A DNA stretch of 64,000 nt. It comes from Methylophilaceae bacterium (lineage in GTDB: Bacteria; Pseudomonadota; Gammaproteobacteria; Burkholderiales; Methylophilaceae). The notes beneath the pieces were generated by a model. That model worked only from the letters and a program-made list of their open reading frames with translations, was not told the origin of the DNA and searched no databases. This document shows, in pieces, positions 1 through 64,000 of this stretch (its first letter is position 1; each line of letters starts with the position of its first letter). Where the stretch lies: contig JACMMS010000077.1 of assembly GCA_014378915.1 (NCBI GenBank), positions 1 through 64,000 on the forward strand, given 5' to 3'. Both the position numbers and the translations under genes were made by a program.

Positions 1-267
1 GGACGTGAAATGGCAAGGCATGCTGAGTTAACGAAAAACACGGGCGTTAAAGTATACTTTGCAGACCCACATAGTCCATGGCAACGTGGGATTAAGGAAA
101 ACACCAATGGATTACTGCGGCAGTACCTGCCCAAAGGTGAAGACTTAAGTATCTTCGGCCAGGAAGTGTCAGATGCGATTGCGTGGCAACTCAATACGAG
201 ACCCCGAAAGTCGTTAGGGTTCGAATGCCCTGCTGAGTTGTTTACACCGGATGCAAGTGATTATTAG
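1..267 (+). CDS. IS30-family transposase, C-terminal fragment (runs off the left edge)
   Basis: The 88 visible codons are the end of a DDE transposase of the IS30 family. The frame is open to base 1, so the gene starts outside the window. The stretch ADPHSPWQRG followed by KENTNGLLRQY is the hallmark of the IS30 catalytic core; the E of KENTNG is the last acidic residue of the DDE triad. The C-terminus (NTRPRKSLGF then PAELF) is also typical. Whether the copy is complete cannot be told from here. No terminal inverted repeat could be verified in the A/T-rich bases after the stop. Confidence 0.88.
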   Translation, partial: GREMARHAELTKNTGVKVYFADPHSPWQRGIKENTNGLLRQYLPKGEDLSIFGQEVSDAIAWQLNTRPRKSLGFECPAELFTPDASDY

Positions 268-483
268 ATGCATAAACATCAAAATTATTTTAAATAAGTA
301 AAATTACCTTGGATTGCTGATACTGAGATAGGTGTATTAATTTAAAAAATATCTAACTACAAGTGGCGAGGTCACGTAAAATCTAATTCTTTTTACATAT
401 CACTTTTAAGTGAATACAATTTAAATATTCAGCATGAAATCATGATTAATAAACTCATCCAATTTATAGTCCGTTAAGACTGC
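268..483. other. A/T-rich spacer between the transposase and yoaA
   Basis: No open frame is supported here. It contains the short palindrome CACTTTTAAGTG (402-413) and should hold the right end of the IS element and the yoaA promoter, but neither can be placed with confidence. There is no convincing Shine-Dalgarno directly before the yoaA ATG at 484. Confidence 0.4.
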
Positions 484-2418
484 ATGTCTGACTTAAATAA
501 AGTATTTAATGCAGGCGGAGCCTTATCTAAAGCGATTGCTGGCTATCACCCACGTAGCCAACAGTTAGAAATGGCGCTGGCGATTGAAGAGACTATTAGC
601 AATAATACTCAGCTGGTCGCAGAAGCGGGTACGGGCACTGGTAAAACCTTTGCTTATTTAGTACCAGCGTTACTTTCTGGTGGAAAAGTCATTATTTCTA
701 CCGGAACTAAAAACCTGCAAGACCAACTCTTTACGCGCGATTTGCCCAATGTGCGCGATGCGCTTAAAGTCCCTGTCACCGTTAGTATGCTTAAAGGTCG
801 GGCGAATTATGTATGTCATCATCATTTAGAGCGTGCCTCTAATGAAGGTCGTTTTGTTTCGCGTGAAGATGCGAAATACGTACATCTTATTAAAACCTTT
901 ATTGAAAACTCTTCTACTGGTGATAAATCTGAGCTCACTTCAGTCCCTGAAAACGCCACCATTTGGCCTAGCGTAACCAGTACGCGTGATAACTGTATGG
1001 GTGCAGATTGCAGCTTTTACAAAGATTGCTTTGTCATGGAAGCTCGTAAACGCGCCCTTGCAGCTGATGTTGTTGTGGTCAACCACCATTTATTTTTTGC
1101 AGATGTCATGTTGCGTGATGAAGGTGTTGCCGAGCTTTTACCTAACGCAAATACAGTAATTTTTGATGAAGCTCACCAATTGCCAGAAGTTGCAGGCTTA
1201 TTTTTTGGTGAAGATGTTTCAACAAGCCAAGTCATAGAACTCACGCGCGATGCACTTGCCGCACAAATGGTGTTAGCTAAAGATTGCATTGCACTTGCTG
1301 AGGCAATTCCTAAATTAGAAAAAGCCACTAAAGACTTTAGGTTAGTTTTTATGTATGAAGGGTCTCGGATGCCTGTGCAAAAAGCGCTCGCATTAAAAGG
1401 CTTTGATGAAGCTTATACCCATATGCAAACCGAGCTCGCGCTTTTGGCAAAGGTGTTAGAAAGCCAAGCTGCGCGTGATCCTGAACTGGAAAAATGTTGG
1501 CAACGTAGTGAGACTTTGTTAATGCAATTAGCCCGTTGGTATGCAGGTGGTAACGAGGATTTAGTGCGTTGGGTAGAAGTGTTTACACAATCTGTACAAT
1601 TACATGCCACGCCCTTAAGCGTAGCAGAAGGCTTTGGCAAACAGCTAAATGCTCAGCCACGAGCTTGGGTATTCACCTCTGCCACACTAGCCGTTAAAAC
1701 CGATTTTAGCCACTATCTCGCACAAATGGGCTTGCTTGAAGCTAAAACTGCGTATTGGACTAGCCCGTTTGATTACGAAAAACAAGCCATTTTATATGCT
1801 CCGCAAGGCATGCCAGAACCAAATAGCCCAGCTTATACAGCTGCTGTAGTTGCGGCTAGCATTCCAGTGCTACGTGCAAGCCAAGGGCGTGCATTTGTCC
1901 TATGCACCAGTTTGCGCGCCATGCGTGAAATTCACGCTATGCTCAAAGAAGTCTTTGAAACTGAAGGTATGGAATATCCATTGCTTATGCAAGGTGAAAG
2001 CTCACGCACCGAGCTGTTAGAGCGCTTTCGTAAAATCGGTAATGCCGTGCTGGTTGGTTCACAAAGCTTTTGGGAAGGTGTCGACGTACGCGGTGAAGCG
2101 TTGAGTGTGGTGATTATCGACAAGCTCCCATTCGCACCGCCAGATGACCCGGTGTTATCTGCTCGTATCGATAAAATGAATGCCGAAGGTAAAAATGCAT
2201 TTATAGAGTATCAGCTACCGTATTCGGTAATTACGCTCAAACAAGGTGCTGGGCGGTTAATTCGCGATGAAAATGATCACGGTATACTCATGATCTGTGA
2301 TCCGCGACTCATTACTAAGCCATATGGCAAGCGTATTTGGCAAAGTCTGCCACCATTTAAACGGACTAAAGAGCTGGCAGATGTACAGGCTTTTTTTGAG
2401 CATCATTTGATAGATTAA
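484..2418 (+). CDS. yoaA: DinG/YoaA-type ATP-dependent DNA helicase
   Basis: Superfamily 2 5'-3' helicase of the XPD/DinG type with an iron-sulfur cluster, acting in DNA repair in the cytoplasm. Walker A is AEAGTGTGKT (about residues 47-56) and the DEAH box is in VIFDEAHQL. Four cysteines between the motor motifs (C111, C171, C176, C182) fit the [4Fe-4S] ligands of this family. VVVNHHLFFAD and the C-terminal motifs GSQSFWEGVDVRG and QGAGRLIRD are all present. The 644-aa length and residue pattern match Escherichia coli YoaA better than the longer DinG. YoaA works with the polymerase III chi subunit in E. coli. arfB follows after 5 bases, so the two may be cotranscribed. Confidence 0.93.
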   Translation: MSDLNKVFNAGGALSKAIAGYHPRSQQLEMALAIEETISNNTQLVAEAGTGTGKTFAYLVPALLSGGKVIISTGTKNLQDQLFTRDLPNVRDALKVPVTVSMLKGRANYVCHHHLERASNEGRFVSREDAKYVHLIKTFIENSSTGDKSELTSVPENATIWPSVTSTRDNCMGADCSFYKDCFVMEARKRALAADVVVVNHHLFFADVMLRDEGVAELLPNANTVIFDEAHQLPEVAGLFFGEDVSTSQVIELTRDALAAQMVLAKDCIALAEAIPKLEKATKDFRLVFMYEGSRMPVQKALALKGFDEAYTHMQTELALLAKVLESQAARDPELEKCWQRSETLLMQLARWYAGGNEDLVRWVEVFTQSVQLHATPLSVAEGFGKQLNAQPRAWVFTSATLAVKTDFSHYLAQMGLLEAKTAYWTSPFDYEKQAILYAPQGMPEPNSPAYTAAVVAASIPVLRASQGRAFVLCTSLRAMREIHAMLKEVFETEGMEYPLLMQGESSRTELLERFRKIGNAVLVGSQSFWEGVDVRGEALSVVIIDKLPFAPPDDPVLSARIDKMNAEGKNAFIEYQLPYSVITLKQGAGRLIRDENDHGILMICDPRLITKPYGKRIWQSLPPFKRTKELADVQAFFEHHLID

Positions 2419-2423
2419 ATATC

Positions 2424-2837
2424 ATGATGAATATCATTATCCCCGACGTTGACTACCAACTTACTGCCATCCGTGCGCAAGGTGCAGGTGGTCAAAATGT
2501 GAATAAAGTTTCTAGTGCGATTCATTTGCGGTTTGATATTAGTGCGTCTAGCTTAAATGAAGGTGTTAAGGAGCGGTTATTGGCATTAAAAGATAATCGC
2601 ATTACTGATGAAGGAGTGTTAGTCATCAAGGCGCAGCAATATCGTACTCAAGAGGCCAATAAAAAAGATGCAATTAAGCGCTTGCATGAGTGGATAGCCG
2701 CTGCTACTGTGGTGCATGCTACACGTTATGCGACTAAGCCGAGTTGGGGCGCAAGGCAGAGCAGGCTGGCCGGTAAAGCGGTTAGGTCTGGCATTAAATC
2801 AATGCGTGGTCGGGTTAGGTCAGAAGATAAATACTAG
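2424..2837 (+). CDS. arfB: ArfB peptidyl-tRNA hydrolase (ribosome rescue)
   Basis: Release-factor-like protein of 137 aa that hydrolyses peptidyl-tRNA on ribosomes stalled without a stop codon. The catalytic GGQ lies in the motif GAGGQNVNKVSSAIHLRFD near residues 20-38. The C-terminus is rich in K/R (about residues 115-137), the tail that enters the empty mRNA channel. It lacks the codon-recognition domain of RF1/RF2, as expected for ArfB (YaeJ). Two adjacent ATGs (2424, 2427) are possible starts. The gene converges on kdoO with a 15-base gap. Confidence 0.93.
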   Translation: MMNIIIPDVDYQLTAIRAQGAGGQNVNKVSSAIHLRFDISASSLNEGVKERLLALKDNRITDEGVLVIKAQQYRTQEANKKDAIKRLHEWIAAATVVHATRYATKPSWGARQSRLAGKAVRSGIKSMRGRVRSEDKY

Positions 2838-2852
2838 CTAACTGTCATTTTT

Positions 2853-3737
2853 TTAGCGTTTAACTAATTGTCGTTTCTGTAATTTTTCCAGCACATGTAG
2901 TGGTGAAAACTCAGAGTGATATTGTCCTGCAATGGGTAAGTGAAAGGTCTGTTCAAACATGTATTGCCCGCTCATTGCGGCATGTAATACTTGGTCTGAA
3001 AAGCAAATCCATGTGCTGCCTGGCGCGAAATTGACCGCTTGTTGCTGTGTGTTTTTTTGATAGTCTAAGTCCGCTTTCATATGGTCATGAAGATGCAACA
3101 TAATGTGGTCGTACTCACTGCGTTTGCGTTTGGTAATGCCAATTGCACTTAACAGGCTTGCTGAGAATGGCACGGGGGGTTTAATGTTAGGTAAGAAATG
3201 CTGCGCGGCTTGCTCAAATGCTTCACCTACACGCCATACTCTTGAGACATTCTCCGGATTAACATTAGTAAATACGCGCAGAATACGCTCACCATGATTA
3301 GGCCTTGATGGAAACGCATCTACATGTAATCGTGAGTCATCTTTTTTCCAAGAACGCGCGGCAACTGCACCCACCATATTTGGTCGGTAGCTAGTGCGAG
3401 CGGTATTTAGATACAATGCGTAATTTGGAAATAACGTGATTATTAGCTGCGTTGCTTGATGTGCATAGCGTGTAATCATCGATGCCATTTGTGTTAAATC
3501 ATTTATTGAACCAGTTGCACCGCGTACATTCAAACCTTCCAAACTAATATTTTTACGCTGCCCATTTAACCAGCTTGGTGAATAAAACTTTTGCTCATCA
3601 TTTGTCATTGAAAAACCAAGTGTAGGTAGGTGAATGACTGCACCTTGTTCTAAATTTAACGCAACTTTCTCTGTCTCAGCCGCTGTTAAATTGGGTTTCC
3701 AATCGCGAATATCAAAGCTTTGGATAGCATCTTGCAT
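2853..3737 (-). CDS. kdoO: Kdo hydroxylase family protein (Fe(II)/2-oxoglutarate oxygenase)
   Basis: A 294-aa protein resembling 3-deoxy-D-manno-oct-2-ulosonic acid (Kdo) 3-hydroxylases, which hydroxylate Kdo in the inner core of lipopolysaccharide in Burkholderia, Ralstonia and relatives. The segment SRLHVDAFPSRPNHGERILR holds the H-x-D metal pair (about residues 138-140), and DQVLHAAMSGQ (about 248-258) supplies the distal histidine. Arginines nearby could bind 2-oxoglutarate. There is no signal peptide, so it acts in the cytoplasm or at the inner face of the inner membrane. It diverges from tsaB across about 110 bases. Assignment rests on motif recognition. Confidence 0.82.
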   Translation of the reverse strand: MQDAIQSFDIRDWKPNLTAAETEKVALNLEQGAVIHLPTLGFSMTNDEQKFYSPSWLNGQRKNISLEGLNVRGATGSINDLTQMASMITRYAHQATQLIITLFPNYALYLNTARTSYRPNMVGAVAARSWKKDDSRLHVDAFPSRPNHGERILRVFTNVNPENVSRVWRVGEAFEQAAQHFLPNIKPPVPFSASLLSAIGITKRKRSEYDHIMLHLHDHMKADLDYQKNTQQQAVNFAPGSTWICFSDQVLHAAMSGQYMFEQTFHLPIAGQYHSEFSPLHVLEKLQKRQLVKR

Positions 3738-3848
3738 TTTGTGTTTATATCAAAAAAATCAATGTTAATCACTTTAGCATATTGATTTATGCAATCCCAG
3801 TGCGGCGAGTGTGGCAAAATACGGTTTAAATTTTTATACCTAACTTTT

Positions 3849-4568
3849 ATGCATATTCTTGCACTAGATACCTCTACCGAATATCTCTCCTTAGCTTTAA
3901 AGCTAGGCGAGACCATCTTGCGTTACGATGAACTTGCTGGACAAAGTCATTCGCAGAAAATTTTGCCGCAAATACGTGCTTTACTGGATGAGGCAAATAT
4001 CGAATTGACTGACTTAGATGGCATTGCTTTTGGTGCAGGCCCGGGTTCATTTACGGGTGTACGCATTGCCTGTGGTGTGTCACAGGGCTTAGCATTCGGT
4101 GCAAATTTACCTGTGGTTGGTGTGAATACGTTATTGGTTTTGGCAGAGTTCAGCTTGAAAGAAAGTGCTGCAAGTAAGGTGATTGCTTGCTTAGATGCAC
4201 GTATGGGCGAGATTTACCACGCAGCTTTTGAAAAATGCGATGGTGTTTGGCAAGAAACTAGTGCATCTGGTCTATTTAAACCATATGATGCTCCCTTGGT
4301 AACCGGTGACGATTGGGTTGGGGCGGGCAGCGGATGGTTAACTTATGGCGAGCAATTAGGTGCAATTTATGAATCGCAATTGAAAGCAAGTTTGCCCAGT
4401 GCATTGCCTACAGCATCTTCAATATTGACGATTGCAACGCCTTTATTTGAAGCTGGATTAGGACAAGTTGCTCACGAAGCAACGCCAATTTACATTCGCA
4501 ATAAGGTTGCATTAAAAACTGCTGAACGCGCTTTGCTGGTTAAAACTAATGGACAGCCACGTAAATGA
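3849..4568 (+). CDS. tsaB: TsaB, tRNA threonylcarbamoyladenosine biosynthesis protein
   Basis: Forms the TsaB-TsaD-TsaE complex that makes t6A37 in ANN-decoding tRNAs. The N-terminus MHILALDTSTEYLSLAL and the motif GAGPGSFTGVRI are diagnostic of this ASKHA-fold paralogue of TsaD. The start is put at 3849 because the family begins at this Met; the open frame extends upstream without family similarity. Length is 239 aa, normal for the family. The stop overlaps the rimI start by 4 bases (ATGA), so the two are translationally coupled, a conserved betaproteobacterial arrangement. Confidence 0.95.
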   Translation: MHILALDTSTEYLSLALKLGETILRYDELAGQSHSQKILPQIRALLDEANIELTDLDGIAFGAGPGSFTGVRIACGVSQGLAFGANLPVVGVNTLLVLAEFSLKESAASKVIACLDARMGEIYHAAFEKCDGVWQETSASGLFKPYDAPLVTGDDWVGAGSGWLTYGEQLGAIYESQLKASLPSALPTASSILTIATPLFEAGLGQVAHEATPIYIRNKVALKTAERALLVKTNGQPRK

Positions 4569-5068
4569 GTACTAGTTTTAAAAATACGCTAAAAACTTCG
4601 CCAAATATTGCACAAGCTGAGTTACGTCCGATGAGTATGGCGGACTTAGACGCGGTTATGTTGATTGAGTCGACGCTTTATTCACACCCTTGGTCGCGTG
4701 GTAATTTTAGCGATTCGCTCAACTCAGGCTATAGCGCTTGGTTGTTATGCGAAAATACAAATATTATTGGCTATGCTTTTATGATGATGGTGATAGATGA
4801 AGCGCACTTGTTAAATATCAGCGTGGCTACAACTCATCAGAAACAGGGGCTTGGTAAACTAATGTTGCAACACATGCTGGATAAAGCTCGAGGACAAGGT
4901 GCGGTTAATATTTTTTTAGAAGTGCGCGCATCTAATACTTCTGCGATAGGTTTATATGAAAGCGTAGGGTTTAATGAGATGGCTATTCGCCGAAAATATT
5001 ATCCCCTGCATAATGGTCGTGAAGATGCCGTTTTAATGGGGTTAGCCCTTAAGAATATTAATCTATGA
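4565..5068 (+). CDS. rimI: RimI-type ribosomal protein N-alpha-acetyltransferase
   Basis: GNAT-fold enzyme of 167 aa that acetylates the N-terminal alanine of ribosomal protein S18. The acetyl-CoA loop is in QKQGLGKLMLQHM (about residues 98-110), followed by the beta-5 region FLEVRASNTSAIGLYESVGF typical of RimI. It overlaps tsaB by 4 bases at the start and the next gene by 4 bases at the end. It is thus the middle of a tightly coupled three-gene operon. Confidence 0.93.
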   Translation: MSTSFKNTLKTSPNIAQAELRPMSMADLDAVMLIESTLYSHPWSRGNFSDSLNSGYSAWLLCENTNIIGYAFMMMVIDEAHLLNISVATTHQKQGLGKLMLQHMLDKARGQGAVNIFLEVRASNTSAIGLYESVGFNEMAIRRKYYPLHNGREDAVLMGLALKNINL

Positions 5069-5715
5069 ACGTAACAAGAGAAGATGTATTACGTGAGCTT
5101 GAGTTGTTACCTGTATGGCGTTTACGCTCACCTGTTTTAATTGTTAAGCCAATATATGCTCCCACTGAGGCTTTAGCTGTTGAAGTTCTTACTCTTACGC
5201 CTAAGACGGAAATCATAGAGCCTCAGACTGAAATAATAGAGCTCAAGGGTGAAACTGCAGAGACTGCCCAATTAGTGACTGAAATGGTTCAGCCAGAGCT
5301 ATTGCCCACTATGCGCTTATTAGTAAGTGAAGATGCCAACTGGTTATTCATACTGGAAAGTATGGCTGGGAATACAGAATCCGAAACCTTACTACAAAAT
5401 ATGTTGCGTGCAATTTCGGTGAAAATAAGTGCAGATACTGGTATAAATATTAGCCAAGTTAAAGCTGCTCAACTTGCGGAATACCAGACGAAAATAATCA
5501 TTGTTTTTGGAATTGTGGCTGCGCAAGTTTTGCTAGGTAATAATGTGAGTTTTGATGTATTACGCCTAAATCAACATCAGCAACCATTGATCATGGGTAA
5601 CAACATGCCCGTTATTGTCACTTATCATCCTACTGAACTATTGCAACGTTTACCTAATAAAGCCAAAGCGTGGGATGATTTGCGCTTAGCCATGCAGGTG
5701 ATACAAAAGAACTAG
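5065..5715 (+). CDS. Divergent uracil-DNA-glycosylase-fold protein, probable HolD (DNA polymerase III psi)-like
   Basis: A 216-aa protein not confidently recognisable by family motif. The C-terminal part (VTYHPTELLQRLPNKAKAWD near residues 185-204) looks like the last motif of family 4 uracil-DNA glycosylases. The N-terminal catalytic GExPG motif and the iron-sulfur cysteines of active family 4 enzymes are absent; I see no cysteine in the protein. The start (LRELELLPVWRLRSP) resembles the start of E. coli HolD, the psi clamp-loader subunit, which has a glycosylase-like fold and is also a neighbour of rimI. An acidic, Glu/Thr-rich linker lies at about residues 45-78. I infer a catalytically dead glycosylase fold acting as psi; a degenerate glycosylase of other function is possible. 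Confidence 0.6.
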   Translation: MNVTREDVLRELELLPVWRLRSPVLIVKPIYAPTEALAVEVLTLTPKTEIIEPQTEIIELKGETAETAQLVTEMVQPELLPTMRLLVSEDANWLFILESMAGNTESETLLQNMLRAISVKISADTGINISQVKAAQLAEYQTKIIIVFGIVAAQVLLGNNVSFDVLRLNQHQQPLIMGNNMPVIVTYHPTELLQRLPNKAKAWDDLRLAMQVIQKN

Positions 5716-5785
5716 CGCTATGATGTAGGCTTGAATTTAACGAATTAGGCGCAATATTTGTATTAAATTATTTAAAGGAATGAAC

Positions 5786-6391
5786 ATGCATAAACTTTTA
5801 TTAAAATTAATGCTGGTCGCTTTAGTTGTCACTTCAACTTTAGGCTTGAGTGGCTGTGGCTACAATCAATTTCAAGGTTTAGATGAAGAATCAAAAGCGA
5901 GCTGGTCTGAGGTATTAAATCAATATCAACGCCGTGCAGATTTGGTGCCAAACTTAGTGAGTACTGTGCAAGGGTACGCAAAGCATGAAGAAAAAGTGTT
6001 TAAAGAAGTCGCAGATGCGCGCGCGCGCGTAGGTAGTATTCAAGCCACACCAGAATTGGTTAACGATGAGGCGGCTTTTGCTAAGTTCCAAGCAGCTCAA
6101 GGCCAAATGACTTCAGCGCTTTCAAGGTTGCTGGCTGTTTCTGAAAATTATCCCCAACTCAAGGCAGACCAAGGGTTTAGAGATTTACAAGCCCAATTAG
6201 AAGGTACTGAAAATAGAGTAACCGTTGCGCGTAATCGCTATATTGCAACCATTAAAGACTACAACGTGGCTGTGCGTTCATTCCCTAATAATCTCACTGC
6301 CATGATGTTTGGCTATAAAACTAAACCATCTTTTACCGTAGAAAATGAAAAAGCAATTTCAAGTGCGCCTAAAGTAGACTTTGGTCAATAA
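5786..6391 (+). CDS. lemA: LemA family lipoprotein
   Basis: A 201-aa LemA protein. The N-terminus has a lysine-rich start, a hydrophobic stretch and the lipobox LSGC, so a lipid-anchored, periplasm-facing protein is likely. The body holds the coiled helices typical of LemA, including NQYQRRADLVPNLVSTVQGY (about residues 42-61) and ARNRYIATIKDYNVAVRSFP. Start 5786 is preferred over the in-frame ATG at 5780 because AAAGGA (5774-5779) is 6 bases away. It precedes two TPM-domain genes, a common bacterial arrangement. Molecular role is not established. Confidence 0.92.
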   Translation: MHKLLLKLMLVALVVTSTLGLSGCGYNQFQGLDEESKASWSEVLNQYQRRADLVPNLVSTVQGYAKHEEKVFKEVADARARVGSIQATPELVNDEAAFAKFQAAQGQMTSALSRLLAVSENYPQLKADQGFRDLQAQLEGTENRVTVARNRYIATIKDYNVAVRSFPNNLTAMMFGYKTKPSFTVENEKAISSAPKVDFGQ

Positions 6392-6437
6392 CGGCCAAAC
6401 TTTAAAACTAAGCTTTAGTTAATTGTTTAATGACTGC

Positions 6438-7346
6438 ATGAATCGCATTAAATACACACTTTGTCGGCTAGGTGTGTTGTTTGCACTGTTTCTAGGGCTG
6501 ATAGCATTGCTTAGTGTCAACCCTGTTATTTCAAGCGCTAGCGCTGCAGCTACTGACGAAATTGCAATTCCTCCCCTCACACAGCGTGTCACTGACTTAA
6601 CTAGTACGCTAGCAGCCGAGCAAGTAAGTGCCCTAGAAAGTAAACTACAAGCATTTGAGCAAACTAAAGGCAGTCAAATTGCCGTATTGATTTTGCCTAC
6701 TACCCAGCCTGATGACATTTCACAGTATTCAATCCGCCTTGCGGATACATGGAAAATTGGTCGGAAAAGTGTGGGCGATGGCGTGATTCTTTTAGTGGCT
6801 AAAAATGACCATAAATTACGTATTGAAATAGGGCGTGGCTTAGAAGGGGCGATTCCTGACATATATGCCAGACGCATCATTGCCGAGAATATTGCACCGC
6901 TACTTAAACAGGGCGATATGAATGGCGGCTTAAATGCTGGTATTGATAAAATTATTAGCCTTATTTCGGGTGAAGATTTGCCACCGCCCCCTAAACAGGC
7001 TGCCAATATCGGCATGAGTTTTGAGAATCAACTGGCATTTTTTATTGTAGGATGCTTAGTAGTAGGTGCTTTTTTATCTAAGGTTTTTGGGCGATTTTTG
7101 GGTTCGGCAACTACTGGCGGTGTTGTGGGCTCACTCACATGGTTATTGGCTGGCGCAGTGGGTACATCGCTGTTGGTAGGGTTTTTAGGTTTTATTTTTA
7201 CATTATTTATTCCCGCTTTATTCAGTGGCGGCGGACGCGGCGGTGCTTATTATGGCGGCGGATTCGGCGGTGGCTCTAGTGGCGGCAGCGGTTTTAGCAG
7301 CGGCGGTGGAGATTTTGGCGGTGGCGGAGCCTCAGGTGATTGGTGA
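6438..7346 (+). CDS. TPM-domain (YgcG-type) membrane protein with Gly-rich tail
   Basis: A 302-aa protein with an N-terminal membrane segment or signal (about residues 1-35), a TPM domain (about 40-175; VTDLTSTLAAEQ, GDGVILLVAKNDHKLRIEIG, then an amphipathic helix) and a hydrophobic region (about 195-260). The low-complexity tail is dense in Gly/Ser. This matches YgcG-like proteins, which regularly follow lemA. A TTG-initiated extension to 6423 exists, but the ATG at 6438 directly precedes the Arg/Lys stretch of the signal. The function of the family is unclear; some TPM proteins act in membrane-protein quality control or photosystem repair. Confidence 0.86.
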   Translation: MNRIKYTLCRLGVLFALFLGLIALLSVNPVISSASAAATDEIAIPPLTQRVTDLTSTLAAEQVSALESKLQAFEQTKGSQIAVLILPTTQPDDISQYSIRLADTWKIGRKSVGDGVILLVAKNDHKLRIEIGRGLEGAIPDIYARRIIAENIAPLLKQGDMNGGLNAGIDKIISLISGEDLPPPPKQAANIGMSFENQLAFFIVGCLVVGAFLSKVFGRFLGSATTGGVVGSLTWLLAGAVGTSLLVGFLGFIFTLFIPALFSGGGRGGAYYGGGFGGGSSGGSGFSSGGGDFGGGGASGDW

Positions 7347-7388
7347 TGGGCTGATTGCTAATGTACTAATTAACAGAGGTGAAAACTA

Positions 7389-7916
7389 ATGCGCACATCT
7401 CGTCTATACATGCGGATTAAACGCTTTTTTAGCCATTTATTCAGTACCCCTTGGCATGTAGGTCGCTATTTTACATCCAGCACACTCAAAGCAATTGAGC
7501 ACGCAATTAAAGTAAGTGAAGATAAACACTTAGGTGAAATTAGATTTGTCATTGAAGCAGATTTACATCCCCTAGAAGTTTTATTGAATAAAACACCTAA
7601 AAAACGGGCTTTTGAATTGTTTTCTCAACTTGGTGTATGGGATACCGAACACAATAACGGTATTTTGATTTATGTCTGTTTGGCAGATCGCGATGTAGAA
7701 ATACTAGCGGACAGAGCAATACACCAGCGAATTGGGCATGCAGGTTGGGAAGCGATATGCCAAGTGATGGAAAAATATTTCCGTGCGGGCGAGTTTGAAG
7801 CTGGAGCGTTGCAGGGAATCACGCTAGTTGGCGAGGCATTAATTCAGCACTTCCCTGTTTTGAGTAATCAAAAATCCTTACGTAACGAGCTGCCCAATGC
7901 GCCGCTCATCATTTAA
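7389..7916 (+). CDS. Second TPM-domain protein, cytosolic form
   Basis: A 175-aa protein with a TPM domain but no signal peptide or membrane segment. The segments GVWDTEHNNGILIYVCLADR and DVEILADRAIHQRIG (about residues 84-120) correspond to the TPM core in the preceding gene. SD-like GAGGTG lies just before the ATG (about 7375-7380). It is the third gene of the lemA-TPM-TPM set, following the previous stop by 42 bases. Role unknown; presumably works with the membrane-bound pair. Confidence 0.82.
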   Translation: MRTSRLYMRIKRFFSHLFSTPWHVGRYFTSSTLKAIEHAIKVSEDKHLGEIRFVIEADLHPLEVLLNKTPKKRAFELFSQLGVWDTEHNNGILIYVCLADRDVEILADRAIHQRIGHAGWEAICQVMEKYFRAGEFEAGALQGITLVGEALIQHFPVLSNQKSLRNELPNAPLII

Positions 7917-7957
7917 CGCGGCTTTTACCTAACCTGATCCTTAAAACCAGTTTAAAA

Positions 7958-8528
7958 TTGGGTTTTGCTGTTAATTTATTGGCTTGCAGTCAGGTTGCCA
8001 TAGCCGATTTACTGGCCATGTCTGCTGTTTTTCATGTAACACCAAGCTGGGTGCATTTTAATATTTGCTGGGGTGATGGTGAAACAGTGAGCTTAGTACC
8101 GACGAGTGTTGCTGAATGGCAATCAGTAGCTGACATTTTTTCTAAAAGCGCTACTAGTCTTTCAGCTATCAGCCTTCCAAATAGCGCAGAGTTATAACGC
8201 AGAAATATAGCGCTTGCTATAGGCGTATTAGAAACCATCGTTGGCAAAAAAACTGGTATATCAGAAGATAAGGCAGGCACATTTAACAACTCCGCTTACC
8301 CTGGGCAGTTAGATTGCAATGATGAAGCAACCAATTCCACTACCTATATGCGCCTGTTGCAACAGGCAGGCAGCATACTACAGCAGTAATTCGTAAAGTT
8401 AAAACAGGTGAGCGTTATGCGGTAGATTCCTGGTTTTACGACAACGGACATCCTGCGACAATAGGGACATTTGCTTTGTGGAATCCGGCTATAAACCATC
8501 TGATAGTCCAATCGGTAAGCCGCACTAA
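7958..8528 (+). pseudogene. Degraded gene for a conserved hypothetical protein (multiple lesions)
   Basis: Three reading frames give consecutive pieces of one protein. The first piece (VSLVPTSVAEWQSVADIF) ends in an in-frame TAA at 8195-8197. The same frame then resumes with NIALAIGVLETIVGKKTG and GTFNNSAYPGQLDCNDEATN and runs to LLQQAG. It jumps frame, probably with loss of some codons, to HTTAVIRKVKTGERYAVDSW near 8374-8430. It shifts again near 8480 to end in SGYKPSDSPIGKPH with TAA at 8526-8528. At least one nonsense and two frame changes make a product unlikely. The family is a small conserved protein of unknown function; the 5' end is uncertain. Confidence 0.8.
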
Positions 8529-8739
8529 ATGAACCTTAAGCGCTTGTTTAAAGATAATTAAAATTTAAAAAAGTTTAGTGGAGATATTGCTATGCCTTAA
8601 TATTTTATCCTCTCGGAAGTAAAAGTAGCACTTAAATCCTGACTAGAAAAGCTTTTGTCGTCACTCAGTACTTTACTTATAATTTTATCCGCTTAGAATT
8701 CAACCCTTAAATTATTCTAAACTTAGGTTACAAGCAGTT

Positions 8740-10470
8740 ATGCGCGCCTCACAATTTTTTATTAGTACCCAAAAAGAAGCCCCAATTGATGCCGAACTTC
8801 CTAGCCATATCCTTATGGTGCGAGCAGGTTTGATAAAACGTTTAGGTGCTGGTTTATATACCTGGATGCCTTTAGGTTTGCGAGTGCTGCGTAAAGTAGA
8901 GGCGATTGTGCGTGATGAAATGAATAAAGCCGGTGCATTAGAGTTGTTGATGCCCGCCGTGCAACCTAAAGAGCTTTGGGAGGAGACAGGTCGTTGGGCA
9001 GTTTTTGGACCACAAATGCTTAAAATTAGTGATAGGCATGAACGTGATTTTTGCTTTGGCCCAACGCACGAAGAAGTAATTACCGATATTGCGCGCAAGG
9101 AAATTCGCAGCTACAAGCAATTGCCACTTAATTTTTATCAAATCCAGACTAAATTCCGCGATGAAATTCGCCCACGTTTTGGCGTAATGCGCGCACGCGA
9201 ATTTATGATGAAAGACGCTTACTCTTTTCATACCAGTAAAGAGTCGCTAGAAGTCACTTACCATGGTATGTATCAAGCTTATCAAAAAGTATTTAATCGT
9301 TTGGGATTAAAGTTCCGTGCCGTACGCGCAGATACTGGTGCTATTGGCGGCGATGGATCGCATGAGTTTCATGTGTTGGCCGATAGTGGTGAAGATGCGT
9401 TGGCATATTGTGAAAACTCTGATTATGCGGCTAATGTGGAGCTAGCTGAAGCGGTTGCGCCACTACAAACTCGTGCAGCACCAGCAGAAACAATGCGTGA
9501 CGTAGAAACGCCAAAACAAACAACTTGTGAGCAAGTAGCTGCGTTGCTGCAAGTACCTTTAAGCCGAACGATGAAGTTACTCGCGGTGATGGCTAAAGAT
9601 GAAATGGGCGTGGAAATATTCACTATTTTGTTACTGCGTGGTGACCATACGCTGAACGAAATTAAAGCAAATAAAATTGTAGGCTTAGCAGATTTTAGAT
9701 TCGCTAATGCAGATGAAATTAAGAGTTACTTTAATTGCCCAGCAGGTTTTTTAGGCCCGGTGGGTTTAAAGCCAGAAACTAGAGTAATTGCAGACCGTGG
9801 AATAGCAGCATCTAGCGATTTTATTTGTGGTGCAAATAAGCCTAAATATCACTTAGCAGGCGTGAATTTTGGCCGTGATTTACCTGAGCCGCATTTAGTG
9901 GCAGATATTCGCAACGTAGTAGAAGGTGATATTAGCCCAGATGGAAAAGGTGTGCTTTCATTATGTCGTGGTATCGAAGTAGGACATATTTTTCAATTGC
10001 GTACTAAATATTCAGAAGCCATGAGTGCGACTTACTTAGATGAAAACGGTGCTTCGCAAGCGATGGAGATGGGCTGTTATGGGATTGGTGTATCAAGAAT
10101 TGTCGGTGCAACAATAGAGCAGGGCAACGATGAAAAAGGCATTATTTTCCCTATCAGCATGGCACCATTCAGCGTAGTGATTTGCCCAATTGGCATGGAT
10201 AAATCTGATGCTGTTAGAGCAGCTGCAACAAATCTATATGAGTTGTTACAAGTGGCTGGCATTGAGGTGTTGCTGGATGATCGCGGTGAACGCCCTGGTG
10301 TGATGTTTGCGGAAATGGACTTAATTGGTATTCCACATCGGATTGTGATTGGTGAGCGTGGTTTAGCTGAGGGTAATGTGGAATATAAAGGCCGCATAGA
10401 TACTTCAGCACAAAATATACATTTGAATGAAGTGCTTACGTTTTTGCAAAATAAAATCAGCAAAATTTAA
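8740..10470 (+). CDS. proS: Prolyl-tRNA synthetase (bacterial type with editing domain)
   Basis: Class II synthetase of 576 aa that charges tRNA-Pro. The N-terminus ([20 protein letters not shown]), class II motif 2 ([20 protein letters not shown], about residues 137-156) and motif 3 ([13 protein letters not shown], about 445-457) are clear. The roughly 180-residue insertion between motifs 2 and 3 (about 225-405) is the INS editing domain that clears Ala-tRNA-Pro; LSRTMKLL within it is typical. An anticodon-binding domain closes the protein. It follows a 211-base region without recognisable coding potential. Confidence 0.97.
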
Positions 10471-10588
10471 AAGTATTTAAGCCTGTTTAAGGGCACATTT
10501 GACAGCACAATTGTGCGCTAATCTGCGCTTAGAAGTAATTTCAACCAATCTACAATAATTGACTGATTATTAACTCTATATTTAAACA

Positions 10589-11191
10589 ATGTATTTATAC
10601 AAATATCTTATATTGCTAAGTCTTATTTTTACCGTAAACCTAGTTTACGCAGGCGGGCAAAAAGAAGAGCCGCTGTCAAATAGCGTTAAAGCATTGATGC
10701 AAAAATCGATTAGCGATCGTGCTGCTCCGCGCCTTGTTTTTGCAAGTGATGTAGAAGGTGAAACATGGTTGTATGACATGTCTAGTCGACTAAAAAAGCG
10801 TATTACTAATAATGACTATCGCATAGAGTTTCTGCAAAGTGTTCAATACGAAGCTTCACGCGCTGGTTTAGATCCGCAGTTAGTTTTGGGTTTAATTCAA
10901 GTGGAAAGTGGCTTTAAAAAATACGCAGTATCTTCCGTAGGTGCGCGTGGTTATATGCAAGTTATGCCATTTTGGGTGCGCAGTATTGGTGCGACAGATC
11001 ATAATTTATTCTATCTAAGACTCAATTTACGCTATGGCTGCACTATTCTAAGGCACTATTTGGAAATAGAACATGGTGATTTATATCGTGCGCTTGGTCG
11101 TTACAATGGTAGTCTTGGCCAGCCACAATACCCAAATCTCGTCGTTGGTGCATGGCGAAAAAACTGGCAATATCCTGCTAAAAAATTCTGA
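10589..11191 (+). CDS. Secreted lytic murein transglycosylase (SLT domain)
   Basis: A 200-aa exported protein. The N-terminus has a signal peptide ending near VYAGG (about residues 18-23). The SLT fold starts at about residue 90 with AGLDPQLVLGLIQVESGFKK, whose glutamate in VES is the catalytic residue, followed by SSVGARGYMQVMPF and the C-terminal GRYNGSLG. It cleaves the MurNAc-GlcNAc bond of peptidoglycan, releasing 1,6-anhydro products. Only one catalytic domain is present, so it is a short family member. It follows proS by 118 bases containing the 12-base palindrome GCACAATTGTGC (10505-10516). Confidence 0.9.
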   Translation: MYLYKYLILLSLIFTVNLVYAGGQKEEPLSNSVKALMQKSISDRAAPRLVFASDVEGETWLYDMSSRLKKRITNNDYRIEFLQSVQYEASRAGLDPQLVLGLIQVESGFKKYAVSSVGARGYMQVMPFWVRSIGATDHNLFYLRLNLRYGCTILRHYLEIEHGDLYRALGRYNGSLGQPQYPNLVVGAWRKNWQYPAKKF

Positions 11192-11389
11192 GTTTTCTGC
11201 AAACAATCTGATTTCCTCCCTCCTTTAGTGCATATGCTTGTAATAAGTCACAAAATATTACTAGTATGCGTGTAGCAAGATAGTTTTGGTTGGTAAAAGC
11301 AACTGAAATATAACACTGCTTAGACTGACTGAAATGCTTGTGTACTCAATAAAAAAGCTTTATTTACTATTACTCAGGGAGAAATAAGT

Positions 11390-11854
11390 ATATCGAAGTT
11401 ATCAGCATTGGCTTTAAGTATTGCGGTTTTAGGTGGTGTTTGGGCATTTTTAGCTTTAGGACCATTGGCTGGTATGGTGCTGGTTTGGCTTGGCTTCGCT
11501 TTTTTGCGTGGGGCTGCTATTTTCACATAGGTGCTGATGGTGCCGCATTAAAAAAAACCTTCGTAGGCATGTCCTATGGCGCACTCATAGCTGGCGTTGC
11601 ATTGGCGCTGGTTGTACATAATCCTGTTGCGCTACCATCACTTATTGCGGCACCTGTTTATATCGCTATTACTGTATTTTTCTTGGTGATTTTTGCTAGT
11701 TTGCCATTATTGTTATGCGCTAAGTACCAATTCTGCTGCTATGTCGATGACCCCCAACTTTACTAATCCAGTATTGCTAGTGATTTTATACGCAGTAGTA
11801 GGCGCTATTTTTGGTATGCTTTCTGGAAAATTAGCTGGTATTTTGAGAAAATAA
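11390..11854 (+). pseudogene. DUF1097 membrane protein, frameshifted and without start codon
   Basis: The pieces SKLSALALSIAVLGGVWAFL, then HIGADGAALKKTFVGMSYGA and last VLLVILYAVVGAIFGMLSGK together form a complete DUF1097 protein of about 150 aa with several membrane helices. They lie in frames that switch twice. One switch is at or near the T6 run at 11500-11505, the other near 11715-11723. The expected ATG is ATA (11390-11392), preceded by a good Shine-Dalgarno AGGGAG. Function of DUF1097 is unknown. Three independent defects argue for real decay. Confidence 0.86.
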
Positions 11855-11980
11855 CTAAATAGCCAAATGGCTGTTTAAAGTGGCTGCTAAATTAAGTACC
11901 AAATAAAAAACCGCTAATTAAACTGTCCAATTACTGGGGGTCAGTTCAAACATGGCGGCTTTTTATTAAATTCCCCACCA

Positions 11981-12877
11981 TTATTTAATGACATTGAATC
12001 CGTAATAAGTACCAAACTCACCTTCATTTTCGTTATATACAAATAACATATCATTGGCGTAACCTAAGCCGCTATAGTGGTTTTGAGCATGTAATTTTAA
12101 TGTTTTTGGCAGCTCACTTTTACCAACAAATTTACCGCTTAAATCAAATACTAAAGCCGCTTTATGATCAATATCAAGCAGTACCAACTCTTCACCTTTT
12201 CTGCCAGAGTATGCAACGTATAAATCGCTGACATCATCATAAGCCGCTCCTGCTTTGGCTAAATCTAAAGCAATTTCTGCTACTTTTTCACGATTTTTTG
12301 TGTCAACAACAAATACTAAATTACTACGACCTTGTTTTGCATAGTAATGGTTTGTATCAGGGTCGTAAGTTGGCATCGTGCCTGAATGACCAAAGGCAGG
12401 ATTGAAACCAGAAACATCATTAGATGACTCTTTGAGTGTACCGTCTTCATTTAAATCAATAGAGAAAATGCCTGTATTAGGTGAAAAACCAGCATCGCTC
12501 GAAATATTGTAGGTAATGGTTTCCAGTTGATGGCTATTTGTGTTGTAGTAAATAGAGCGATTATCATAACCAGCTTTAACAGATTGCAGATATTTGCCAT
12601 CCTCACTGTATGCATGAATAAGCGATTTGGAAGTAGCTGATTCAAATTCTGAGGCTTGAGGCGCTAAACCTCCATCTGCAATGTAATAGCGCTTAAAAAG
12701 CGGAATATACGCTACCGTCATTGGCTTGGTAGTTGGCTTGTTTGCTAGCGGAATCTTAACGCCAACAGTAGCTTCTGGTAGGATTTTAGCAAGCGCATTT
12801 TGCACTAATAGAGTCTGAGCTGCCAGTAAAGTAAAGGTGGCAATCAATAGTTTGGATATGATTTTTATCAAAGGCAT
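11981..12877 (-). CDS. Secreted protein of unknown function, beta-propeller-like
   Basis: A 298-aa protein that I do not recognise. The first 31 residues form a signal peptide (KIISKLLIATFTLLAAQTLL, then an A-L-A cleavage site). The rest has spaced short motifs such as IPLFKRYYIADGG, KSLIHAYSEDGKYL, LVFVVDTKNREKVAEIAL and AALVFDLSGKFVGKSEL. These look like successive blades of a beta-propeller, possibly six or seven. No cysteine pair, haem or metal motif is evident. It is monocistronic, between the DUF1097 remnant and queA. Confidence 0.7.
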   Translation of the reverse strand: MPLIKIISKLLIATFTLLAAQTLLVQNALAKILPEATVGVKIPLANKPTTKPMTVAYIPLFKRYYIADGGLAPQASEFESATSKSLIHAYSEDGKYLQSVKAGYDNRSIYYNTNSHQLETITYNISSDAGFSPNTGIFSIDLNEDGTLKESSNDVSGFNPAFGHSGTMPTYDPDTNHYYAKQGRSNLVFVVDTKNREKVAEIALDLAKAGAAYDDVSDLYVAYSGRKGEELVLLDIDHKAALVFDLSGKFVGKSELPKTLKLHAQNHYSGLGYANDMLFVYNENEGEFGTYYGFNVIK

Positions 12878-12969
12878 AATGAGTTTTCTAAGTAATTTGA
12901 TTCAATTTTTGAGGTAACCAACTTTATTAATCGATAAGCTTAACAATATTAACAAAGACTCACTAGGCT

Positions 12970-14025
12970 TTAACTTTGTTCAATTGATGCTGGTTGAGTA
13001 GTATTTTTCTCAATCAACATGGCATCACCATAGCTAAAAAAACGATATTGTTGGTTTATAGCATACTGATAGGCATTTTTAGTATGTTCGAACCCCGCAA
13101 ATGCAGAAACTAGCATAAGCAACGTGCTTTTTGGCAGGTGAAAGTTTGTAAATAGCCTATCTACTACTCTAAATTGATAGCCTGGCGTAATAAAAATATT
13201 AGTCTCACTGTTGCCGGCTTTTATTTCGCCTAACTGTGCAGCGCTTTCTAAAGCACGTAAGGCAGTAGTGCCAATAGCAGTGACTTTTTTACCTGCCAGC
13301 TTTGTTTTTTTAATCAATTCAACTGTTTCGATAGGGATAGAATAAAGTTCACTATGCATTTTGTGTTGTGAAATATCATCTACCCGCACAGGTTGAAATG
13401 TGCCAGCGCCTACATGCAGAGTTAAGTAAGCAATATTAACTCCACGCTGTTTGAGCAAGTCTAATATTGGGTCGTCAAAATGCAATCCAGCGGTTGGAGC
13501 TGCAACGGCACCTAGATTTTTGGAAAATACTGTTTGATAACGTTCATTATCACTAGCATTAGCTTTATGTTCAATATAGGGTGGTAATGGCAATGCTCCG
13601 TGGCGTTCGAGCAAATCTAATACTGTTGTATCATTTAAGAAATGCAATCTAAACAAATCATCTTCACGGTCTAAAACCTCCACTTCAAAGGCATCACTTA
13701 AAATAATACGGTTTCCCGCTTTAGGCGCACATGAGGCACGTATTTGAGCCAGAGCATGATGCTCATCGATTACCCGCTCAATTAACACCTCTATAGCGCC
13801 ACCAGAAGATTTGATGCCGAATAACCGTGCTTTAATTACACGTGTATCGTTCAGTATCATCAAATCTCCAGCCTCTAAATAATCAGGTAGTTCTGAAAAT
13901 AAGCTATCTTGTAGCTTACCTGATTGGCCATTTAAACGGAGCATTCGGCTAGCAGAGCGTTTGGTTGTTGGATATTGTGCGATTAAAGCACTTGGTAAAT
14001 CAAAATCAAAATCTTGGGTTTGCAT
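12970..14025 (-). CDS. queA: QueA, S-adenosylmethionine:tRNA ribosyltransferase-isomerase
   Basis: Transfers and isomerises the ribosyl group of SAM to 7-aminomethyl-7-deazaguanine in tRNA, giving epoxyqueuosine. The 351-aa sequence has the family signatures [15 protein letters not shown] at the N-terminus, [18 protein letters not shown] (about residues 52-69), [10 protein letters not shown] (about 175-184), and [11 protein letters not shown] and [17 protein letters not shown] in the C-terminal half. It diverges from tRNA-Leu. A tgt gene, the usual neighbour, is not present in the bases between queA and the next gene. Confidence 0.96.
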
Positions 14026-14070
14026 CTGTAAGTATGTAAATATTCTATTAGTAATATTAGCGGAGCTTGC

Positions 14071-14076
14071 TATAAT
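14071..14076 (+). promoter_or_regulatory. Probable -10 element of the tRNA-Leu promoter
   Basis: A perfect TATAAT preceded by TTGC, an extended -10 form, lies 41 bases before the tRNA. The best -35 at 17-base spacing is weak (TTAGTA, 14048-14053). A second candidate, TATACA at 14093-14098, is closer to the gene. Confidence 0.42.
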
Positions 14077-14116
14077 GCACGTTAGTTACAATTATACAGT
14101 GAATGTATAGTCAATT

Positions 14117-14203
14117 GCCGGGATGGCGGAATTGGTAGACGCACGGGACTCAAAATCCCGCGTTGGTAACAACGTGGGGGTTCGATTCCCCCTCCCGGCA
14201 CCA
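14117..14203 (+). tRNA. tRNA-Leu (anticodon CAA)
   Basis: An 87-base class II tRNA with 3' CCA encoded. The acceptor GCCGGGA (14117-14123) pairs with TCCCGGC (14193-14199). The anticodon stem CGGGA/TCCCG encloses the loop CTCAAAA with anticodon CAA. A long variable arm (GCGTTGGTAACAACG) and the T-loop TTCGATT are present. It reads UUG codons. DUF2244 follows 90 bases later. Confidence 0.97.
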
Positions 14204-14292
14204 AAATTAAGCTTGAAAACCCTCGTTAAATATGCTAATTTAAAATTTGTTACGAATTGTAACAAATGTTGGCTTTTGCACGAAGGTAAATC

Positions 14293-14757
14293 ATGGCAAT
14301 CCTTATTACTGATTTCAAGATAACGGTTATGCCTAATAATTCATTATCTGTAAAAAACACCATTAGATTGGTGATGGGTTTAGCAGTAATGTCGATGTTA
14401 GTTGGTATAGGTTTCGCGCTTGCAGGTGCTTGGATGGTATTGCCATTTGCGGGGTTAGAAATTGTTGCTATTGCATATGCTTTTTACATCATACATTTGC
14501 ACTCTGCAGACTTTGAAAGTATCACTATTTTAGATGATGATGTCATCATTGAAACAAATGGTTATAAATACTCTAGTGTTGAAAAATTTCAGCGTTACTG
14601 GGCAAGGGTGAGTGTGCGAAAACAAGCCGATGGTAAAGAGGCTTTGTTCATAGGGTCGCATGGTAAAGAGGTGGAGTTTGGGAGGCGCTTTATTAATGAT
14701 GAGCAGCGCATTCTGCTTGCAAGCCAATTGAAGCAAAAATTAAATAAAAGTTATTAA
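14293..14757 (+). CDS. DUF2244 membrane protein
   Basis: A 154-aa inner-membrane protein with two adjacent hydrophobic helices (about residues 25-45 and 46-68; VMGLAVMSMLVGIGFALAGA and LPFAGLEIVAIAYAFYIIHL). A cytoplasmic domain follows, with HSADFESITI and RYWARVSVRK, as in DUF2244. AAGG at 14283-14286 supports the start at 14293. An internal ATG at 14329 is an alternative. In many proteobacteria this family precedes the cytochrome oxidase genes as it does here; a role in oxidase assembly is only an inference. Confidence 0.82.
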   Translation: MAILITDFKITVMPNNSLSVKNTIRLVMGLAVMSMLVGIGFALAGAWMVLPFAGLEIVAIAYAFYIIHLHSADFESITILDDDVIIETNGYKYSSVEKFQRYWARVSVRKQADGKEALFIGSHGKEVEFGRRFINDEQRILLASQLKQKLNKSY

Positions 14758-14835
14758 TCTTTAGGAATACCTAGCTTGGTCGGCATTGTTACAAAATTTA
14801 ATAACGCATAAAAGCGGTTCGACTTTGGAGAGAGT

Positions 14836-16050
14836 ATGTTAATGCAGTCAATTAAAAAAACTGGGCTAGGTCTATTATTAATCATAGCGGTACCAGCTTT
14901 TGCTGATTACAGTTGGAGTTTTCCAGAGCCAGCTACACCGATGGCGTTAGATACCCTACACGTTCATAATGAATTTATGCAAATTACCACAGCGATTTTT
15001 GTGGTAGTCCTTGCGATTATGATTTACTCTATTTTTGCACATCGTAAAAGCAAAAGTTATGTGGCACATGTTGATCAGCCGCTAACTAAAAAAAGTGAAA
15101 TATTTTGGACATTAGTGCCATTTGCCATTTTGCTTTCAATTGATTTCATTATTATGGGTATTCCAGCCTATAAGAGCGTGATTATGATGGAAGATACACG
15201 TAATGATTCTAATATGGTGATTAAAATCACTGGCTCACAATGGCGTTGGCAGTATGAATATCTAGGTGCCGCAGAAGCTAATATCAAAGGCGAGTCTGCA
15301 GAAGATAAACAAGTTTTAAACGATGCTAAAGGCATTAAGTTTGTTAGTAACTTAACCACTACGCAAGATGAAATGGATAATAAAGCGCCTAAAGGCGAAC
15401 ATTACTTATTAGAAGTTGATAACAAATTGGTGTTACCAGTAGGTAAAAAAGTACGTATTTTAATGACATCTGCCGATGTATTACACAACTGGTGGGTACC
15501 GCAATTTGGTTCATCACGTGTTGCTGTACCTGGCTTTATCCGTGAGACTTGGGTGCAAATCCTCAAGCCTGGCACCTATCGTGGGCAATGTAAAGAGCTT
15601 TGCGGCAAAGGCCATGGCTATATGCCTGTAGTAGTTGAAGGCGTATCAATGCAGGAGTACCAAAAATGGGTTGTCGCTAAAAAAGAAGAGATTGCTAAAG
15701 CGGCTGAAATCAAAGAGATGACTAAAGATGAGTTAGTCACAGCAGGCAAAGGTGTGTACGAGAAAAACTGTGCAGTTTGTCATCAAGTAACAGGTGCTGG
15801 TTTACCTCCAGCTTTCCCTGCTTTAACTGGTAGTAAAGTAGCGAATGGACCAATATTTGGCGCAGATGGTAAATACTTAAAGGATAGCCATTTAGATCGC
15901 GTATTAAACGGCAAAGGTGTTATGCCATCATGGAAAGCCGTTTTAACCGATAATGAAATTGCTGAAGTGATTACTTACGAACGTAATGCCTTAGGCAATA
16001 GTGTGGGCGATCTACTACAACCTGCTCAAGTAAAATCTGCACGTCAGTAA
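14836..16050 (+). CDS. coxB: Cytochrome c oxidase subunit II with fused cytochrome c domain (caa3 type)
   Basis: A 404-aa electron-entry subunit. It has a signal peptide, two transmembrane helices (about residues 45-68 and 90-115) and a periplasmic cupredoxin domain. The CuA ligands sit in CKELCGKGHGYMP (about residues 253-265) with HNWWVP upstream. The C-terminal extension carries a class I haem c site, CAVCH (about 312-316), and a later Met in KGVMPSW. Electrons therefore pass from the fused haem c to CuA and on to subunit I. GGAGAG lies just before the ATG. It heads the oxidase operon; coxA follows after 86 bases. Confidence 0.96.
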   Translation: MLMQSIKKTGLGLLLIIAVPAFADYSWSFPEPATPMALDTLHVHNEFMQITTAIFVVVLAIMIYSIFAHRKSKSYVAHVDQPLTKKSEIFWTLVPFAILLSIDFIIMGIPAYKSVIMMEDTRNDSNMVIKITGSQWRWQYEYLGAAEANIKGESAEDKQVLNDAKGIKFVSNLTTTQDEMDNKAPKGEHYLLEVDNKLVLPVGKKVRILMTSADVLHNWWVPQFGSSRVAVPGFIRETWVQILKPGTYRGQCKELCGKGHGYMPVVVEGVSMQEYQKWVVAKKEEIAKAAEIKEMTKDELVTAGKGVYEKNCAVCHQVTGAGLPPAFPALTGSKVANGPIFGADGKYLKDSHLDRVLNGKGVMPSWKAVLTDNEIAEVITYERNALGNSVGDLLQPAQVKSARQ

Positions 16051-16136
16051 TTTCTGATTTATTAAGTAATAAAAAGTAGTTTAATTATAATAAAAGCATA
16101 TTTTCAGTAATTTAGTCTGGCATTTAGGAGATTTAA

Positions 16137-17729
16137 ATGAGTACAACAACGATAACGCATGACGAAGAACATCACGATCATCCAACTGGCATTATGCGTT
16201 GGTTAACTACCACTAACCATAAAGATATTGGTACGATGTATTTAACCTTCTCACTCATAATGTTTTTGGTTGGAGGGGCCATGGTTTTAGGCATTCGTGC
16301 TGAACTGTTTCAGCCGGGATTGCAATTAATGAAACCTGAGTTTTATAATCAACTAATTGGTGTTCATGCACTCATCATGATTTTTTCTGCATTAATGCCA
16401 GCCGCTACAGGCTTTGCAAACTGGATGATTCCATTGCAAATTGGTGCGCCAGACATGGCCTTGCCACGTTTAAATAACTGGGGCTTCTGGTTATTACCAC
16501 CATCAGCTATTTTATTAACACTACCGTTTACGTTAGCTTTGTTCGGTATTGGTGATGGTGCAATTGCAACTGGTTGGACTTTTTATCCGCCTCTTTCAGT
16601 GCAAGGTGGTATTGGCGTTGATTTCGCAATTTTTGCAGTTCACTTACTCGGTATTTCTTCGGTAATGGGTTCTATTAACATTATTGTGACTTTGTTTAAT
16701 ATGCGCGCGCCTGGCATGACATTAATGAAAATGCCAATGTTTGCATGGGGTTGGTTAATCACGGCATTCTTACTAGTGGCTACTATTCCAGTTTTAGCTG
16801 GTGCAGTTACAATGCTATTAACAGATCGCCATTTTGGCACACACTTTTTCAGTGCAGCTGGTGGTGGTGATCCCATAATGTTCCAGCATTTATTCTGGTT
16901 TTTTGGTCACCCAGAAGTTTATATTCTGTTATTGCCAGTTTGGGGCTTCATTCCACAAATTTTACAAACATTTTCACGTAAACCTATGTATGGCTACAAA
17001 GCGCAAGTCTATTCATTATGGGCGATTGGCGCTCTATCAGTGGTTGTTTGGGCGCATCACTTCTTTACGGCGGGTATGCCAGTACCTGCCTTGCTTTACT
17101 TTATGTACAGCACCATGGCAATATCACTCCCGTTAGCTGTTTTATTCTTCTGTTGGATCAAAACGATGTGGCGCGGTTCTATGACGTTTGAAACGCCTAT
17201 GTTGTTTGCGGTGGGTTGGATTATTTTATTCGGTATCGGTGGCCTTACTGGTTTGGTGCTAGCCGATGTTGCAGCAGATGCTCAATACCACAATAGTTAC
17301 TTTGTTGTTGCGCACTTCCACTACACGCTGTTTGCAGGTGGCATTATGGGGATTATGGCGGGCGTATATTACTGGCTACCTAAAATGACTGGTCATATGT
17401 ATAACGAGAAATTAGGTAAGGTCCATTTCTGGTTAACTGCGATTGCATTTAACATGACATTCATACCGCAGTTCTTCTTAGGTCTAGCAGGTATGCCACG
17501 TCGTATTCCAGATTATGCAATTCAATTCACTGAATTCAATGAAATCTCAACCATAGCTGCATTCGCACTTGGTTTTTCACAACTATTATTTGTTTATAAC
17601 ATTGTGATGTGCGTCAAAGGTGGCAAAAAAGCCACAGATAAAGTATGGGAGGGTGCAGTAGGTTTGGAGTGGACACTTTCTTCACCACCGCCATACCATA
17701 GCTTTACAGAGCAACCTACAGTTAATTAA
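16137..17729 (+). CDS. coxA: Cytochrome c oxidase subunit I
   Basis: A 530-aa haem-copper oxidase subunit with 12 hydrophobic helices, carrying haem a, haem a3 and CuB. The haem a histidine region is LIGVHALIMIFSALMPA. The CuB/D-channel motif is FWFFGHPEVYILLLP (about residues 252-266), whose HPEVY marks a type A oxidase. WAHHFFTAGM supplies the two further CuB histidines, and VVAHFHYTLF the haem a/a3 pair. TAGGAG just upstream gives a strong ribosome site. It ends 109 bases before the small assembly peptide gene. Confidence 0.97.
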   Translation: MSTTTITHDEEHHDHPTGIMRWLTTTNHKDIGTMYLTFSLIMFLVGGAMVLGIRAELFQPGLQLMKPEFYNQLIGVHALIMIFSALMPAATGFANWMIPLQIGAPDMALPRLNNWGFWLLPPSAILLTLPFTLALFGIGDGAIATGWTFYPPLSVQGGIGVDFAIFAVHLLGISSVMGSINIIVTLFNMRAPGMTLMKMPMFAWGWLITAFLLVATIPVLAGAVTMLLTDRHFGTHFFSAAGGGDPIMFQHLFWFFGHPEVYILLLPVWGFIPQILQTFSRKPMYGYKAQVYSLWAIGALSVVVWAHHFFTAGMPVPALLYFMYSTMAISLPLAVLFFCWIKTMWRGSMTFETPMLFAVGWIILFGIGGLTGLVLADVAADAQYHNSYFVVAHFHYTLFAGGIMGIMAGVYYWLPKMTGHMYNEKLGKVHFWLTAIAFNMTFIPQFFLGLAGMPRRIPDYAIQFTEFNEISTIAAFALGFSQLLFVYNIVMCVKGGKKATDKVWEGAVGLEWTLSSPPPYHSFTEQPTVN

Positions 17730-17838
17730 TTGATGTTGTAGAAATGTAGCTGGGTACTAATTTTTGGATTTAATAAATTGATACCTAGCCATTTCAAAAG
17801 TAAATAAATATAGCGTAAGCAAGATACAAAGGTGAGTA

Positions 17839-17946
17839 ATGCAAGATGATAAAGCAAGAAAAAGTCGCAGTAAAAAAATTGGTTTAATTTTTGGTTTAAT
17901 TGCGATTATTTGGTACGTGGCTTCTATATTCACTATTTGGCACTAA
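17839..17946 (+). CDS. 35-aa cytochrome oxidase small assembly protein
   Basis: A tiny gene between coxA and ctaG. It encodes a basic N-terminus (KARKSRSKK) followed by one hydrophobic helix (IGLIFGLIAIIWYVASIFTI). An AAAGGTGAG ribosome site sits 2-9 bases before the ATG and the stop is 3 bases before the ctaG start. Betaproteobacterial oxidase loci often have such a basic, single-helix peptide at this place, annotated as a small assembly protein. Position, ribosome site and topology support it; its role is inferred. Confidence 0.8.
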   Translation: MQDDKARKSRSKKIGLIFGLIAIIWYVASIFTIWH

Positions 17947-17949
17947 GTC

Positions 17950-18519
17950 ATGTCGGTTGAAAGTAATGAGGCTGAAATAGCCAGTAGTAAACTTAAACTA
18001 GCTAATAAAAAATTAGGTTTAAAAATGTTGTGGTTTGTTGCTGGAGCGATTGCATTTTCTATAGCACTTGTACCATTTTACAATTTGATGTGCAGTATTA
18101 CTGGCCTTAATGGTAAGACTGATAATTCTGCTTCTAGTATAGCGAAAGCTAAAGTGGACAATACTAGGCTAGTGACAGTTGAGTTTGTAGGTAGTGTAAT
18201 GTCTGGGCTAGGCTGGAACTTTTATCCTAAGCAATCTAGTATTACGTTACATCCAGGTCAAATTGCCACGGTATTGTTCGAAGCAAAAAATATTACGAGC
18301 CAAGAGCTAGCAGGTCAAGCTGTACCTAGTGTAACGCCAGGTGAAGGTGCAGTAAATTTAAAGAAAATAGAATGCTTCTGTTTTCAAAAACAAACCTTAA
18401 AGGGTGGTGAGGTAAAAGAAATGCCGCTCCGTTTTTTTATTGACCCTGCATTGCCGCCAGAAGTAAAAGTAATGACGTTATCATATTCATTTTTTCCTGC
18501 AGTTGAAGAGAAAAAGTAA
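17950..18519 (+). CDS. ctaG: CtaG/Cox11 cytochrome oxidase copper assembly protein
   Basis: A 189-aa single-helix membrane protein with a periplasmic copper-binding domain that delivers Cu(I) to CuB of subunit I. The helix is at about residues 26-48 and ends in VPFYNLMCSITGL. The C-terminal IECFCFQKQTL (about residues 137-147) is the Cox11 Cys-Phe-Cys copper motif, followed by FFIDPALPPEVK. Its start is 3 bases after the small assembly gene, so the two are coupled. Confidence 0.95.
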   Translation: MSVESNEAEIASSKLKLANKKLGLKMLWFVAGAIAFSIALVPFYNLMCSITGLNGKTDNSASSIAKAKVDNTRLVTVEFVGSVMSGLGWNFYPKQSSITLHPGQIATVLFEAKNITSQELAGQAVPSVTPGEGAVNLKKIECFCFQKQTLKGGEVKEMPLRFFIDPALPPEVKVMTLSYSFFPAVEEKK

Positions 18520-18601
18520 ATTTTTAAACCATTTCAACAAATTCGTAAAAACAATATTAAGTGCTGAAATAGCACTATTTTAAATAGTCGGGAGCTACCG
18601 C

Positions 18602-19510
18602 ATGGCAAGTCATTTAGAAAACCAGTATTTCGTACCACATGGCAGCATTTATCCCTCTATATTATCGGTTGGATTACTCACGATGGCATCTGGCTTCATC
18701 TTTAGTGTTGCAATTGATAAGAGTAAAGATTTAGCCTATCTCCAATCACCAGGTAAGTGGATGATGATTTTGGGGGCAGTGATTACTACTGCCATGGTGT
18801 TTAAGTGGATGGGTGCTGTGATTACAGAAAGCCTCACCAATAAATACAAAGGTTGGGAAGATAAGTCTTTCAGAATAGGCATGATTACTTTTATTTGTTC
18901 TGAAGTGGCTTTTTTTATGGCGTTTTTTGGTACGCTTTTTTATATGCGCATCATTTCTATCCCTGATTTGGCTGGGTATGACGCCGATATTACACCTTAT
19001 AAAAACTTTTTAGCCACATGGCCATCGCAAGGCCCCGGCGGTATTGTGCTTGGTAATGAGTTTAAAGTGAATGCAGGTATGGAGTTTATGAAACCGTGGG
19101 GTTTAGCGGCGATTAACACAGGTTTGTTACTAACTTCTGGCGCTACAATTACATGGGCACATTGGGCATTAATCAAAAATAATCGTACTCAACTTATTTT
19201 AGGTATGTTTGCTACTGTAGCACTTGGAATTGCATTTTTAGCCTGTCAAGCAGTTGAGTATCATGAGGCTTATACACACATGGGTTTGACACTTGGCTCG
19301 GGAGCTTATGGCGCAACTTTCTTTATGCTCACTGGTTTTCATGGATTTCACGTCACACTAGGTACCATCATGTTGATTGTTATACTCATCCGCTGTATGA
19401 AGGGTCACTTTACGCCAGAGCATCATTTTGGCTTTGAAGGTGTTGCTTGGTATTGGCACTTTGTTGATGTGGTTTGGCTAGGTTTATTTATATTTGTTTA
19501 CTGGTTGTAG
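18602..19510 (+). CDS. coxC: Cytochrome c oxidase subunit III
   Basis: A 302-aa polytopic protein with seven hydrophobic segments. RIGMITFICSEVAFFMAFFG (about residues 91-110) holds the conserved glutamate. EYHEAYTHMG, FFMLTGFHGFHVTLGT and the C-terminal WYWHFVDVVWLGLFIFVYW are classic subunit III signatures. GGGAG precedes the ATG by about 8 bases. A strong terminator lies just after it, so the first oxidase transcript likely ends here. Confidence 0.96.
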   Translation: MASHLENQYFVPHGSIYPSILSVGLLTMASGFIFSVAIDKSKDLAYLQSPGKWMMILGAVITTAMVFKWMGAVITESLTNKYKGWEDKSFRIGMITFICSEVAFFMAFFGTLFYMRIISIPDLAGYDADITPYKNFLATWPSQGPGGIVLGNEFKVNAGMEFMKPWGLAAINTGLLLTSGATITWAHWALIKNNRTQLILGMFATVALGIAFLACQAVEYHEAYTHMGLTLGSGAYGATFFMLTGFHGFHVTLGTIMLIVILIRCMKGHFTPEHHFGFEGVAWYWHFVDVVWLGLFIFVYWL

Positions 19511-19520
19511 CGTAACTAAT

Positions 19521-19552
19521 AAAAAAGGCGATGCATTTGCATCGCCTTTTTT
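19521..19552. terminator. Bidirectional intrinsic terminator after coxC
   Basis: GGCGATGC and GCATCGCC (19527-19534 and 19539-19546) form a perfect 8-bp stem around ATTT. It is flanked by A6 on the left and T6 on the right. It can end coxC on the plus strand and the DUF2909 gene on the minus strand. Confidence 0.9.
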
Positions 19553-19590
19553 ATTGAGTGTGGTAGGGCGGAAGTGGGTATTTGTTAAGT

Positions 19591-19791
19591 TTAATGTGGG
19601 TGGCCAACAATGCCAAAATAGTAACCGACTAACAATAAAGTAAATAAAGTAATTGATATGGCAATACGGACCGTTAGCGCCTTGACTGTGCGCTCGCTAC
19701 CACTTTTGTCTTTAGCTAAAAAGTAAAGTCCTGAAAACAAACTCCCTACTATGATGAGTAAAATAATGACGATTGCAATTTTTATTAGCAT
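19591..19791 (-). CDS. DUF2909 twin-transmembrane protein
   Basis: A 66-aa protein with two helices (IKIAIVIILLIIVGSLFSGL and ISITLFTLLLVGYYFGIVG) separated by a short polar loop (KDKSGSERTVKALTVR). The start at 19791 fits the family; the longer frame up to 19881 overlaps the SURF1 start. DUF2909 genes often lie between coxC and surf1, and on the opposite strand, as here. Function unknown; probably linked to oxidase assembly. Confidence 0.82.
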   Translation of the reverse strand: MLIKIAIVIILLIIVGSLFSGLYFLAKDKSGSERTVKALTVRIAISITLFTLLLVGYYFGIVGHPH

Positions 19792-19868
19792 GACCAGGTC
19801 CAAATTATGAAGACTAAAAGAATGGGAATTCAATCTAATGATTATGCAACTGCAGCCGAACAAAATCA

Positions 19869-20642
19869 ATGAAGAAACCAATGCAATTTAGAATAAAGAA
19901 CTGGATATTTACGCCTACATTGGTAGGTGTAATCACCCTTATTATTTGCATTCCATTATTTATTAAGCTGGGATTTTGGCAATATGGAAAAGCGCAGAGA
20001 CAATTAGTCGTGCAAGCGGCTTATCAAACAGCCAAAATCAGTCAAGCCTTAGATCTACCCTTACATCTTGAGAGTTACGAGCCATTAAAATATAAAAAAG
20101 TAGCGGTAACAGGCCACTACGAAACTAAATACCAACTACTGCTGGACAATCAAGTAGAGGATGAGCGAGCTGGTTTTCATGTGATTACGCCATTTAAAAT
20201 TGATGGTTCAACGCAATATGTATTAGTGGATAGAGGATGGATATTGGGTAATGACACGCACACTGATTTGCCTAGCGTTTCGACCTCTACCAGTAAACTA
20301 GAAGTAGTGGGGCAGGTTTGGGTACCAAGCACTAAAATATTTACCTTGGAAGCCAAACGTGTACCTAATGTAGATAAATCACAACTTGCAGCATGGCAAC
20401 CTGTTTGGCAAAACATGGATATGGAACAGTACAAACAATCAGTACCTATCACTATAATACCCGTAATTATTCGTTTAGACACTACAAGCACAGCAGGCGG
20501 TTTTGTAAGAAACTGGCAAATACCCACAGACAGAATCACAACTAATTTGGGCTACGCTTATCAATGGTTTGGGTTTGCAATTGCTTCAATTGCCATTTTC
20601 TTATACATGAGTATTAAGAAGCAAGATAGTCATTCACAGTAA
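19869..20642 (+). CDS. SURF1 family cytochrome oxidase assembly protein
   Basis: A 257-aa protein with two transmembrane helices near the ends (about residues 14-34 and 232-250) and a periplasmic loop. Key signs are IKLGFWQYGKAQRQ, VAVTGHYETKYQLLLDNQ, GFHVITPF, VLVDRGWILGN and, near the C-terminus, NLGYAYQWFGFAIASIAIF. SURF1 helps insert haem a into subunit I. The next in-frame Met, 4 codons in, is an alternative start. Confidence 0.93.
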   Translation: MKKPMQFRIKNWIFTPTLVGVITLIICIPLFIKLGFWQYGKAQRQLVVQAAYQTAKISQALDLPLHLESYEPLKYKKVAVTGHYETKYQLLLDNQVEDERAGFHVITPFKIDGSTQYVLVDRGWILGNDTHTDLPSVSTSTSKLEVVGQVWVPSTKIFTLEAKRVPNVDKSQLAAWQPVWQNMDMEQYKQSVPITIIPVIIRLDTTSTAGGFVRNWQIPTDRITTNLGYAYQWFGFAIASIAIFLYMSIKKQDSHSQ

Positions 20643-20704
20643 ACAGCAACATTACTCAAGCACTCTATATACCGTCAACGAATCATTAACAGAACAGAGT
20701 CAAT

Positions 20705-21328
20705 ATGCAAAATAATCAAACTTCTCACATAAATTTAAATGGTGAACAACAAAAAAAAGGCCGTTTAGTCATCATCTCCATGGTGATTTTCTTTTTGGTG
20801 CCTATTTTGGTGGTGGTTTTGATGTATAAATTTAATTGGAAGCCATCTACTGGTGCTTGCTTAGGACAATTAGTAACACCAGCCAGATTAATCAATATGC
20901 CTAGTGGATTAAAGCATAGTGATGGTCAAACTGTCGCAGCGGATTTTTGGAAAGATAAATGGAGTATTGTTTATGTAGCTGCTAAGTGTGAACAGGCTTG
21001 TGCTGCGAAACTGCATGACATGCGCCAGATTCATGTATCACTCTACAAAGAAATGCCACGTGCTCAGCGTGTTCTTATTACAGAACAATTAGATAATGCA
21101 AAATATAAAAAAATGTATCCTGAGTTGTTCATTATTGACCAGCCAGCTACTAGTCTTACTAATTTAGCTACGCAGTTTAATATTGGCGCAGAAAGTGCCG
21201 TTAGTTCTGACAGAATTTTTTTGGTAGATCCATTAGGTCAAATCATGATGAGTTATCCTTTTTCTTCATTAGCTAAAGATATTAGAAAAGATATTAGTCA
21301 GTTGTTGAGATACTCATGGGCTGGTTAG
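20705..21328 (+). CDS. SCO1-like thioredoxin-fold membrane protein of the oxidase locus
   Basis: A 207-aa protein with one N-terminal helix (about residues 21-43) and a periplasmic thioredoxin-like domain. WSIVYVAAKCEQACAAKLHD holds a C-x3-C pair (C95, C99), spaced as in the SCO copper proteins. The C-terminal DRIFLVDPLGQIMMSYPF matches the SCO beta-strand but lacks the copper-ligand histidine usually found just before it. A redox or chaperone role for CuA assembly is inferred from fold and position between SURF1 and ctaA. Confidence 0.75.
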   Translation: MQNNQTSHINLNGEQQKKGRLVIISMVIFFLVPILVVVLMYKFNWKPSTGACLGQLVTPARLINMPSGLKHSDGQTVAADFWKDKWSIVYVAAKCEQACAAKLHDMRQIHVSLYKEMPRAQRVLITEQLDNAKYKKMYPELFIIDQPATSLTNLATQFNIGAESAVSSDRIFLVDPLGQIMMSYPFSSLAKDIRKDISQLLRYSWAG

Positions 21329-21387
21329 TTTTAGCTCAATTAGCCCTTACTCATATGCTATTAATAACGAATTCAAGTAAATAAATA

Positions 21388-22464
21388 ATGAATAAATCCA
21401 TCTCTATTTTTAATAAAGTTAGTCTAATTGCTGCCATTCTAGCGCTATGTCTAGTAGTGTTAGGAGCTTATGTAAGGCTTTCTGATGCAGGATTAGGCTG
21501 CCCAGATTGGCCTGGCTGTTACGGTACTTTAACAGTGCCGCAAAGCGAGGAAGCAATACAACATGCACAAACCAGTTTTCCACATGTTGCTATCGAGTCA
21601 GGAAAAGCTTGGAAAGAAATGGTTCATCGCTACTTTGCAGGCACATTAGTCTTATTGGTGTTGTCTTTGTTTGTATTGGCGTGGATCAATAAAGCTTATA
21701 CGAAAAGTAGCCCTTGGTTAACCAGTGCGCTGCTTGGCGTCATTGCATTTCAAGCGATGCTAGGAATGTGGACTGTGACTTTACTACTAAAGCCAGTAGT
21801 CGTCAGCGCACATTTATTGGGTGGAATCTTTACGCTGGCTATTTTAGTGTGGATAGCGCATAGACAATGGGGTGTATATCCATCTAAAAAAATAAGTTTA
21901 GATTTTAACAACAGACTAATGCCGCCTGCATCATTAAGATTTTTTATAAGATTTTCATTCGTTATATTATTTGCACAGATTTTTTTAGGTGGTTGGACTA
22001 GTACTAATTATGCTGCTTTAGCTTGTACTGATTTTCCTACTTGTCACGGTGCATGGGTGCCTGCAACAGATTACAAAAATGCTTTTCATTTAGTACGTGA
22101 GTTAGGGCGAACTGCCAATGGTGATTTACTAAGTTTACAAGCACTTAGCACCATACAATGGACACACCGTATTGGTGCTCTAATTACTCTGATTTATTTA
22201 GGAATTTTGTCAATTTTTGTATTAAGATATCAAGTCATCAGGAACATGGGTTTTGTACTATTGATACTCTTATTAGTACAAATTAGTTTAGGTATTGCAA
22301 ATTTGGTTTTATATTTACCTCTAGTATTGGCAGTTGCTCACAATTTGGGTGCTGCACTTTTAATGGTGGCAGTAGTAGTGCTAAACTCTAAAATAACTCT
22401 TTCAAGAATTAGTAGTTCTACAGACAATCAATCAAAAATTACAAGCCAGACAATGGCAGCTTAA
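21388..22464 (+). CDS. ctaA: CtaA/COX15 haem A synthase
   Basis: A 358-aa membrane protein with about eight helices that oxidises haem O to haem A. The signature GAYVRLSDAGLGCPDWPGCYG is at about residues 27-47. MVHRYFAG and QWTHRIGALITLIY hold conserved haem-ligating histidines, with further ones in VVSAHLLGG and AVAHNLGAALLM. It precedes ctaB by 28 bases, so haem O made by CtaB is passed to this enzyme. Confidence 0.95.
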   Translation: MNKSISIFNKVSLIAAILALCLVVLGAYVRLSDAGLGCPDWPGCYGTLTVPQSEEAIQHAQTSFPHVAIESGKAWKEMVHRYFAGTLVLLVLSLFVLAWINKAYTKSSPWLTSALLGVIAFQAMLGMWTVTLLLKPVVVSAHLLGGIFTLAILVWIAHRQWGVYPSKKISLDFNNRLMPPASLRFFIRFSFVILFAQIFLGGWTSTNYAALACTDFPTCHGAWVPATDYKNAFHLVRELGRTANGDLLSLQALSTIQWTHRIGALITLIYLGILSIFVLRYQVIRNMGFVLLILLLVQISLGIANLVLYLPLVLAVAHNLGAALLMVAVVVLNSKITLSRISSSTDNQSKITSQTMAA

Positions 22465-22492
22465 TAGCAGCACTTTAATATAAGGTAAGTCC

Positions 22493-23404
22493 ATGAGTAC
22501 AACTACCAGCCACGCAACACAAAGTTTAAGCGTTAGCTTTAAAAACTTTTTTGCTCTGTGCAAGCCACGTGTGACATCGCTAATTGTATTTACAGCGCTC
22601 ATTGGTATGTTCATGGGGACACCTAATATGGTGCCATTGCCGTTACTGATTGCTACTACTTTAGGCGTTGCTTTTGCATCTGGTGCTGCAGCCGCATTTA
22701 ATTGTTTAATTGAACATAAAATAGATGCCGTAATGGCTCGCACGCGCGGTCGTCCTTTGCCTACTGGTCAACTTTCAGTGAATCAAACTGCAATTTTTGC
22801 CACTATTTTAGGCATTGCTGGGTTAGCTATTTTATATATTTGGGTTAATCCACTCACGATGTGGTTAACGTTGGCTACTTTTGTCGGTTATGCAGTCATA
22901 TACACAGTGTTTTTAAAGCCTGCTACACCTATGAATATTGTGATTGGTGGTGCTTCTGGCGCAATGCCACCCATATTGGGCTGGGCAGCAATCAACAATG
23001 TGGTATCGCCTGAATCGCTAATTATGTTTTTAATTATCTTTGCATGGACACCGCCACATTTTTGGGCATTAGCACTTTATCGCCGTGAAGAGTACGCTAA
23101 AGTCGGCATGCCGATGTTGCCAGTTACGCATGGTGAAGCTTTTACTTTATTGCACATATTGCTCTACACCGTTATTTTAGTCGCTGTGTCACTGATGCCT
23201 TACGGGCTAGGAATGAGCGGTATTATTTACTTAGCATCCTCATTTATTTTGAATGGTATTTTCTTGGGTTACGTGATTAAGCTTTACAGAAAGTATTCAG
23301 ATGACTTAGCTAAACGTACGTTTACTTATTCCATAGTTTACCTCACTCTTATTTTTGCTGCCTTATTAGTAGATCATTACTGCATGCCGCTGTTAAGAAA
23401 TTAA
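22493..23404 (+). CDS. ctaB: CtaB/CyoE protohaem IX farnesyltransferase
   Basis: A 303-aa UbiA-type prenyltransferase that adds a farnesyl group to haem B to give haem O. Features are [20 protein letters not shown], the first Asp-rich region [20 protein letters not shown] (about residues 65-84) and the second substrate loop [20 protein letters not shown] (about 185-204). AAGGTAAG sits before the ATG. It is the last gene of the oxidase locus and converges on an SDR gene with a 3-base gap, leaving no room for a usual terminator. Confidence 0.96.
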
Positions 23405-23407
23405 CAG

Positions 23408-24148
23408 TTATTTTACCAATGGTCTTAATGTTGAAAAGCCAGCATCTAAAGACCATATTTGCCCAGTGACTCTGGCCGCATGGTCAGACATTAACCATAG
23501 CATTAGTTCTGCCAACTCATCCGCTGTGCCTATTCCAGCAATTGGGTATTGTTTAGCTGCACTTTCGCGTGCCAGTTCACTACCTAAAATTTTATTGGTT
23601 GCAGGTGTATCCATAATGCCAGGGGCTACTGCATTAATGCGGATACCTTGGCTGGCATAAGTTGCGGCAGCACCACGAACTAGACCTTCTAGCCCAGCTT
23701 TTGCAGCTGCAACAGCTTCGTGATTGGGTGTGCCAATTCTAGCTGCTGCTGATGATACAAACACCGCTACACCACCTGATTTTGCTTCGCGTAATCCGCT
23801 TACAAATGCTGCCAACGTATGAAAAGCACTAAATAAATTGGCGCTCATGCAATCGTTAAAGTCTACTTCATTCATACGATGTAATGCACCTAAACGAATA
23901 TTGCCCACACAGTGTGCTAAAGCTGTAGGAGTTAAGTTGTTGGCAGATGCGATTTGCATAATGTGTTTTGCTCCAGCCACGCTACTGCAGTCAGCAACAA
24001 TTTGCAGGTGTTGATGACCATAAGCTTTAGTTAAATTTTCATCATGACGACTGGTAACAATAAGTTGCCAGCCAGCCGCAGCTAACTTCCCAGCCATGGC
24101 CTGTCCTAAGCCACCTGCCGCGCCTGTAATGAGTGCAACTTTTTGCAT
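23408..24148 (-). CDS. Short-chain dehydrogenase/reductase (SDR)
   Basis: A 246-aa classical SDR. The NAD(P)-binding GAAGGLGQAM is at residues 8-17. The catalytic region is unusual: SSAAARIGTPNHEAVAAAKAG has Ser and Lys but not the normal Tyr-x3-Lys (the position shows E-A-V-A-A-A-K). The C-terminal GIRINAVAPGIMDTPATN is typical. Substrate unknown. The absence of the catalytic tyrosine makes a non-catalytic or altered role possible. Confidence 0.85.
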   Translation of the reverse strand: MQKVALITGAAGGLGQAMAGKLAAAGWQLIVTSRHDENLTKAYGHQHLQIVADCSSVAGAKHIMQIASANNLTPTALAHCVGNIRLGALHRMNEVDFNDCMSANLFSAFHTLAAFVSGLREAKSGGVAVFVSSAAARIGTPNHEAVAAAKAGLEGLVRGAAATYASQGIRINAVAPGIMDTPATNKILGSELARESAAKQYPIAGIGTADELAELMLWLMSDHAARVTGQIWSLDAGFSTLRPLVK

Positions 24149-24242
24149 GCCTTATTCTCTATAAATGTATTAATAAGTCAATTAGTCAAAGTTCGAGCCA
24201 CATAATTCAGTAGTAATCAAAAAATATCGATAGAAAATAGTG

Positions 24243-24461
24243 ATGCAAATAAATCCCAAAAAATTACTAAATAGTAAATGGACATCTACAGTACCCGCTA
24301 ATAAAGAAAAGCACTTTATTGTCACCAAACTCATTCTGCCCTTAGTATTAGATACCCCCATTACTTTGGTAGAGCTAGAGTCAGTGTTTTCAAAACGAAG
24401 CTTTACTCTCGCTTGGCGAGATTTAACAGATACTAAGCATTGGCTTCAAGGTTGGGTTTGA
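24243..24461 (+). CDS. TIGR02450-type tryptophan-rich small protein
   Basis: A 72-aa protein beginning MQINPKKLLNSKWTSTVP and containing KEKHFIV and the C-terminal pattern LAWRDLTDTKHWLQGW. This matches a family of tryptophan-rich conserved hypothetical proteins found beside DNA photolyase or FAD-dependent genes. A GTG at 24240 could add one residue. Followed 4 bases later by an FAD oxidoreductase on the same strand, so an operon is likely. Function unknown. Confidence 0.82.
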   Translation: MQINPKKLLNSKWTSTVPANKEKHFIVTKLILPLVLDTPITLVELESVFSKRSFTLAWRDLTDTKHWLQGWV

Positions 24462-24465
24462 AAAT

Positions 24466-25566
24466 ATGATATTGCCCATAAATGCCAAGCTAAGGCAGGC
24501 CAAACTAAGTAAACCCCATGGCAATCTGAATATTGCCATCATTGGTGCTGGGATTTCTGGATTATCGTGTGCTACTTATTTGCAAAACGCAGGTTTAAAA
24601 GTCACTATTTTTGATAAAAGTCGTGGGCCATCTGGACGTATTAGTACACGTGTCGTAAATGATGGCAATGGCAATCATTGGGAATGTGATCATGGTGCGC
24701 AATATTTCACGGCGCGCAGTGCAGAATTTATAGCTCAAGTTGCGCGCTGGCAAAATGCTGGTGTTGCACAAATCTGGCATCCGAGATTAAAGGTGATTGA
24801 AGATGGTCAGTGCAAAGACCGTACATTAACATCTAATGTCTCTATCATTAAGCGATATGTTGGTACGCCGCGTATGACATCACCATCAAACTTTTTAGCT
24901 TCCCAGTTGAGTTTAGTCACCTCAACAACCATTAGTCAGATTACCTATGCAGAATCATGCTTTAAATTGAGTGCATTAGAACATGGTGGATTGAGTGAGG
25001 TGTTTGATATTGTTTTGTTGGCCATACCAGCCCCACAGGCATCAGCTTTATTAAGACCTATCAATGACCAATTAACCGAAATAGCGAATAGCGTTACTAT
25101 GCGTGGTTGTTGGGCCCTCATGGTGCATTATGAAGAATCTTTAGCGCTTCCATTTGATGGCGCTTTTGTAAACGGTAACACATTAAGCTGGGTGGCGCGC
25201 AATAGTGCAAAGCCTGGGCGATTGAATAATAGTTTAAAAAATTGCACAGCTGAAACGTGGTTGTTACATGGAAGTACTGAATGGAGTGATGCGCATATTG
25301 AGGATGAGAGTGAAAGCGTAACGAAAGATTTAATTTCCGCCTTCAACGACATAGGAAAAATCACCAATACCAACATGCCAACACCCATAAGCGCAAGGGC
25401 GCATCGCTGGCGTTATGCAAACAGTGTGCCCTTGTTAACCCATGGCAGTGTTTGGAGTAATGAAGCTAAATTAGGCTTGTGTAGTGAATGGTTAAATGGC
25501 GGAAAAGTAGAAGGTGCTTGGCTGAGTGGGGTGCATTTAGCAAGGCAGGTTATTCAATCAATTTAA
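24466..25566 (+). CDS. FAD-dependent oxidoreductase (renalase/amine-oxidase-like)
   Basis: A 366-aa flavoprotein. The dinucleotide fold NIAIIGAGISGLSCATYL (about residues 22-39) is followed by VTIFDKSRGPSGRISTR (about 46-62). The motif WECDHGAQYFTARSAEF is characteristic of the renalase-like family. The C-terminus (GAWLSGVHLARQVI) is the usual closing FAD contact. Substrate unknown; such proteins often sit near photolyase genes, but none is visible here. Confidence 0.85.
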   Translation: MILPINAKLRQAKLSKPHGNLNIAIIGAGISGLSCATYLQNAGLKVTIFDKSRGPSGRISTRVVNDGNGNHWECDHGAQYFTARSAEFIAQVARWQNAGVAQIWHPRLKVIEDGQCKDRTLTSNVSIIKRYVGTPRMTSPSNFLASQLSLVTSTTISQITYAESCFKLSALEHGGLSEVFDIVLLAIPAPQASALLRPINDQLTEIANSVTMRGCWALMVHYEESLALPFDGAFVNGNTLSWVARNSAKPGRLNNSLKNCTAETWLLHGSTEWSDAHIEDESESVTKDLISAFNDIGKITNTNMPTPISARAHRWRYANSVPLLTHGSVWSNEAKLGLCSEWLNGGKVEGAWLSGVHLARQVIQSI

Positions 25567-25582
25567 ATTAAATCAGTTAAAG

Positions 25583-26197
25583 CTACTTTCTTGCAAATTC
25601 AGCCGTTAGTAAATCCTGTACCAACTCTAATCTAACTAATGGACTATCTAGCTCTAATAAACGTTGTTTTTGGATAAGCGGTATGTTAAGAATTTCGCAC
25701 CAGCGATTAGCAACCCATGCGCAATCATCCACCTTGTAAGGTTTAGCAAATGGCAAAAATGCTTCGTCAATTTTTTGTTGTGAAAGTGAAGTAATCAGTT
25801 GCTGAATATATTCCTGTGTCATTTTTAAATCTTCAGGGATTTCCATACTGGCATCGTTAGCTACCTCAGTTACATGGCCAATCCACAAGCCATCGTCTTG
25901 TTGTATTGCAGAATTCACAGTAAACCGATGTTGCCCCAAACATCTAATATTTATCATGCCAAGGTCTGTGACATCAGCATTTTCTATACTAAAATTTGTC
26001 CCCATTTTTGCAAAAGGTAGGCTTAAATTATCTGACGATTGATTCTGAACCACGGCCACAACACCAAAGTTTGTATTATTGCGCAAACAGGCCTTAATCA
26101 TGTCTAAATATCTCGCTTCAAAAATCCGCAGCGGTAAAGTCCCCTCTGGGAAGATGACTAAATTTAAAGGGAATAATGGGAGCGTGTAATTAGACAT
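25583..26197 (-). CDS. LON N-terminal-domain (substrate-binding) protein
   Basis: A 204-aa protein consisting only of the N-terminal substrate-binding domain of Lon proteases, without ATPase or peptidase parts. YTLPLFPLNLVIFPEGTLPL (residues 4-23) and RIFEARYLDMIKACL are the hallmark. Stand-alone forms of this domain are common in proteobacteria and probably bind proteins. It is the last of three closely spaced minus-strand genes (gaps of 9 and 4 bases). Confidence 0.93.
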   Translation of the reverse strand: MSNYTLPLFPLNLVIFPEGTLPLRIFEARYLDMIKACLRNNTNFGVVAVVQNQSSDNLSLPFAKMGTNFSIENADVTDLGMINIRCLGQHRFTVNSAIQQDDGLWIGHVTEVANDASMEIPEDLKMTQEYIQQLITSLSQQKIDEAFLPFAKPYKVDDCAWVANRWCEILNIPLIQKQRLLELDSPLVRLELVQDLLTAEFARK

Positions 26198-26201
26198 GTT
26201 G

Positions 26202-26354
26202 TTATCTCAGAAATAGCAAATAAATCATCAAGCCAAAATAGAGCAAAGCAAACATAGCTACAATCCAAAACACTTTAAGCATGTTATGGTTAATTTCAGT
26301 GAGCTTATTGTGAATACTATCGAGTTTTTGTTGGCTTAAATCGTCTTTATTCAT
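26202..26354 (-). CDS. 50-aa single-pass membrane protein
   Basis: A short open frame with a polar N-terminus (MNKDDLSQQKLDSIHNKLTE) and one hydrophobic helix (VFWIVAMFALLYFGLMIYLL). It lies 4 bases upstream of the LON-domain gene and 9 bases after the Cys-rich gene on the same strand. No family is recognised. The amphipathic N-terminus plus helix and the coupled position make it a real gene candidate. Confidence 0.68.
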   Translation of the reverse strand: MNKDDLSQQKLDSIHNKLTEINHNMLKVFWIVAMFALLYFGLMIYLLFLR

Positions 26355-26363
26355 TTTAGGCCC

Positions 26364-26555
26364 TTAAGCGGACATTCTGCTTTGATTAAACTCTTGGTAA
26401 ATATTACGGTGTTTCATGCATTCTGGGCTTGATTTATCAGGGCAAACACGCTTTAATTTGCAAAAGCAAGTGTTGGCGACCAGCTGTTCTAAGCTGGTAA
26501 TGCAAGTCTCATTTATACCGGTAAGTGTTGCTTTTGGGGATACCAGATTATTCAT
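26364..26555 (-). CDS. 63-aa cysteine-containing hypothetical protein
   Basis: Small protein with five cysteines in the middle (NETC, then NTCFCKLKRVCPDKSSPEC). The C-x-C-x5-C-x8-C spacing suggests a metal site or disulfide set. No signal peptide is seen. First gene of a three-gene minus-strand group with the 50-aa membrane protein and the LON-domain protein. TTAAAAGGTAG lies upstream of the ATG. Function not known. Confidence 0.66.
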   Translation of the reverse strand: MNNLVSPKATLTGINETCITSLEQLVANTCFCKLKRVCPDKSSPECMKHRNIYQEFNQSRMSA

Positions 26556-26679
26556 TATTACTACCTTTTAAGGTTGTTTATTTATGACATTCAGATTACA
26601 GACTTGTTCACACGCTGCCTAGTTTTTTGATTCATATAAATGATATTAATCTAATAGCTTGCTAGACCTTAAGCTTTAA

Positions 26680-28668
26680 TCAGCTGCTAACAGCTAAAGC
26701 TTTAATCTCAAAGCTAGTGATTGATTTATTGGAGCACCAAGTTGCCCACACTTGCCTAAACGCAAGTTCCACGCTGTTAGCCAACATTTCTGGTTGTAGT
26801 AATGCGCTTTGCATCATTCGGTTGCGTAAGGTACTGCGCACGTATTCGAGCATTTCAATATTTTGTGAAAAATGCACACCTTGTTGAATAAATTGCTCAA
26901 TATTCTGAGCAATAAAGTTATTTAAATTAGCATGCTGCATCACAGCCATTGCGCCGCGGCTAGCAAGTGTTTTTCCAGTGATACATAAAGTAGGTACACC
27001 CATCCATGCGGCGTGACAGGTGGTAGTTACACCGTTAGATGGAAATGTGTCTAGGCATAAGTCTACCTGATGATAAAGTCTTAGATAATCCGCTAGATGG
27101 CTACGTGGGTGAAAGATTAACTTTGTTTCCGCTATTCCTTGATCGGCAAACCATGCGATTAAATGATCATAACTGTCAACTTCTGGCATATCACCTAGCA
27201 ACATCTTAGAATTTGGTACCGCATGGAGCAAACCTGACCATAGTTTAACTGAACCCAAACTTATTTTGCTTGGTCGATTAAAGCATCCAAATGTAATGTA
27301 TCCATTACTAGTGGCAGGTAGTACGTTAACGTGTGGCGCTAATACTGATGGCATAAACGGCCCATTTGCCGGTAGCCGCACTATTTTTTCGATAAATTGC
27401 TTATTCAATACTTGTTTGTTAAATGTATGGTTAGATATTGAGCAAGTATCAGCAAAGTAATAATCCATCGCGCTTAGCCCTGTAGTAGCTAAGTAACCTA
27501 GCCAACTGATTTGCACAGGTGCTGGCTTATGGGCAAAAGTAATTAAGCGATTATTGGCTGTGTGGCCAGATAAATCGACCAATATATCAATCTGGTCAGC
27601 ACGTACTTTGTCTGCAAGTGCACCATCACTGAGCGTATCTACTTGTAACCAGTGATTAAACTGCTGTTTTATCCTCAACGTAATGTCATCCGAAATGACG
27701 CCGGATGAGTACCCATATAAATTTAGACGGCCTGACTTTGCAAGCTTGTTTAGTAGTGGTTCAAAAAAATAGGCAACCGAGTGTTGTCTAAAGTCTGCTG
27801 ATATAAAGCCAATATTGAGTGGTCGATCCGGGTTTCGCACATTTAAATGTGGCTGCCAGTGTTTCTTTAATGGTGCTTCATATTGTTTGCCAAAGCCTAT
27901 GTGCGCATCAAATAGTGCTTTTTGCTCAACTTTTTCGGAATGAGTGAGGCAAAATAAGTAGTTGCTATAACAGTTGGCGTAATTGGGATTAATTGCTAGC
28001 GCCTGTTGGTAGTTTAGTAATGCCGTTGCCACATCGCCCATGTCTTTTTTAACAATACCCAAATTATTATAAGCCGCAGCATAATCAGGCTTTAGGGCAA
28101 TGGCCTGCTCAAAAGCTTGGGCTGCGCCTATTAAGTCGCCTTGATTTTTAAGTACTAAACCGTAATAGCAATGCTCATAGGCATCATCACTATTAAGTTG
28201 TAGTGCTTGCTGTGCTGGCGCACGAGCGTCTTTGCCCTGAATAAGCAGGGTGTCACTTAATACTTTCCAGCCAATTAGCCAATGTGGATATTTTTCTATG
28301 GCGAGTCGTGCTTGCTGCTCAGCCTCTGCGTAATGCTTATCTTCAAATAACACAATCAGCTCATGTTGCAGAGCGCTAAGCATCGCGAGTTTGGCTTCTA
28401 CTAGTTGTATCAGTGCATCGACTTTTTCACCTGCTAAACCAGCTTCTAAACCATAAGATAATACTTGCTGTGCCTCCTGTAATCGCTCTGTCTGAACTAG
28501 TACAGTAATATAAGCTAGCCAATAACTTGGTTCTTGAATATCGACTTCTAATGCGGCTTTAAAATAGGGTAGGCTCTGTTCTAAGCGCTGGTCATCAAAC
28601 AACTTCACGCCATGTTGGTAATGGCTTGCAGCAACAGCATATGGATTCGCTTTTTTAGAAGCTGACAT
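26680..28668 (-). CDS. TPR plus GT41 (SPINDLY/OGT-type) glycosyltransferase
   Basis: A 662-aa cytoplasmic enzyme. The N-terminal third has tetratricopeptide repeats (e.g. PDYAAAYNNLGIVKKDMGDV and NPNYANCYSNYLFCLTHSEK, about residues 190-240). The rest is a GT41 catalytic region: RPLNIGFISADFRQHSVAYF (about 267-286) with the conserved His, VDLSGHTANNRL, PVQISWLGYLATTGLSAMDY, CFNRPSKIS with the donor-binding Lys, and DTFPSNGVTTTCHAAWMGVP. GT41 enzymes transfer GlcNAc or fucose to Ser/Thr of proteins. Last gene of the glycan operon, sharing one base with the aminotransferase gene. The donor may be the amino sugar made by its neighbours. Confidence 0.9.
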   Translation of the reverse strand: MSASKKANPYAVAASHYQHGVKLFDDQRLEQSLPYFKAALEVDIQEPSYWLAYITVLVQTERLQEAQQVLSYGLEAGLAGEKVDALIQLVEAKLAMLSALQHELIVLFEDKHYAEAEQQARLAIEKYPHWLIGWKVLSDTLLIQGKDARAPAQQALQLNSDDAYEHCYYGLVLKNQGDLIGAAQAFEQAIALKPDYAAAYNNLGIVKKDMGDVATALLNYQQALAINPNYANCYSNYLFCLTHSEKVEQKALFDAHIGFGKQYEAPLKKHWQPHLNVRNPDRPLNIGFISADFRQHSVAYFFEPLLNKLAKSGRLNLYGYSSGVISDDITLRIKQQFNHWLQVDTLSDGALADKVRADQIDILVDLSGHTANNRLITFAHKPAPVQISWLGYLATTGLSAMDYYFADTCSISNHTFNKQVLNKQFIEKIVRLPANGPFMPSVLAPHVNVLPATSNGYITFGCFNRPSKISLGSVKLWSGLLHAVPNSKMLLGDMPEVDSYDHLIAWFADQGIAETKLIFHPRSHLADYLRLYHQVDLCLDTFPSNGVTTTCHAAWMGVPTLCITGKTLASRGAMAVMQHANLNNFIAQNIEQFIQQGVHFSQNIEMLEYVRSTLRNRMMQSALLQPEMLANSVELAFRQVWATWCSNKSITSFEIKALAVSS

Positions 28669-29834
28669 TATTCAGCCTCGCATACTTGATTATTCACGTT
28701 TGTGATACCTAAATTCTGCTGGCTATTAAGCACTGAAATAATTTTATCCACATCATCCATCACGAGCTGTGGACCAATAGGCAGGCTGAGTAAGTTGCTC
28801 GCATAGCCTTCTGCAATTGGGTACTTGCCAGCCTTAAAGTTTAAATCTTGGTATGCTTTTTGTAGATGCGGAGGTACAGGGTAATGAATTTGTGTATGTA
28901 TGCCAGCTTCAGTTAAATTGATTTGCAATTGATCACGCACGTGCGCTAAGTTTGATGTGCAAATTGGATATAAATGCCACACTGCATCTGCCCATTGTGG
29001 TGCTTGTGGCAGGTTTATATTGAGCTTAGCTAAACCATTTTTGTAGTGCTCACTAATACTAGTTCGACGTGCATTCCAGCTATCTAAATGCTTTAACTTT
29101 ACATTCAAAACTGCTGCTTGTATCGGATCTAGGCGACTATTAATGCCGCGCTCATCATTAGAGTATTTGACTGAGGAGCCATAATTAGCCAAGTTACGAA
29201 CTCGATTTGCTAATTGCAAATAATTAGTAGTGATTGCTCCACCATCGCCTAATGCACCTAAGTTTTTACCTGGATAAAAACTCCATGCTACTATATGACC
29301 GTGACTACCTATGCGTTTACCACGTACTTTTGCACCATGTGCTTGTGCGGCATCTTCAATAACAGCTAAGCCATGTGCACTCGCCAGTGTGCAAATCGCA
29401 TCAATATCAACAGGTATGCCATATAGATGGACTGGTAAAATAGCCTTGGTACGATGATTGATATAGGATTCGATACTTGCCGCATCCAAGTAATAGCTTC
29501 CTGGTAATGGCTCAACAGGGACAATTGTTGCGCCTACAGCACTTACAGCCAACCACGTTGCAATAAACGTATGTGATGGCACAATCACCTCATCACCTAT
29601 ACCTATATCTAATGCACGCAAGGCTAAAATGAGCGCATCTAAGCCGTTACCAACACTCACGCAGTGCTTAGCTTCTGTATAAGCCGCAAAATTAGTTTCA
29701 AATACTTCTACTTCTTCGCCGCCTATATAGCGCCCAGAACGACTTGCACGCAAAATTGCAGCATCTAGTTCGGGTGCTAGTTCTGCGTAGCTAGCCTTTA
29801 AATCTAAAAATGGGATAGATGGTGCAATAGTCAT
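28668..29834 (-). CDS. FdtB-like PLP-dependent sugar aminotransferase (DegT/DnrJ/EryC1)
   Basis: A 388-aa aminotransferase. IPFLDLKASYAELAPELDAA opens as in FdtB/QdtB-type enzymes. Family marks are VGNGLDALILALRAL, IVPSHTFIATWLAVSAVGAT, VIEDAAQAHGA, and the PLP lysine in SFYPGKNLGALGDGGA (about residues 189-204). It puts an amino group on C3 of a dTDP-3-keto-6-deoxyhexose, giving dTDP-Fuc3N or Qui3N. It follows the FdtA-like isomerase by 66 bases, so the pair provides the last two steps before N-acylation. Confidence 0.88.
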   Translation of the reverse strand: MTIAPSIPFLDLKASYAELAPELDAAILRASRSGRYIGGEEVEVFETNFAAYTEAKHCVSVGNGLDALILALRALDIGIGDEVIVPSHTFIATWLAVSAVGATIVPVEPLPGSYYLDAASIESYINHRTKAILPVHLYGIPVDIDAICTLASAHGLAVIEDAAQAHGAKVRGKRIGSHGHIVAWSFYPGKNLGALGDGGAITTNYLQLANRVRNLANYGSSVKYSNDERGINSRLDPIQAAVLNVKLKHLDSWNARRTSISEHYKNGLAKLNINLPQAPQWADAVWHLYPICTSNLAHVRDQLQINLTEAGIHTQIHYPVPPHLQKAYQDLNFKAGKYPIAEGYASNLLSLPIGPQLVMDDVDKIISVLNSQQNLGITNVNNQVCEAE

Positions 29835-29900
29835 GATTGAATCAAATATTTTTTAATGTTGTAAGTAAGCTAAATAGTTTGGTGATTTAACTTAGCTAGA

Positions 29901-30311
29901 CTATTTAACCCACCTTGCCCGCATAAAATTATCATATTCACGGTAATAATCATCTTCAGTATATTTATTAGAAGCCAAAACCATAAGCACTGAGCCAGAG
30001 GAGAAATTATCAATCTCGCGCCAAATCATGGGGCAAACGTATAAGCCGTAATACGAGCGGGCAAGATGGAACGTCTTTTTATTTTTCCCATCATCCAGAG
30101 TGATATCAAAACTACCTGACATCGCAATAATAAGCTGGTGTAAATCTTTATGGGCGTGTCCACCACGCTCTGCGCCGCCTGGCACATCATAAACATAATA
30201 AACACGTTCAATATCAAAGGGAATATGCTCGCTATTTTCTACAAACGTGAGGTTGCCCTGTGGGTTATGTATTTTGGGTAACTCTATTAATCTGCACTCT
30301 TCTAACGGCAT
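29901..30311 (-). CDS. FdtA-like dTDP-6-deoxy-3,4-keto-hexulose isomerase (WxcM cupin)
   Basis: A 136-aa cupin. The core RVYYVYDVPGGAERGGHAHK (about residues 36-55) holds the active-site histidines, followed by LHQLIIAMSGSFDITLDDG and GLYVCPMIWREIDNFSSG. It converts dTDP-4-keto-6-deoxyglucose to the 3-keto isomer used by the next enzyme. The ATG at 30311 is chosen because GAGG lies 6 bases before it; a GTG 4 codons upstream is less supported. rmlA/rmlB, which make the substrate, are not in this window. Confidence 0.88.
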   Translation of the reverse strand: MPLEECRLIELPKIHNPQGNLTFVENSEHIPFDIERVYYVYDVPGGAERGGHAHKDLHQLIIAMSGSFDITLDDGKNKKTFHLARSYYGLYVCPMIWREIDNFSSGSVLMVLASNKYTEDDYYREYDNFMRARWVK

Positions 30312-30341
30312 TTTTGTCCTCACGCTTTTTACTATTGGTAA

Positions 30342-31802
30342 TTAGCTAATCGTTGCATATGCATGTTGTCCTACTTGTGTTTGCAAAGCAGCGTATTGCA
30401 AACCTTGTACAACTTGGTCATTAAATGAGGTGACAAAAAAACCACTGCTCATTCCCATTCTTGCAATGTCGGGATAGCGCTCTGCAAGTATTGAGATATC
30501 ATGCTCACAAGCATTTTTGACAGCTATATCAGGGATTAAAAATCCATTTGGAATGCGCTTAATTTCCGCAAAACTGATATGTTCAAGCGAATTTAGCACA
30601 CCTATTTCTAGTAACTCTTGAAATAATAACTTGTAAATTTCATCATCAGTTTGTGCTGCTGTGATGTTATGAGTCGCATTAAAATAATCGGTATTAAACT
30701 CCACCACCATTTGTACTATCGCATCCCCAGACTCTGCACATACAGATTGATTGGTTACACGATAAATACTGTACTGGCTATCAACCACATTTAGCACACT
30801 GACACTATGGCAGATGTAGGTGCTGGGTATTTGCAAGAACAGCAAGGCTAAAGCGGCCTTTTTTTCTATTACAGATTGTGGTTTTTCATTAAGTGCGAGT
30901 AGTAATGAAGCTGGAGAGCCTGCCCAAGCTAAATGCTCGCAAGTTACAGGTAGCGCATTAGTTAAAGTCAGCAACCAACCTGCAGCTGTAGATTTAATAC
31001 CTGAAACCGGACTTTGAACACTAGTAATTAGTGGGCTCTGCTTAACTAAATTTGCAATTTTTTGAGTGAGTGCGGCTACGCTACTTTGTTTTGGGTAAGT
31101 GAAAGTGGTAGGGGCTAAGTCTACATGATCGCCTTTTAAGACCTTTTTTAAGGTTTCTGGCCAATACAGTGGTAGCCAAGGGATGCGGTGATAACGTGCC
31201 AACATGGCATTGGCGTTGATGCCCAGTACTTTTTTTAAGTAGGGCGCTATCAGTTTGTGGTGGAATGTGTAGCCATGATTAGCAATAGAGGCTGTTGCGT
31301 AATCTAAGGTATTGTAAATTCTTGCAGTCGCCTTGTAGCGCGCATGCAAGTTGGGATTTGCGCTAAACAAAACCATTTCATCACGCATAGATTTTGCAAA
31401 TGGTAGTTGTTTAAGGGCATGAAAAGCGTTGGCACTTAATACATCATCAAACAGTTTGCCACCTACTAACATTTGTGGCGTACTAATATTTGTTAGGTTA
31501 ACGAGAGGCGTTACCCATGCTTTAACGACATCAAAAAAACGCCCTACGTCATTGCGTAGTGTTGGATTATATTCAAGCAAATCATCGTGACCTGCTTGTG
31601 CCGAAAACGTGCTAAATTCTAATGTGACTAAACCTAAATCAAACAGTTTTCCGCCAGAAGTAATACCAGCAAAATAGCCACCCCAAGGGCCACCAGGATT
31701 AACCAGCAAGACTTCATGCCCTTTTTTTGCTAACTCCAATGCAGCAACCATGGCTGAAAGTGTATTGGCAACAATAGCGTGTGACTTATGATGATGAGGC
31801 AT
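30342..31802 (-). CDS. FAD/NAD(P)-binding oxidoreductase-like protein of the glycan operon
   Basis: A 486-aa protein with a Rossmann-like start (HAIVANTLSAMVAALELAKK then GHEVLLVNPGGPWGGYFAG) resembling protoporphyrinogen-oxidase-like or UDP-galactopyranose-mutase-like flavoproteins. The usual GxGxxG is degenerate at the extreme N-terminus (I-V-A-N-T-L-S-A). The rest is not diagnostic. A GGAA ribosome site is placed before the ATG. Located between the methyltransferase (9-base gap) and the isomerase. Its role in the operon, perhaps sugar oxidation, is unknown. Confidence 0.68.
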   Translation of the reverse strand: MPHHHKSHAIVANTLSAMVAALELAKKGHEVLLVNPGGPWGGYFAGITSGGKLFDLGLVTLEFSTFSAQAGHDDLLEYNPTLRNDVGRFFDVVKAWVTPLVNLTNISTPQMLVGGKLFDDVLSANAFHALKQLPFAKSMRDEMVLFSANPNLHARYKATARIYNTLDYATASIANHGYTFHHKLIAPYLKKVLGINANAMLARYHRIPWLPLYWPETLKKVLKGDHVDLAPTTFTYPKQSSVAALTQKIANLVKQSPLITSVQSPVSGIKSTAAGWLLTLTNALPVTCEHLAWAGSPASLLLALNEKPQSVIEKKAALALLFLQIPSTYICHSVSVLNVVDSQYSIYRVTNQSVCAESGDAIVQMVVEFNTDYFNATHNITAAQTDDEIYKLLFQELLEIGVLNSLEHISFAEIKRIPNGFLIPDIAVKNACEHDISILAERYPDIARMGMSSGFFVTSFNDQVVQGLQYAALQTQVGQHAYATIS

Positions 31803-31811
31803 TTTTATTCC

Positions 31812-32600
31812 TTATCTTTTTACCGATTGCTTTAAATTGATATAAATTTCAGAGCCAGCATTGGGTAGATGTTTTGTTAAGTTCCATAATCCATCCAGTA
31901 TACTTTCGGTTAAAAATCCGATCTGTTGGAGATGGCTCATTTGGGCGTGGGTAAATGGTTTTACAAAATAACTACCTTGTTCCAATACATCAAAGCCGCT
32001 GCGTAACGCTAATTGGTTGAGACTAGTTAAATCAAAAATACGTGGTTGCTGTAGTGTTTTTTGTAAGGTGGATTGCTCATGTGTACTCGCAATTAAACCC
32101 ATTTCCAGCCCTAGTAAGCGGTGTAAAGACTGGGCATTGGGTACGTTAATATGTATCACTGTGTTGGCTGTGCAAAGATCAAAACAAGTTTGCATTAACT
32201 GTTGTGCATCTGGCACTTCATGTAGCAGACCACTTAATAAAATGAGGTCATAGTCATCGCTAATTTGCGCATAAACCTCTTCTATTAAGCCTTGTACAAT
32301 GTTAACTTGTGGTAAGTGTTTCGTATCTTGTTTGGCTTTTTTTACAAATTTATCACTTGGTTCTACTATACAAAAAATCTCAGCATCTGCATAATCAATG
32401 GCTAAAGTTTTTAAGCCGCAACCAATTTCAAGTATGCGTTTAGGCTGTAGTTTGTGTAGTAAGTCTAGGAGTAAGCGCTTGCGATAATGCGCTTGCACTG
32501 CTTCAAAATTACTATTGGCATAAGCCATTTCATAAGCTGAAATATCACGCATGCCTGCTGATTTTTTAAGCTGGTTCATATACAACTTAATTCTAGCCAC
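31812..32600 (-). CDS. Class I SAM-dependent methyltransferase
   Basis: A 262-aa protein. The SAM-binding motif I is PKRILEIGCGLKTLAIDYA (about residues 53-71), with the acidic residue after it (IFCIVEPSDKF). Motif IV is in DLILLSGLLHEVPDAQQLM (about 117-135). An ending region (QQIGFLTESILDGLWNLTKH) resembles sugar O-methyltransferase-like proteins. Overlaps the preceding GNAT gene by 25 bases, indicating coupled translation. Substrate unknown; sugar or lipid intermediates are plausible. Confidence 0.85.
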   Translation of the reverse strand: MARIKLYMNQLKKSAGMRDISAYEMAYANSNFEAVQAHYRKRLLLDLLHKLQPKRILEIGCGLKTLAIDYADAEIFCIVEPSDKFVKKAKQDTKHLPQVNIVQGLIEEVYAQISDDYDLILLSGLLHEVPDAQQLMQTCFDLCTANTVIHINVPNAQSLHRLLGLEMGLIASTHEQSTLQKTLQQPRIFDLTSLNQLALRSGFDVLEQGSYFVKPFTHAQMSHLQQIGFLTESILDGLWNLTKHLPNAGSEIYINLKQSVKR

Positions 32601-33556
32601 TGCAAAACAGTGCTTCTGCCGCCAAACATTTCTTTTTGTGCAATGAGGCCTGCATTTAAATGAAGCCCTGCATTTGTTGTAGAAATGCCAAAGTTAACAT
32701 ACGGTTTATGTGCAAACTCAGCTGTAATTAAGTGCTCTAGTAGCATATCTAAAGCACCGATTTCCCGACTTTCATCAGTAGATGCAATATATTGCGTATG
32801 GGCTACTTGATCGTATGCATAAATGACAACACCAGCCACAGGCTTATCGCCCAAATAAGCCATCCATAACTGAATTTGCCCAAAACGTGTTGCTAATAGA
32901 CTTATTTCATCTAAGCTATGTGTAGGCTGTGTTGCATGCTGCTTTTGCAGATTGCTGGTGAGTATTTGCCAAAAACTTGCATAATCATTTGTCTGCTTGA
33001 TAGTAACGTGCGCTTTGTGCGCTTTAGTCATCGCGTGTTTGCGACCTTTGGCTAACGGTAAGCGTGCCGACTGCATAATTGTGGTTGAAACATCCATACG
33101 CAGTTTGTTAGCGCCTAAACGATGCAGCGCGTACATATCATCTTCGCTAGGTACTCGGTGATAAATGTGCGGTACAGCTTTGTATACAAGCGTTTGAAAG
33201 TCATGATCTCTTAGGTATTCTCGTAAGTGTTCAAATATGGCCAAAACTTGCACCGCACCTAGTTTTTCTGACATCACTAATCCACCGAAAGTGAGTCCAC
33301 CATGTGTGATGAGTTTATTTATAGTTTTAACTTCGCCTGCATTATCTTCGTTTTTTTCTGTGACCCTGTTAGCTGGTATGACTGCAATTAATTTGTTTTC
33401 ACTCATGACCATAAGTGAAAAATCGTAAAATCGTGTTGCGTGATAATCCATATAGTTACGATCAAACAAGAATGTGCCATTACGACTTTCACGTACAAAC
33501 TGATTCCATTGTACGAAGTGTTCTGGTGATTCCGGTTGGTAACGTTGGATAACCAT
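32576..33556 (-). CDS. GNAT/FemAB-like N-acyltransferase (Acetyltransf_6 type)
   Basis: A 326-aa protein with a two-lobe GNAT arrangement. The N-lobe includes WNQFVRESRNGTFLFDRNYM (about residues 17-36) and AVIPANRVTE. The C-lobe includes VAGVVIYAYDQVAHTQYIAS and REIGALDMLLEHLI, then YVNFGISTTNAGLHLNAGL. This matches the BioF2-like family found in polysaccharide and glycosylation loci. It could N-acylate the amino sugar made by FdtA/FdtB. Its ATG immediately follows the previous gene's TAA. Confidence 0.82.
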   Translation of the reverse strand: MVIQRYQPESPEHFVQWNQFVRESRNGTFLFDRNYMDYHATRFYDFSLMVMSENKLIAVIPANRVTEKNEDNAGEVKTINKLITHGGLTFGGLVMSEKLGAVQVLAIFEHLREYLRDHDFQTLVYKAVPHIYHRVPSEDDMYALHRLGANKLRMDVSTTIMQSARLPLAKGRKHAMTKAHKAHVTIKQTNDYASFWQILTSNLQKQHATQPTHSLDEISLLATRFGQIQLWMAYLGDKPVAGVVIYAYDQVAHTQYIASTDESREIGALDMLLEHLITAEFAHKPYVNFGISTTNAGLHLNAGLIAQKEMFGGRSTVLQWLELSCI

Positions 33557-36190
33557 TTAATGCCGATTACATAGACTAGTGAGTGTTTTTTTGAATGACT
33601 CACTTGAGCAGTTTTTTTGATAAAAAATGCGTGAGCTTGCAGATAATGGTAGGTGATTTTGCATGATGTACTTAAGCCCAGCCTGCATTTGTACTAAGTT
33701 ACTCCAGTAAATAGTGTCAGCATGATGGTTACCAATATTAATAAACTTTGGGCCCAGTTGATCTTTATAGCTAAGTAATGGATAGCCTACACCCTGCGCT
33801 TCAATATCACCTCTACCCCCACCTATAGGTGCTGATCCTAAGTAAATATGGGCATCAATATTAAGCAATGCCTGCCACAGCGATGGCACATTACCATGAT
33901 ATATAAAGTCACTTGTTTGTATGTGCGCTGCAGTAAGTGCTTCTGCTATAGATTTAAGTTGAGTGTGTGGAATATCACCAAAATGATGATGTTGACCACC
34001 TGTTACTTGCATGCAGGCAATCACTAGATTGGATAAACTGCTAGCATTATCGAACTTTCCAAATGAGCCTGCGGTCACTGTAGCAAAAGTTTTGATGGGG
34101 TATGCAAAGGATTTTTTACCAAAATCTGCTGTTGCAATTGGCAAGGTCAATGTGGGCCTGCTAAGTACATCCGCGCACTGTGCTGCTCTACATTCAAATA
34201 AGTCTACATGTTCAAGATGTGCAACTGTATTGCCTAAAGCAGGGTTGTGATCTGCGTGATGAACAAAATAAAAACGTGCATCTAGTGTTTTTTGGCAAGC
34301 GGTAATAGCGACACTATCATCATGATGGCTTAATAAAAATACATGCCTTGCCTGCGTGTTGATTATTTTAGCGAGTGCTTCACTTTTATTAATCAGGCTA
34401 GTATTTGATAGCACATGAATTGGGCAATCAATGGCGGTACCTAATAGTTGCCTAACCGCTTCTATTTGAATGTTGCGATTATAAATGTCTGTGAGCACCA
34501 GTACGGGATTATCTAAGTGGCTTAATAAATCAATTACGACCTTACTATGCCCTCCAACCTCATATAGTTCAGAAGCAATTACAAGATTGTTTGATTTATT
34601 GAGTGTAGGCACGATGGGCGAGATGCCTAAATTGATATTAGCCAATACGTGGTCAAAGTAAGGTGTAAAAACAGTGTGCCCAACTAGGTCAGGATGTACC
34701 TTAATAAATTTAATCGTTTGATGAATAAGTGTGAGTACATCATCTTCAAACCCATCTACCAAAAGCTGATTTACTCGCGCTTCAAATTCACTGACATTTA
34801 AAAATGCCTGACATTGGGTTTTGTGTAATAGCGGAATACCATGCACCAAATCTATTAATAACTTTTTTAATGTTATTTGGTGCGGTGAGTGTTCTGGCGC
34901 AGCTAACTTTGCATTGTCTGTAACAAATTGTGAGGTAACTATTTTATCTGCTGTCGCAAGCGTGATTCCATGCTGTTTGCCTAGCTTTAGCGCTGCTATG
35001 GCTTCATTGATAGCACCAAATTGCACCAGCGTTTCAATGTAAGTTACCCAAAACTGTTCGCAGTCTGGCGCATTTTGAATTGCACGCTCTAAATGTGGCA
35101 ATCCAACATCTAGATCTCGACTATTAACTTCTAACAAGCCTAATTGGTAATTAGCCCGTGCATGATTAGGTGCAATGGCAATTACTTCTTCATAAAGCTG
35201 CATCGCATGCGTTAGCTCACCTGCTTTGTCGTGAGTGGCTGCTAGATGTAATACGTTGTTAATAGCCAATTGCAAATCCTGATGGTATTGCTTAGTTTCT
35301 TGCAAATAGTCTGCTAAATCGGCATCAGCAACCATGGGTTCCCATTTGTTAAGATATTGTTGGTAGCGTTCACGCCAAGTTTGGCAGCCAAAATCGCCAA
35401 TACCTTGATGCGTTAGGCTGATAGGCCAAGTGCCTAGCTTTAACCCAGCTTTAGTCGCAGTACGGCAAAAGTCTAAGTCATAAAAATGAAAGTCAAATTG
35501 TGGATCAAATAACACCTTGTTTTTTATTAAGCAATGTTGGGTGGATGCTATAAATACGCCATCAAGTAATGCACATGCTCTAGGTGCTTTACCAAATTTG
35601 GTATTGGTGCCAAATGCACTTTTGCCATGCGCTATCTCACCGCTTAGGTTAGTTTGGCCATCCCAAACAAAATGGTGGTTGATATAACACCACGCTGGTT
35701 GATGCGGCAAGTGGCGCACATTGCCTACTATGCCTATTATATCAAACTCCGATAATCCAGCCATAATATTGGCTATAAAATCCGTATCGTCTATCCACAC
35801 ATCATCATGTATAAACACCAAAACTGTATGAGCTGCAGCGCTAGCAATTTGGGCATTAAACACTTCCGACAGCCCTAGATTGTTATTAAATGCAATGTTG
35901 AAATCTAAATGCACAAATTGGTGATGTTGATGTTGTTCTGAAATGCGTAGTAGTGAGATACCTAGTGCAGATTTCTCCCAAAAATCCACTGCAGATAGTC
36001 TTGTAGCACTAATAATACAAATGTAAACCGAGGTATTTAATTTAAAAATATTGTTGATAGCTAATTTATTACTTATTTTATTCTGTGTAGACGATGAGTA
36101 TTTTTTAGTATCTTTGCGCGCGCTTAACTCAGCATCCGAATACTCAGATTGCTTGGCTAATACTGTATTCTTTTTAGCTTGATTCACCAT
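33557..36190 (-). CDS. Three-part glycosyltransferase: GT2-like + TPR + second GT-like domain
   Basis: An 877-aa protein, first in the glycan operon. Residues about 50-300 resemble the GT2-like family PF13712, with FIHDDVWI, DFHFYDLDFCRTATKAGLKL and GTWPISLTHQGIGDF. Residues about 310-430 hold TPR-like repeats (TYIETLVQFGAINEAIAALK). Residues about 530-860 have a GT-B/GT4-like pattern (LVIASELYEVGGHSKVVIDL, IYLGSAPIGGGRGDIEAQGV). Two glycosyltransferase domains on one chain suggest sequential transfer or a polymerase-like activity on one acceptor. Substrates are unknown. Confidence 0.75.
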   Translation of the reverse strand: MVNQAKKNTVLAKQSEYSDAELSARKDTKKYSSSTQNKISNKLAINNIFKLNTSVYICIISATRLSAVDFWEKSALGISLLRISEQHQHHQFVHLDFNIAFNNNLGLSEVFNAQIASAAAHTVLVFIHDDVWIDDTDFIANIMAGLSEFDIIGIVGNVRHLPHQPAWCYINHHFVWDGQTNLSGEIAHGKSAFGTNTKFGKAPRACALLDGVFIASTQHCLIKNKVLFDPQFDFHFYDLDFCRTATKAGLKLGTWPISLTHQGIGDFGCQTWRERYQQYLNKWEPMVADADLADYLQETKQYHQDLQLAINNVLHLAATHDKAGELTHAMQLYEEVIAIAPNHARANYQLGLLEVNSRDLDVGLPHLERAIQNAPDCEQFWVTYIETLVQFGAINEAIAALKLGKQHGITLATADKIVTSQFVTDNAKLAAPEHSPHQITLKKLLIDLVHGIPLLHKTQCQAFLNVSEFEARVNQLLVDGFEDDVLTLIHQTIKFIKVHPDLVGHTVFTPYFDHVLANINLGISPIVPTLNKSNNLVIASELYEVGGHSKVVIDLLSHLDNPVLVLTDIYNRNIQIEAVRQLLGTAIDCPIHVLSNTSLINKSEALAKIINTQARHVFLLSHHDDSVAITACQKTLDARFYFVHHADHNPALGNTVAHLEHVDLFECRAAQCADVLSRPTLTLPIATADFGKKSFAYPIKTFATVTAGSFGKFDNASSLSNLVIACMQVTGGQHHHFGDIPHTQLKSIAEALTAAHIQTSDFIYHGNVPSLWQALLNIDAHIYLGSAPIGGGRGDIEAQGVGYPLLSYKDQLGPKFINIGNHHADTIYWSNLVQMQAGLKYIMQNHLPLSASSRIFYQKNCSSESFKKTLTSLCNRH

Positions 36191-36338
36191 TCTTTTTAAA
36201 CCTATTTATAAGCTTAGTAAATATTTATTTGGCTTAATAATTATTTGCTTGCACAACTTTTGAGCGCATCGAACAATACGTATTAAATAATTAAGATTAT
36301 CAAAAAATTTACATCGAATGAATAGTTGAAACAGAGTA

Positions 36339-36366
36339 AGAAAAGCCTGCTAGTTTTCTAGCAAGC
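36339..36366 (-). terminator. Intrinsic terminator after the 36.5-37.1 kb lipoprotein gene
   Basis: GCCTGCTAG (36345-36353) and CTAGCAAGC (36358-36366) pair with one mismatch around TTTT. On the minus strand the hairpin is followed by a T-rich tail (AAGAAAA on the plus strand, 36339-36344 and onward). Nothing else was identified in the 288-base gap 36191-36478. Confidence 0.65.
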
Positions 36367-36478
36367 ATGAAAAAGCTAGGGTTTTAATTATTTGGCTTAT
36401 TGGTTAAGCTATTGATTGATGTTTTTTTTGGAGCATTTTTAAAAATAAAAGAGATGATAGCGTTTTTACGGTGCGCTA

Positions 36479-37138
36479 TTAATTTTGACTAACAGGCTGT
36501 CGCCAAGCGCGCCAACCTTCTTCTTGCATGCACATAATCAAACCACGGGTTGCTGTTTGATAGCTACTACTTGGTTTATGTGCTTCGCATAGCTTACCCA
36601 CGCATCGATTAATATCAGTTTTTAGCGCGTTCGCGGTACTGCCCGATTTCCACCAAGAGTTAATTTTAAATACTTGATACGGATCATCATCGAATACTTC
36701 GCTTTTAGTCGGTTCTGCTGCTTTTTTGTCCATTTCACTCGTATTTAATTGACCAGCACTTAAATCATTGGTGTTTGGTGTTACATGATGCGCTTTTTCT
36801 GTACTTGCATCTTTGGTTGATGAGGGCAGGGTGAACAGTAAACCACTTAACATATGCGACTCACCTAAATTTTGTACAGCCCAGCCCCGCGCTTGCAAAC
36901 ATTGTTTAATGACCTCATCAGTATTTTTGGCGGCCTCTTTTTCGTTTATATGTGCTACAGGCTTGCTGGGTGGAATAGACGCCGCACAAGCCAACTTATC
37001 TTTATCTAAATCTTGATAACTAGCCCCACGTTTGTAGCTTAAATCACCACAAGCACTTAGCAATAAGCTGCTAATTATTACAAACGTAAGACTAATGATA
37101 GCGCTAATTGTATGGTTAAATTTTATAGTTGTTTGCAT
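36479..37138 (-). CDS. Lipoprotein of unknown function
   Basis: A 219-aa protein with a signal peptide and lipobox (LLLSACGDL, cysteine about residue 30), so anchored by lipid and facing the periplasm. The mature part has two short similar Cys segments, VIKQCLQARGWAVQN (about 76-90) and RGLIMCMQEEGWRAWR (about 198-213), each with a Cys six residues before a GW. This suggests a duplicated small domain. No named family is recognised. Both flanks are noncoding; it stands alone between the glycan operon and the SDR pseudogene. Confidence 0.7.
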   Translation of the reverse strand: MQTTIKFNHTISAIISLTFVIISSLLLSACGDLSYKRGASYQDLDKDKLACAASIPPSKPVAHINEKEAAKNTDEVIKQCLQARGWAVQNLGESHMLSGLLFTLPSSTKDASTEKAHHVTPNTNDLSAGQLNTSEMDKKAAEPTKSEVFDDDPYQVFKINSWWKSGSTANALKTDINRCVGKLCEAHKPSSSYQTATRGLIMCMQEEGWRAWRQPVSQN

Positions 37139-37257
37139 GGCAAATACCTTTAATCAGTATGATCAAAATTATCAGATATGCTGATATTTTCAGTGGTTAG
37201 CAACTCATTTTGATAGGCTCATTAACTAATTTTGAATAATAGTTAGCAATTAGAATG

Positions 37258-38015
37258 TTAAATAAATATACCACCTGACACTTCAATGCGCTGTGCATTG
37301 ATCCAGCGGCTATCATCGGCTAATAATGATGCAACGACACCACCAATATCATCTGGCATACCAACACGACCTAACGCAGTATGTGCGGCAATAAATTGGT
37401 TAAGCTCTTTATTATCGCGCACGGCACCACCACCAAAATCAGTTTCAATGGCGCCTGGCGCTATAACATTTACACCTATACCACGTGGGCCCAGCTCTTT
37501 AGCCATATACTTAGTTAAGGTCTCAACGCCGCCTTTCATGATGGCATAAGCCGCGTACCCAGGAAATACAAAGCGCGTTAGACCACTTGAGATGTTCACG
37601 ATACGGCCTTGGTTTGCAATTACCGGTAATAATTTTTGTGTGAGGAAAAACACACCTTTTAGATGCATATTAACCATTTGATCAAACTGCTCTTCAGTTG
37701 TTTCGGCAAATGAGGCATGTACACCTATGCCTGCATTATTGACCAAAAATTCAAATTGTTCACGATTCCAAATTTGCTTGAGTGTAGCTTGTACTTGTTG
37801 TGCAAATTCGGCAAAAGATTTGCTATTAGTCACATCAAGTTGTAATGCCACTGCTTTTTGTCCAAACTCTTCAATTTATGAGACGACTTCATCGGCCTCA
37901 GCTTTTTTGCTGTGGTAGGTTAATATGATATCTACCCCTTTTTTAGCCAATGTTAACGCCGTATTTTTACCAAGACCGCGGCTGCCCTGGTAATTATTGC
38001 AATTTTGCTGTTCAT
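37258..38015 (-). pseudogene. SDR oxidoreductase, broken by a frameshift and a nonsense codon
   Basis: The complete coding path would begin at the ATG at 38015 (preceded by AAGGAGC) with MNSKIAIIT. It then shifts frame near 37984-37990 into SRGLGKNTALTLAKKGVDII, meets TAA at 37876-37878, and continues as AVALQLDVTNSKSFAEFAQQ through to the end at 37258. The residual 197-codon frame includes the catalytic YAAYAIMKGG (Tyr-x3-Lys) and GVNVIAPGAIETDF. The nucleotide-binding loop is lost, so a functional enzyme is unlikely. An ordinary classical SDR of about 250 aa. Confidence 0.88.
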
Positions 38016-38161
38016 ATTAAGCTCCTTAAAATAAGTATTAAAAATTAGTGAGTAACTTAAATACGATTTATTTAGTTATTTACCCAAATAGAAGAAACCA
38101 TCTAAAACGTTTACAAATATATCGAGTGGTAACAACATTGAACAAAAGTATGCTCATTAAT

Positions 38162-38620
38162 CTAGGCTCTTAAATGCATTGTTAAACCTTTTAAAAAGTA
38201 ACGTAGCACTTGGTCGCCACAAGGGCGATAATTATCAGTGCCTTTTTTTCTAAAAAAAGCGCTTAGTTCTGGTTTTGATATTTCATAATCAGCATTGCCA
38301 AAAACCTCATGCATTTGGTCTTCTTTTAATTCAAATGCTACACGTAATTTTTTGAGCGCTAAATTATTACTCATTTTTTCTATAGGTAAAGGCTGAGAAC
38401 TTTCATTTTTACCACGCTTAAATGTGACTAAACCATTTAAAAATGCAATCATTAACGCATCATCACATGGCAGATATTGCTCATCTTCTTCATCGCGTAA
38501 AAAATCTTTAATATCGCCACGTTCAATAGACATCTCGGCTAATTGCCAAACTTCGACCATTTTGGGTTCGCTCATATCCAACATATAGCGAATGCTTCTA
38601 AGTACATCATTGTTTGTCAA
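38162..38620 (-). CDS. yehS: DUF1456 protein (YehS-like)
   Basis: A 152-aa protein made of two similar DUF1456 halves. The first starts LTNNDVLRSIRYMLDMSE and ends MIAFLNGLVTFKRGK. The second, after NNLALKKLRVAFELKEDQ, ends CGDQVLRYFLKGLTMHLR. The TTG start at 38620 is chosen because AGGA lies 6 bases before it and the family begins with this segment; an upstream TTG at 38644 lacks such support. Function of the family is unknown. The YgjP remnant ends 30 bases upstream. Confidence 0.86.
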   Translation of the reverse strand: MTNNDVLRSIRYMLDMSEPKMVEVWQLAEMSIERGDIKDFLRDEEDEQYLPCDDALMIAFLNGLVTFKRGKNESSQPLPIEKMSNNLALKKLRVAFELKEDQMHEVFGNADYEISKPELSAFFRKKGTDNYRPCGDQVLRYFLKGLTMHLRA

Positions 38621-38650
38621 AATTCTTCCTAATATTTTATCCAAGCTGTA

Positions 38651-39115
38651 TTACCACAGCAGTTGCTTATTTAAATCCAAATGCGTTAAATACAACCTTA
38701 AATCAAATTCAAAATGATGATAATCACGTTCCATACTGGTACATAACTGATAAAACGCTTTGTTATGGTCATGCTGTTTAAAGTGTGCCAGTTCATGCAC
38801 AGTAATCATGTTTAAAAACTCAACAGGAACATTTTTAAACAAGCTCGCGACCCTAATTTCACGCTTGGTTTTAAGTTTAACACCCTGTACTCGTGAAATT
38901 GAAGTATGTAACACTAACGCATGTTCAATGATTTGTATTTTACTATCGAAAAGCGCTTTGTTGAGCGGCGCAGCCGTTTCGCATAAACTTATTTTTAACC
39001 TCTAAAACATAGCTGTAAAGCGCTTTGTCAGTGATAATTTCATGTGCTAGTGGGTATTTTTGAAGCAAATAATCAGCTAATTTTTGTTAGCTGATCAAAT
39101 CGGTTACGTATGCTT
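38651..39115 (-). pseudogene. YgjP-type metallopeptidase, decayed N-terminal half
   Basis: The C-terminal 87 codons are intact and include the zinc motif VHELAHFKQHDHNKAFYQLC and HHFEFDLRLYLTHL. Upstream, KLADYLLQKYPLAHEIITDK then ALYSYVLEVKNKFMRN lie in another frame because of an extra base near 38970-38976. In-frame stops (TAA at 39087-39089) occur earlier still. Both frames read as parts of one YgjP-like (DUF45) protein. The start is lost; the 5' limit given is approximate. Confidence 0.85.
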
Positions 39116-39220
39116 AAATGCTAAGTGAGTAAGCAGATACGTATTTAAGTGGCGTTGGTTTACATAAGACAATGGTCATGTCCTTTCATGAATATTGCTT
39201 ATAGGCCTCATAATAAAACC

Positions 39221-39297
39221 TGGTGCGCCCGGCGGGAGTCGAACCCACTACCTTCGGCTTCGGAAACCGACACTCTATCCAAATGAGCTACGGGCGC
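39221..39297 (-). tRNA. tRNA-Arg (anticodon CCG)
   Basis: A 77-base tRNA with CCA encoded. The acceptor GCGCCCG pairs with CGGGCGC. The D-arm is GCTCATTTGGATAGAGT. The anticodon stem TCGGT/GCCGA (one G-T pair) encloses TTCCGAA with anticodon CCG, and the T-arm contains GGTTCGACTCC. Reads CGG codons. Confidence 0.96.
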
Positions 39298-39433
39298 TTC
39301 ATTATTTACTATTATAACAAACGAGACGGTCAGTTCAGGATAATTACTGATCAAACAAGCGCATAAAATTGTGTATATGCACAAAATATAGGCATTTTTG
39401 TGCGCTTTTTAGTACGGAACTTTAACTATTAGG

Positions 39434-39439
39434 TATAAT
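39434..39439 (+). promoter_or_regulatory. Candidate -10 box for the cytochrome c5-like gene
   Basis: A perfect TATAAT 29 bases before the ATG at 39469. No good -35 is found 16-18 bases upstream (AGTACG). An imperfect inverted repeat (GCGCATAAAA at about 39359 and TTTTGTGCGC at about 39398) lies just upstream and could be a regulator site. Confidence 0.35.
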
Positions 39440-39468
39440 TTAGACTATTAACATATTAATGAAAATTG

Positions 39469-40107
39469 ATGGCGATGAGTAACAACGATAAACACTACAA
39501 GGGCTCCACCTTTTGGCAATTAATGATTGCAATTCCAGGAAGTATTTTAGGATTTACTTTACTAATCGCTTTGTTGGCTAAAGGCTTACACCCAGCAAGT
39601 GAAATTGCAACTGTAGCCCCTGAAACAGCAGCTGCTAAAGTAGAGGAAAGTATCAAGCCAGTCGCCGTTGTTGAAGTCGCTGCTGCACCAGCTGGCGCCC
39701 ATGTCGATAAAGGTGGTGAAGAAGTCGTAAAAGCGGTCTGTTCAGCTTGCCATGCCGCTGGTTTAATGGGTTCGCCAAAAATTGGTGACAAAGGCCAATG
39801 GGGTCCACGTATTGCGCAAGGTTACGAAACATTAGTCAATCATGCGATTCATGGTATCCGTATGATGCCTGCTAAAGGTGGTAATCCAGATTTAACAGAT
39901 GGCGAAATTGCAAACGCGGTAGCTTACATGGCAAATCAGGCTGGCGCTAATTTCAAAGCACCAGCCGCTGGTGCCCCAGCGCCTATAGCAGCAGCTGAGT
40001 CCACTGCAACAGCAGCTACAGAACAGCCAGTTGCTGCTAAATCAGCAACAGAAAAAACTGCAAAAGTAGCTGCTGCCCCAGTGGCAAAAAATCGGATGGT
40101 TTTGTAG
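39469..40107 (+). CDS. Cytochrome c5-like monohaem protein (first half of a former diheme protein)
   Basis: A 212-aa protein with an N-terminal membrane anchor (about residues 12-34) and one haem c domain. The haem site is VCSACH (about residues 88-93), with RMMPAKGG supplying the distal Met. A long Ala/Pro-rich tail follows (about 165-212). The frame would read on into a second haem domain but for a lost A in the A6 run at 40086-40091. As is, it ends soon after at 40105-40107. An electron carrier facing the periplasm is likely. ATG 39475 is an alternative start; no strong ribosome site is seen. Confidence 0.84.
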   Translation: MAMSNNDKHYKGSTFWQLMIAIPGSILGFTLLIALLAKGLHPASEIATVAPETAAAKVEESIKPVAVVEVAAAPAGAHVDKGGEEVVKAVCSACHAAGLMGSPKIGDKGQWGPRIAQGYETLVNHAIHGIRMMPAKGGNPDLTDGEIANAVAYMANQAGANFKAPAAGAPAPIAAAESTATAATEQPVAAKSATEKTAKVAAAPVAKNRMVL

Positions 40108-40463
40108 ATCAAGTGGCAGCTACAGCGCCACAATTCGCCGAAAAATCTGAGCCAGCTAAAGAGTGGTCTATTAAAAAAGAAGAGTTTGTAAAAGTAGCAT
40201 AAGCAGGTAAATAAGGGGAGCAAGTTTACAAAGCTGTGTGCTCAATGTGCCATGGAGCTGCATTGATAGGAGGACCAAAACTCAGTGGCAAAGATCAATG
40301 GGCGCCACGTATTGCGCAAGGTTATGATAAGTTAGTTGATCATGCGATTCATGGTACCCGTATGATGACAGCAAAAGGCAGTAACTCAGGGCTATCAAAC
40401 GAAGAAGTGGGCAGTGGTGCTTATATTGCTAATGAGGCAGGCGCTAGTTTTAAAGCAAAATAA
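40108..40463 (+). pseudogene. Decayed second cytochrome c5 domain
   Basis: Continues the upstream gene in a shifted frame: SDGFVDQVAATAPQFAEKSE then EWSIKKEEFVKVA, TAA (40200-40202), AGK, TAA (40212-40214), GEQVYKAVCSMCHGAALIGG. The haem motif CSMCH and RMMTAKG survive. The end is one or two residues shorter than in domain 1 (SGAYIANEAG). With one frameshift and two nonsense codons, a haem protein from this part is unlikely. It is a tandem copy of domain 1, with long stretches of DNA-level identity (e.g. near 39806 and 40306). Confidence 0.86.
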
Positions 40464-40482
40464 ACCAAATTCATATAGTGAT

Positions 40483-40546
40483 AAATTAAAGCGCCTTGCC
40501 TAGCTTTAAAACTCATTGATTAAAGCTAGGCAAGGCGCTTTAATTT
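40483..40546. terminator. 27-bp perfect hairpin between the cytochrome gene and apaH
   Basis: 40483-40509 and 40520-40546 are perfect inverted repeats around a 10-base loop; the stem includes AGCGCCTTGCCTAGCT. The A-rich left and T-rich right flanks fit a terminator. It ends only 12 bases before the apaH ATG, so it also forms part of the apaH promoter region. Confidence 0.85.
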
Positions 40547-40551
40547 ATACT
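40546..40551 (+). promoter_or_regulatory. Possible -10 box giving a near-leaderless apaH transcript
   Basis: TATACT is a 5/6 match to the -10 consensus and lies 7 bases before the apaH ATG, putting a start site at about the A of the ATG. No Shine-Dalgarno is visible before apaH. No clear -35 is recognised; the -35 region would fall inside the hairpin. Confidence 0.3.
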
Positions 40552-40558
40552 GTACTAT

Positions 40559-41410
40559 ATGGCAACTTACGCAATTGGCGATATTCAAGGCTGTTATTAC
40601 GCATTTACTGCGCTACTAGCACGCTTAAACTTTAACACTGGGCATGATCGCTTATGGCTGGTTGGCGATTTAGTTAATCGTGGTAATGGCTCACTAGAAG
40701 TTTTACGTTGGTGTTATGTACACCAAAATGTAGTAACTGCCGTGCTAGGTAACCATGATTTACACACTTTAGTAGTTGCAGAAGGTTTTGTAAAGCCGCA
40801 TAGAAGCGATACATTAGATGCGCTGCTAGCTGCTCCCGACTGCTCAGATTTATTAAATTGGCTACGTCATCAATCCATGATGCATGTAGAGCAAGCTTAC
40901 GCTATGGTGCATGCTGGAGTTTTACCGCAATGGACAATTGCACAGGCATCGGCACTTGGTGCCGAAGTTGAGCTTGCATTGCGTAGCAGCAATCATCGTG
41001 ATTTTTTAGCTAATATGTACGGTAATTTACCTAATCAATGGCACGATGATTTAGTTGGTTTTGATCGCTTACGAGTGATTACCAACGCAATGACTAGATT
41101 ACGTATTTGTGATGAAAATGGAGTAATGGAATTTGCTTTTAAGGGCGAGTTGGCAGATATTCCTGATGGTTTGATGCCATGGTTTGAAGTTCCAACGCGG
41201 CAAAGCAAAGCCAACACTATTATATTTGGCCATTGGTCTGCGCTGGCAACTCAGCCATCACCCATTATGGAAAAGGTCAATGTACTTGCTTTAGATACAG
41301 GTTGTTTATGGGGTAAGCAGCTGACTGCATTTTGCTTGGAAACTAAAGCGGTGACTCAAGTGCCCAGTGATGTACGAGATACGCCTATCAAAAAATCATT
41401 TAAATTGTAG
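40559..41410 (+). CDS. apaH: Symmetrical diadenosine tetraphosphatase ApaH
   Basis: A 283-aa metallophosphoesterase that splits Ap4A to two ADP and can also decap NpnN-capped RNA. The metal-binding blocks are all present: YAIGDIQGCY (residues 4-13), LVGDLVNRG (about 35-43) and VLGNHDLH (about 62-69). FKGELADIPDGLMPWFEVP and VFGHWSAL-like IFGHWSAL (about 222-229) follow, then LDTGCLWG (about 244-251). It overlaps the convergent acyltransferase gene by 15 bases. Confidence 0.95.
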   Translation: MATYAIGDIQGCYYAFTALLARLNFNTGHDRLWLVGDLVNRGNGSLEVLRWCYVHQNVVTAVLGNHDLHTLVVAEGFVKPHRSDTLDALLAAPDCSDLLNWLRHQSMMHVEQAYAMVHAGVLPQWTIAQASALGAEVELALRSSNHRDFLANMYGNLPNQWHDDLVGFDRLRVITNAMTRLRICDENGVMEFAFKGELADIPDGLMPWFEVPTRQSKANTIIFGHWSALATQPSPIMEKVNVLALDTGCLWGKQLTAFCLETKAVTQVPSDVRDTPIKKSFKL

Positions 41411-42163
41411 TTGTTTTGCAATGAGTTCGTGCGTCAATAAAGCAAGCGCTCTACGATCTTGGTTTTTAGTCATGATAGGGGCTAAAAAGTGAATATTAAC
41501 CACAGGTTCTTGTATCATTAGGGCGTTCTGCATAGACTCTTTTAATGTCGTATCGCCTGCATAAGCAATCGCTGTGTTACTACTGCCGTCGGGCATGGTA
41601 TACCGAATTGCTACTGGATAAATTGGCACTTCGGCGCGGATTGCAGCTTCAATTAAGCTGCTTTTAAATGGCAAGATTGTCGTGCCATCTGTGGTGGTAC
41701 CTTCTGGAAACAGGCATAAGCGGTCGCCAGCTAATAGGCATTCAGTCGTAATATCTACAATACGCATAGCCTCTTGTTTTTTAGTGCGATCTATAAATAA
41801 TGTGTTCACTTGCTTTGCAAAAAAACCGAATACTGGCCAATTTTTGATGTCAGCTTTAGCAACATAACGTAAGGGTATAATGCTGTTAAGTACATGAATA
41901 TCTGCCCATGAAACATGGTTAGCAATGATCATTGCGTGCGATAAATTAGCAGGCGGAATGTCACTAGTGACAATGACCTTAATATTAAATGCGCCAATTA
42001 ATTTTTTACACCACCAGCTAATCAAGTAGTTTCTTAACGATTTAGTGGCAATGGGTAAAAATAATCCAGCAATAATAAAGCCCGTTAACGTGTGAAATAT
42101 GACTAAAAAAATACGATAAATACGCGTAATTTGATTGGTTTTTTTGAGTGGCATTAGGTACAT
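41396..42163 (-). CDS. 1-acyl-sn-glycerol-3-phosphate/lyso-ornithine-lipid acyltransferase (PlsC type)
   Basis: A 255-aa membrane-bound acyltransferase with an N-terminal hydrophobic region (about residues 12-40). Motif I is NHVSWADIHVL (H-x4-D, about 84-94), motif III is FPEGTTTDG (about 152-160) and a further block is VPIYPVAIRY. It follows an OlsB-like gene on the same strand. That is the usual arrangement for ornithine lipid synthesis, where OlsA acylates lyso-ornithine lipid. PlsC activity on phosphatidate precursors is the alternative. Another ATG 3 codons in is possible. Confidence 0.85.
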   Translation of the reverse strand: MYLMPLKKTNQITRIYRIFLVIFHTLTGFIIAGLFLPIATKSLRNYLISWWCKKLIGAFNIKVIVTSDIPPANLSHAMIIANHVSWADIHVLNSIIPLRYVAKADIKNWPVFGFFAKQVNTLFIDRTKKQEAMRIVDITTECLLAGDRLCLFPEGTTTDGTTILPFKSSLIEAAIRAEVPIYPVAIRYTMPDGSSNTAIAYAGDTTLKESMQNALMIQEPVVNIHFLAPIMTKNQDRRALALLTHELIAKQLQFK

Positions 42164-42226
42164 GATGGCTTAATTGAACATGGTGTAACTTACCATGAAA
42201 TGACTCAAACTGAGAAATCGTAGTAA

Positions 42227-42256
42227 AAAGAGCACCTGAACGATCAGGTGCTCTTT
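42227..42256 (-). terminator. Intrinsic terminator between olsB-like and plsC-like genes
   Basis: AAAGAGCACCTGA and TCAGGTGCTCTTT are perfect 13-bp inverted arms around ACGA. A- and T-rich flanks make it work in either direction. On the minus strand it follows the OlsB-like gene, so the PlsC-like gene is probably read through only in part or has its own promoter. Confidence 0.85.
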
Positions 42257-42275
42257 AAATAAAGGTTAATGTATT

Positions 42276-43055
42276 CTACTTCAAAAAGTGTGCAGCGTAT
42301 CTTGGGTTGATTCTTGATAATGGCAACATCACTAGCATATCTGCTGTATTGAAATATGGATCCCATGCAGGTGCTCCGCAAATATACGCGCCGAGTCTTA
42401 AGTAGCCTTTAATCAGTGGTGGACAAGTGACTTGTAAATTACGGTTGAGTGATTCAATAGGTAATGGGTTATGTGCAAATACACGATATTCTTGTGGCGA
42501 TAAGTATTCATCTTTTAACACATGGTATAAGGTTGCTGCCGCATGGCCGCCATCCGCCATTGGTACGCTAGCGCAACCTATCATATACTCGTAATTATGT
42601 GTAAGCATGTATTTTGCAAGTCCAGTCCACAACATGGTAATTGTGCCGCCACTGCGATAATCTTGATGCACGCAAGCACGACCTACTTCTACGGTGCTGC
42701 ATAATAAATGGTCTAAACGGCTAATATCAAACTCACCAGCTGAGTAATAACCACCAGCCTCATTTGACATTTTTGGACTTAGAATACGATAAGTGCCAAT
42801 GACTTGCTGGGTTTCAACATCACGCACTAATAAGTGATCACAAAACTGATCGAAACCATCAATATCTAAACCAATGGCATTTATGCTACCAGCGCCCATC
42901 TCTTCACAAAATACTTTATAGCGCAGGCGTTGTGCTTCTGCAATCTCAGAGGCGCTGCGTGCTAAGCTCACGCTCAATATTTTTTTTATGCGGGGTAAAT
43001 CCTTTGCTAATTGTTCTTTAGTAATAATGCGTTTTTCTAATGTGTTGTTGATCAT
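42276..43055 (-). CDS. OlsB-like ornithine N-acyltransferase (hemolysin-type GNAT, PF13444)
   Basis: A 259-aa protein. EAQRLRYKVFCEEMGA (about residues 39-54) and RTYR-like IGTYRILSP, VEVGRACVHQDYRSGGTITM (about 121-140) and MIGCASVPMADGGHAAATLY fit the OlsB family. It moves a 3-hydroxyacyl chain from acyl carrier protein to ornithine. The start at 43055 is supported by TAAGGAT about 10 bases upstream. Next to the PlsC-like gene it suggests formation of phosphorus-free ornithine lipids. Single-gene evidence is moderate. Confidence 0.82.
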   Translation of the reverse strand: MINNTLEKRIITKEQLAKDLPRIKKILSVSLARSASEIAEAQRLRYKVFCEEMGAGSINAIGLDIDGFDQFCDHLLVRDVETQQVIGTYRILSPKMSNEAGGYYSAGEFDISRLDHLLCSTVEVGRACVHQDYRSGGTITMLWTGLAKYMLTHNYEYMIGCASVPMADGGHAAATLYHVLKDEYLSPQEYRVFAHNPLPIESLNRNLQVTCPPLIKGYLRLGAYICGAPAWDPYFNTADMLVMLPLSRINPRYAAHFLK

Positions 43056-43230
43056 AATTGACGATCCTTATCATGTACATAAATCAGATAAAAAGACTTT
43101 ATGGGAATTTAATGAAGGATTGATGTCAAATAAATGATAAAACCATGACCATGATTTGTGTGGAGAACATAAAAAATCCACTAGCATTGCAACTATCGGC
43201 TTTTATAATACTTATTAAAACTAGAATAAG

Positions 43231-43698
43231 TTAATGGCTAACGCGAGTGGTACTTCCACGTTCAATTAAACGCACTTTATCTCCAGCATGGAACTCTTCA
43301 TCTGCTTCCTGCACAACAGCCACCAGAGCACCACCATCTATTTTGACTGTAATTTCAACGCCATCTTTACGTGTTATACCTTCTTCTGCCGCAGAGCCAG
43401 CAAGCCCACCAACAACAGCACCTATAACCGCTGCAATGGCACTGCCTCTTCCACCGCCCACTGAACTACCTGCAATGCCACCGACCGCGCCGCCTGCTAC
43501 CGTACCTATTGGGCTTTTTGTACCTTCGAGCTTAACTGCGCGTACACTTTCTACTACACCAGTTTTAACTGTTTGTACCTTACGTGCATCTTCACGATTG
43601 TAAACGCTACCTGAGTTTGAGCTTGCACAGGCTGCCAGCATAGTTGCCAATGAAGCGGCTATCAATACTTTACAAAAAGATGTTTTATTAATTTGCAT
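43231..43698 (-). CDS. SlyB-like glycine-zipper outer-membrane lipoprotein
   Basis: A 155-aa protein. The lipobox is MLAACASS (cysteine about residue 23). A glycine zipper with two repeated turns (SPIGTVAGGAVGGIAGSSVG and GSAIAAVIGAVVGGLAGSAA, about residues 61-103) is characteristic of the 17-kDa surface antigen/SlyB group. The C-terminal domain contains DGVEITVKIDGG. The start at 43698 is set by AAGGAG (43707-43712) and the lipobox spacing; the longer frame to 43731 is rejected. A structural or stress-response role in the cell envelope is likely. Confidence 0.88.
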   Translation of the reverse strand: MQINKTSFCKVLIAASLATMLAACASSNSGSVYNREDARKVQTVKTGVVESVRAVKLEGTKSPIGTVAGGAVGGIAGSSVGGGRGSAIAAVIGAVVGGLAGSAAEEGITRKDGVEITVKIDGGALVAVVQEADEEFHAGDKVRLIERGSTTRVSH

Positions 43699-43785
43699 GT
43701 TATAACTCCTTAGTTTTATTTCTATCATCAATTCATACGTAATAGATTGATAATTAGATGACTTACTTTACACACTTTCACTTGA

Positions 43786-44748
43786 TTAAATTGTATTTGC
43801 TAGTTTCTCAGCTATTGCTACTTCATTGACTAAAGCTTGACTGTAAATATATTCAATTTCAGCTCTGGTTGGCTTGTGATTTTGCCCGCCACGGCTGGCA
43901 ATTTTAATCGCGCCCATTGTGGAAGCTAAGCGACCACAAGTTTGCCAATCCCAGCCGCTTGCAATGCCATAAAGTAACCCAGCACGATAAGCATCGCCGC
44001 AACCAGTAGGGTCAACCACATCATTTGCCTCAACGCATGGCACGTCAAAACGTTGACCATCTGCATAAATATGCGAGCCATTGGCACCGAGTGTCACTAT
44101 AAGTGCAGTGACTTTTTTAGCTAATTCATCAAGTGATAAGCCTGTTTTATCTTGTAATACTTGCGCTTCGTAGTCATTGACAGCTAAATAAGTGGCCATG
44201 TCGATAAACTGTAAAAGCTCTTCACCATTGAACATCGGCAAGCCTTGGCCCGGATCAAATAAGAATGCAATATCAGCCTCAAAACACTCTTGCGCATGTA
44301 AAAACATGCCTTCACGGCCATCAGGTGCAATCACGGCAAGTGATACATCTTTCGTATCTTTAACACTGTTTTGGTGAGACTCGATCATTGCACCTGGGTG
44401 AAATGCAGTAATTTGATTATCATCTAAATCAGTGGTAATAAAGGCTTGGGCAGTAAAGCTATTGGGGATAGTTTTAATATGGGCTATATTGAGTTTGTTG
44501 CTATTTAGCCATGCTGTGTAGCTAGAGAAATCTTCACCCACCGTTGCCATAATAAGCGGCTTACCTTCAAGTAGCTGCAAATTATAAGCAATGTTCCCCG
44601 CAGTTCCACCAAATTCACGACGCATTTCTGGTACATAAAAAGCGACGCTTAATTTATGAATTTGATCAGGCAAAATATGATTTTTGAATTGGTCTTTAAA
44701 CACCATAATGGTGTCAAAAGCAAGTGAACCGCAGATGAGTGTATGCAT
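43786..44748 (-). CDS. PfkB-family sugar/nucleoside kinase (adenosine-kinase-like)
   Basis: A 320-aa ribokinase-fold enzyme. It begins MHTLICGSLAFDTIMVFKDQ and has the PfkB N-terminal signature REFGGTAGNIAYNL (about residues 44-57). The C-terminal signature is DPTGCGDAYRAGLLYG (about 247-262), with the catalytic Asp in CGDAY. It is more like adenosine/ribo-nucleoside kinases of Methylophilaceae and relatives than fructokinases; the substrate is not certain. Monocistronic. Confidence 0.88.
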   Translation of the reverse strand: MHTLICGSLAFDTIMVFKDQFKNHILPDQIHKLSVAFYVPEMRREFGGTAGNIAYNLQLLEGKPLIMATVGEDFSSYTAWLNSNKLNIAHIKTIPNSFTAQAFITTDLDDNQITAFHPGAMIESHQNSVKDTKDVSLAVIAPDGREGMFLHAQECFEADIAFLFDPGQGLPMFNGEELLQFIDMATYLAVNDYEAQVLQDKTGLSLDELAKKVTALIVTLGANGSHIYADGQRFDVPCVEANDVVDPTGCGDAYRAGLLYGIASGWDWQTCGRLASTMGAIKIASRGGQNHKPTRAEIEYIYSQALVNEVAIAEKLANTI

Positions 44749-44902
44749 GAGTTAAATTTTATGGCGCGCGAGAGTTAAAACAGCATTATGCTAATGCTAG
44801 GATTTTCAAGCAAGTAATAAAGTTTTAAACAATTACTTAAACTTTAAAAAATGAATGAAATTTTTAGTATGTTGTTTTAGCAGAGGACTAATTTTTAAGA
44901 CG

Positions 44903-45463
44903 TTATTTTAGTGCACCATCAATTAAGATTTTCGCTGCTTTTTTTGCATATTTAATGGCACCAGACCCACGTTTCATTTGTTCTGCTTGCACCGCACCTT
45001 CAAACAACATAGATAATTGCAGTGATAAGCCTTCAGCGTCTTTAATGCCTGCTTGTGCGGCTAAATCGTGAATATATAATTTGAACTCACGTGACTGGTC
45101 CGACGACAGTTTGTGAATTGCGTTTTCTTCGTTAGGAAACTCAGCAGATGCTTTAATAAAAGCAATGCCGCGAAACTCGGGTGCTGTTACCCACTCTTCA
45201 ATAAAGTCGAATAATTTTTGTAATTTTTCGGAAGGTTTTTTGCTAGAACTTGTTAGCTTGTCATTAAGCCAACTTTGAAAATCTTGATGACCTTTGTTAA
45301 GTACTTCTAAAATTAAGTCTTCTTTGCTATTGAAGTATTTATATAAAGTCATTTTGGTGGTGCCAGCTACAGCGACAATCGTGTCAACCCCTGTCGAGTT
45401 AATACCTCTTGTTTGAAACAAGTCTGTAGCAACTGACAAAATCTTATCTTTAAGTAATGACAT
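44903..45463 (-). CDS. TetR/AcrR family transcriptional regulator
   Basis: A 186-aa protein. The N-terminal HTH is at about residues 6-50: DKILSVATDLFQTRGINSTG, then TTKMTLYKYFNSKEDLILEV. The ligand domain follows (about 64-186), with KLFDFIEEWVTAPEFRG and DLAAQAGIKDAEGLSLQLSM. A perfect 18-bp palindrome (45518-45535) lies 55 bases before its start, suggesting self-regulation and possibly control of the divergent MxaD-like gene. Confidence 0.92.
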   Translation of the reverse strand: MSLLKDKILSVATDLFQTRGINSTGVDTIVAVAGTTKMTLYKYFNSKEDLILEVLNKGHQDFQSWLNDKLTSSSKKPSEKLQKLFDFIEEWVTAPEFRGIAFIKASAEFPNEENAIHKLSSDQSREFKLYIHDLAAQAGIKDAEGLSLQLSMLFEGAVQAEQMKRGSGAIKYAKKAAKILIDGALK

Positions 45464-45517
45464 GAAATAATCATACCACCATGTTAAAGTAAATAAAGCT
45501 TTTTTTATAAATATTGT

Positions 45518-45535
45518 ATATACAGACCTGTATAT
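45518..45535. promoter_or_regulatory. Predicted TetR operator (ATATACAG-AC-CTGTATAT)
   Basis: Two perfect 8-bp arms around a 2-base spacer in the 265-base gap between the divergent TetR and MxaD-like genes. The size, symmetry and position near the regulator start fit TetR-type operators. The rest of the gap is A/T-rich. The MxaD-like gene has its own ribosome site, TTTGGAGA, at about 45716. Confidence 0.6.
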
Positions 45536-45728
45536 TTATGTGTAATATAGAGATTAATACTTTTTTGTTATCCACCTTAAAAATTAGGTTTAATGAGTAA
45601 AATTGAACTTCTATTAAGGCAGGCTACCTTACGGTATGCAATACAGTCTAGTATATCTGTGCAAATATAATAAGCATATTTTATATGTTAAAATTTGACG
45701 TTAAATTAAATAACTTTTGGAGAACTAA

Positions 45729-46256
45729 ATGAAACAATTATTTGCTATTTTATCAGTCGCTATTTTAGGTTTTACTGCCCAAGCGCAAGCTCATGATGGC
45801 GTTATTCATCTTAACAAATCAGTAAAAATTAATGCCTCAGCGGATACAGTTTGGGAAAAAGTCGCTAACTTTGGTGATTTGGGAGCATGGCACCCTGCAG
45901 TTGCTAAAACAGACATCGTTGAAGGTAAAGATAACGAAGTTGGTGCAAAACGTGAACTCACATTGCAAGATGGCGGCAAAATTAACGAAACTTTAACAGC
46001 TTATGATGCGAAGAAAAAAACCATGACTTACATTATTACAGGTGGTGTTTTACCTGTAAGTGATTATAAAGCTGTTATTACGGTTAAATCAGCAGGCAAA
46101 AACAAATCATTGGTGACTTGGTCAGCTAACTTCAAACGTAAAGATCCATCTGCTACACCTGGTGCTGGTCAAGATGATAAAGCAGCTAAAGACACAATTA
46201 GCGGCGTATTCGATGGTGGATTAGCAAACCTCAAAAAAATATTAGAAGCTAAATAG
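45729..46256 (+). CDS. Periplasmic SRPBCC (START-domain) protein, MxaD-like
   Basis: A 175-aa secreted protein; signal peptide MKQLFAILSVAILGFTAQAQ with cleavage near AQAHD. The SRPBCC fold begins at KINASADTVWEKVANFGDLG (about residues 34-53) and includes DGGKINETLTAYDAKKK, GVLPVSDYKAVITVK and a C-terminal helix (DTISGVFDGGLANLKKIL). The architecture is the same as MxaD, a small periplasmic protein that aids electron transfer from methanol dehydrogenase in methylotrophs. A strong ribosome site (GGAGA) and terminator flank it; a methanol-oxidation role is likely but unproved. Confidence 0.8.
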   Translation: MKQLFAILSVAILGFTAQAQAHDGVIHLNKSVKINASADTVWEKVANFGDLGAWHPAVAKTDIVEGKDNEVGAKRELTLQDGGKINETLTAYDAKKKTMTYIITGGVLPVSDYKAVITVKSAGKNKSLVTWSANFKRKDPSATPGAGQDDKAAKDTISGVFDGGLANLKKILEAK

Positions 46257-46283
46257 CATTTCAGCAACAAATTATCGTGCCAA

Positions 46284-46317
46284 ATAAAAAAAGCTGACTT
46301 AAAGTCAGCTTTTTTTA
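46284..46317 (+). terminator. Intrinsic terminator after the MxaD-like gene
   Basis: AAAAAAGCTGACTT and AAGTCAGCTTTTTTT form a perfect stem around AA-type loop bases, with a long T tract after it. Its A-rich left arm lets it also act against the convergent membrane protein operon. Confidence 0.85.
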
Positions 46318-46346
46318 TTTATTGAATGATTAAATATTGATGCATA

Positions 46347-46664
46347 TTAATCTACACTTTCTACAATATTTTCTTTAGCCGCTATTACTTTCCCCATTAT
46401 CATTAACAACCCCATGTTAATAAAAAAATAAATGACAGTATTAATGAGCATGCGAAGTGCAAATCCTGGCCACCAACCAGATCCAGCATATGCATAAATA
46501 CTATCGACCATTAACCAATCAATAAGTGATGCAATCGCAAACGCAATGAGCGAGGGCGCAAAAATTCTCCCTTCAAGTTCCGTCTCGCATATCGCGCATG
46601 CAAAGTAGGGTTTAACCTTAAGCGGGTTAATGCGCTTGTTACATGAGGGACAGTGAATTGTCAT
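46347..46664 (-). CDS. Zinc-ribbon plus membrane-helix protein
   Basis: A 105-aa protein. The start has two C-x2-C pairs (C5/C8 and C23/C26; CPSC and CAIC), a zinc ribbon. Then come two to three hydrophobic helices (about residues 36-56, 60-80 and 78-98; LIAFAIASLIDWLMVDSIYA, VIYFFINMGLLMIMG). The start at 46664 is preferred: AAGGTA lies a few bases upstream and the longer frame overlaps the next gene. Similar small zinc-ribbon membrane proteins exist in Methylophilaceae; the function is not known. Last gene of a four-gene operon. Confidence 0.72.
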   Translation of the reverse strand: MTIHCPSCNKRINPLKVKPYFACAICETELEGRIFAPSLIAFAIASLIDWLMVDSIYAYAGSGWWPGFALRMLINTVIYFFINMGLLMIMGKVIAAKENIVESVD

Positions 46665-46677
46665 GCCAAATACCTTA

Positions 46678-47493
46678 TTAACTTCTAGAATTTTCCATAA
46701 GCATGGGTGTGTAATTGCAACGTACTTTTTGCAGAATTTGCATAATAATTTTTTGGTCAGCAACTTTGCTTGATACATTGCCGCCAATAATATTTTCTAT
46801 GTAAATTGCCTTGTAAGAGTCTGGCATTTGCAACGCCTCTGGAAACTGGCAATTACCTTTACGCATTTGTTCTAGGGTAGCAAGTAATACTGCAGTTTCT
46901 TCTGGGCTGGCAATGAGTTGGCTAGCAATTTCGGGCTTGCTCACAGTCAGGTTGATTAAATTGGGCTTAGCCGTTTTTGTATTGGCTGCGATGATTGCTT
47001 GAGTATCTAAATTTAGTTCGCTAGTGAACCATAGCCCACCCATTAAAACGCATATACCAATGATGCTAGCAGCCATGGCGTAAGCGGAGGATTTTTTAAT
47101 ATAAAACTCTTGCTTGGTTTGGGCGGTGATAAGTGCTGTTGCCACATTTTTTGCATGGCTAAAACTTACAGAAAAGTCCGTAAAGGCCAAGTTTGCAGAT
47201 TTACTTAACCTTAAGGACTCTTGAATAGCAGACAGCACCATAAAATATAGCTGATGTGCCAGCATAGCGGGCTCTTGAGCGCCAGCAAGTGCGGCCTGTT
47301 GGGTTAAGTAATGCTCTAAATCGTTAGAAATAGGTTGATATTGTGGAGACGCATTTTTACGAAGGTTTTCTGCTACATTTGGCGCGCTCAGCAAATCATT
47401 TAGTATATCAAACAGGCTTAATAATCTCCCATGCGGTGATTTGCTCGATTTTTTTAGCATGTTAATCAGCCAGTCTGAATTGAGAATGTCCAT
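46678..47493 (-). CDS. Membrane protein with a TetR-C-like cytoplasmic domain and no HTH
   Basis: A 271-aa protein with one central helix (about residues 136-156; AMAASIIGICVLMGGLWFTS). The N-terminal part (about 15-130) resembles the ligand domain of the TetR at 44.9-45.5 kb: SPHGRLLSLFDILNDLLSAP and QAALAGAQEPAMLAHQLYFM against KLFDFIEEWVTAP and LAAQAGIKDAEGLSLQLSM. The upstream gene ends only 23 bases before it, so no HTH can be hidden there. The C-terminal, probably periplasmic, part (about 157-271) has two Cys and no recognised motif. No family is assigned; a TetR-derived sensory or scaffold domain is my inference. Confidence 0.62.
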   Translation of the reverse strand: MDILNSDWLINMLKKSSKSPHGRLLSLFDILNDLLSAPNVAENLRKNASPQYQPISNDLEHYLTQQAALAGAQEPAMLAHQLYFMVLSAIQESLRLSKSANLAFTDFSVSFSHAKNVATALITAQTKQEFYIKKSSAYAMAASIIGICVLMGGLWFTSELNLDTQAIIAANTKTAKPNLINLTVSKPEIASQLIASPEETAVLLATLEQMRKGNCQFPEALQMPDSYKAIYIENIIGGNVSSKVADQKIIMQILQKVRCNYTPMLMENSRS

Positions 47494-47516
47494 TAGTTCT
47501 GCCTGAAAATTTTAAG

Positions 47517-47930
47517 TTAAAAAGGTTTAACTTCCACTAAAATTACAATAATAATCAAGGCAATCACGGGCATTTCATTTAGCCAACGATAAAACACATG
47601 TCCATGTTTATTACGATTATATTTAAAATCTACTAGTAATTTTCCGCAATAAATATGATAAATAACTAATGCTAATACCAATGTTAATTTAGCATGTAAC
47701 CAGCCGCCAGTCATCCCATAGCCTTGCAACAACCACACACCAAAAAATATAGTAAGAATGGCGCCTGGTGTCATAATGCCGTAAAACAGTTTACGCTCCA
47801 TGATCTTAAAGCGTTCCTGGCTTATGACATCATCCGACATGGCGTGATAGACATATAGTCTTGGCAGGTAAAATAAACCAGAAAACCATGTCACCATAAA
47901 AATAATGTGTAGCGATTTAATCCAAAGCAT
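47517..47930 (-). CDS. hemJ: HemJ-type protoporphyrinogen IX oxidase
   Basis: A 137-aa four-helix membrane protein. It begins MLWIKSLHIIFMVTWFSGLF, with the conserved His, and has LPRLYVYHAMS, KLFYGIMTPGAI and the C-terminal RWLNEMPVIALIIIVILV. This is the HemJ family that oxidises protoporphyrinogen IX to protoporphyrin IX in many bacteria lacking HemG/HemY. Lies between tlpA-like (12-base gap) and the TetR-C-like membrane gene (23-base gap). Haem demand by the oxidase and cytochromes in this genome fits. Confidence 0.92.
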   Translation of the reverse strand: MLWIKSLHIIFMVTWFSGLFYLPRLYVYHAMSDDVISQERFKIMERKLFYGIMTPGAILTIFFGVWLLQGYGMTGGWLHAKLTLVLALVIYHIYCGKLLVDFKYNRNKHGHVFYRWLNEMPVIALIIIVILVEVKPF

Positions 47931-47942
47931 CGTGATTGTTCC

Positions 47943-48452
47943 CTAATTAGTTTTAGCTAATTCTGCGTCCATCTGTTGGTGTAACTGTGAAAAATTAAGC
48001 TCCCCAATATTATGACGTAACAAATTACCTTTTTTGTCAAAAATAAAAGTGGTTGGCACTAATGTCACTTTGCCAAATTTTTCTTGCATTTCACCAAACC
48101 CATCTTGCATAACAGGGAATGGTAAACCTTTCATTTTGGCATAATTTAATACTTGTGCAGGTGGGTCGTAAGGCATGGTAACGGCAATTAGCTCAAAACC
48201 TTTATCTTTGTACTGCTTATAAGTATTCACTAGTTCGGGCATTTCTTTCACGCACCCTGGGCAATCTGTTGCCCAAAAATTAACTAATACTAACTTTCCT
48301 TTTAGTGATGCCATGCTGATTTTTTTACCATCTATAGTGGTAAAAGTGACATTAGGTGCTTGTTCTTTTTGTGACAGCGAAAAAGCCAAAATCGCGAGTA
48401 AGCACACAATAACGAGAGGTATAGCTACTTTTTTTAAAGTTAAAACATTCAT
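47943..48452 (-). CDS. TlpA-like membrane-anchored thioredoxin
   Basis: A 169-aa protein with one N-terminal membrane helix (about residues 8-26) and a periplasmic thioredoxin fold. The redox pair is CPGC (C64, C67) in NFWATDCPGCVKEMPELVN. Later motifs are KGFELIAVTMPYDPPAQVL and GKVTLVPTTFIFDKKGNLL, with the cis-Pro in LVPTTF. Typical of TlpA/ResA-type proteins that reduce apocytochrome or CuA thiols. First gene of the four-gene operon. Confidence 0.9.
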   Translation of the reverse strand: MNVLTLKKVAIPLVIVCLLAILAFSLSQKEQAPNVTFTTIDGKKISMASLKGKLVLVNFWATDCPGCVKEMPELVNTYKQYKDKGFELIAVTMPYDPPAQVLNYAKMKGLPFPVMQDGFGEMQEKFGKVTLVPTTFIFDKKGNLLRHNIGELNFSQLHQQMDAELAKTN

Positions 48453-48671
48453 TCAATTTGTTCCGTTAAGCTTAATTTATCTGTCAGTACATACTAAAAA
48501 TTGCAAAGTGATATATTATAAGATAATCAACTTAATCAATAGCATTGCTTGTATTTTTTTGCTACTAACGAAGTTTCCTGCAATAACCATAGAACGCTTA
48601 TCGTTATTTGCTTGTCTAGTACATGTTATAATAATTTATTGTTTATTAGTGAATCTAAACATACCAATTCA

Positions 48672-51600
48672 ATGAACGCACCTCTCAAAATTGAGCTCTT
48701 GAAAGAGCTTGCACCCGCCGCGCGCTTGCGTGAAATTCCCTATAACTATACGTCATTCTCTGACCGTGAAATTGTCATTCGATTTCTTGGTGAAGACATG
48801 TGGCAAGCACTTAATGAGCTACGTGATGAACGCAAAACAGGCCGTTCTGCACGAATGCTATTTGAAGTGCTTGGTGATTTATGGGTCGTATCACGTAACC
48901 CATATTTGCAGGATGACTTACTAGACAACCCTAAACGTCGCAAAGCTCTGGTGGATGCACTTCATCACCGTATAGCGGCGATAGATGAGCGTAGTAGTGG
49001 CAATGAAAAAGTATTGGCATTAGTTGCTGCGGCTAAAAAAGCCATTGAGGCTTTCGCACAGGAGTTTCGTCACACCTATGATTTGCGTAAAAAATCATTA
49101 GCAAAGCTTAGCAAATTAACGCGTAAAGATAACATCCAATTCGATGGTTTAGCACGCGTTTCTCACGTGACTGATGCAACCGATTGGCGCGTTGAATATC
49201 CATTTGTGGTAATTAACCCAGATACCGAACGCGAAATTGCCTCACTGGTACGCGCTTGTATTGAGTTAGGGCTCACTATCATTCCGCGTGGCGGTGGCAC
49301 TGGTTACACGGGTGGCGCAATTCCGCTGACTAAAATGTCTGCGGTGATCAATACCGAGAAATTAGATCAACATACAGGTGTACAAATGCGCACCCTGCCA
49401 GGTGTTGCACGCCAAGTAGCAACAATTGAGTGTGGCGCTGGTGTGGTTACCCGTCGTGCAATGGAAGCCGCAAGCGATGCTGGCTTAGAGTTCGCTTGCG
49501 ATCCAACTTCAGCCGATGCGAGTTGTATAGGCGGTAACGTGGCGATGAATGCAGGTGGTAAAAAAGCCGTGTTGTGGGGTACTGCATTGGATAACCTCGC
49601 TTCATGGCGCATGGTTACACCAGATGCAACTTGGTTAGAGGTTGAGCGGCTTGACCACAATCTAGGCAAGATCCATGATATCCCATTGGCGCGCTTTAAA
49701 GTGAGTCGCTACGATGTTGATGGCAAAACTTTACAATCAGCACCTGAAATTTTAGAAATTCCAGGCACAAGTTTTAGAAAAGTGGGACTCGGAAAAGATG
49801 TTACTGACAAGTTTTTAAGTGGTTTGCCAGGTATCCAAAAAGAAGGTTGTGATGGCTTAATTACGAGCGCTACTTTTATTTTGCATCGCATGCCAAAACA
49901 TGTGCGCACTGTGTGTATGGAGTTTTTTGGTAATGTGTCTAATGCAGTACCAGCGATTGTTGAAGTCAAAGATTACCTTGATGGTACAGATACTGTCTTG
50001 CTCGCTGGTTTGGAGCACATGGACGAGCGTTATATTAAAGCGGTTGGTTACGCGACTAAGGCAGCGCGTCAGCAACGCCCCAAAATGGTATTAATTGCTG
50101 ATATTGCTAGCGATAACGAAAATGCAGTAGGTGAAGCGGCATCAACCATTGTGCGCTTGTGTAATCAACGCGATGGCGAAGGTTTCGTTGCGGTTTCAGC
50201 TGAAGCACGTAAAAAGTTCTGGTTAGACCGTGCGCGCACAGCGGCCATTGCCAAACACACCAATGCCTTTAAAATTAATGAAGATGTGGTTATTCCACTA
50301 CCACGTTTGGGCGATTATTCAGATGGTATTGAGCGGATTAACATTGAGCTTTCTATCCATAATAAGCTGAAATTAATTAGCGCGCTTGAAACGTTTTTAC
50401 AAGGTGATTTGCCGCTACAGGTGGATGAAGAGGGTAACTCTGATGCGCAAGCTGTAAAATCTAAACAGCTGATTGGCTTACAATTATTGCGTGATTTGCG
50501 TAACCGCTGGAGCTTAATTTTAAATCATTTAGACTCGCCTTTAACCATTTTAGGCGATGCTGGTAAAGCCTTTAGCCAATATGATAATGTATTCCGTGCA
50601 TTACAATCATACGATTTACGGGTATCTTGGAAGCGTGAATTAAAGCGTCCATTAGCTGATATTTTCGCAGGTCGTGAATATCAAAAAATCTTAAATGAAC
50701 TCGATGCCATTCACAAAACCGTGCTTAAAGGGCGTGTATTTATTGCACTGCATATGCACGCGGGTGATGGTAACGTGCATACCAACATCCCTGTAAATTC
50801 TGATGATTACGAGATGATGAAAGCCGCAAATGATGCGGTTGCACGTGTCATGGATTTAGCTAAAAGTTTAAATGGTGTTATTTCTGGTGAGCACGGTATT
50901 GGCATCACCAAAATGGAATTTTTGGACCAAAAAACGATCGATACTTTTGCTGTTTATAAAAATAAGGTAGATCCCGAAGGGCGCTTTAATAAAGGCAAAC
51001 TGATGATGGGTTCTGGACTTGAAAACGCCTATACGCCAAGTTTTGGCTTGCTTGAGCAAGAGTCTATTATTATGGAGCAATCTGCCATTGGTGAAATTGC
51101 TGATAGTATTTCAGATTGTTTGCGTTGCGGTAAGTGTAAGCCTGTGTGTACAACGCACGTGCCGCGCGCAAACTTGCTTTACAGCCCACGCAATAAAATT
51201 TTAGCAACATCATTACTCATTGAAGCGTTTTTGTATGAAGAACAAACACGCCGTGGCATTTCAATTAAGCATTTTGATGAGTTTAATGATGTGGCCGACC
51301 ATTGTACGGTGTGCCATAAATGCTTAAATCCATGCCCTGTGGATATTGATTTTGGTGATGTATCTATCGCGATGCGTAACTTTTTACGTGAGCAAGGTAA
51401 AAAGAAATTTAACCCGGGTACGGCGGCTGGGATGGCGTTTCTTAACGCTAAAGACCCTGCGACTATCAAGCTATTACGTGGTGTAATGATAGGCTTTGGT
51501 TATAAAGCACAGCGTTTTGCGAATAAATTAGCGAAGAAATTTGGGCTTTTGAAAAATAAAATACGTCCACCAGCAACGGTTGGCAAGCCTGAAATTAAAG

Positions 51601-52526
51601 CGCAAGTGATACACTTTATTAATCGACCTATGCCTAAGGCGATGCCAACAAAAACCTCACGTGCCATGCTAGGTATAGAGGATGACACGATGGTGCCGGT
51701 GATCCGTAACCCTGCAAAAGTGACGGAAGATTCTGATGCGGTGTTTTATTTCCCTGGTTGCGGTTCAGAGCGTTTGTTTTCAAACGTGGGCTTAGCAACT
51801 CAAGCGATGTTGTATGAAGTGGGTGCAATTACCGTATTGCCACCTGGTTACTTGTGTTGTGGTTATCCGCAAACATCAAGTGGCAACCATGATAAAGGTA
51901 GCCAAATTACCGCAGAAAATCGTGTGCAGTTCCATCGCATTGCCAATACGTTAAATTATCTTGATATCAAAACCGTGATTGTGTCTTGCGGCACATGTAT
52001 GGACCAGCTGCAGAAATACGAGTTTGAGAAGATATTCCCAGGCTGCAGGTTGCTGGATATCCATGAGTATTTGATGGAAAAAGACATGCGCTTGCAGACG
52101 GTAACGGGCACACGCTATATGTACCACGACCCTTGTCACAGTCCTATGAAGACTTACAAACCAATGGAGGTCACCAATAAGTTGATGGGCCAAGAAGTGA
52201 TGCTCAATGACCGCTGTTGCGGTGAGTCTGGCACATTTGCCGCTGCACGCCCTGATATTGCCACGCAGGTAAAAATGCGTAAGCAAGAAGAGTTAGAAAA
52301 AGGCATGAACAAAATGGGATTAACCGTAGGTGCGCCAGAGCAACAAGTGAAAATACTCACAAGTTGCCCAAGCTGCTTGCAAGGTTTAGCCCGCTATGGC
52401 GATGATACTGGCATAGAAGCGGACTACATTGTCGTTGAGATGGCTAAACATATTCTTGGCGATAACTGGATGCAGGAATATGTACATAAAGCGAATAATG
52501 GTGGGATAGAGAAAGTGTTGTTGTAA
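48672..52526 (+). CDS. DUF3683 FAD-binding/Fe-S fused oxidoreductase (D-lactate/glycolate-type)
   Basis: A 1284-aa multidomain protein. The first about 170 residues are the DUF3683 region. Residues about 175-500 are an FAD-binding PCMH domain ([38 protein letters not shown]). Residues about 500-780 are the FAD-linked oxidase C-terminal domain ([31 protein letters not shown]). Two ferredoxin-type clusters follow ([22 protein letters not shown], about 812-885) and two CCG domains ([31 protein letters not shown], about 1020-1210). Such proteins couple 2-hydroxyacid oxidation to the quinone pool. The substrate is not settled. Start is at the MNAP Met; the longer frame upstream is rejected. Confidence 0.9.
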
Positions 52527-52638
52527 TTAATAACGTGTATTAGGCATCGCATTGGAATGTCTAATACTGGGCTCTCAGGATGAGGGTGAGGGTAATATTT
52601 TTAGTCATTAAAACTTTTACCCTTAGTTGCAACAGGTT

Positions 52639-53442
52639 TTATGAGTTTAGTACCCCAACAATAGCACCTTGCTCTTTTAACCCCAGCAAAATATCTGTAC
52701 CAAACTCGATTACAGCATCTAAATCCGGATGCTTAATCTCATTAGTAAGTTGCGTTAGGGCTTGCTTTCCTGTGAGTTTGTTTGGTCCAAGTAATTGCAA
52801 TAATCTAAACGTTACAGCGTTTAACTCAATAAACTGTACTCTATTAGTGATATCTCTAAACACCAATAAAAAGGTGGCTTCTGGCTGTGTTGGTTTGAAT
52901 TTTTTAGATATTTTATGAACGGGGTAGTCGTACTTTAACAATGCGCTAACTTCTACCAATACAGGTTTTTTTGTGAGTAAATCATCTTTTAAATTGATCG
53001 ATGTGGTTTCTATCTCTTTGATTATAGAGGTACTTAAAGCTAATTCTATCCATTCATAATGAGCGAGTTGGCTTAGAAATGGTGGAAGATTTTTATTAGT
53101 CAGTAAGCTAGTGTGTTTATGTTGGCTTTCTAAAAATTTCAAAAACTCCTGTGGGACTTCTTTATAAATCGGCGTTTGTGATTGGTAGTTAATAAAGAAA
53201 TCGCGTATCAATGTTGTCCAAGCACGTTTACCCATCACGAGTTGAGCCACTGGAAAGCACGCCGATACTGAGCTGACTATATTGTTAAATACAATTTCAG
53301 TATAAATAGCCATGCCTTTTGCAGAAGCTTTTGCTGGTTTTGGTGCAGATTTCGGTTGGCGTAAGTGCTTTGTAAAAGCTAGTTGATAACGTTGAAAATC
53401 CAATAAATCCATAATTGCATGATCATCATTGTTTTCAGACAT
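52639..53442 (-). CDS. BufC/HvfC-type DUF2063 protein of the MNIO operon
   Basis: A 267-aa protein of the HvfC/BufC (DUF2063, putative DNA-binding-like) family. The N-terminal region DFQRYQLAFTKHLRQPK and YTEIVFNNIVSSVSACFPVA (about residues 47-66), plus RAWTTLIRDFFINYQSQTPI, match the recognition domain of these partners. In known systems it binds the MNIO enzyme and the precursor leader. It follows the MNIO gene with 1 base between. It ends a minus-strand operon; no terminator stands out in the 112 bases after it (52527-52638). Confidence 0.85.
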   Translation of the reverse strand: MSENNDDHAIMDLLDFQRYQLAFTKHLRQPKSAPKPAKASAKGMAIYTEIVFNNIVSSVSACFPVAQLVMGKRAWTTLIRDFFINYQSQTPIYKEVPQEFLKFLESQHKHTSLLTNKNLPPFLSQLAHYEWIELALSTSIIKEIETTSINLKDDLLTKKPVLVEVSALLKYDYPVHKISKKFKPTQPEATFLLVFRDITNRVQFIELNAVTFRLLQLLGPNKLTGKQALTQLTNEIKHPDLDAVIEFGTDILLGLKEQGAIVGVLNS

Positions 53443-53443
53443 A

Positions 53444-54367
53444 TTAAGCAGTTTGTTGATAGCGTTTTGAGTCTGTCAACAGCGTGTCATTAACTAACCC
53501 ACTACCGTAAACTGCTTGCAATTCAGCGATTTTATTGACTTCATTCATTAGTATTTCTAGTGGTGGAATATGAGTATCGCGCTCTAATAGCGTGGGAAAT
53601 TGACCATATAATTGGTAGGCTTCAACGAGTAAAGCCCAAACTGGATTTATAACATTTTCGCCATGCGTATCTACTAATAGGTTGGCGTGCTCTTGTAAAT
53701 GCCCTGCAATATGACCGTAAACAATGCGTTGCTTTGGTAGTCCCCGCAAAAATGCGTGAGCATCAAATCTAAAATTAATGCTATTTACATAAATATTGTT
53801 GATGTCTAGATGTAAATTACAGTCAGCTTCGCTTAATACAGCATTTAAAAAAGTGAGCTCGTCCATAGTGGAAATAGGCGCTGCAACGTAAAACGAGGTG
53901 TTTTCTATCGCAATACGTTGTTCCAAAATATCTTGCGTTCGTATGATACGTTTGGCAACGTAATGCACGGCTTCATCCGTGAATGGAATGGGTAATAAAT
54001 CGTACAAATATCCACGCTGACCATTATAAAAGTCGGTACAGTAGCTTAAATGCTCGGTATAAAGTGAAATATTGTGTTGTTTGAGAAATGATTTTACTTG
54101 CAGTAAAAAAGCCTCGTTTAGCGGATCTGGGCCACCAAGTGATAGACATAATCCGTGGCAAACAATAGGGTAGCGTTCTGTAAACCATGATAAATCTTGT
54201 GCCGTTTTACCACCTGCATCTATCCAATTTTCTGGAGCAATTTCTACAAAATCTATATTTTTTATTTTATCTCGACCATATAACTTTTGAATTTGGGATA
54301 TCAGCTCGCGTTTTAGCCCCAGTCCAGAACCTGTAATACTATATTTTTGAAGGCTAGTTTTTATCAT
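53444..54367 (-). CDS. MNIO (DUF692) multinuclear iron oxidase, BufB/HvfB-like
   Basis: A 307-aa TIM-barrel enzyme that uses two or three iron ions to modify cysteines of a precursor peptide. Metal-site blocks are CHGLCLSLGGPDP, LYTEHLSYC, IAIENTSFYV, LHLDINNIYVNS, YGHIAGH and LLERDTHIPPLE. A TTG 3 codons upstream is a weaker start. It lies 68 bases after the precursor gene. In related systems the product is 5-thiooxazole or oxazolone-thioamide groups that hold copper. Precursor cysteines are thus its likely targets. Confidence 0.9.
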   Translation of the reverse strand: MIKTSLQKYSITGSGLGLKRELISQIQKLYGRDKIKNIDFVEIAPENWIDAGGKTAQDLSWFTERYPIVCHGLCLSLGGPDPLNEAFLLQVKSFLKQHNISLYTEHLSYCTDFYNGQRGYLYDLLPIPFTDEAVHYVAKRIIRTQDILEQRIAIENTSFYVAAPISTMDELTFLNAVLSEADCNLHLDINNIYVNSINFRFDAHAFLRGLPKQRIVYGHIAGHLQEHANLLVDTHGENVINPVWALLVEAYQLYGQFPTLLERDTHIPPLEILMNEVNKIAELQAVYGSGLVNDTLLTDSKRYQQTA

Positions 54368-54435
54368 ATTAGTCAACGATGTTTCTAATTACGGGATGCA
54401 GGCTAATATTTAAATACTATTATTCAATGGTCGTA

Positions 54436-54762
54436 TTATTTTACTTTGTCAGCGTTGCACGATCCATCTTGCATTTTCATGCCAGCTTTGCAGCTACCTT
54501 CAGCTGATTTTTCCATTGGCTTCATTTCATCTGATTTTTCCATTGACTGCATTTCAGCTTTCTTTTTACTCGCACTACATTTGCCTGTGCCTGTGCCACA
54601 TTTGCTATCTTTCATTTCTGTATCAGCTTCTGCCACCATATAGCCAGAAGACAGTGACTTTGCAGCGAATGGATTCGAAGCTGCGTTAACGGTGGTGGCT
54701 GCAATTGATAGTGCAAATGCACCGCTAACAGCTAGTGCTAGTACTTTAGTAGTTGTCGTCAT
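54436..54762 (-). CDS. Bufferin-like RiPP precursor (BufA/HvfA type), four cysteines
   Basis: A 108-aa secreted precursor. It begins with a signal peptide (MTTTTKVLALAVSGAFALSI, then VNA cleavage near residue 27). Cysteines are C55, C62, C91 and C102. The first pair is in DSKCGTGTGKCS and the second in EGSCKAG and DGSCNADK. Between them lies a Met/Lys/Glu-rich spacer with repeated SMEKS/PMEKS units (about residues 66-88). A strong AAAAAGGAAA ribosome site precedes the ATG. Long signal-peptide precursors of this kind are called bufferins. This one lacks the tandem EGKCG repeats of the best-known forms, so its modification pattern may differ. Confidence 0.8.
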   Translation of the reverse strand: MTTTTKVLALAVSGAFALSIAATTVNAASNPFAAKSLSSGYMVAEADTEMKDSKCGTGTGKCSASKKKAEMQSMEKSDEMKPMEKSAEGSCKAGMKMQDGSCNADKVK

Positions 54763-54823
54763 GATGTTTCCTTTTTAATTAAATTTAAATTGAGAAGTTG
54801 ATTACCTAATTTGTCTACGCAGT

Positions 54824-55078
54824 TTAATTATGATTGGATTCAATCAATTTTTTGATGCGCTCTTTAGCTTCTAGCGGTAGTTGTATAGACGTATCTTTTT
54901 CTGTTTGATTCAACAATTTTTTTATGGCTGAGTGCAGCGCAAAAAGCTGCTGTTTAAAGCGCGTGCTCATATCACACATGAGTAAATGCAGGCGCAACTT
55001 AAATTTTTCAGTAAAAGATAAACGTTGATCTAATGATTTAGAAATAAGCTGGCTGGCATATTTACAAGAAATAATCAT
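54824..55078 (-). CDS. Zinc-finger anti-sigma-factor-like protein
   Basis: An 84-aa protein resembling the zf-HC2 type of anti-sigma factor. ISCKYASQLISKSLDQRL then HLLMCDMSTRFKQQ gives a C-x3-S...C arrangement: the expected H-x3-C-x2-C is degenerate (MCDMST). The longer frame reaching 55102 uses TTG. It follows the ECF sigma pseudogene directly (about 40 bases) and precedes bufA, as in bufferin operons. With the sigma broken it may have no partner. Confidence 0.76.
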   Translation of the reverse strand: MIISCKYASQLISKSLDQRLSFTEKFKLRLHLLMCDMSTRFKQQLFALHSAIKKLLNQTEKDTSIQLPLEAKERIKKLIESNHN

Positions 55079-55116
55079 TTTGTATCTAAACCTTCCTAAC
55101 AAATTTGCAGCTCAAG

Positions 55117-55681
55117 TTAGCCATTTATTTCCAAACATTTTCTCAACCCCATACGGGCTCTATGTAACATCACCCAAGCATTAGTCGGGCTGATATCTAG
55201 TTCCTTACAAATTTATTCGTTATCATCTTCATGTAAATCACGCAGCAAAAATAAATAAGCTAATTTTTTTGGTAACTTATCCATACAGGATTGTAGAACA
55301 GATAAAAAAATTGCTTTTGTTCTAAGGCGTTATCAGGGATATCCCAATCTTCTGGGGCTTCTGACCAATGGCCTGTATGATCGAAAGACTCATCCATGCC
55401 TAGTTCATCAAAGGCTATTTGCTCAACGTCCTCCAAAGATTGTTCTTTGCTTTGTTTGCGGATTAAATCGATTATTTTGTGTTTTAAAATGCCAGTTAGC
55501 CAAGTACGTTGCGCAGATTGTTCGGCAAAATTAGGGCTTTTAATCGCAGCTAAAAAAGTTTCTTGCACGACATCTTCCCCAAGTGTGGGTCGCTCAAACG
55601 ACCTAAAGCAAAGCGATAGAGGTAATCGCCGTGGGCATTTAGCCAATCATGTTGATTTTTAGCTAATAGATTTTGTGCCAT
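55117..55681 (-). pseudogene. ECF-type RNA polymerase sigma factor, broken
   Basis: The whole protein can be traced. From the ATG at 55681, NLLAKNQHDWLNAHGDYLYR ends in LGRLSD, then shifts near 55586-55589 to LGEDVVQETFLAAIK (sigma region 2). WLTGILKHKIIDLIRKQSKE follows to LEQKQFF, with a shift in the A7 run at 55304-55310, then LSVLQSCMDKLPKKLAYLFL and DLHEDDNE. A TAA at 55213-55215 precedes ICKELDISPTNAWVMLHRAR (sigma region 4). Two frameshifts and one nonsense codon together rule out a full-length sigma factor. Confidence 0.86.
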
Positions 55682-55767
55682 ATAGTTGCTTAGTAATCTA
55701 AAAATAATAATATAACAGCGTTACTGATGTATATAATCTTTATATCGTAATGAAGACTAGTTCAGTT

Positions 55768-56208
55768 TTAATGAGGCGTGACTTTTTGCTGCATTAATAA
55801 TAAGTAATTTTCTGTATCAAGTGGCTGCTGGTTACGCTGCGCTTGCCAAATGGTTTCTGCTAAGCAATCAATTAACTCATGTTGTGCATCTAATTCATTT
55901 TGATGTTTGGCAATCAGCTGTTGGTAGACGGTTGTAATTCCGATTGGCTGATTAATGCTGATTTGCTCTAACACTGACATATGTAAGCTCATATGCAAAA
56001 ATGGGTTGGTTTCACCAATTTCAGGAAAATATTGTTGCTGCATGTAGCGCTTGGCATTGCCCAAAATAGCATGGTATTCGGGGTGTGATTGCATCACTTG
56101 CACGGCAATTTTTTCCACCCCTTCAAGTAGCTGATTTTGTTTAAACTTGTGCCAAGTATTAAAAAAGAACTCGCGTACTTGATCACGACTCGGGTTAAAT
56201 AAGCTCAT
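55768..56208 (-). CDS. DUF1841 protein
   Basis: A 146-aa protein beginning SLFNPSRDQVREFFFNTWHK and containing HPEYHAILGNAKRYMQQQYF and NPFLHMSLHMSVLEQISINQ, the DUF1841 hallmark, plus a terminal helix (DCLAETIWQAQRNQQPLD). Its ATG overlaps the FIST gene stop by 4 bases. Betaproteobacterial family, function unknown. Confidence 0.9.
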   Translation of the reverse strand: MSLFNPSRDQVREFFFNTWHKFKQNQLLEGVEKIAVQVMQSHPEYHAILGNAKRYMQQQYFPEIGETNPFLHMSLHMSVLEQISINQPIGITTVYQQLIAKHQNELDAQHELIDCLAETIWQAQRNQQPLDTENYLLLMQQKVTPH

Positions 56209-57386
56209 GATGCTGTATCTTCTTTAAATAATCCTAGTACTGCAGAGTATTGCAAGAGCTCATTTTTCCCATTGATAGGGGCTATTTCACCATTACCGTA
56301 AAAACCAATAAACGGCATGTTGGGATAAAGCTCACGCAAAATAAGTAGATCTTTATCTTGCCCGCCATATAAATATGGACCGCGCCCTAGGCAAGAAAAT
56401 AATAAGCCAAAATCGGGCGCGCTAGATGTGTCAGATAATTTATTTAAGGTAATACCTAATAGGTTTGCAGTTGATTTAAAATCCTTTGCTGCTGCTTGTT
56501 CATCTCTAATTGCCCAGCATAACCATTGTTGCTCAGTAAGCACTTTGGCTAATGTAACGGTTTCAGCACCCTCGTCACATGCGATGAGTGAGGCTAGGTT
56601 GTATTCTCCGTCTTCAATAAGCGCAAGAGTATCCGCATAAACTGCAATCAATTGATGCATAGGCAAGTTTGCATTGTCATAGTGTGTTTCCCACGCAATC
56701 TGCAAACTTTGCAGCGCAGATATTTTATTTAATGTCACCATATCATGCTCAATACAGGATGTGACTAACTCTGGCATATTCAAAAAACGTAGGCCATGGC
56801 TGGCGGTAACTGCACCTTGAGTATTATGGAGCTCAACTTCGCAGCGACCTTGAACTGTACCCTTGCCGTTTTCCCATACCGAAAAAGGTCCATGTCCAAT
56901 CGCATCACCTGATACAGCACCAAAACGCAAACCGCGATGATTAAGCCAAGTTGTATTAATGGCATTGGGTGCAGTCAAGGCTAACAGTAATTGGTCTTGC
57001 AACGGTTCCCGCACATTGCTTAAGTGTATGTCACCGCTAAATATCATCACAGCAGCGGCAGGGCTATCTATTACCCAATCTTCTTCTGTGAAAATACCTG
57101 TGGCTGAGCAGCCAATAATTTGTGTGCAATTGGCAGTTTTTGCGGCCGCCTTAATAGCAGATTGCGGATCGTTAGCAAACTCTGAAGTTAAAAATAGCAA
57201 TACGCTACTTGCAACCCCGATTTCTGCTTTTTGCATAGCACTGGATATTGCTTGCGTCACTAATTGTGCCGCTAATTCCGCAGTGTTTTGTACGGTACTA
57301 CTCGCAATATTTTTACCTGATTTTTTCGTGCTACTTGCGGTTGCTAAACCCGTTGCAACTTTGCTTGCTTGTTTAATTGGTGTCAT
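56205..57386 (-). CDS. FIST N/C-domain sensory protein
   Basis: A 393-aa protein with FIST-N (about residues 40-225) and FIST-C (about 235-380) regions. Supporting segments are TQIIGCSATGIFTEEDWV and MILKF-like VMIFSGDIHLSNV, and near the C-terminus LLFSCLGRGPYLYG and MPFIGFYGNGEIAPINGKNE. FIST domains bind small ligands such as amino acids and normally feed into signalling proteins. Here no kinase, GGDEF or methyl-accepting domain is attached. It lies 7 bases after nth and is coupled to the DUF1841 gene, so a housekeeping role is possible. Confidence 0.88.
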   Translation of the reverse strand: MTPIKQASKVATGLATASSTKKSGKNIASSTVQNTAELAAQLVTQAISSAMQKAEIGVASSVLLFLTSEFANDPQSAIKAAAKTANCTQIIGCSATGIFTEEDWVIDSPAAAVMIFSGDIHLSNVREPLQDQLLLALTAPNAINTTWLNHRGLRFGAVSGDAIGHGPFSVWENGKGTVQGRCEVELHNTQGAVTASHGLRFLNMPELVTSCIEHDMVTLNKISALQSLQIAWETHYDNANLPMHQLIAVYADTLALIEDGEYNLASLIACDEGAETVTLAKVLTEQQWLCWAIRDEQAAAKDFKSTANLLGITLNKLSDTSSAPDFGLLFSCLGRGPYLYGGQDKDLLILRELYPNMPFIGFYGNGEIAPINGKNELLQYSAVLGLFKEDTAS

Positions 57387-57393
57387 TTTCTGA

Positions 57394-58056
57394 TTATCTG
57401 GTAACAGATGGATATGTGGCTATATGGGTGGTTTTGTCTTTGTACTCACACACCTGAGCAATCACACATTCGCTACATTTAGGGTTACGCGCAACACAAG
57501 TATAGCGTCCATGCAGAATTAAAAGATGATGCGCATCTTTTAAGTAGACTTTAGGCACATTTTTCATGAGGTTTTTTTCTACCTCTAGCGGTGTTTTGCC
57601 AGGGGCCAACTTGGTGCGATTACCTAATCTAAATAAGTGCGTATCTACAGCAATCGTTGGTTCCCCAAAAGCTGTATTAAGTATCACATTGGCTGTTTTA
57701 CGGCCTACACCTGGTAAGCTTTCTAGTGCATTACGCGAGTTTGGCACCATGCTATTGTGCTGTTCTACCAGCTGTTTGCAAGTTGCAATGATGTTTTTGG
57801 CTTTACTATGATAAAGCCCGATAGTTTTAATGTAGCTTTCTAAACCAATAATCCCCAAATCAAAAATCGCTGGTGGCGTATTGGCTACTTCAAATAGCTT
57901 GGCTGTAGCAATATTAACCCCTTTGTCAGTTGACTGTGCCGATAAAATGACGGCAATCAACAGTTCAAAAGTACTGTTATGGGTAAGTTCGGTGGTGGGA
58001 TTTTGTATGGCGGCTGCCAAACATTCAAACATGATTAAACGTTTGGCAGCGTTCAT
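57394..58056 (-). CDS. nth: Endonuclease III
   Basis: A 220-aa DNA glycosylase/AP lyase that removes oxidised pyrimidines. The helix-hairpin-helix and catalytic Lys lie in LESLPGVGRKTANVILN (about residues 109-125), with the Asp in AVDTHLFRLGNR (about 135-146). The [4Fe-4S] cysteines are in CVARNPKCSECVIAQVC (C-x6-C-x2-C-x5-C, about 188-204). It follows rnfE by 42 bases; the rnf-nth link is conserved in many proteobacteria. Confidence 0.96.
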   Translation of the reverse strand: MNAAKRLIMFECLAAAIQNPTTELTHNSTFELLIAVILSAQSTDKGVNIATAKLFEVANTPPAIFDLGIIGLESYIKTIGLYHSKAKNIIATCKQLVEQHNSMVPNSRNALESLPGVGRKTANVILNTAFGEPTIAVDTHLFRLGNRTKLAPGKTPLEVEKNLMKNVPKVYLKDAHHLLILHGRYTCVARNPKCSECVIAQVCEYKDKTTHIATYPSVTR

Positions 58057-58098
58057 TTTTGGATTAGCCTTATTATTAAAACGGTTTTTAGTTGGTAG

Positions 58099-58785
58099 CT
58101 ATAAGTTTGGTTTTAGCCCTGCCGTATTCTCACCACTGCTGGCCGCTTGTCTATTAAGTTTGCGCAACTCAAACCAATTGCGTCCAGCAATAAGCATAGC
58201 TAAACCCAAAAATGCACCTGGCGGTAGAACAGCAAGTAAGAAACCTTGATAATCAGGAATCGTCATCATGAATTGTTTAGCTGAAGCACCCAAAGCTAAA
58301 TCGATACCAGAAAATAAAGTACCCTTGCCAACAACTTCGCGTACTCCGCCTAACAATCCCAGTACCAACGTAAGCCCTAAGCCCATAGAGAACCCATCTA
58401 ACATGGATGGCAGCGAGGTATTTTTAGCAGCAAACGATTCTACGCGCGCCAATACAATACAATTTACTACGATGAGTGGAATAAAAATCCCCAGTGCGTC
58501 ATACAGTGGTTTAGAGCCTGCATGTATGGATAAATCGATAATCGTGACCAACGCAGCAATGACTAAAATAAACACGGGCACACGTATTTCTGCAGGTACA
58601 AAACGTCTTACAGGTGAAACTGAACCATTCGCGCCGGCCATTACTATGGCTGTTGCCAAGCCTAAGCTTAACCCGTTCACCGCAGATGTGGTGACTGCTA
58701 GGGTTGGGCAAAGGCCTAGTAATTGCACAACGCCAGTATTTTGTTTCCAAACCCCGTTTTTTAAAATGTCTTGATACATGCCCAT
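58099..58785 (-). CDS. rnfE: RnfE, electron transport complex subunit E
   Basis: A 228-aa integral membrane subunit of the Rnf (Rsx) complex, with six helices. NGVWKQNTGVVQLLGLCPTL (about residues 11-30) and LNG/LGLATAIVMAGANGSV are typical of RnfA/RnfE. DYQGFLLAVLPPGAFLGLAM closes the core. The C-terminal tail is polar. RnfA and RnfE are homologous and form an intramembrane iron-sulfur site. A second in-frame ATG two codons in is possible. Confidence 0.95.
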   Translation of the reverse strand: MGMYQDILKNGVWKQNTGVVQLLGLCPTLAVTTSAVNGLSLGLATAIVMAGANGSVSPVRRFVPAEIRVPVFILVIAALVTIIDLSIHAGSKPLYDALGIFIPLIVVNCIVLARVESFAAKNTSLPSMLDGFSMGLGLTLVLGLLGGVREVVGKGTLFSGIDLALGASAKQFMMTIPDYQGFLLAVLPPGAFLGLAMLIAGRNWFELRKLNRQAASSGENTAGLKPNL

Positions 58786-58824
58786 CTTGTTCTCCTAATT
58801 ACTTTGCTTTGCTGTTGTTACTTT

Positions 58825-59463
58825 TTAGTGCGAGGCTGATGCATCAGCAAAAAGCATCGCTTGATTTTCTTTTGCATACGTCAACGCTTTAAATACTGCC
58901 TTAACTACCGCACGTGGGGTGATTGTTGCACCTGCCATATAATCAAATTTCCCACTATCTTTCTTCACTTTCCATAGTGTTGGTGGGGTTTTGATGAGTG
59001 ACTCATTATCAAAGTGTTTAATCCAATTGCCGCGTACTACATCAATATAATCGCCTAGCCCGGGTGTTTCTTTATGCGCTAAAACCCTCACACCGCTTAA
59101 TGTGCCATCAGCACGAATAGCAATCAGTAACTCGATATTGCCGCTATAGCCATCTGGTGCAATGACTTCTAGAATAATAGCCACGGTTTTGTTATTTATT
59201 TTGGCAATGTTAATATCGATTGGTTCTTTATTGCCAAGCTGCGGGTTGGGCGGTACTTTCAATATATTTTTAAGCAAATCATTATCATGCATAGTATCGG
59301 GCAAAATTTGTCTGAATAAGCTTAAACGTGCCTCTGCCTCGCTAACCGCTATTGGCGCTTCAGTACTTTTATGCACTAACGCTAAGAGCAGCGTCCATAT
59401 TAACGCGAACGCAATCAGCGTAGCTGCCGTTTTTAATGCATGTTTTAGTAACGTGCTTGCCAT
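58825..59463 (-). CDS. rnfG: RnfG, FMN-binding subunit
   Basis: A 212-aa subunit with one N-terminal helix (about residues 12-32) and a periplasmic flavin-binding domain. GVRVLAHKETPGLGDYI (about 122-138) and the covalent FMN motif AGATITPRAVV (about 176-186) are clear; the Thr in G-A-T is the attachment residue. The lack of other insertions gives normal length. It lies 39 bases upstream of rnfE. Confidence 0.95.
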   Translation of the reverse strand: MASTLLKHALKTAATLIAFALIWTLLLALVHKSTEAPIAVSEAEARLSLFRQILPDTMHDNDLLKNILKVPPNPQLGNKEPIDINIAKINNKTVAIILEVIAPDGYSGNIELLIAIRADGTLSGVRVLAHKETPGLGDYIDVVRGNWIKHFDNESLIKTPPTLWKVKKDSGKFDYMAGATITPRAVVKAVFKALTYAKENQAMLFADASASH

Positions 59464-59465
59464 GA

Positions 59466-60485
59466 TTATTTGGGATGTCCAAAAACGCGCGGTTGTGTAT
59501 TGGCATCAATGAGCGGCACGCAAATGTTCATGAAAATGACTGCAAATGCTACACCATCTGGATACCCACCATATACGCGAATGAGGTAAACCAATATGCC
59601 CGTACCTGCAGCAAAATATAATTTACCTTTGGGAGTTGTTGGGCCGCTTACAGGATCAGTGATAATGAAAAATGCACAAAGCATACTTGCACCACTAAAT
59701 AAGTGAAATAATGGGCTGGCAAACTGCGCAGGATTAACCAAGTGAAACACACCAGAAATAAATGCGAGTGCTAGCAAAAAAGCCGTAGGTAAATGCCAAC
59801 TGATAATACGTTGTTGCAGTAAAAATAAGCCGCCAAGTAAATAGGCGACTACTATATATTCGCCACCCTTTGCACCAAGCGTGCCGAATATAGGCGACTC
59901 TGTGATGTTTTGTACTTCATGTTTTAAAGTGAGTTGTGTCTTTAAATAATCCAGTGGCGTGGCCGATGTGACAGCATCCATTGTTACGCTATTAGGTAAC
60001 GCATTGCCAAAAATATAATGTAACTGATCCATAAAGCCTAGCTGTGACTGAGCCAATATAAGTGGCGCTGGCCATTTTGTCATGATGATAGGAAATGAAA
60101 TCAGTAATACGGCATAACCGACCATAGCGGGATTAAACGGGTTATAACCCAAGCCGCCATAGAGTTGCTTTGAAATGGCAATCGCAAAAAAAGTACCTAC
60201 CACGATTAACCACCAAGGGGCCAAAGGCGGCAAAGCTAAAGCTAAAAGCCATGCTGTAACAACAGCACTACAGTCAAATAAAAATGGTTTGATAGCACGT
60301 TTGCGAGTTTTGAGCATTGCCGCCTCAGTACTAAGTGCGGTGACCGTTGCAAGGCTAAGTGTAACTAAAATACCTCCACCATAAACCCAAACATAAGCCA
60401 AAATACTAGGCACAAGTGCTAGCAAGACTTTAAACATAATAATACTCACGCTTGGCGCGTTTGATATGTATGGAGAGCGATTCAC
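59466..60485 (-). CDS. rnfD: RnfD, FMN-binding membrane subunit
   Basis: A 339-aa polytopic subunit with about nine helices. The covalent flavin motif is in DAVTSATPLD (about residues 163-172). Further marks are LGYNPFNPAMVGYAVLLISF (about 111-130), GASMLCAFFIITDPVSGPTT and YPDGVAFAVIFMNI. The start is GTG at 60485, supported by AGGA five bases upstream. It ends 2 bases before the rnfG start. Confidence 0.94.
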   Translation of the reverse strand: MNRSPYISNAPSVSIIMFKVLLALVPSILAYVWVYGGGILVTLSLATVTALSTEAAMLKTRKRAIKPFLFDCSAVVTAWLLALALPPLAPWWLIVVGTFFAIAISKQLYGGLGYNPFNPAMVGYAVLLISFPIIMTKWPAPLILAQSQLGFMDQLHYIFGNALPNSVTMDAVTSATPLDYLKTQLTLKHEVQNITESPIFGTLGAKGGEYIVVAYLLGGLFLLQQRIISWHLPTAFLLALAFISGVFHLVNPAQFASPLFHLFSGASMLCAFFIITDPVSGPTTPKGKLYFAAGTGILVYLIRVYGGYPDGVAFAVIFMNICVPLIDANTQPRVFGHPK

Positions 60486-60559
60486 GTGTTTCCTATTTGT
60501 TCTACTTTTTGTTTGGCTTAATGATGTAATACCTTTTTTTCACATATGAATTAGGCATA

Positions 60560-62602
60560 TTATTCTTTATGCTTAGGTAAGAACTCTTTTCGTCTGGCGT
60601 CAATTTCTTTTATTTCAGCTTGTATGGTTTTGCTTGAAGGCTCAGTATTTTTTGGGGCATCGCCTTCTGCTATTGCAGTGGCTTTTTGTGCTTTTGCACG
60701 CTCAATTGCAGCAGCAATGATGGCTTGTTTTTTAGGTTTTTCTTGTTCCGTTATTTCGCTATTTTTCACCGTGCCAGTTTTAACAACGCCAGATTGAAGG
60801 TTTTCATCTTTAATTGCAGTTGATAAGCCTATTGAATTAGTTTTTACGTCGTTACTCGTTTGTGCCTTCAGCGCTTTAACGCGTTCAATGGCGGTTGCAA
60901 TAGCTGCTTGTTTTTTAGCAACTTGCTCATTTGCAGACCTTTGATTGGTTTCATCATTGGCCAAAGGTGGTACTGTATTCGTTTTAGCTAGCATTTCGGT
61001 GGTTTCCACAGTTGCTCTCCTTTTCTCTGTATTTTTTTCTGCTTTGCTTATGTTTGCTCCGTTTATATTTGCTGCACCTGTATTTGCCCGCTGCGCGTGT
61101 TTTTGTGTGCGTTCAATTTTTTCACGCTCAATACGCATCAGTTTGAATTCGTTACGTTCGCGTGCTAAATCTGCCGCTTCTTTTGCTTTGGCAGCCGCAA
61201 TAATTTCACTTTTTGCGTAGCGGTAATACTGCACTAAGGGTATGTTACTCGGGCATACGTAAGAGCAAGCGCCGCACTCAATGCAGTCAAACAATTGATA
61301 ATCGCGCGCTTTTTCAAAGTTATCGGACTTGGCAAACCAGTAAAGTTCCTGTGGTTGCAAACTCACTGGGCAAACATCAGCACAGCGCGCGCAACGTATG
61401 CAAGGCATGGCGGGTGGCGGCTCGGCAAATAAATTAGGTGTAGCCGCAATAATGCAATTGGATGCTTTAGTAATTGGCACGTCACAATGATTTAAATCTG
61501 AACAGTGCAAGTCAAAGCCCATCATAGGACCACCCATAATGAAATGGCTAGTACCGGATTTTATACCACCCGCTGCCGTGATTAAATCTTGTACTGGTGT
61601 GCCAAATAGCACTTCAAAATTTTGTGGTGACTGTACATTGCCAGTCATCGATACAATACGGCTGATTGAGGGTTCACCGAGCGTAAAAAAACGATATAAA
61701 GCGACAGCGGTTGCCACATTAAATACTTGTATGCCAACATCTGTAGAACGCTTATCACTTGGAATTTCGATGCCGAGTAATAAATAAATTAAACGTCTTG
61801 CATCGCCACTTGGGTAAAGCGTAGGGACAACTTTGACTGAGATACCTTTAATATCAACACAAGCTGCGCGCATAGAATCAGTCGCTTGTGGCTTGTTATC
61901 TTCAATGCCAATGACACAGTTTTCTGCGCCTAATAAGTGTTGGGCGATACTGATACCCTGCATAATTTGGTCTGCACGCTCACGCATCAGCATGTCGTCA
62001 CAAGTGATATAAGGCTCACACTCCGCGGCATTAATGACCAGAGTATGCACGCCAGATTTTCCGTTAGCACGCAATTTAATATGGGTCGGGAACGTTGCAC
62101 CGCCCAAGCCAACAATGCCAGATAATCGTAAACTTGCGACTAGTGTGTTTTTGTCAGCATTACGCCAATCTTGCATAACAGGTTTTGCAATCCACTCATC
62201 TAATCCATCAGGTATAAGCGTTACGCAGATGTCTGGCAAACCAGATGGATGCGGAATGATGGCTTCTGCAATCGCAGATACTGTGCCTGAAGTTGGTGCG
62301 TGGATAGCGGCAGAAACTGCTCCTTCAGCTTCTGCTAGCAATTGCCCTTTTAACACCTGCTCACCAACTGCTATAATAATCTTAGGCATATTGCCCACAT
62401 GTTGGCGTAATGGTAATACTAGCTTTTTTGGTAGTTTAAGCACTTCAATTGGGTGCTGTGTAGATTCTGTTTTGTTTTCAGGGGGATGCACACCGCCATT
62501 AAATTTAAACACTTCACTGCTGTGAATAATGTCACTAGGAATAATGCTACTAGCGCTGGCAGTATTATTTAATTTTTTAAAGAAATTAATAATCGCATTC
62601 AT
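60560..62602 (-). CDS. rnfC: RnfC, NADH-binding Fe-S subunit with extended repeat tail
   Basis: A 680-aa peripheral subunit. The N-terminal half has the NAD/FMN region ([20 protein letters not shown], about residues 151-170; [18 protein letters not shown]). Two 4Fe-4S sites follow: [12 protein letters not shown] (about 399-410) and [12 protein letters not shown] (about 438-449). The remaining about 210 residues are Ala/Lys/Glu-rich and predicted coil. They carry two copies of a KKQA-I-AIER-KA-KA unit. Its ATG overlaps the rnfB stop by 4 bases. Confidence 0.95.
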
Positions 62603-63213
62603 GCTGCTTTTTTTTCATCATTGCTGTTTTTTGGCTGGCTATTTTCTAATTTAATGGGAAAAACTGGATATTTCCATTTCCAGTTGTCAGGGTTTTCTGC
62701 AATCGGCTCCATCGTAATGCAATCTACAGGGCAGGGTGCTAAGCACAACTCACAGCCAGTGCACTCGCTGGCAATAATCGTATGCATATGTTTTGCTGCA
62801 CCTAAAATCGCATCTACAGGGCAGGCTTGGATACACAAGGTGCAGCCTATACAGATGTTTTCATCAATAAATGCGACTGCTTTAGGCTTTTCTACTCCGT
62901 TGGCAGCATTAAGCGGCTTGTACTCCATTCCCACCAAATCTGCTAGCGCGCGCGCACCTGCATCGCCACCAGGCGGACATTGGTTGATATCTGCTTCACC
63001 GCTCGCAATGGCTTTAGCATAAGGTTTGCAGCCAGCATAGCCGCATTGACCACATTGTGTTTGCGGTAAAATAGCATCAATTCGGGCGATCAGTGGATTA
63101 CCTTCTACCTTGAATTTAAGGGCAGAAACGCCGAGTACAACACCTAAAACAAGCGCGAGGCCTATCATTACATATAGTGCTAGAAACATTGGTGAGGTTA
63201 AGGTATTAAACAT
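62599..63213 (-). CDS. rnfB: RnfB, Fe-S subunit
   Basis: A 204-aa subunit with one N-terminal helix (about residues 5-30). The 4Fe-4S site C-x2-C-x4-C ([15 protein letters not shown], about 54-68) ends with the later Cys in QCPPG. Two ferredoxin clusters are [16 protein letters not shown] (about 121-136) and [16 protein letters not shown] (about 150-165). It passes electrons toward RnfC. It is 81 bases downstream of rnfA. Confidence 0.96.
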
Positions 63214-63294
63214 ACTATTTTGAGTATTTTTTCGTAAGTATTTTTATAGTTTCTATCTGGCTGTCTAATTAAAGAGGATGTTTATCTTTGCTAC

Positions 63295-63891
63295 TTATCT
63301 ATCTAAACCTGCAAAACCCATAAAAGCTAAACTCATTAAAGCGGCTGTAATCATTGCAATGGCTGACCCCTTAAATACGGTTGGTACATCAGCGGCCTCT
63401 AAACGCTCACGCATTGAGGCAAATAGGATTAAAACTAAAGAAAAGCCTACCGCACCACCAAAACCAAATAAAGCCGACTCAATAAAACCGTGGCTAGCTT
63501 GTGCATTAAGTAATGGAATGCCCAATACTGCACAATTAGTTGTAATCAGAGGTAAAAAAATCCCCAATGATTGGTAGAGCGGTGGAAAGTTCTTTTCCAT
63601 CAGCATTTCGGTAAACTGCACAACACCTGCAATTACAATAATAAAAGATAGCGTACGTAAATATTGCAAGCTATTAGGTTCGAGTAAGTAATGATTAATT
63701 GTCCAACTAGTGCAAGAGCCTATTGTGAGTACAAATGCTGTGGCTGCAGCCATGCCTATAGAAGCTTCTAGTTTTTTAGAAACGCCCATAAATGGACAAA
63801 GTCCGAGTATTTTAACCAGCACAATATTGTTCACTAACACGGTGCCAATCACAATGGAGATGAAGCTTTGCGTTAAAATTGGATCTGCCAT
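63295..63891 (-). CDS. rnfA: RnfA, electron transport complex subunit A
   Basis: A 198-aa membrane subunit with six helices. [20 protein letters not shown] (about residues 18-37) and [13 protein letters not shown] are diagnostic; the conserved Cys residues likely bind the intramembrane iron-sulfur site. [17 protein letters not shown]-like [17 protein letters not shown] is also present. First gene of the rnfABCDGE operon. The 109 bases upstream (63892-64000) should hold the promoter; none could be placed clearly. Confidence 0.96.
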
Positions 63892-64000
63892 ACTGGTGTT
63901 TAAATTTGCTTAATCAATTAGATACAAATTATACCGCGTTTTACTCACGCTATAAATCTGTTGCTAGTTTGCCATGCGATATAACAATCAATCCACATCT

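Follow-up and report, generated by a model that had tools for sequence, protein, structure and literature searches.

Our analysis of a 64,000-nucleotide stretch of a Methylophilaceae genome (here referred to as the window) raised the question of what becomes of a RiPP operon when the sigma factor gene next to it is broken. Operons of the HvfABC type, widespread among Pseudomonadota, are regarded as stress-induced, and the window carries one of them behind a dead ECF sigma gene. The original prediction had left two outcomes, transcription from some other promoter or the onset of decay. The minus-strand order that it gave (sigma, anti-sigma, precursor, MNIO, DUF2063 partner), together with the coordinates, was correct. 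On the same strand, the conserved neighbourhood starts with nth (endonuclease III, 57394..58056), followed by a FIST-domain gene (56205..57386) that overlaps the start of the DUF1841 gene (55768..56208; Pfam DUF1841), the conserved upstream neighbour of the operon and the likely source of read-through. In relatives, losses of this FIST gene, located between nth and DUF1841, frequently coincide with losses of the sigma pair, as though the two were linked (L061, L074, L079, L270-L273, L278). A convergent gene lies 3′ of the operon. Elsewhere in the window, at 36400-39500 and 46347-47493, short adjacent frames resemble further gene remnants.

The biosynthetic part of the operon consists of hvfB (53444..54376), encoding an intact 310-amino-acid MNIO (MbnB_TglH_ChrH) that matches PDB 3bww, and hvfC (52639..53442), encoding an intact 267-amino-acid RRE/DUF2063 partner with the Pfam domains DUF2063 and NGO1945_C and a match to PDB 3dee. 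The MNIO scored 389 bits against the NCBIfam HvfB model NF003818 (cut-off of 360) and its partner 251 bits against the HvfC model NF050145 (cut-off of 142), whereas the MNIO reached only 256 bits against the BufB model, below its cut-off of 310. The precursor gene hvfA (54436..54762) is an open frame encoding a signal peptide and four cysteines, homologous to sister precursors along its whole length, and its product matched no Pfam family, DUF2282 included. Judged by these scores, the operon is a HvfABC-type (oxazolin/captophorin) RiPP operon. The prediction thus held in that the operon is of the MNIO RiPP kind and its cognate sigma factor is dead, while the assignment to the bufferins (BufABC) was ruled out by the BufB score and the lack of DUF2282.

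At 55117..55681, homology to ECF sigma factors is clear and its nearest NCBIfam models are TIGR02943/PRK12520; however, it is spread over three frames with one internal stop, and an intact ECF sigma factor with regions 2 and 4 is absent. Alignment with five intact relatives placed the loss of one base, causing a frameshift, near 55577..55580 of the minus strand. On the same strand, alignment with intact relatives revealed two additional bases in a T run at 55304..55310, again shifting the frame, an in-frame TAA stop ahead of region 4 at 55213..55215, and a C-terminal frameshift near 55121..55124 that removes the last few residues. The two frameshifts and the stop that had been claimed were therefore borne out, and the C-terminal frameshift came in addition. 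From the operon context and from the neighbouring open frame at 54824..55078, a ZAS (zinc-type) anti-sigma gene (NCBIfam NF052368 antisigmaE, 54.7 bits, cut-off of 50), we read the dead factor as belonging to the Neisseria SigE/Haemophilus influenzae RpoE2 type. A comparison with sister loci, proposed along with the original prediction, found the sigma gene intact in 27 of 29 of them, and in a second collection it was intact in 45 of the 50 readable loci of Methylophilaceae type.

A close HvfB was present in 84 of 150 family genomes (counted by hand), many thus being without one, and in most genomes with a close HvfB the corresponding position is occupied by an intact sigma orthologue. The order nth-FIST-DUF1841-sigma-antisigma-hvfABC is ancestral in Methylophilaceae, with DUF1841 located directly upstream of the sigma gene or, where this was deleted, of hvfA. 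The sigma gene is broken in G088/L063, G076/L076, G041 and L079, persists as a fused remnant in G069/L074, and is absent from G126/L061, G109, G023 and the g20 genomes G066, G075, G093 and G081; hvfABC is present in all sigma-less loci where the contig allows it to be seen. On a 58-taxon tree of nth, DUF1841, hvfB and hvfC, these cases and the window amount to ten independent losses (about 9-10, as the neighbouring cases G041 and G069 would merge into a single loss should a node of moderate support not hold), with different lesions or clean deletions depending on the lineage. The reverse state, a sigma gene kept without a close hvfB, was seen in fewer genomes (G001, G025, G082 and G129). This recurrence of sigma loss with retention of hvfABC is the main new result, and searches of the open-licence literature gave no account of it. 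Pelagic Methylophilaceae are known for genome streamlining with an overall loss of sigma factors (PMC6794327), and several of the sigma-less genomes are small; those of the window (2.56 Mb) and of G109 (2.8 Mb) are not reduced. As a separate observation, G145 (L279 and L280) offers a reverse case, with sigma, anti-sigma and hvfA intact, hvfB in three frames and hvfC not found, and with a second sigma/anti-sigma and hvfABC set on another contig.

The enzymes of the window look constrained. Its HvfB departs from its homologues at only 2 of 125 near-invariant columns, and its divergence relative to between-genus distances is 1.12 for hvfB and 1.01 for hvfC, inside the range of the control genes (DUF1841, 1.07; queA, 0.95; nth, 1.38), with hvfA at 1.28. 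A long branch in the protein tree had suggested relaxed selection on the hvfB of the window, an idea that was dropped because the controls diverge comparably. In the 2064 bp of hvfABC there are 0 lesions against 11 expected at the density of the three sigma lesions counted (P of about 2e-5), a test that assumes equal time without constraint and thus shows retention of hvfABC beyond that of the sigma gene, not its duration. In five sigma-less lineages compared with their nearest intact relatives, hvfB dN/dS was 0.04-0.085, against 0.03-0.135 for intact pairs, several of the dS values being near saturation, which points to purifying selection on hvfB in the lineages tested. These ratios come from relatives only, and as the data set contains no close relative of the window lineage, the retention of hvfABC after the death of sigma is undatable in this genome.

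Read from the sequence, the damage extends beyond sigma to the anti-sigma factor and the precursor. The anti-sigma of the window reads HLLMCDMS where its relatives have HxxxCxxC, so that the last Cys is replaced by Ser; the sister loci (28 of 28) and every unbroken anti-sigma of the second collection show this motif. In the N. meningitidis anti-sigma, Cys34 is essential for activity and Cys37 is important (PMC2893595); the window protein lacks the equivalent of Cys37. The precursor has four cysteines and no GKCG at all, only SKCG and GKCS, whereas (E/D)GKCG repeats mark the secreted Cys-rich precursors of HvfABC operons. In its core, DSKCGTGTGKCSAS, a two-residue insertion places the first two cysteines six residues apart instead of the usual four. 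It is the sole precursor of the 59 compared without GKCG, each of the 58 distinct relatives having at least one, and in this it differs from those of all other sigma-less lineages read, which kept the motif. The claim that the biosynthetic genes and the precursor are intact consequently stood for the frames of hvfA, hvfB and hvfC, which are open, and not for the motifs of the precursor.

These changes bear on the main alternative, that the whole system is decaying in the window lineage, sigma having gone first and the anti-sigma and precursor motifs next, with hvfB and hvfC intact only because sigma died recently. The lost zinc ligand, the precursor with its missing GKCG and altered Cys spacing, the divergence ratio of hvfA, the decay of another ECF locus of this genome and the many family genomes without a close hvfB all fit such a course, and the loss of every GKCG may mean that the product of the window is failing. 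However, the lesion-free hvfABC and the rates of hvfB and hvfC, no faster than those of control genes, argue against it. Moreover, the related enzyme pair FonBC accepted many exchanges of residues near the Cys, although it was strict for the one after it (PMC13097082), and a Ser in that position also occurs in intact sister precursors, so a loss of processing does not follow and the precursor may still work. With the motifs missing from its precursor, decay in the window lineage keeps an appreciable probability, though on balance we consider it unlikely.

Repeated loss of sigma with hvfABC retained, together with purifying selection on hvfB, favours uncoupling of the operon from its switch. 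Between the two outcomes originally proposed, the relatives thus speak for expression by other means, and the precursor of the window leaves room for decay. By analogy with Neisseria and Haemophilus, the adjacent ECF sigma would ancestrally have switched the operon on, with the ZAS anti-sigma restraining it. In the window lineage, sigma would then have died and the idle anti-sigma would have begun to lose its zinc motif, while hvfABC would have been kept through transcription without the cognate sigma, with read-through out of the nth-FIST-DUF1841 unit, or else a weak housekeeping promoter, as the most likely source. HvfBC would convert the cysteines of the precursor into copper-binding 5-thiooxazoles, the products of HvfABC relatives elsewhere (PMC13097082, PMC13419390). 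We infer that the operon of the window is expressed from such a source and that copper binding by its product persists. We give a probability of roughly 0.6 to the reading that hvfABC operons have repeatedly become uncoupled from the sigma switch and that the window shows this process at an early step, with function retained and expression coming from a housekeeping source.

The proposed succession of losses draws on the relatives. Wherever the locus could be resolved, an anti-sigma was broken only if its sigma was no longer intact, while the opposite combination, a dead sigma with the anti-sigma frame still open, occurs in the window and in G088; this suggests that sigma goes first and fits an order of sigma, then anti-sigma, then deletion. 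In G109, G066, G075, G093, G081, G023 and G126, hvfA follows DUF1841 after roughly 95-150 bases, and this close spacing in the clean deletions suggests that their hvfABC is transcribed from the nth-DUF1841 unit. A scan for sigma-70 promoters and terminators found fewer promoter-like sites than in shuffled sequence, so no new promoter was demonstrated, and inspection of the regions upstream of sigma and hvfA in relatives gave no convincing conserved ECF promoter motif. More tentatively, at slightly less than even odds, the same course may hold family-wide: an inducible, sigma-controlled copper-peptide system would repeatedly and independently have been made constitutive through the loss of sigma, then of the anti-sigma, and then a deletion placing hvfABC behind DUF1841, the window standing at an early stage in which the precursor is changing too.

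A further possibility was that the old sigma-dependent promoter is served in trans by another sigma factor. The search of the genome proposed for such a factor yielded no cognate: the only other intact ECF-type gene is SigK/ChrR-like, on C29, and a second ECF sigma locus of the same genome (L220, G000:C46, 6230-8975) is decayed by stops and frameshifts. Anti-sigma-like genes and genes resembling heavy-metal sensors belong to the latter locus, as does a downstream gene that is broken. The SigK-like gene is intact and about a tenth of the genome is missing from the assembly, which leaves some room for a substitute; nevertheless, the SigK-like factor is of another ECF group and has a ChrR-type partner, and no second gene of the dead sigma's type was found in the assembled ~90% of the genome, so that within this part a substitute in trans is very improbable.

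The lesions themselves are unlikely to be errors. When 357 kb of this genome were checked against a finished relative, as a sample of the genome's lesion rate, 40 orthologues could be tested and two were flagged, the sigma gene and one start-site artefact (2391-2825, an upstream extension), and coding density and ORF lengths were near those of the finished relative, which makes general sequence error an unlikely source. Although the window belongs to a draft assembly of 141 contigs and one lesion sits in a T run, sequencing or assembly error is the least credible explanation, given four separate lesions within 565 bases, one of them a substitution giving a stop, intact adjacent genes, no other truly broken orthologue among those tested, and the independent breakage of the same gene in several other lineages.

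As the operon was kept through about ten independent sigma losses, these lineages would offer replicate natural experiments on whether constant production of the peptide is of use and on what replaces the switch, and they make the order of loss in a sigma/anti-sigma pair testable by genome comparison.

Among known systems, bufferins (Buf1/Buf2) share with the window the MNIO superfamily and the DUF2063 partner (PMC12452194), and they differ in the BufB score and the DUF2282 precursor discussed above. The streamlined pelagic Methylophilaceae are set apart by their reduced genomes; a term search of the paper describing them met no mention of copper or DUF-named genes, so that it does not seem to deal with this operon (PMC6794327). 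The captophorins fontiphorin and gonophorin, which carry 5-thiooxazoles and bind copper, are likewise made by an MNIO and PME1 (DUF2063) from a precursor with Lys-Cys repeats (PMC13097082); the precursor of the window differs by its altered Cys spacing and by carrying SKCG and GKCS where GKCG would be expected. The hvfABCX operon of H. influenzae (oxazolin, RpoE2/HrsE) resembles the window in its HvfB and HvfC families and its Cys-rich secreted precursor (PMC7907618, PMC13419390). There, RpoE2 controls the operon, and the inducer shown for this sigma factor is hypochlorite, not copper (PMC7907618). The claim that sigma/anti-sigma pairs control such operons under copper or metal stress is supported as to control (PMC2893595, PMC7907618) and, for H. 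influenzae, not as to the copper signal. In H. influenzae, control lies with an ECF sigma and its small ZAS anti-sigma, the same type of pair as in the window, where sigma is dead; the pair lies elsewhere and is intact, and a DoxX gene belongs to the operon, whereas in the window the pair lies within the operon and a convergent gene follows hvfC. The NMB2140-2145 cluster of N. meningitidis, the remaining genes of which include an MNIO/DUF2063 pair, has, like the window, both an ECF sigma and a ZAS anti-sigma in one operon. The sigmaE and anti-sigma (MseR) encoded within that operon (PMC2893595) form a working switch in which sigma is functional and autoregulated, in contrast to the pseudogene that occupies its place in the window.
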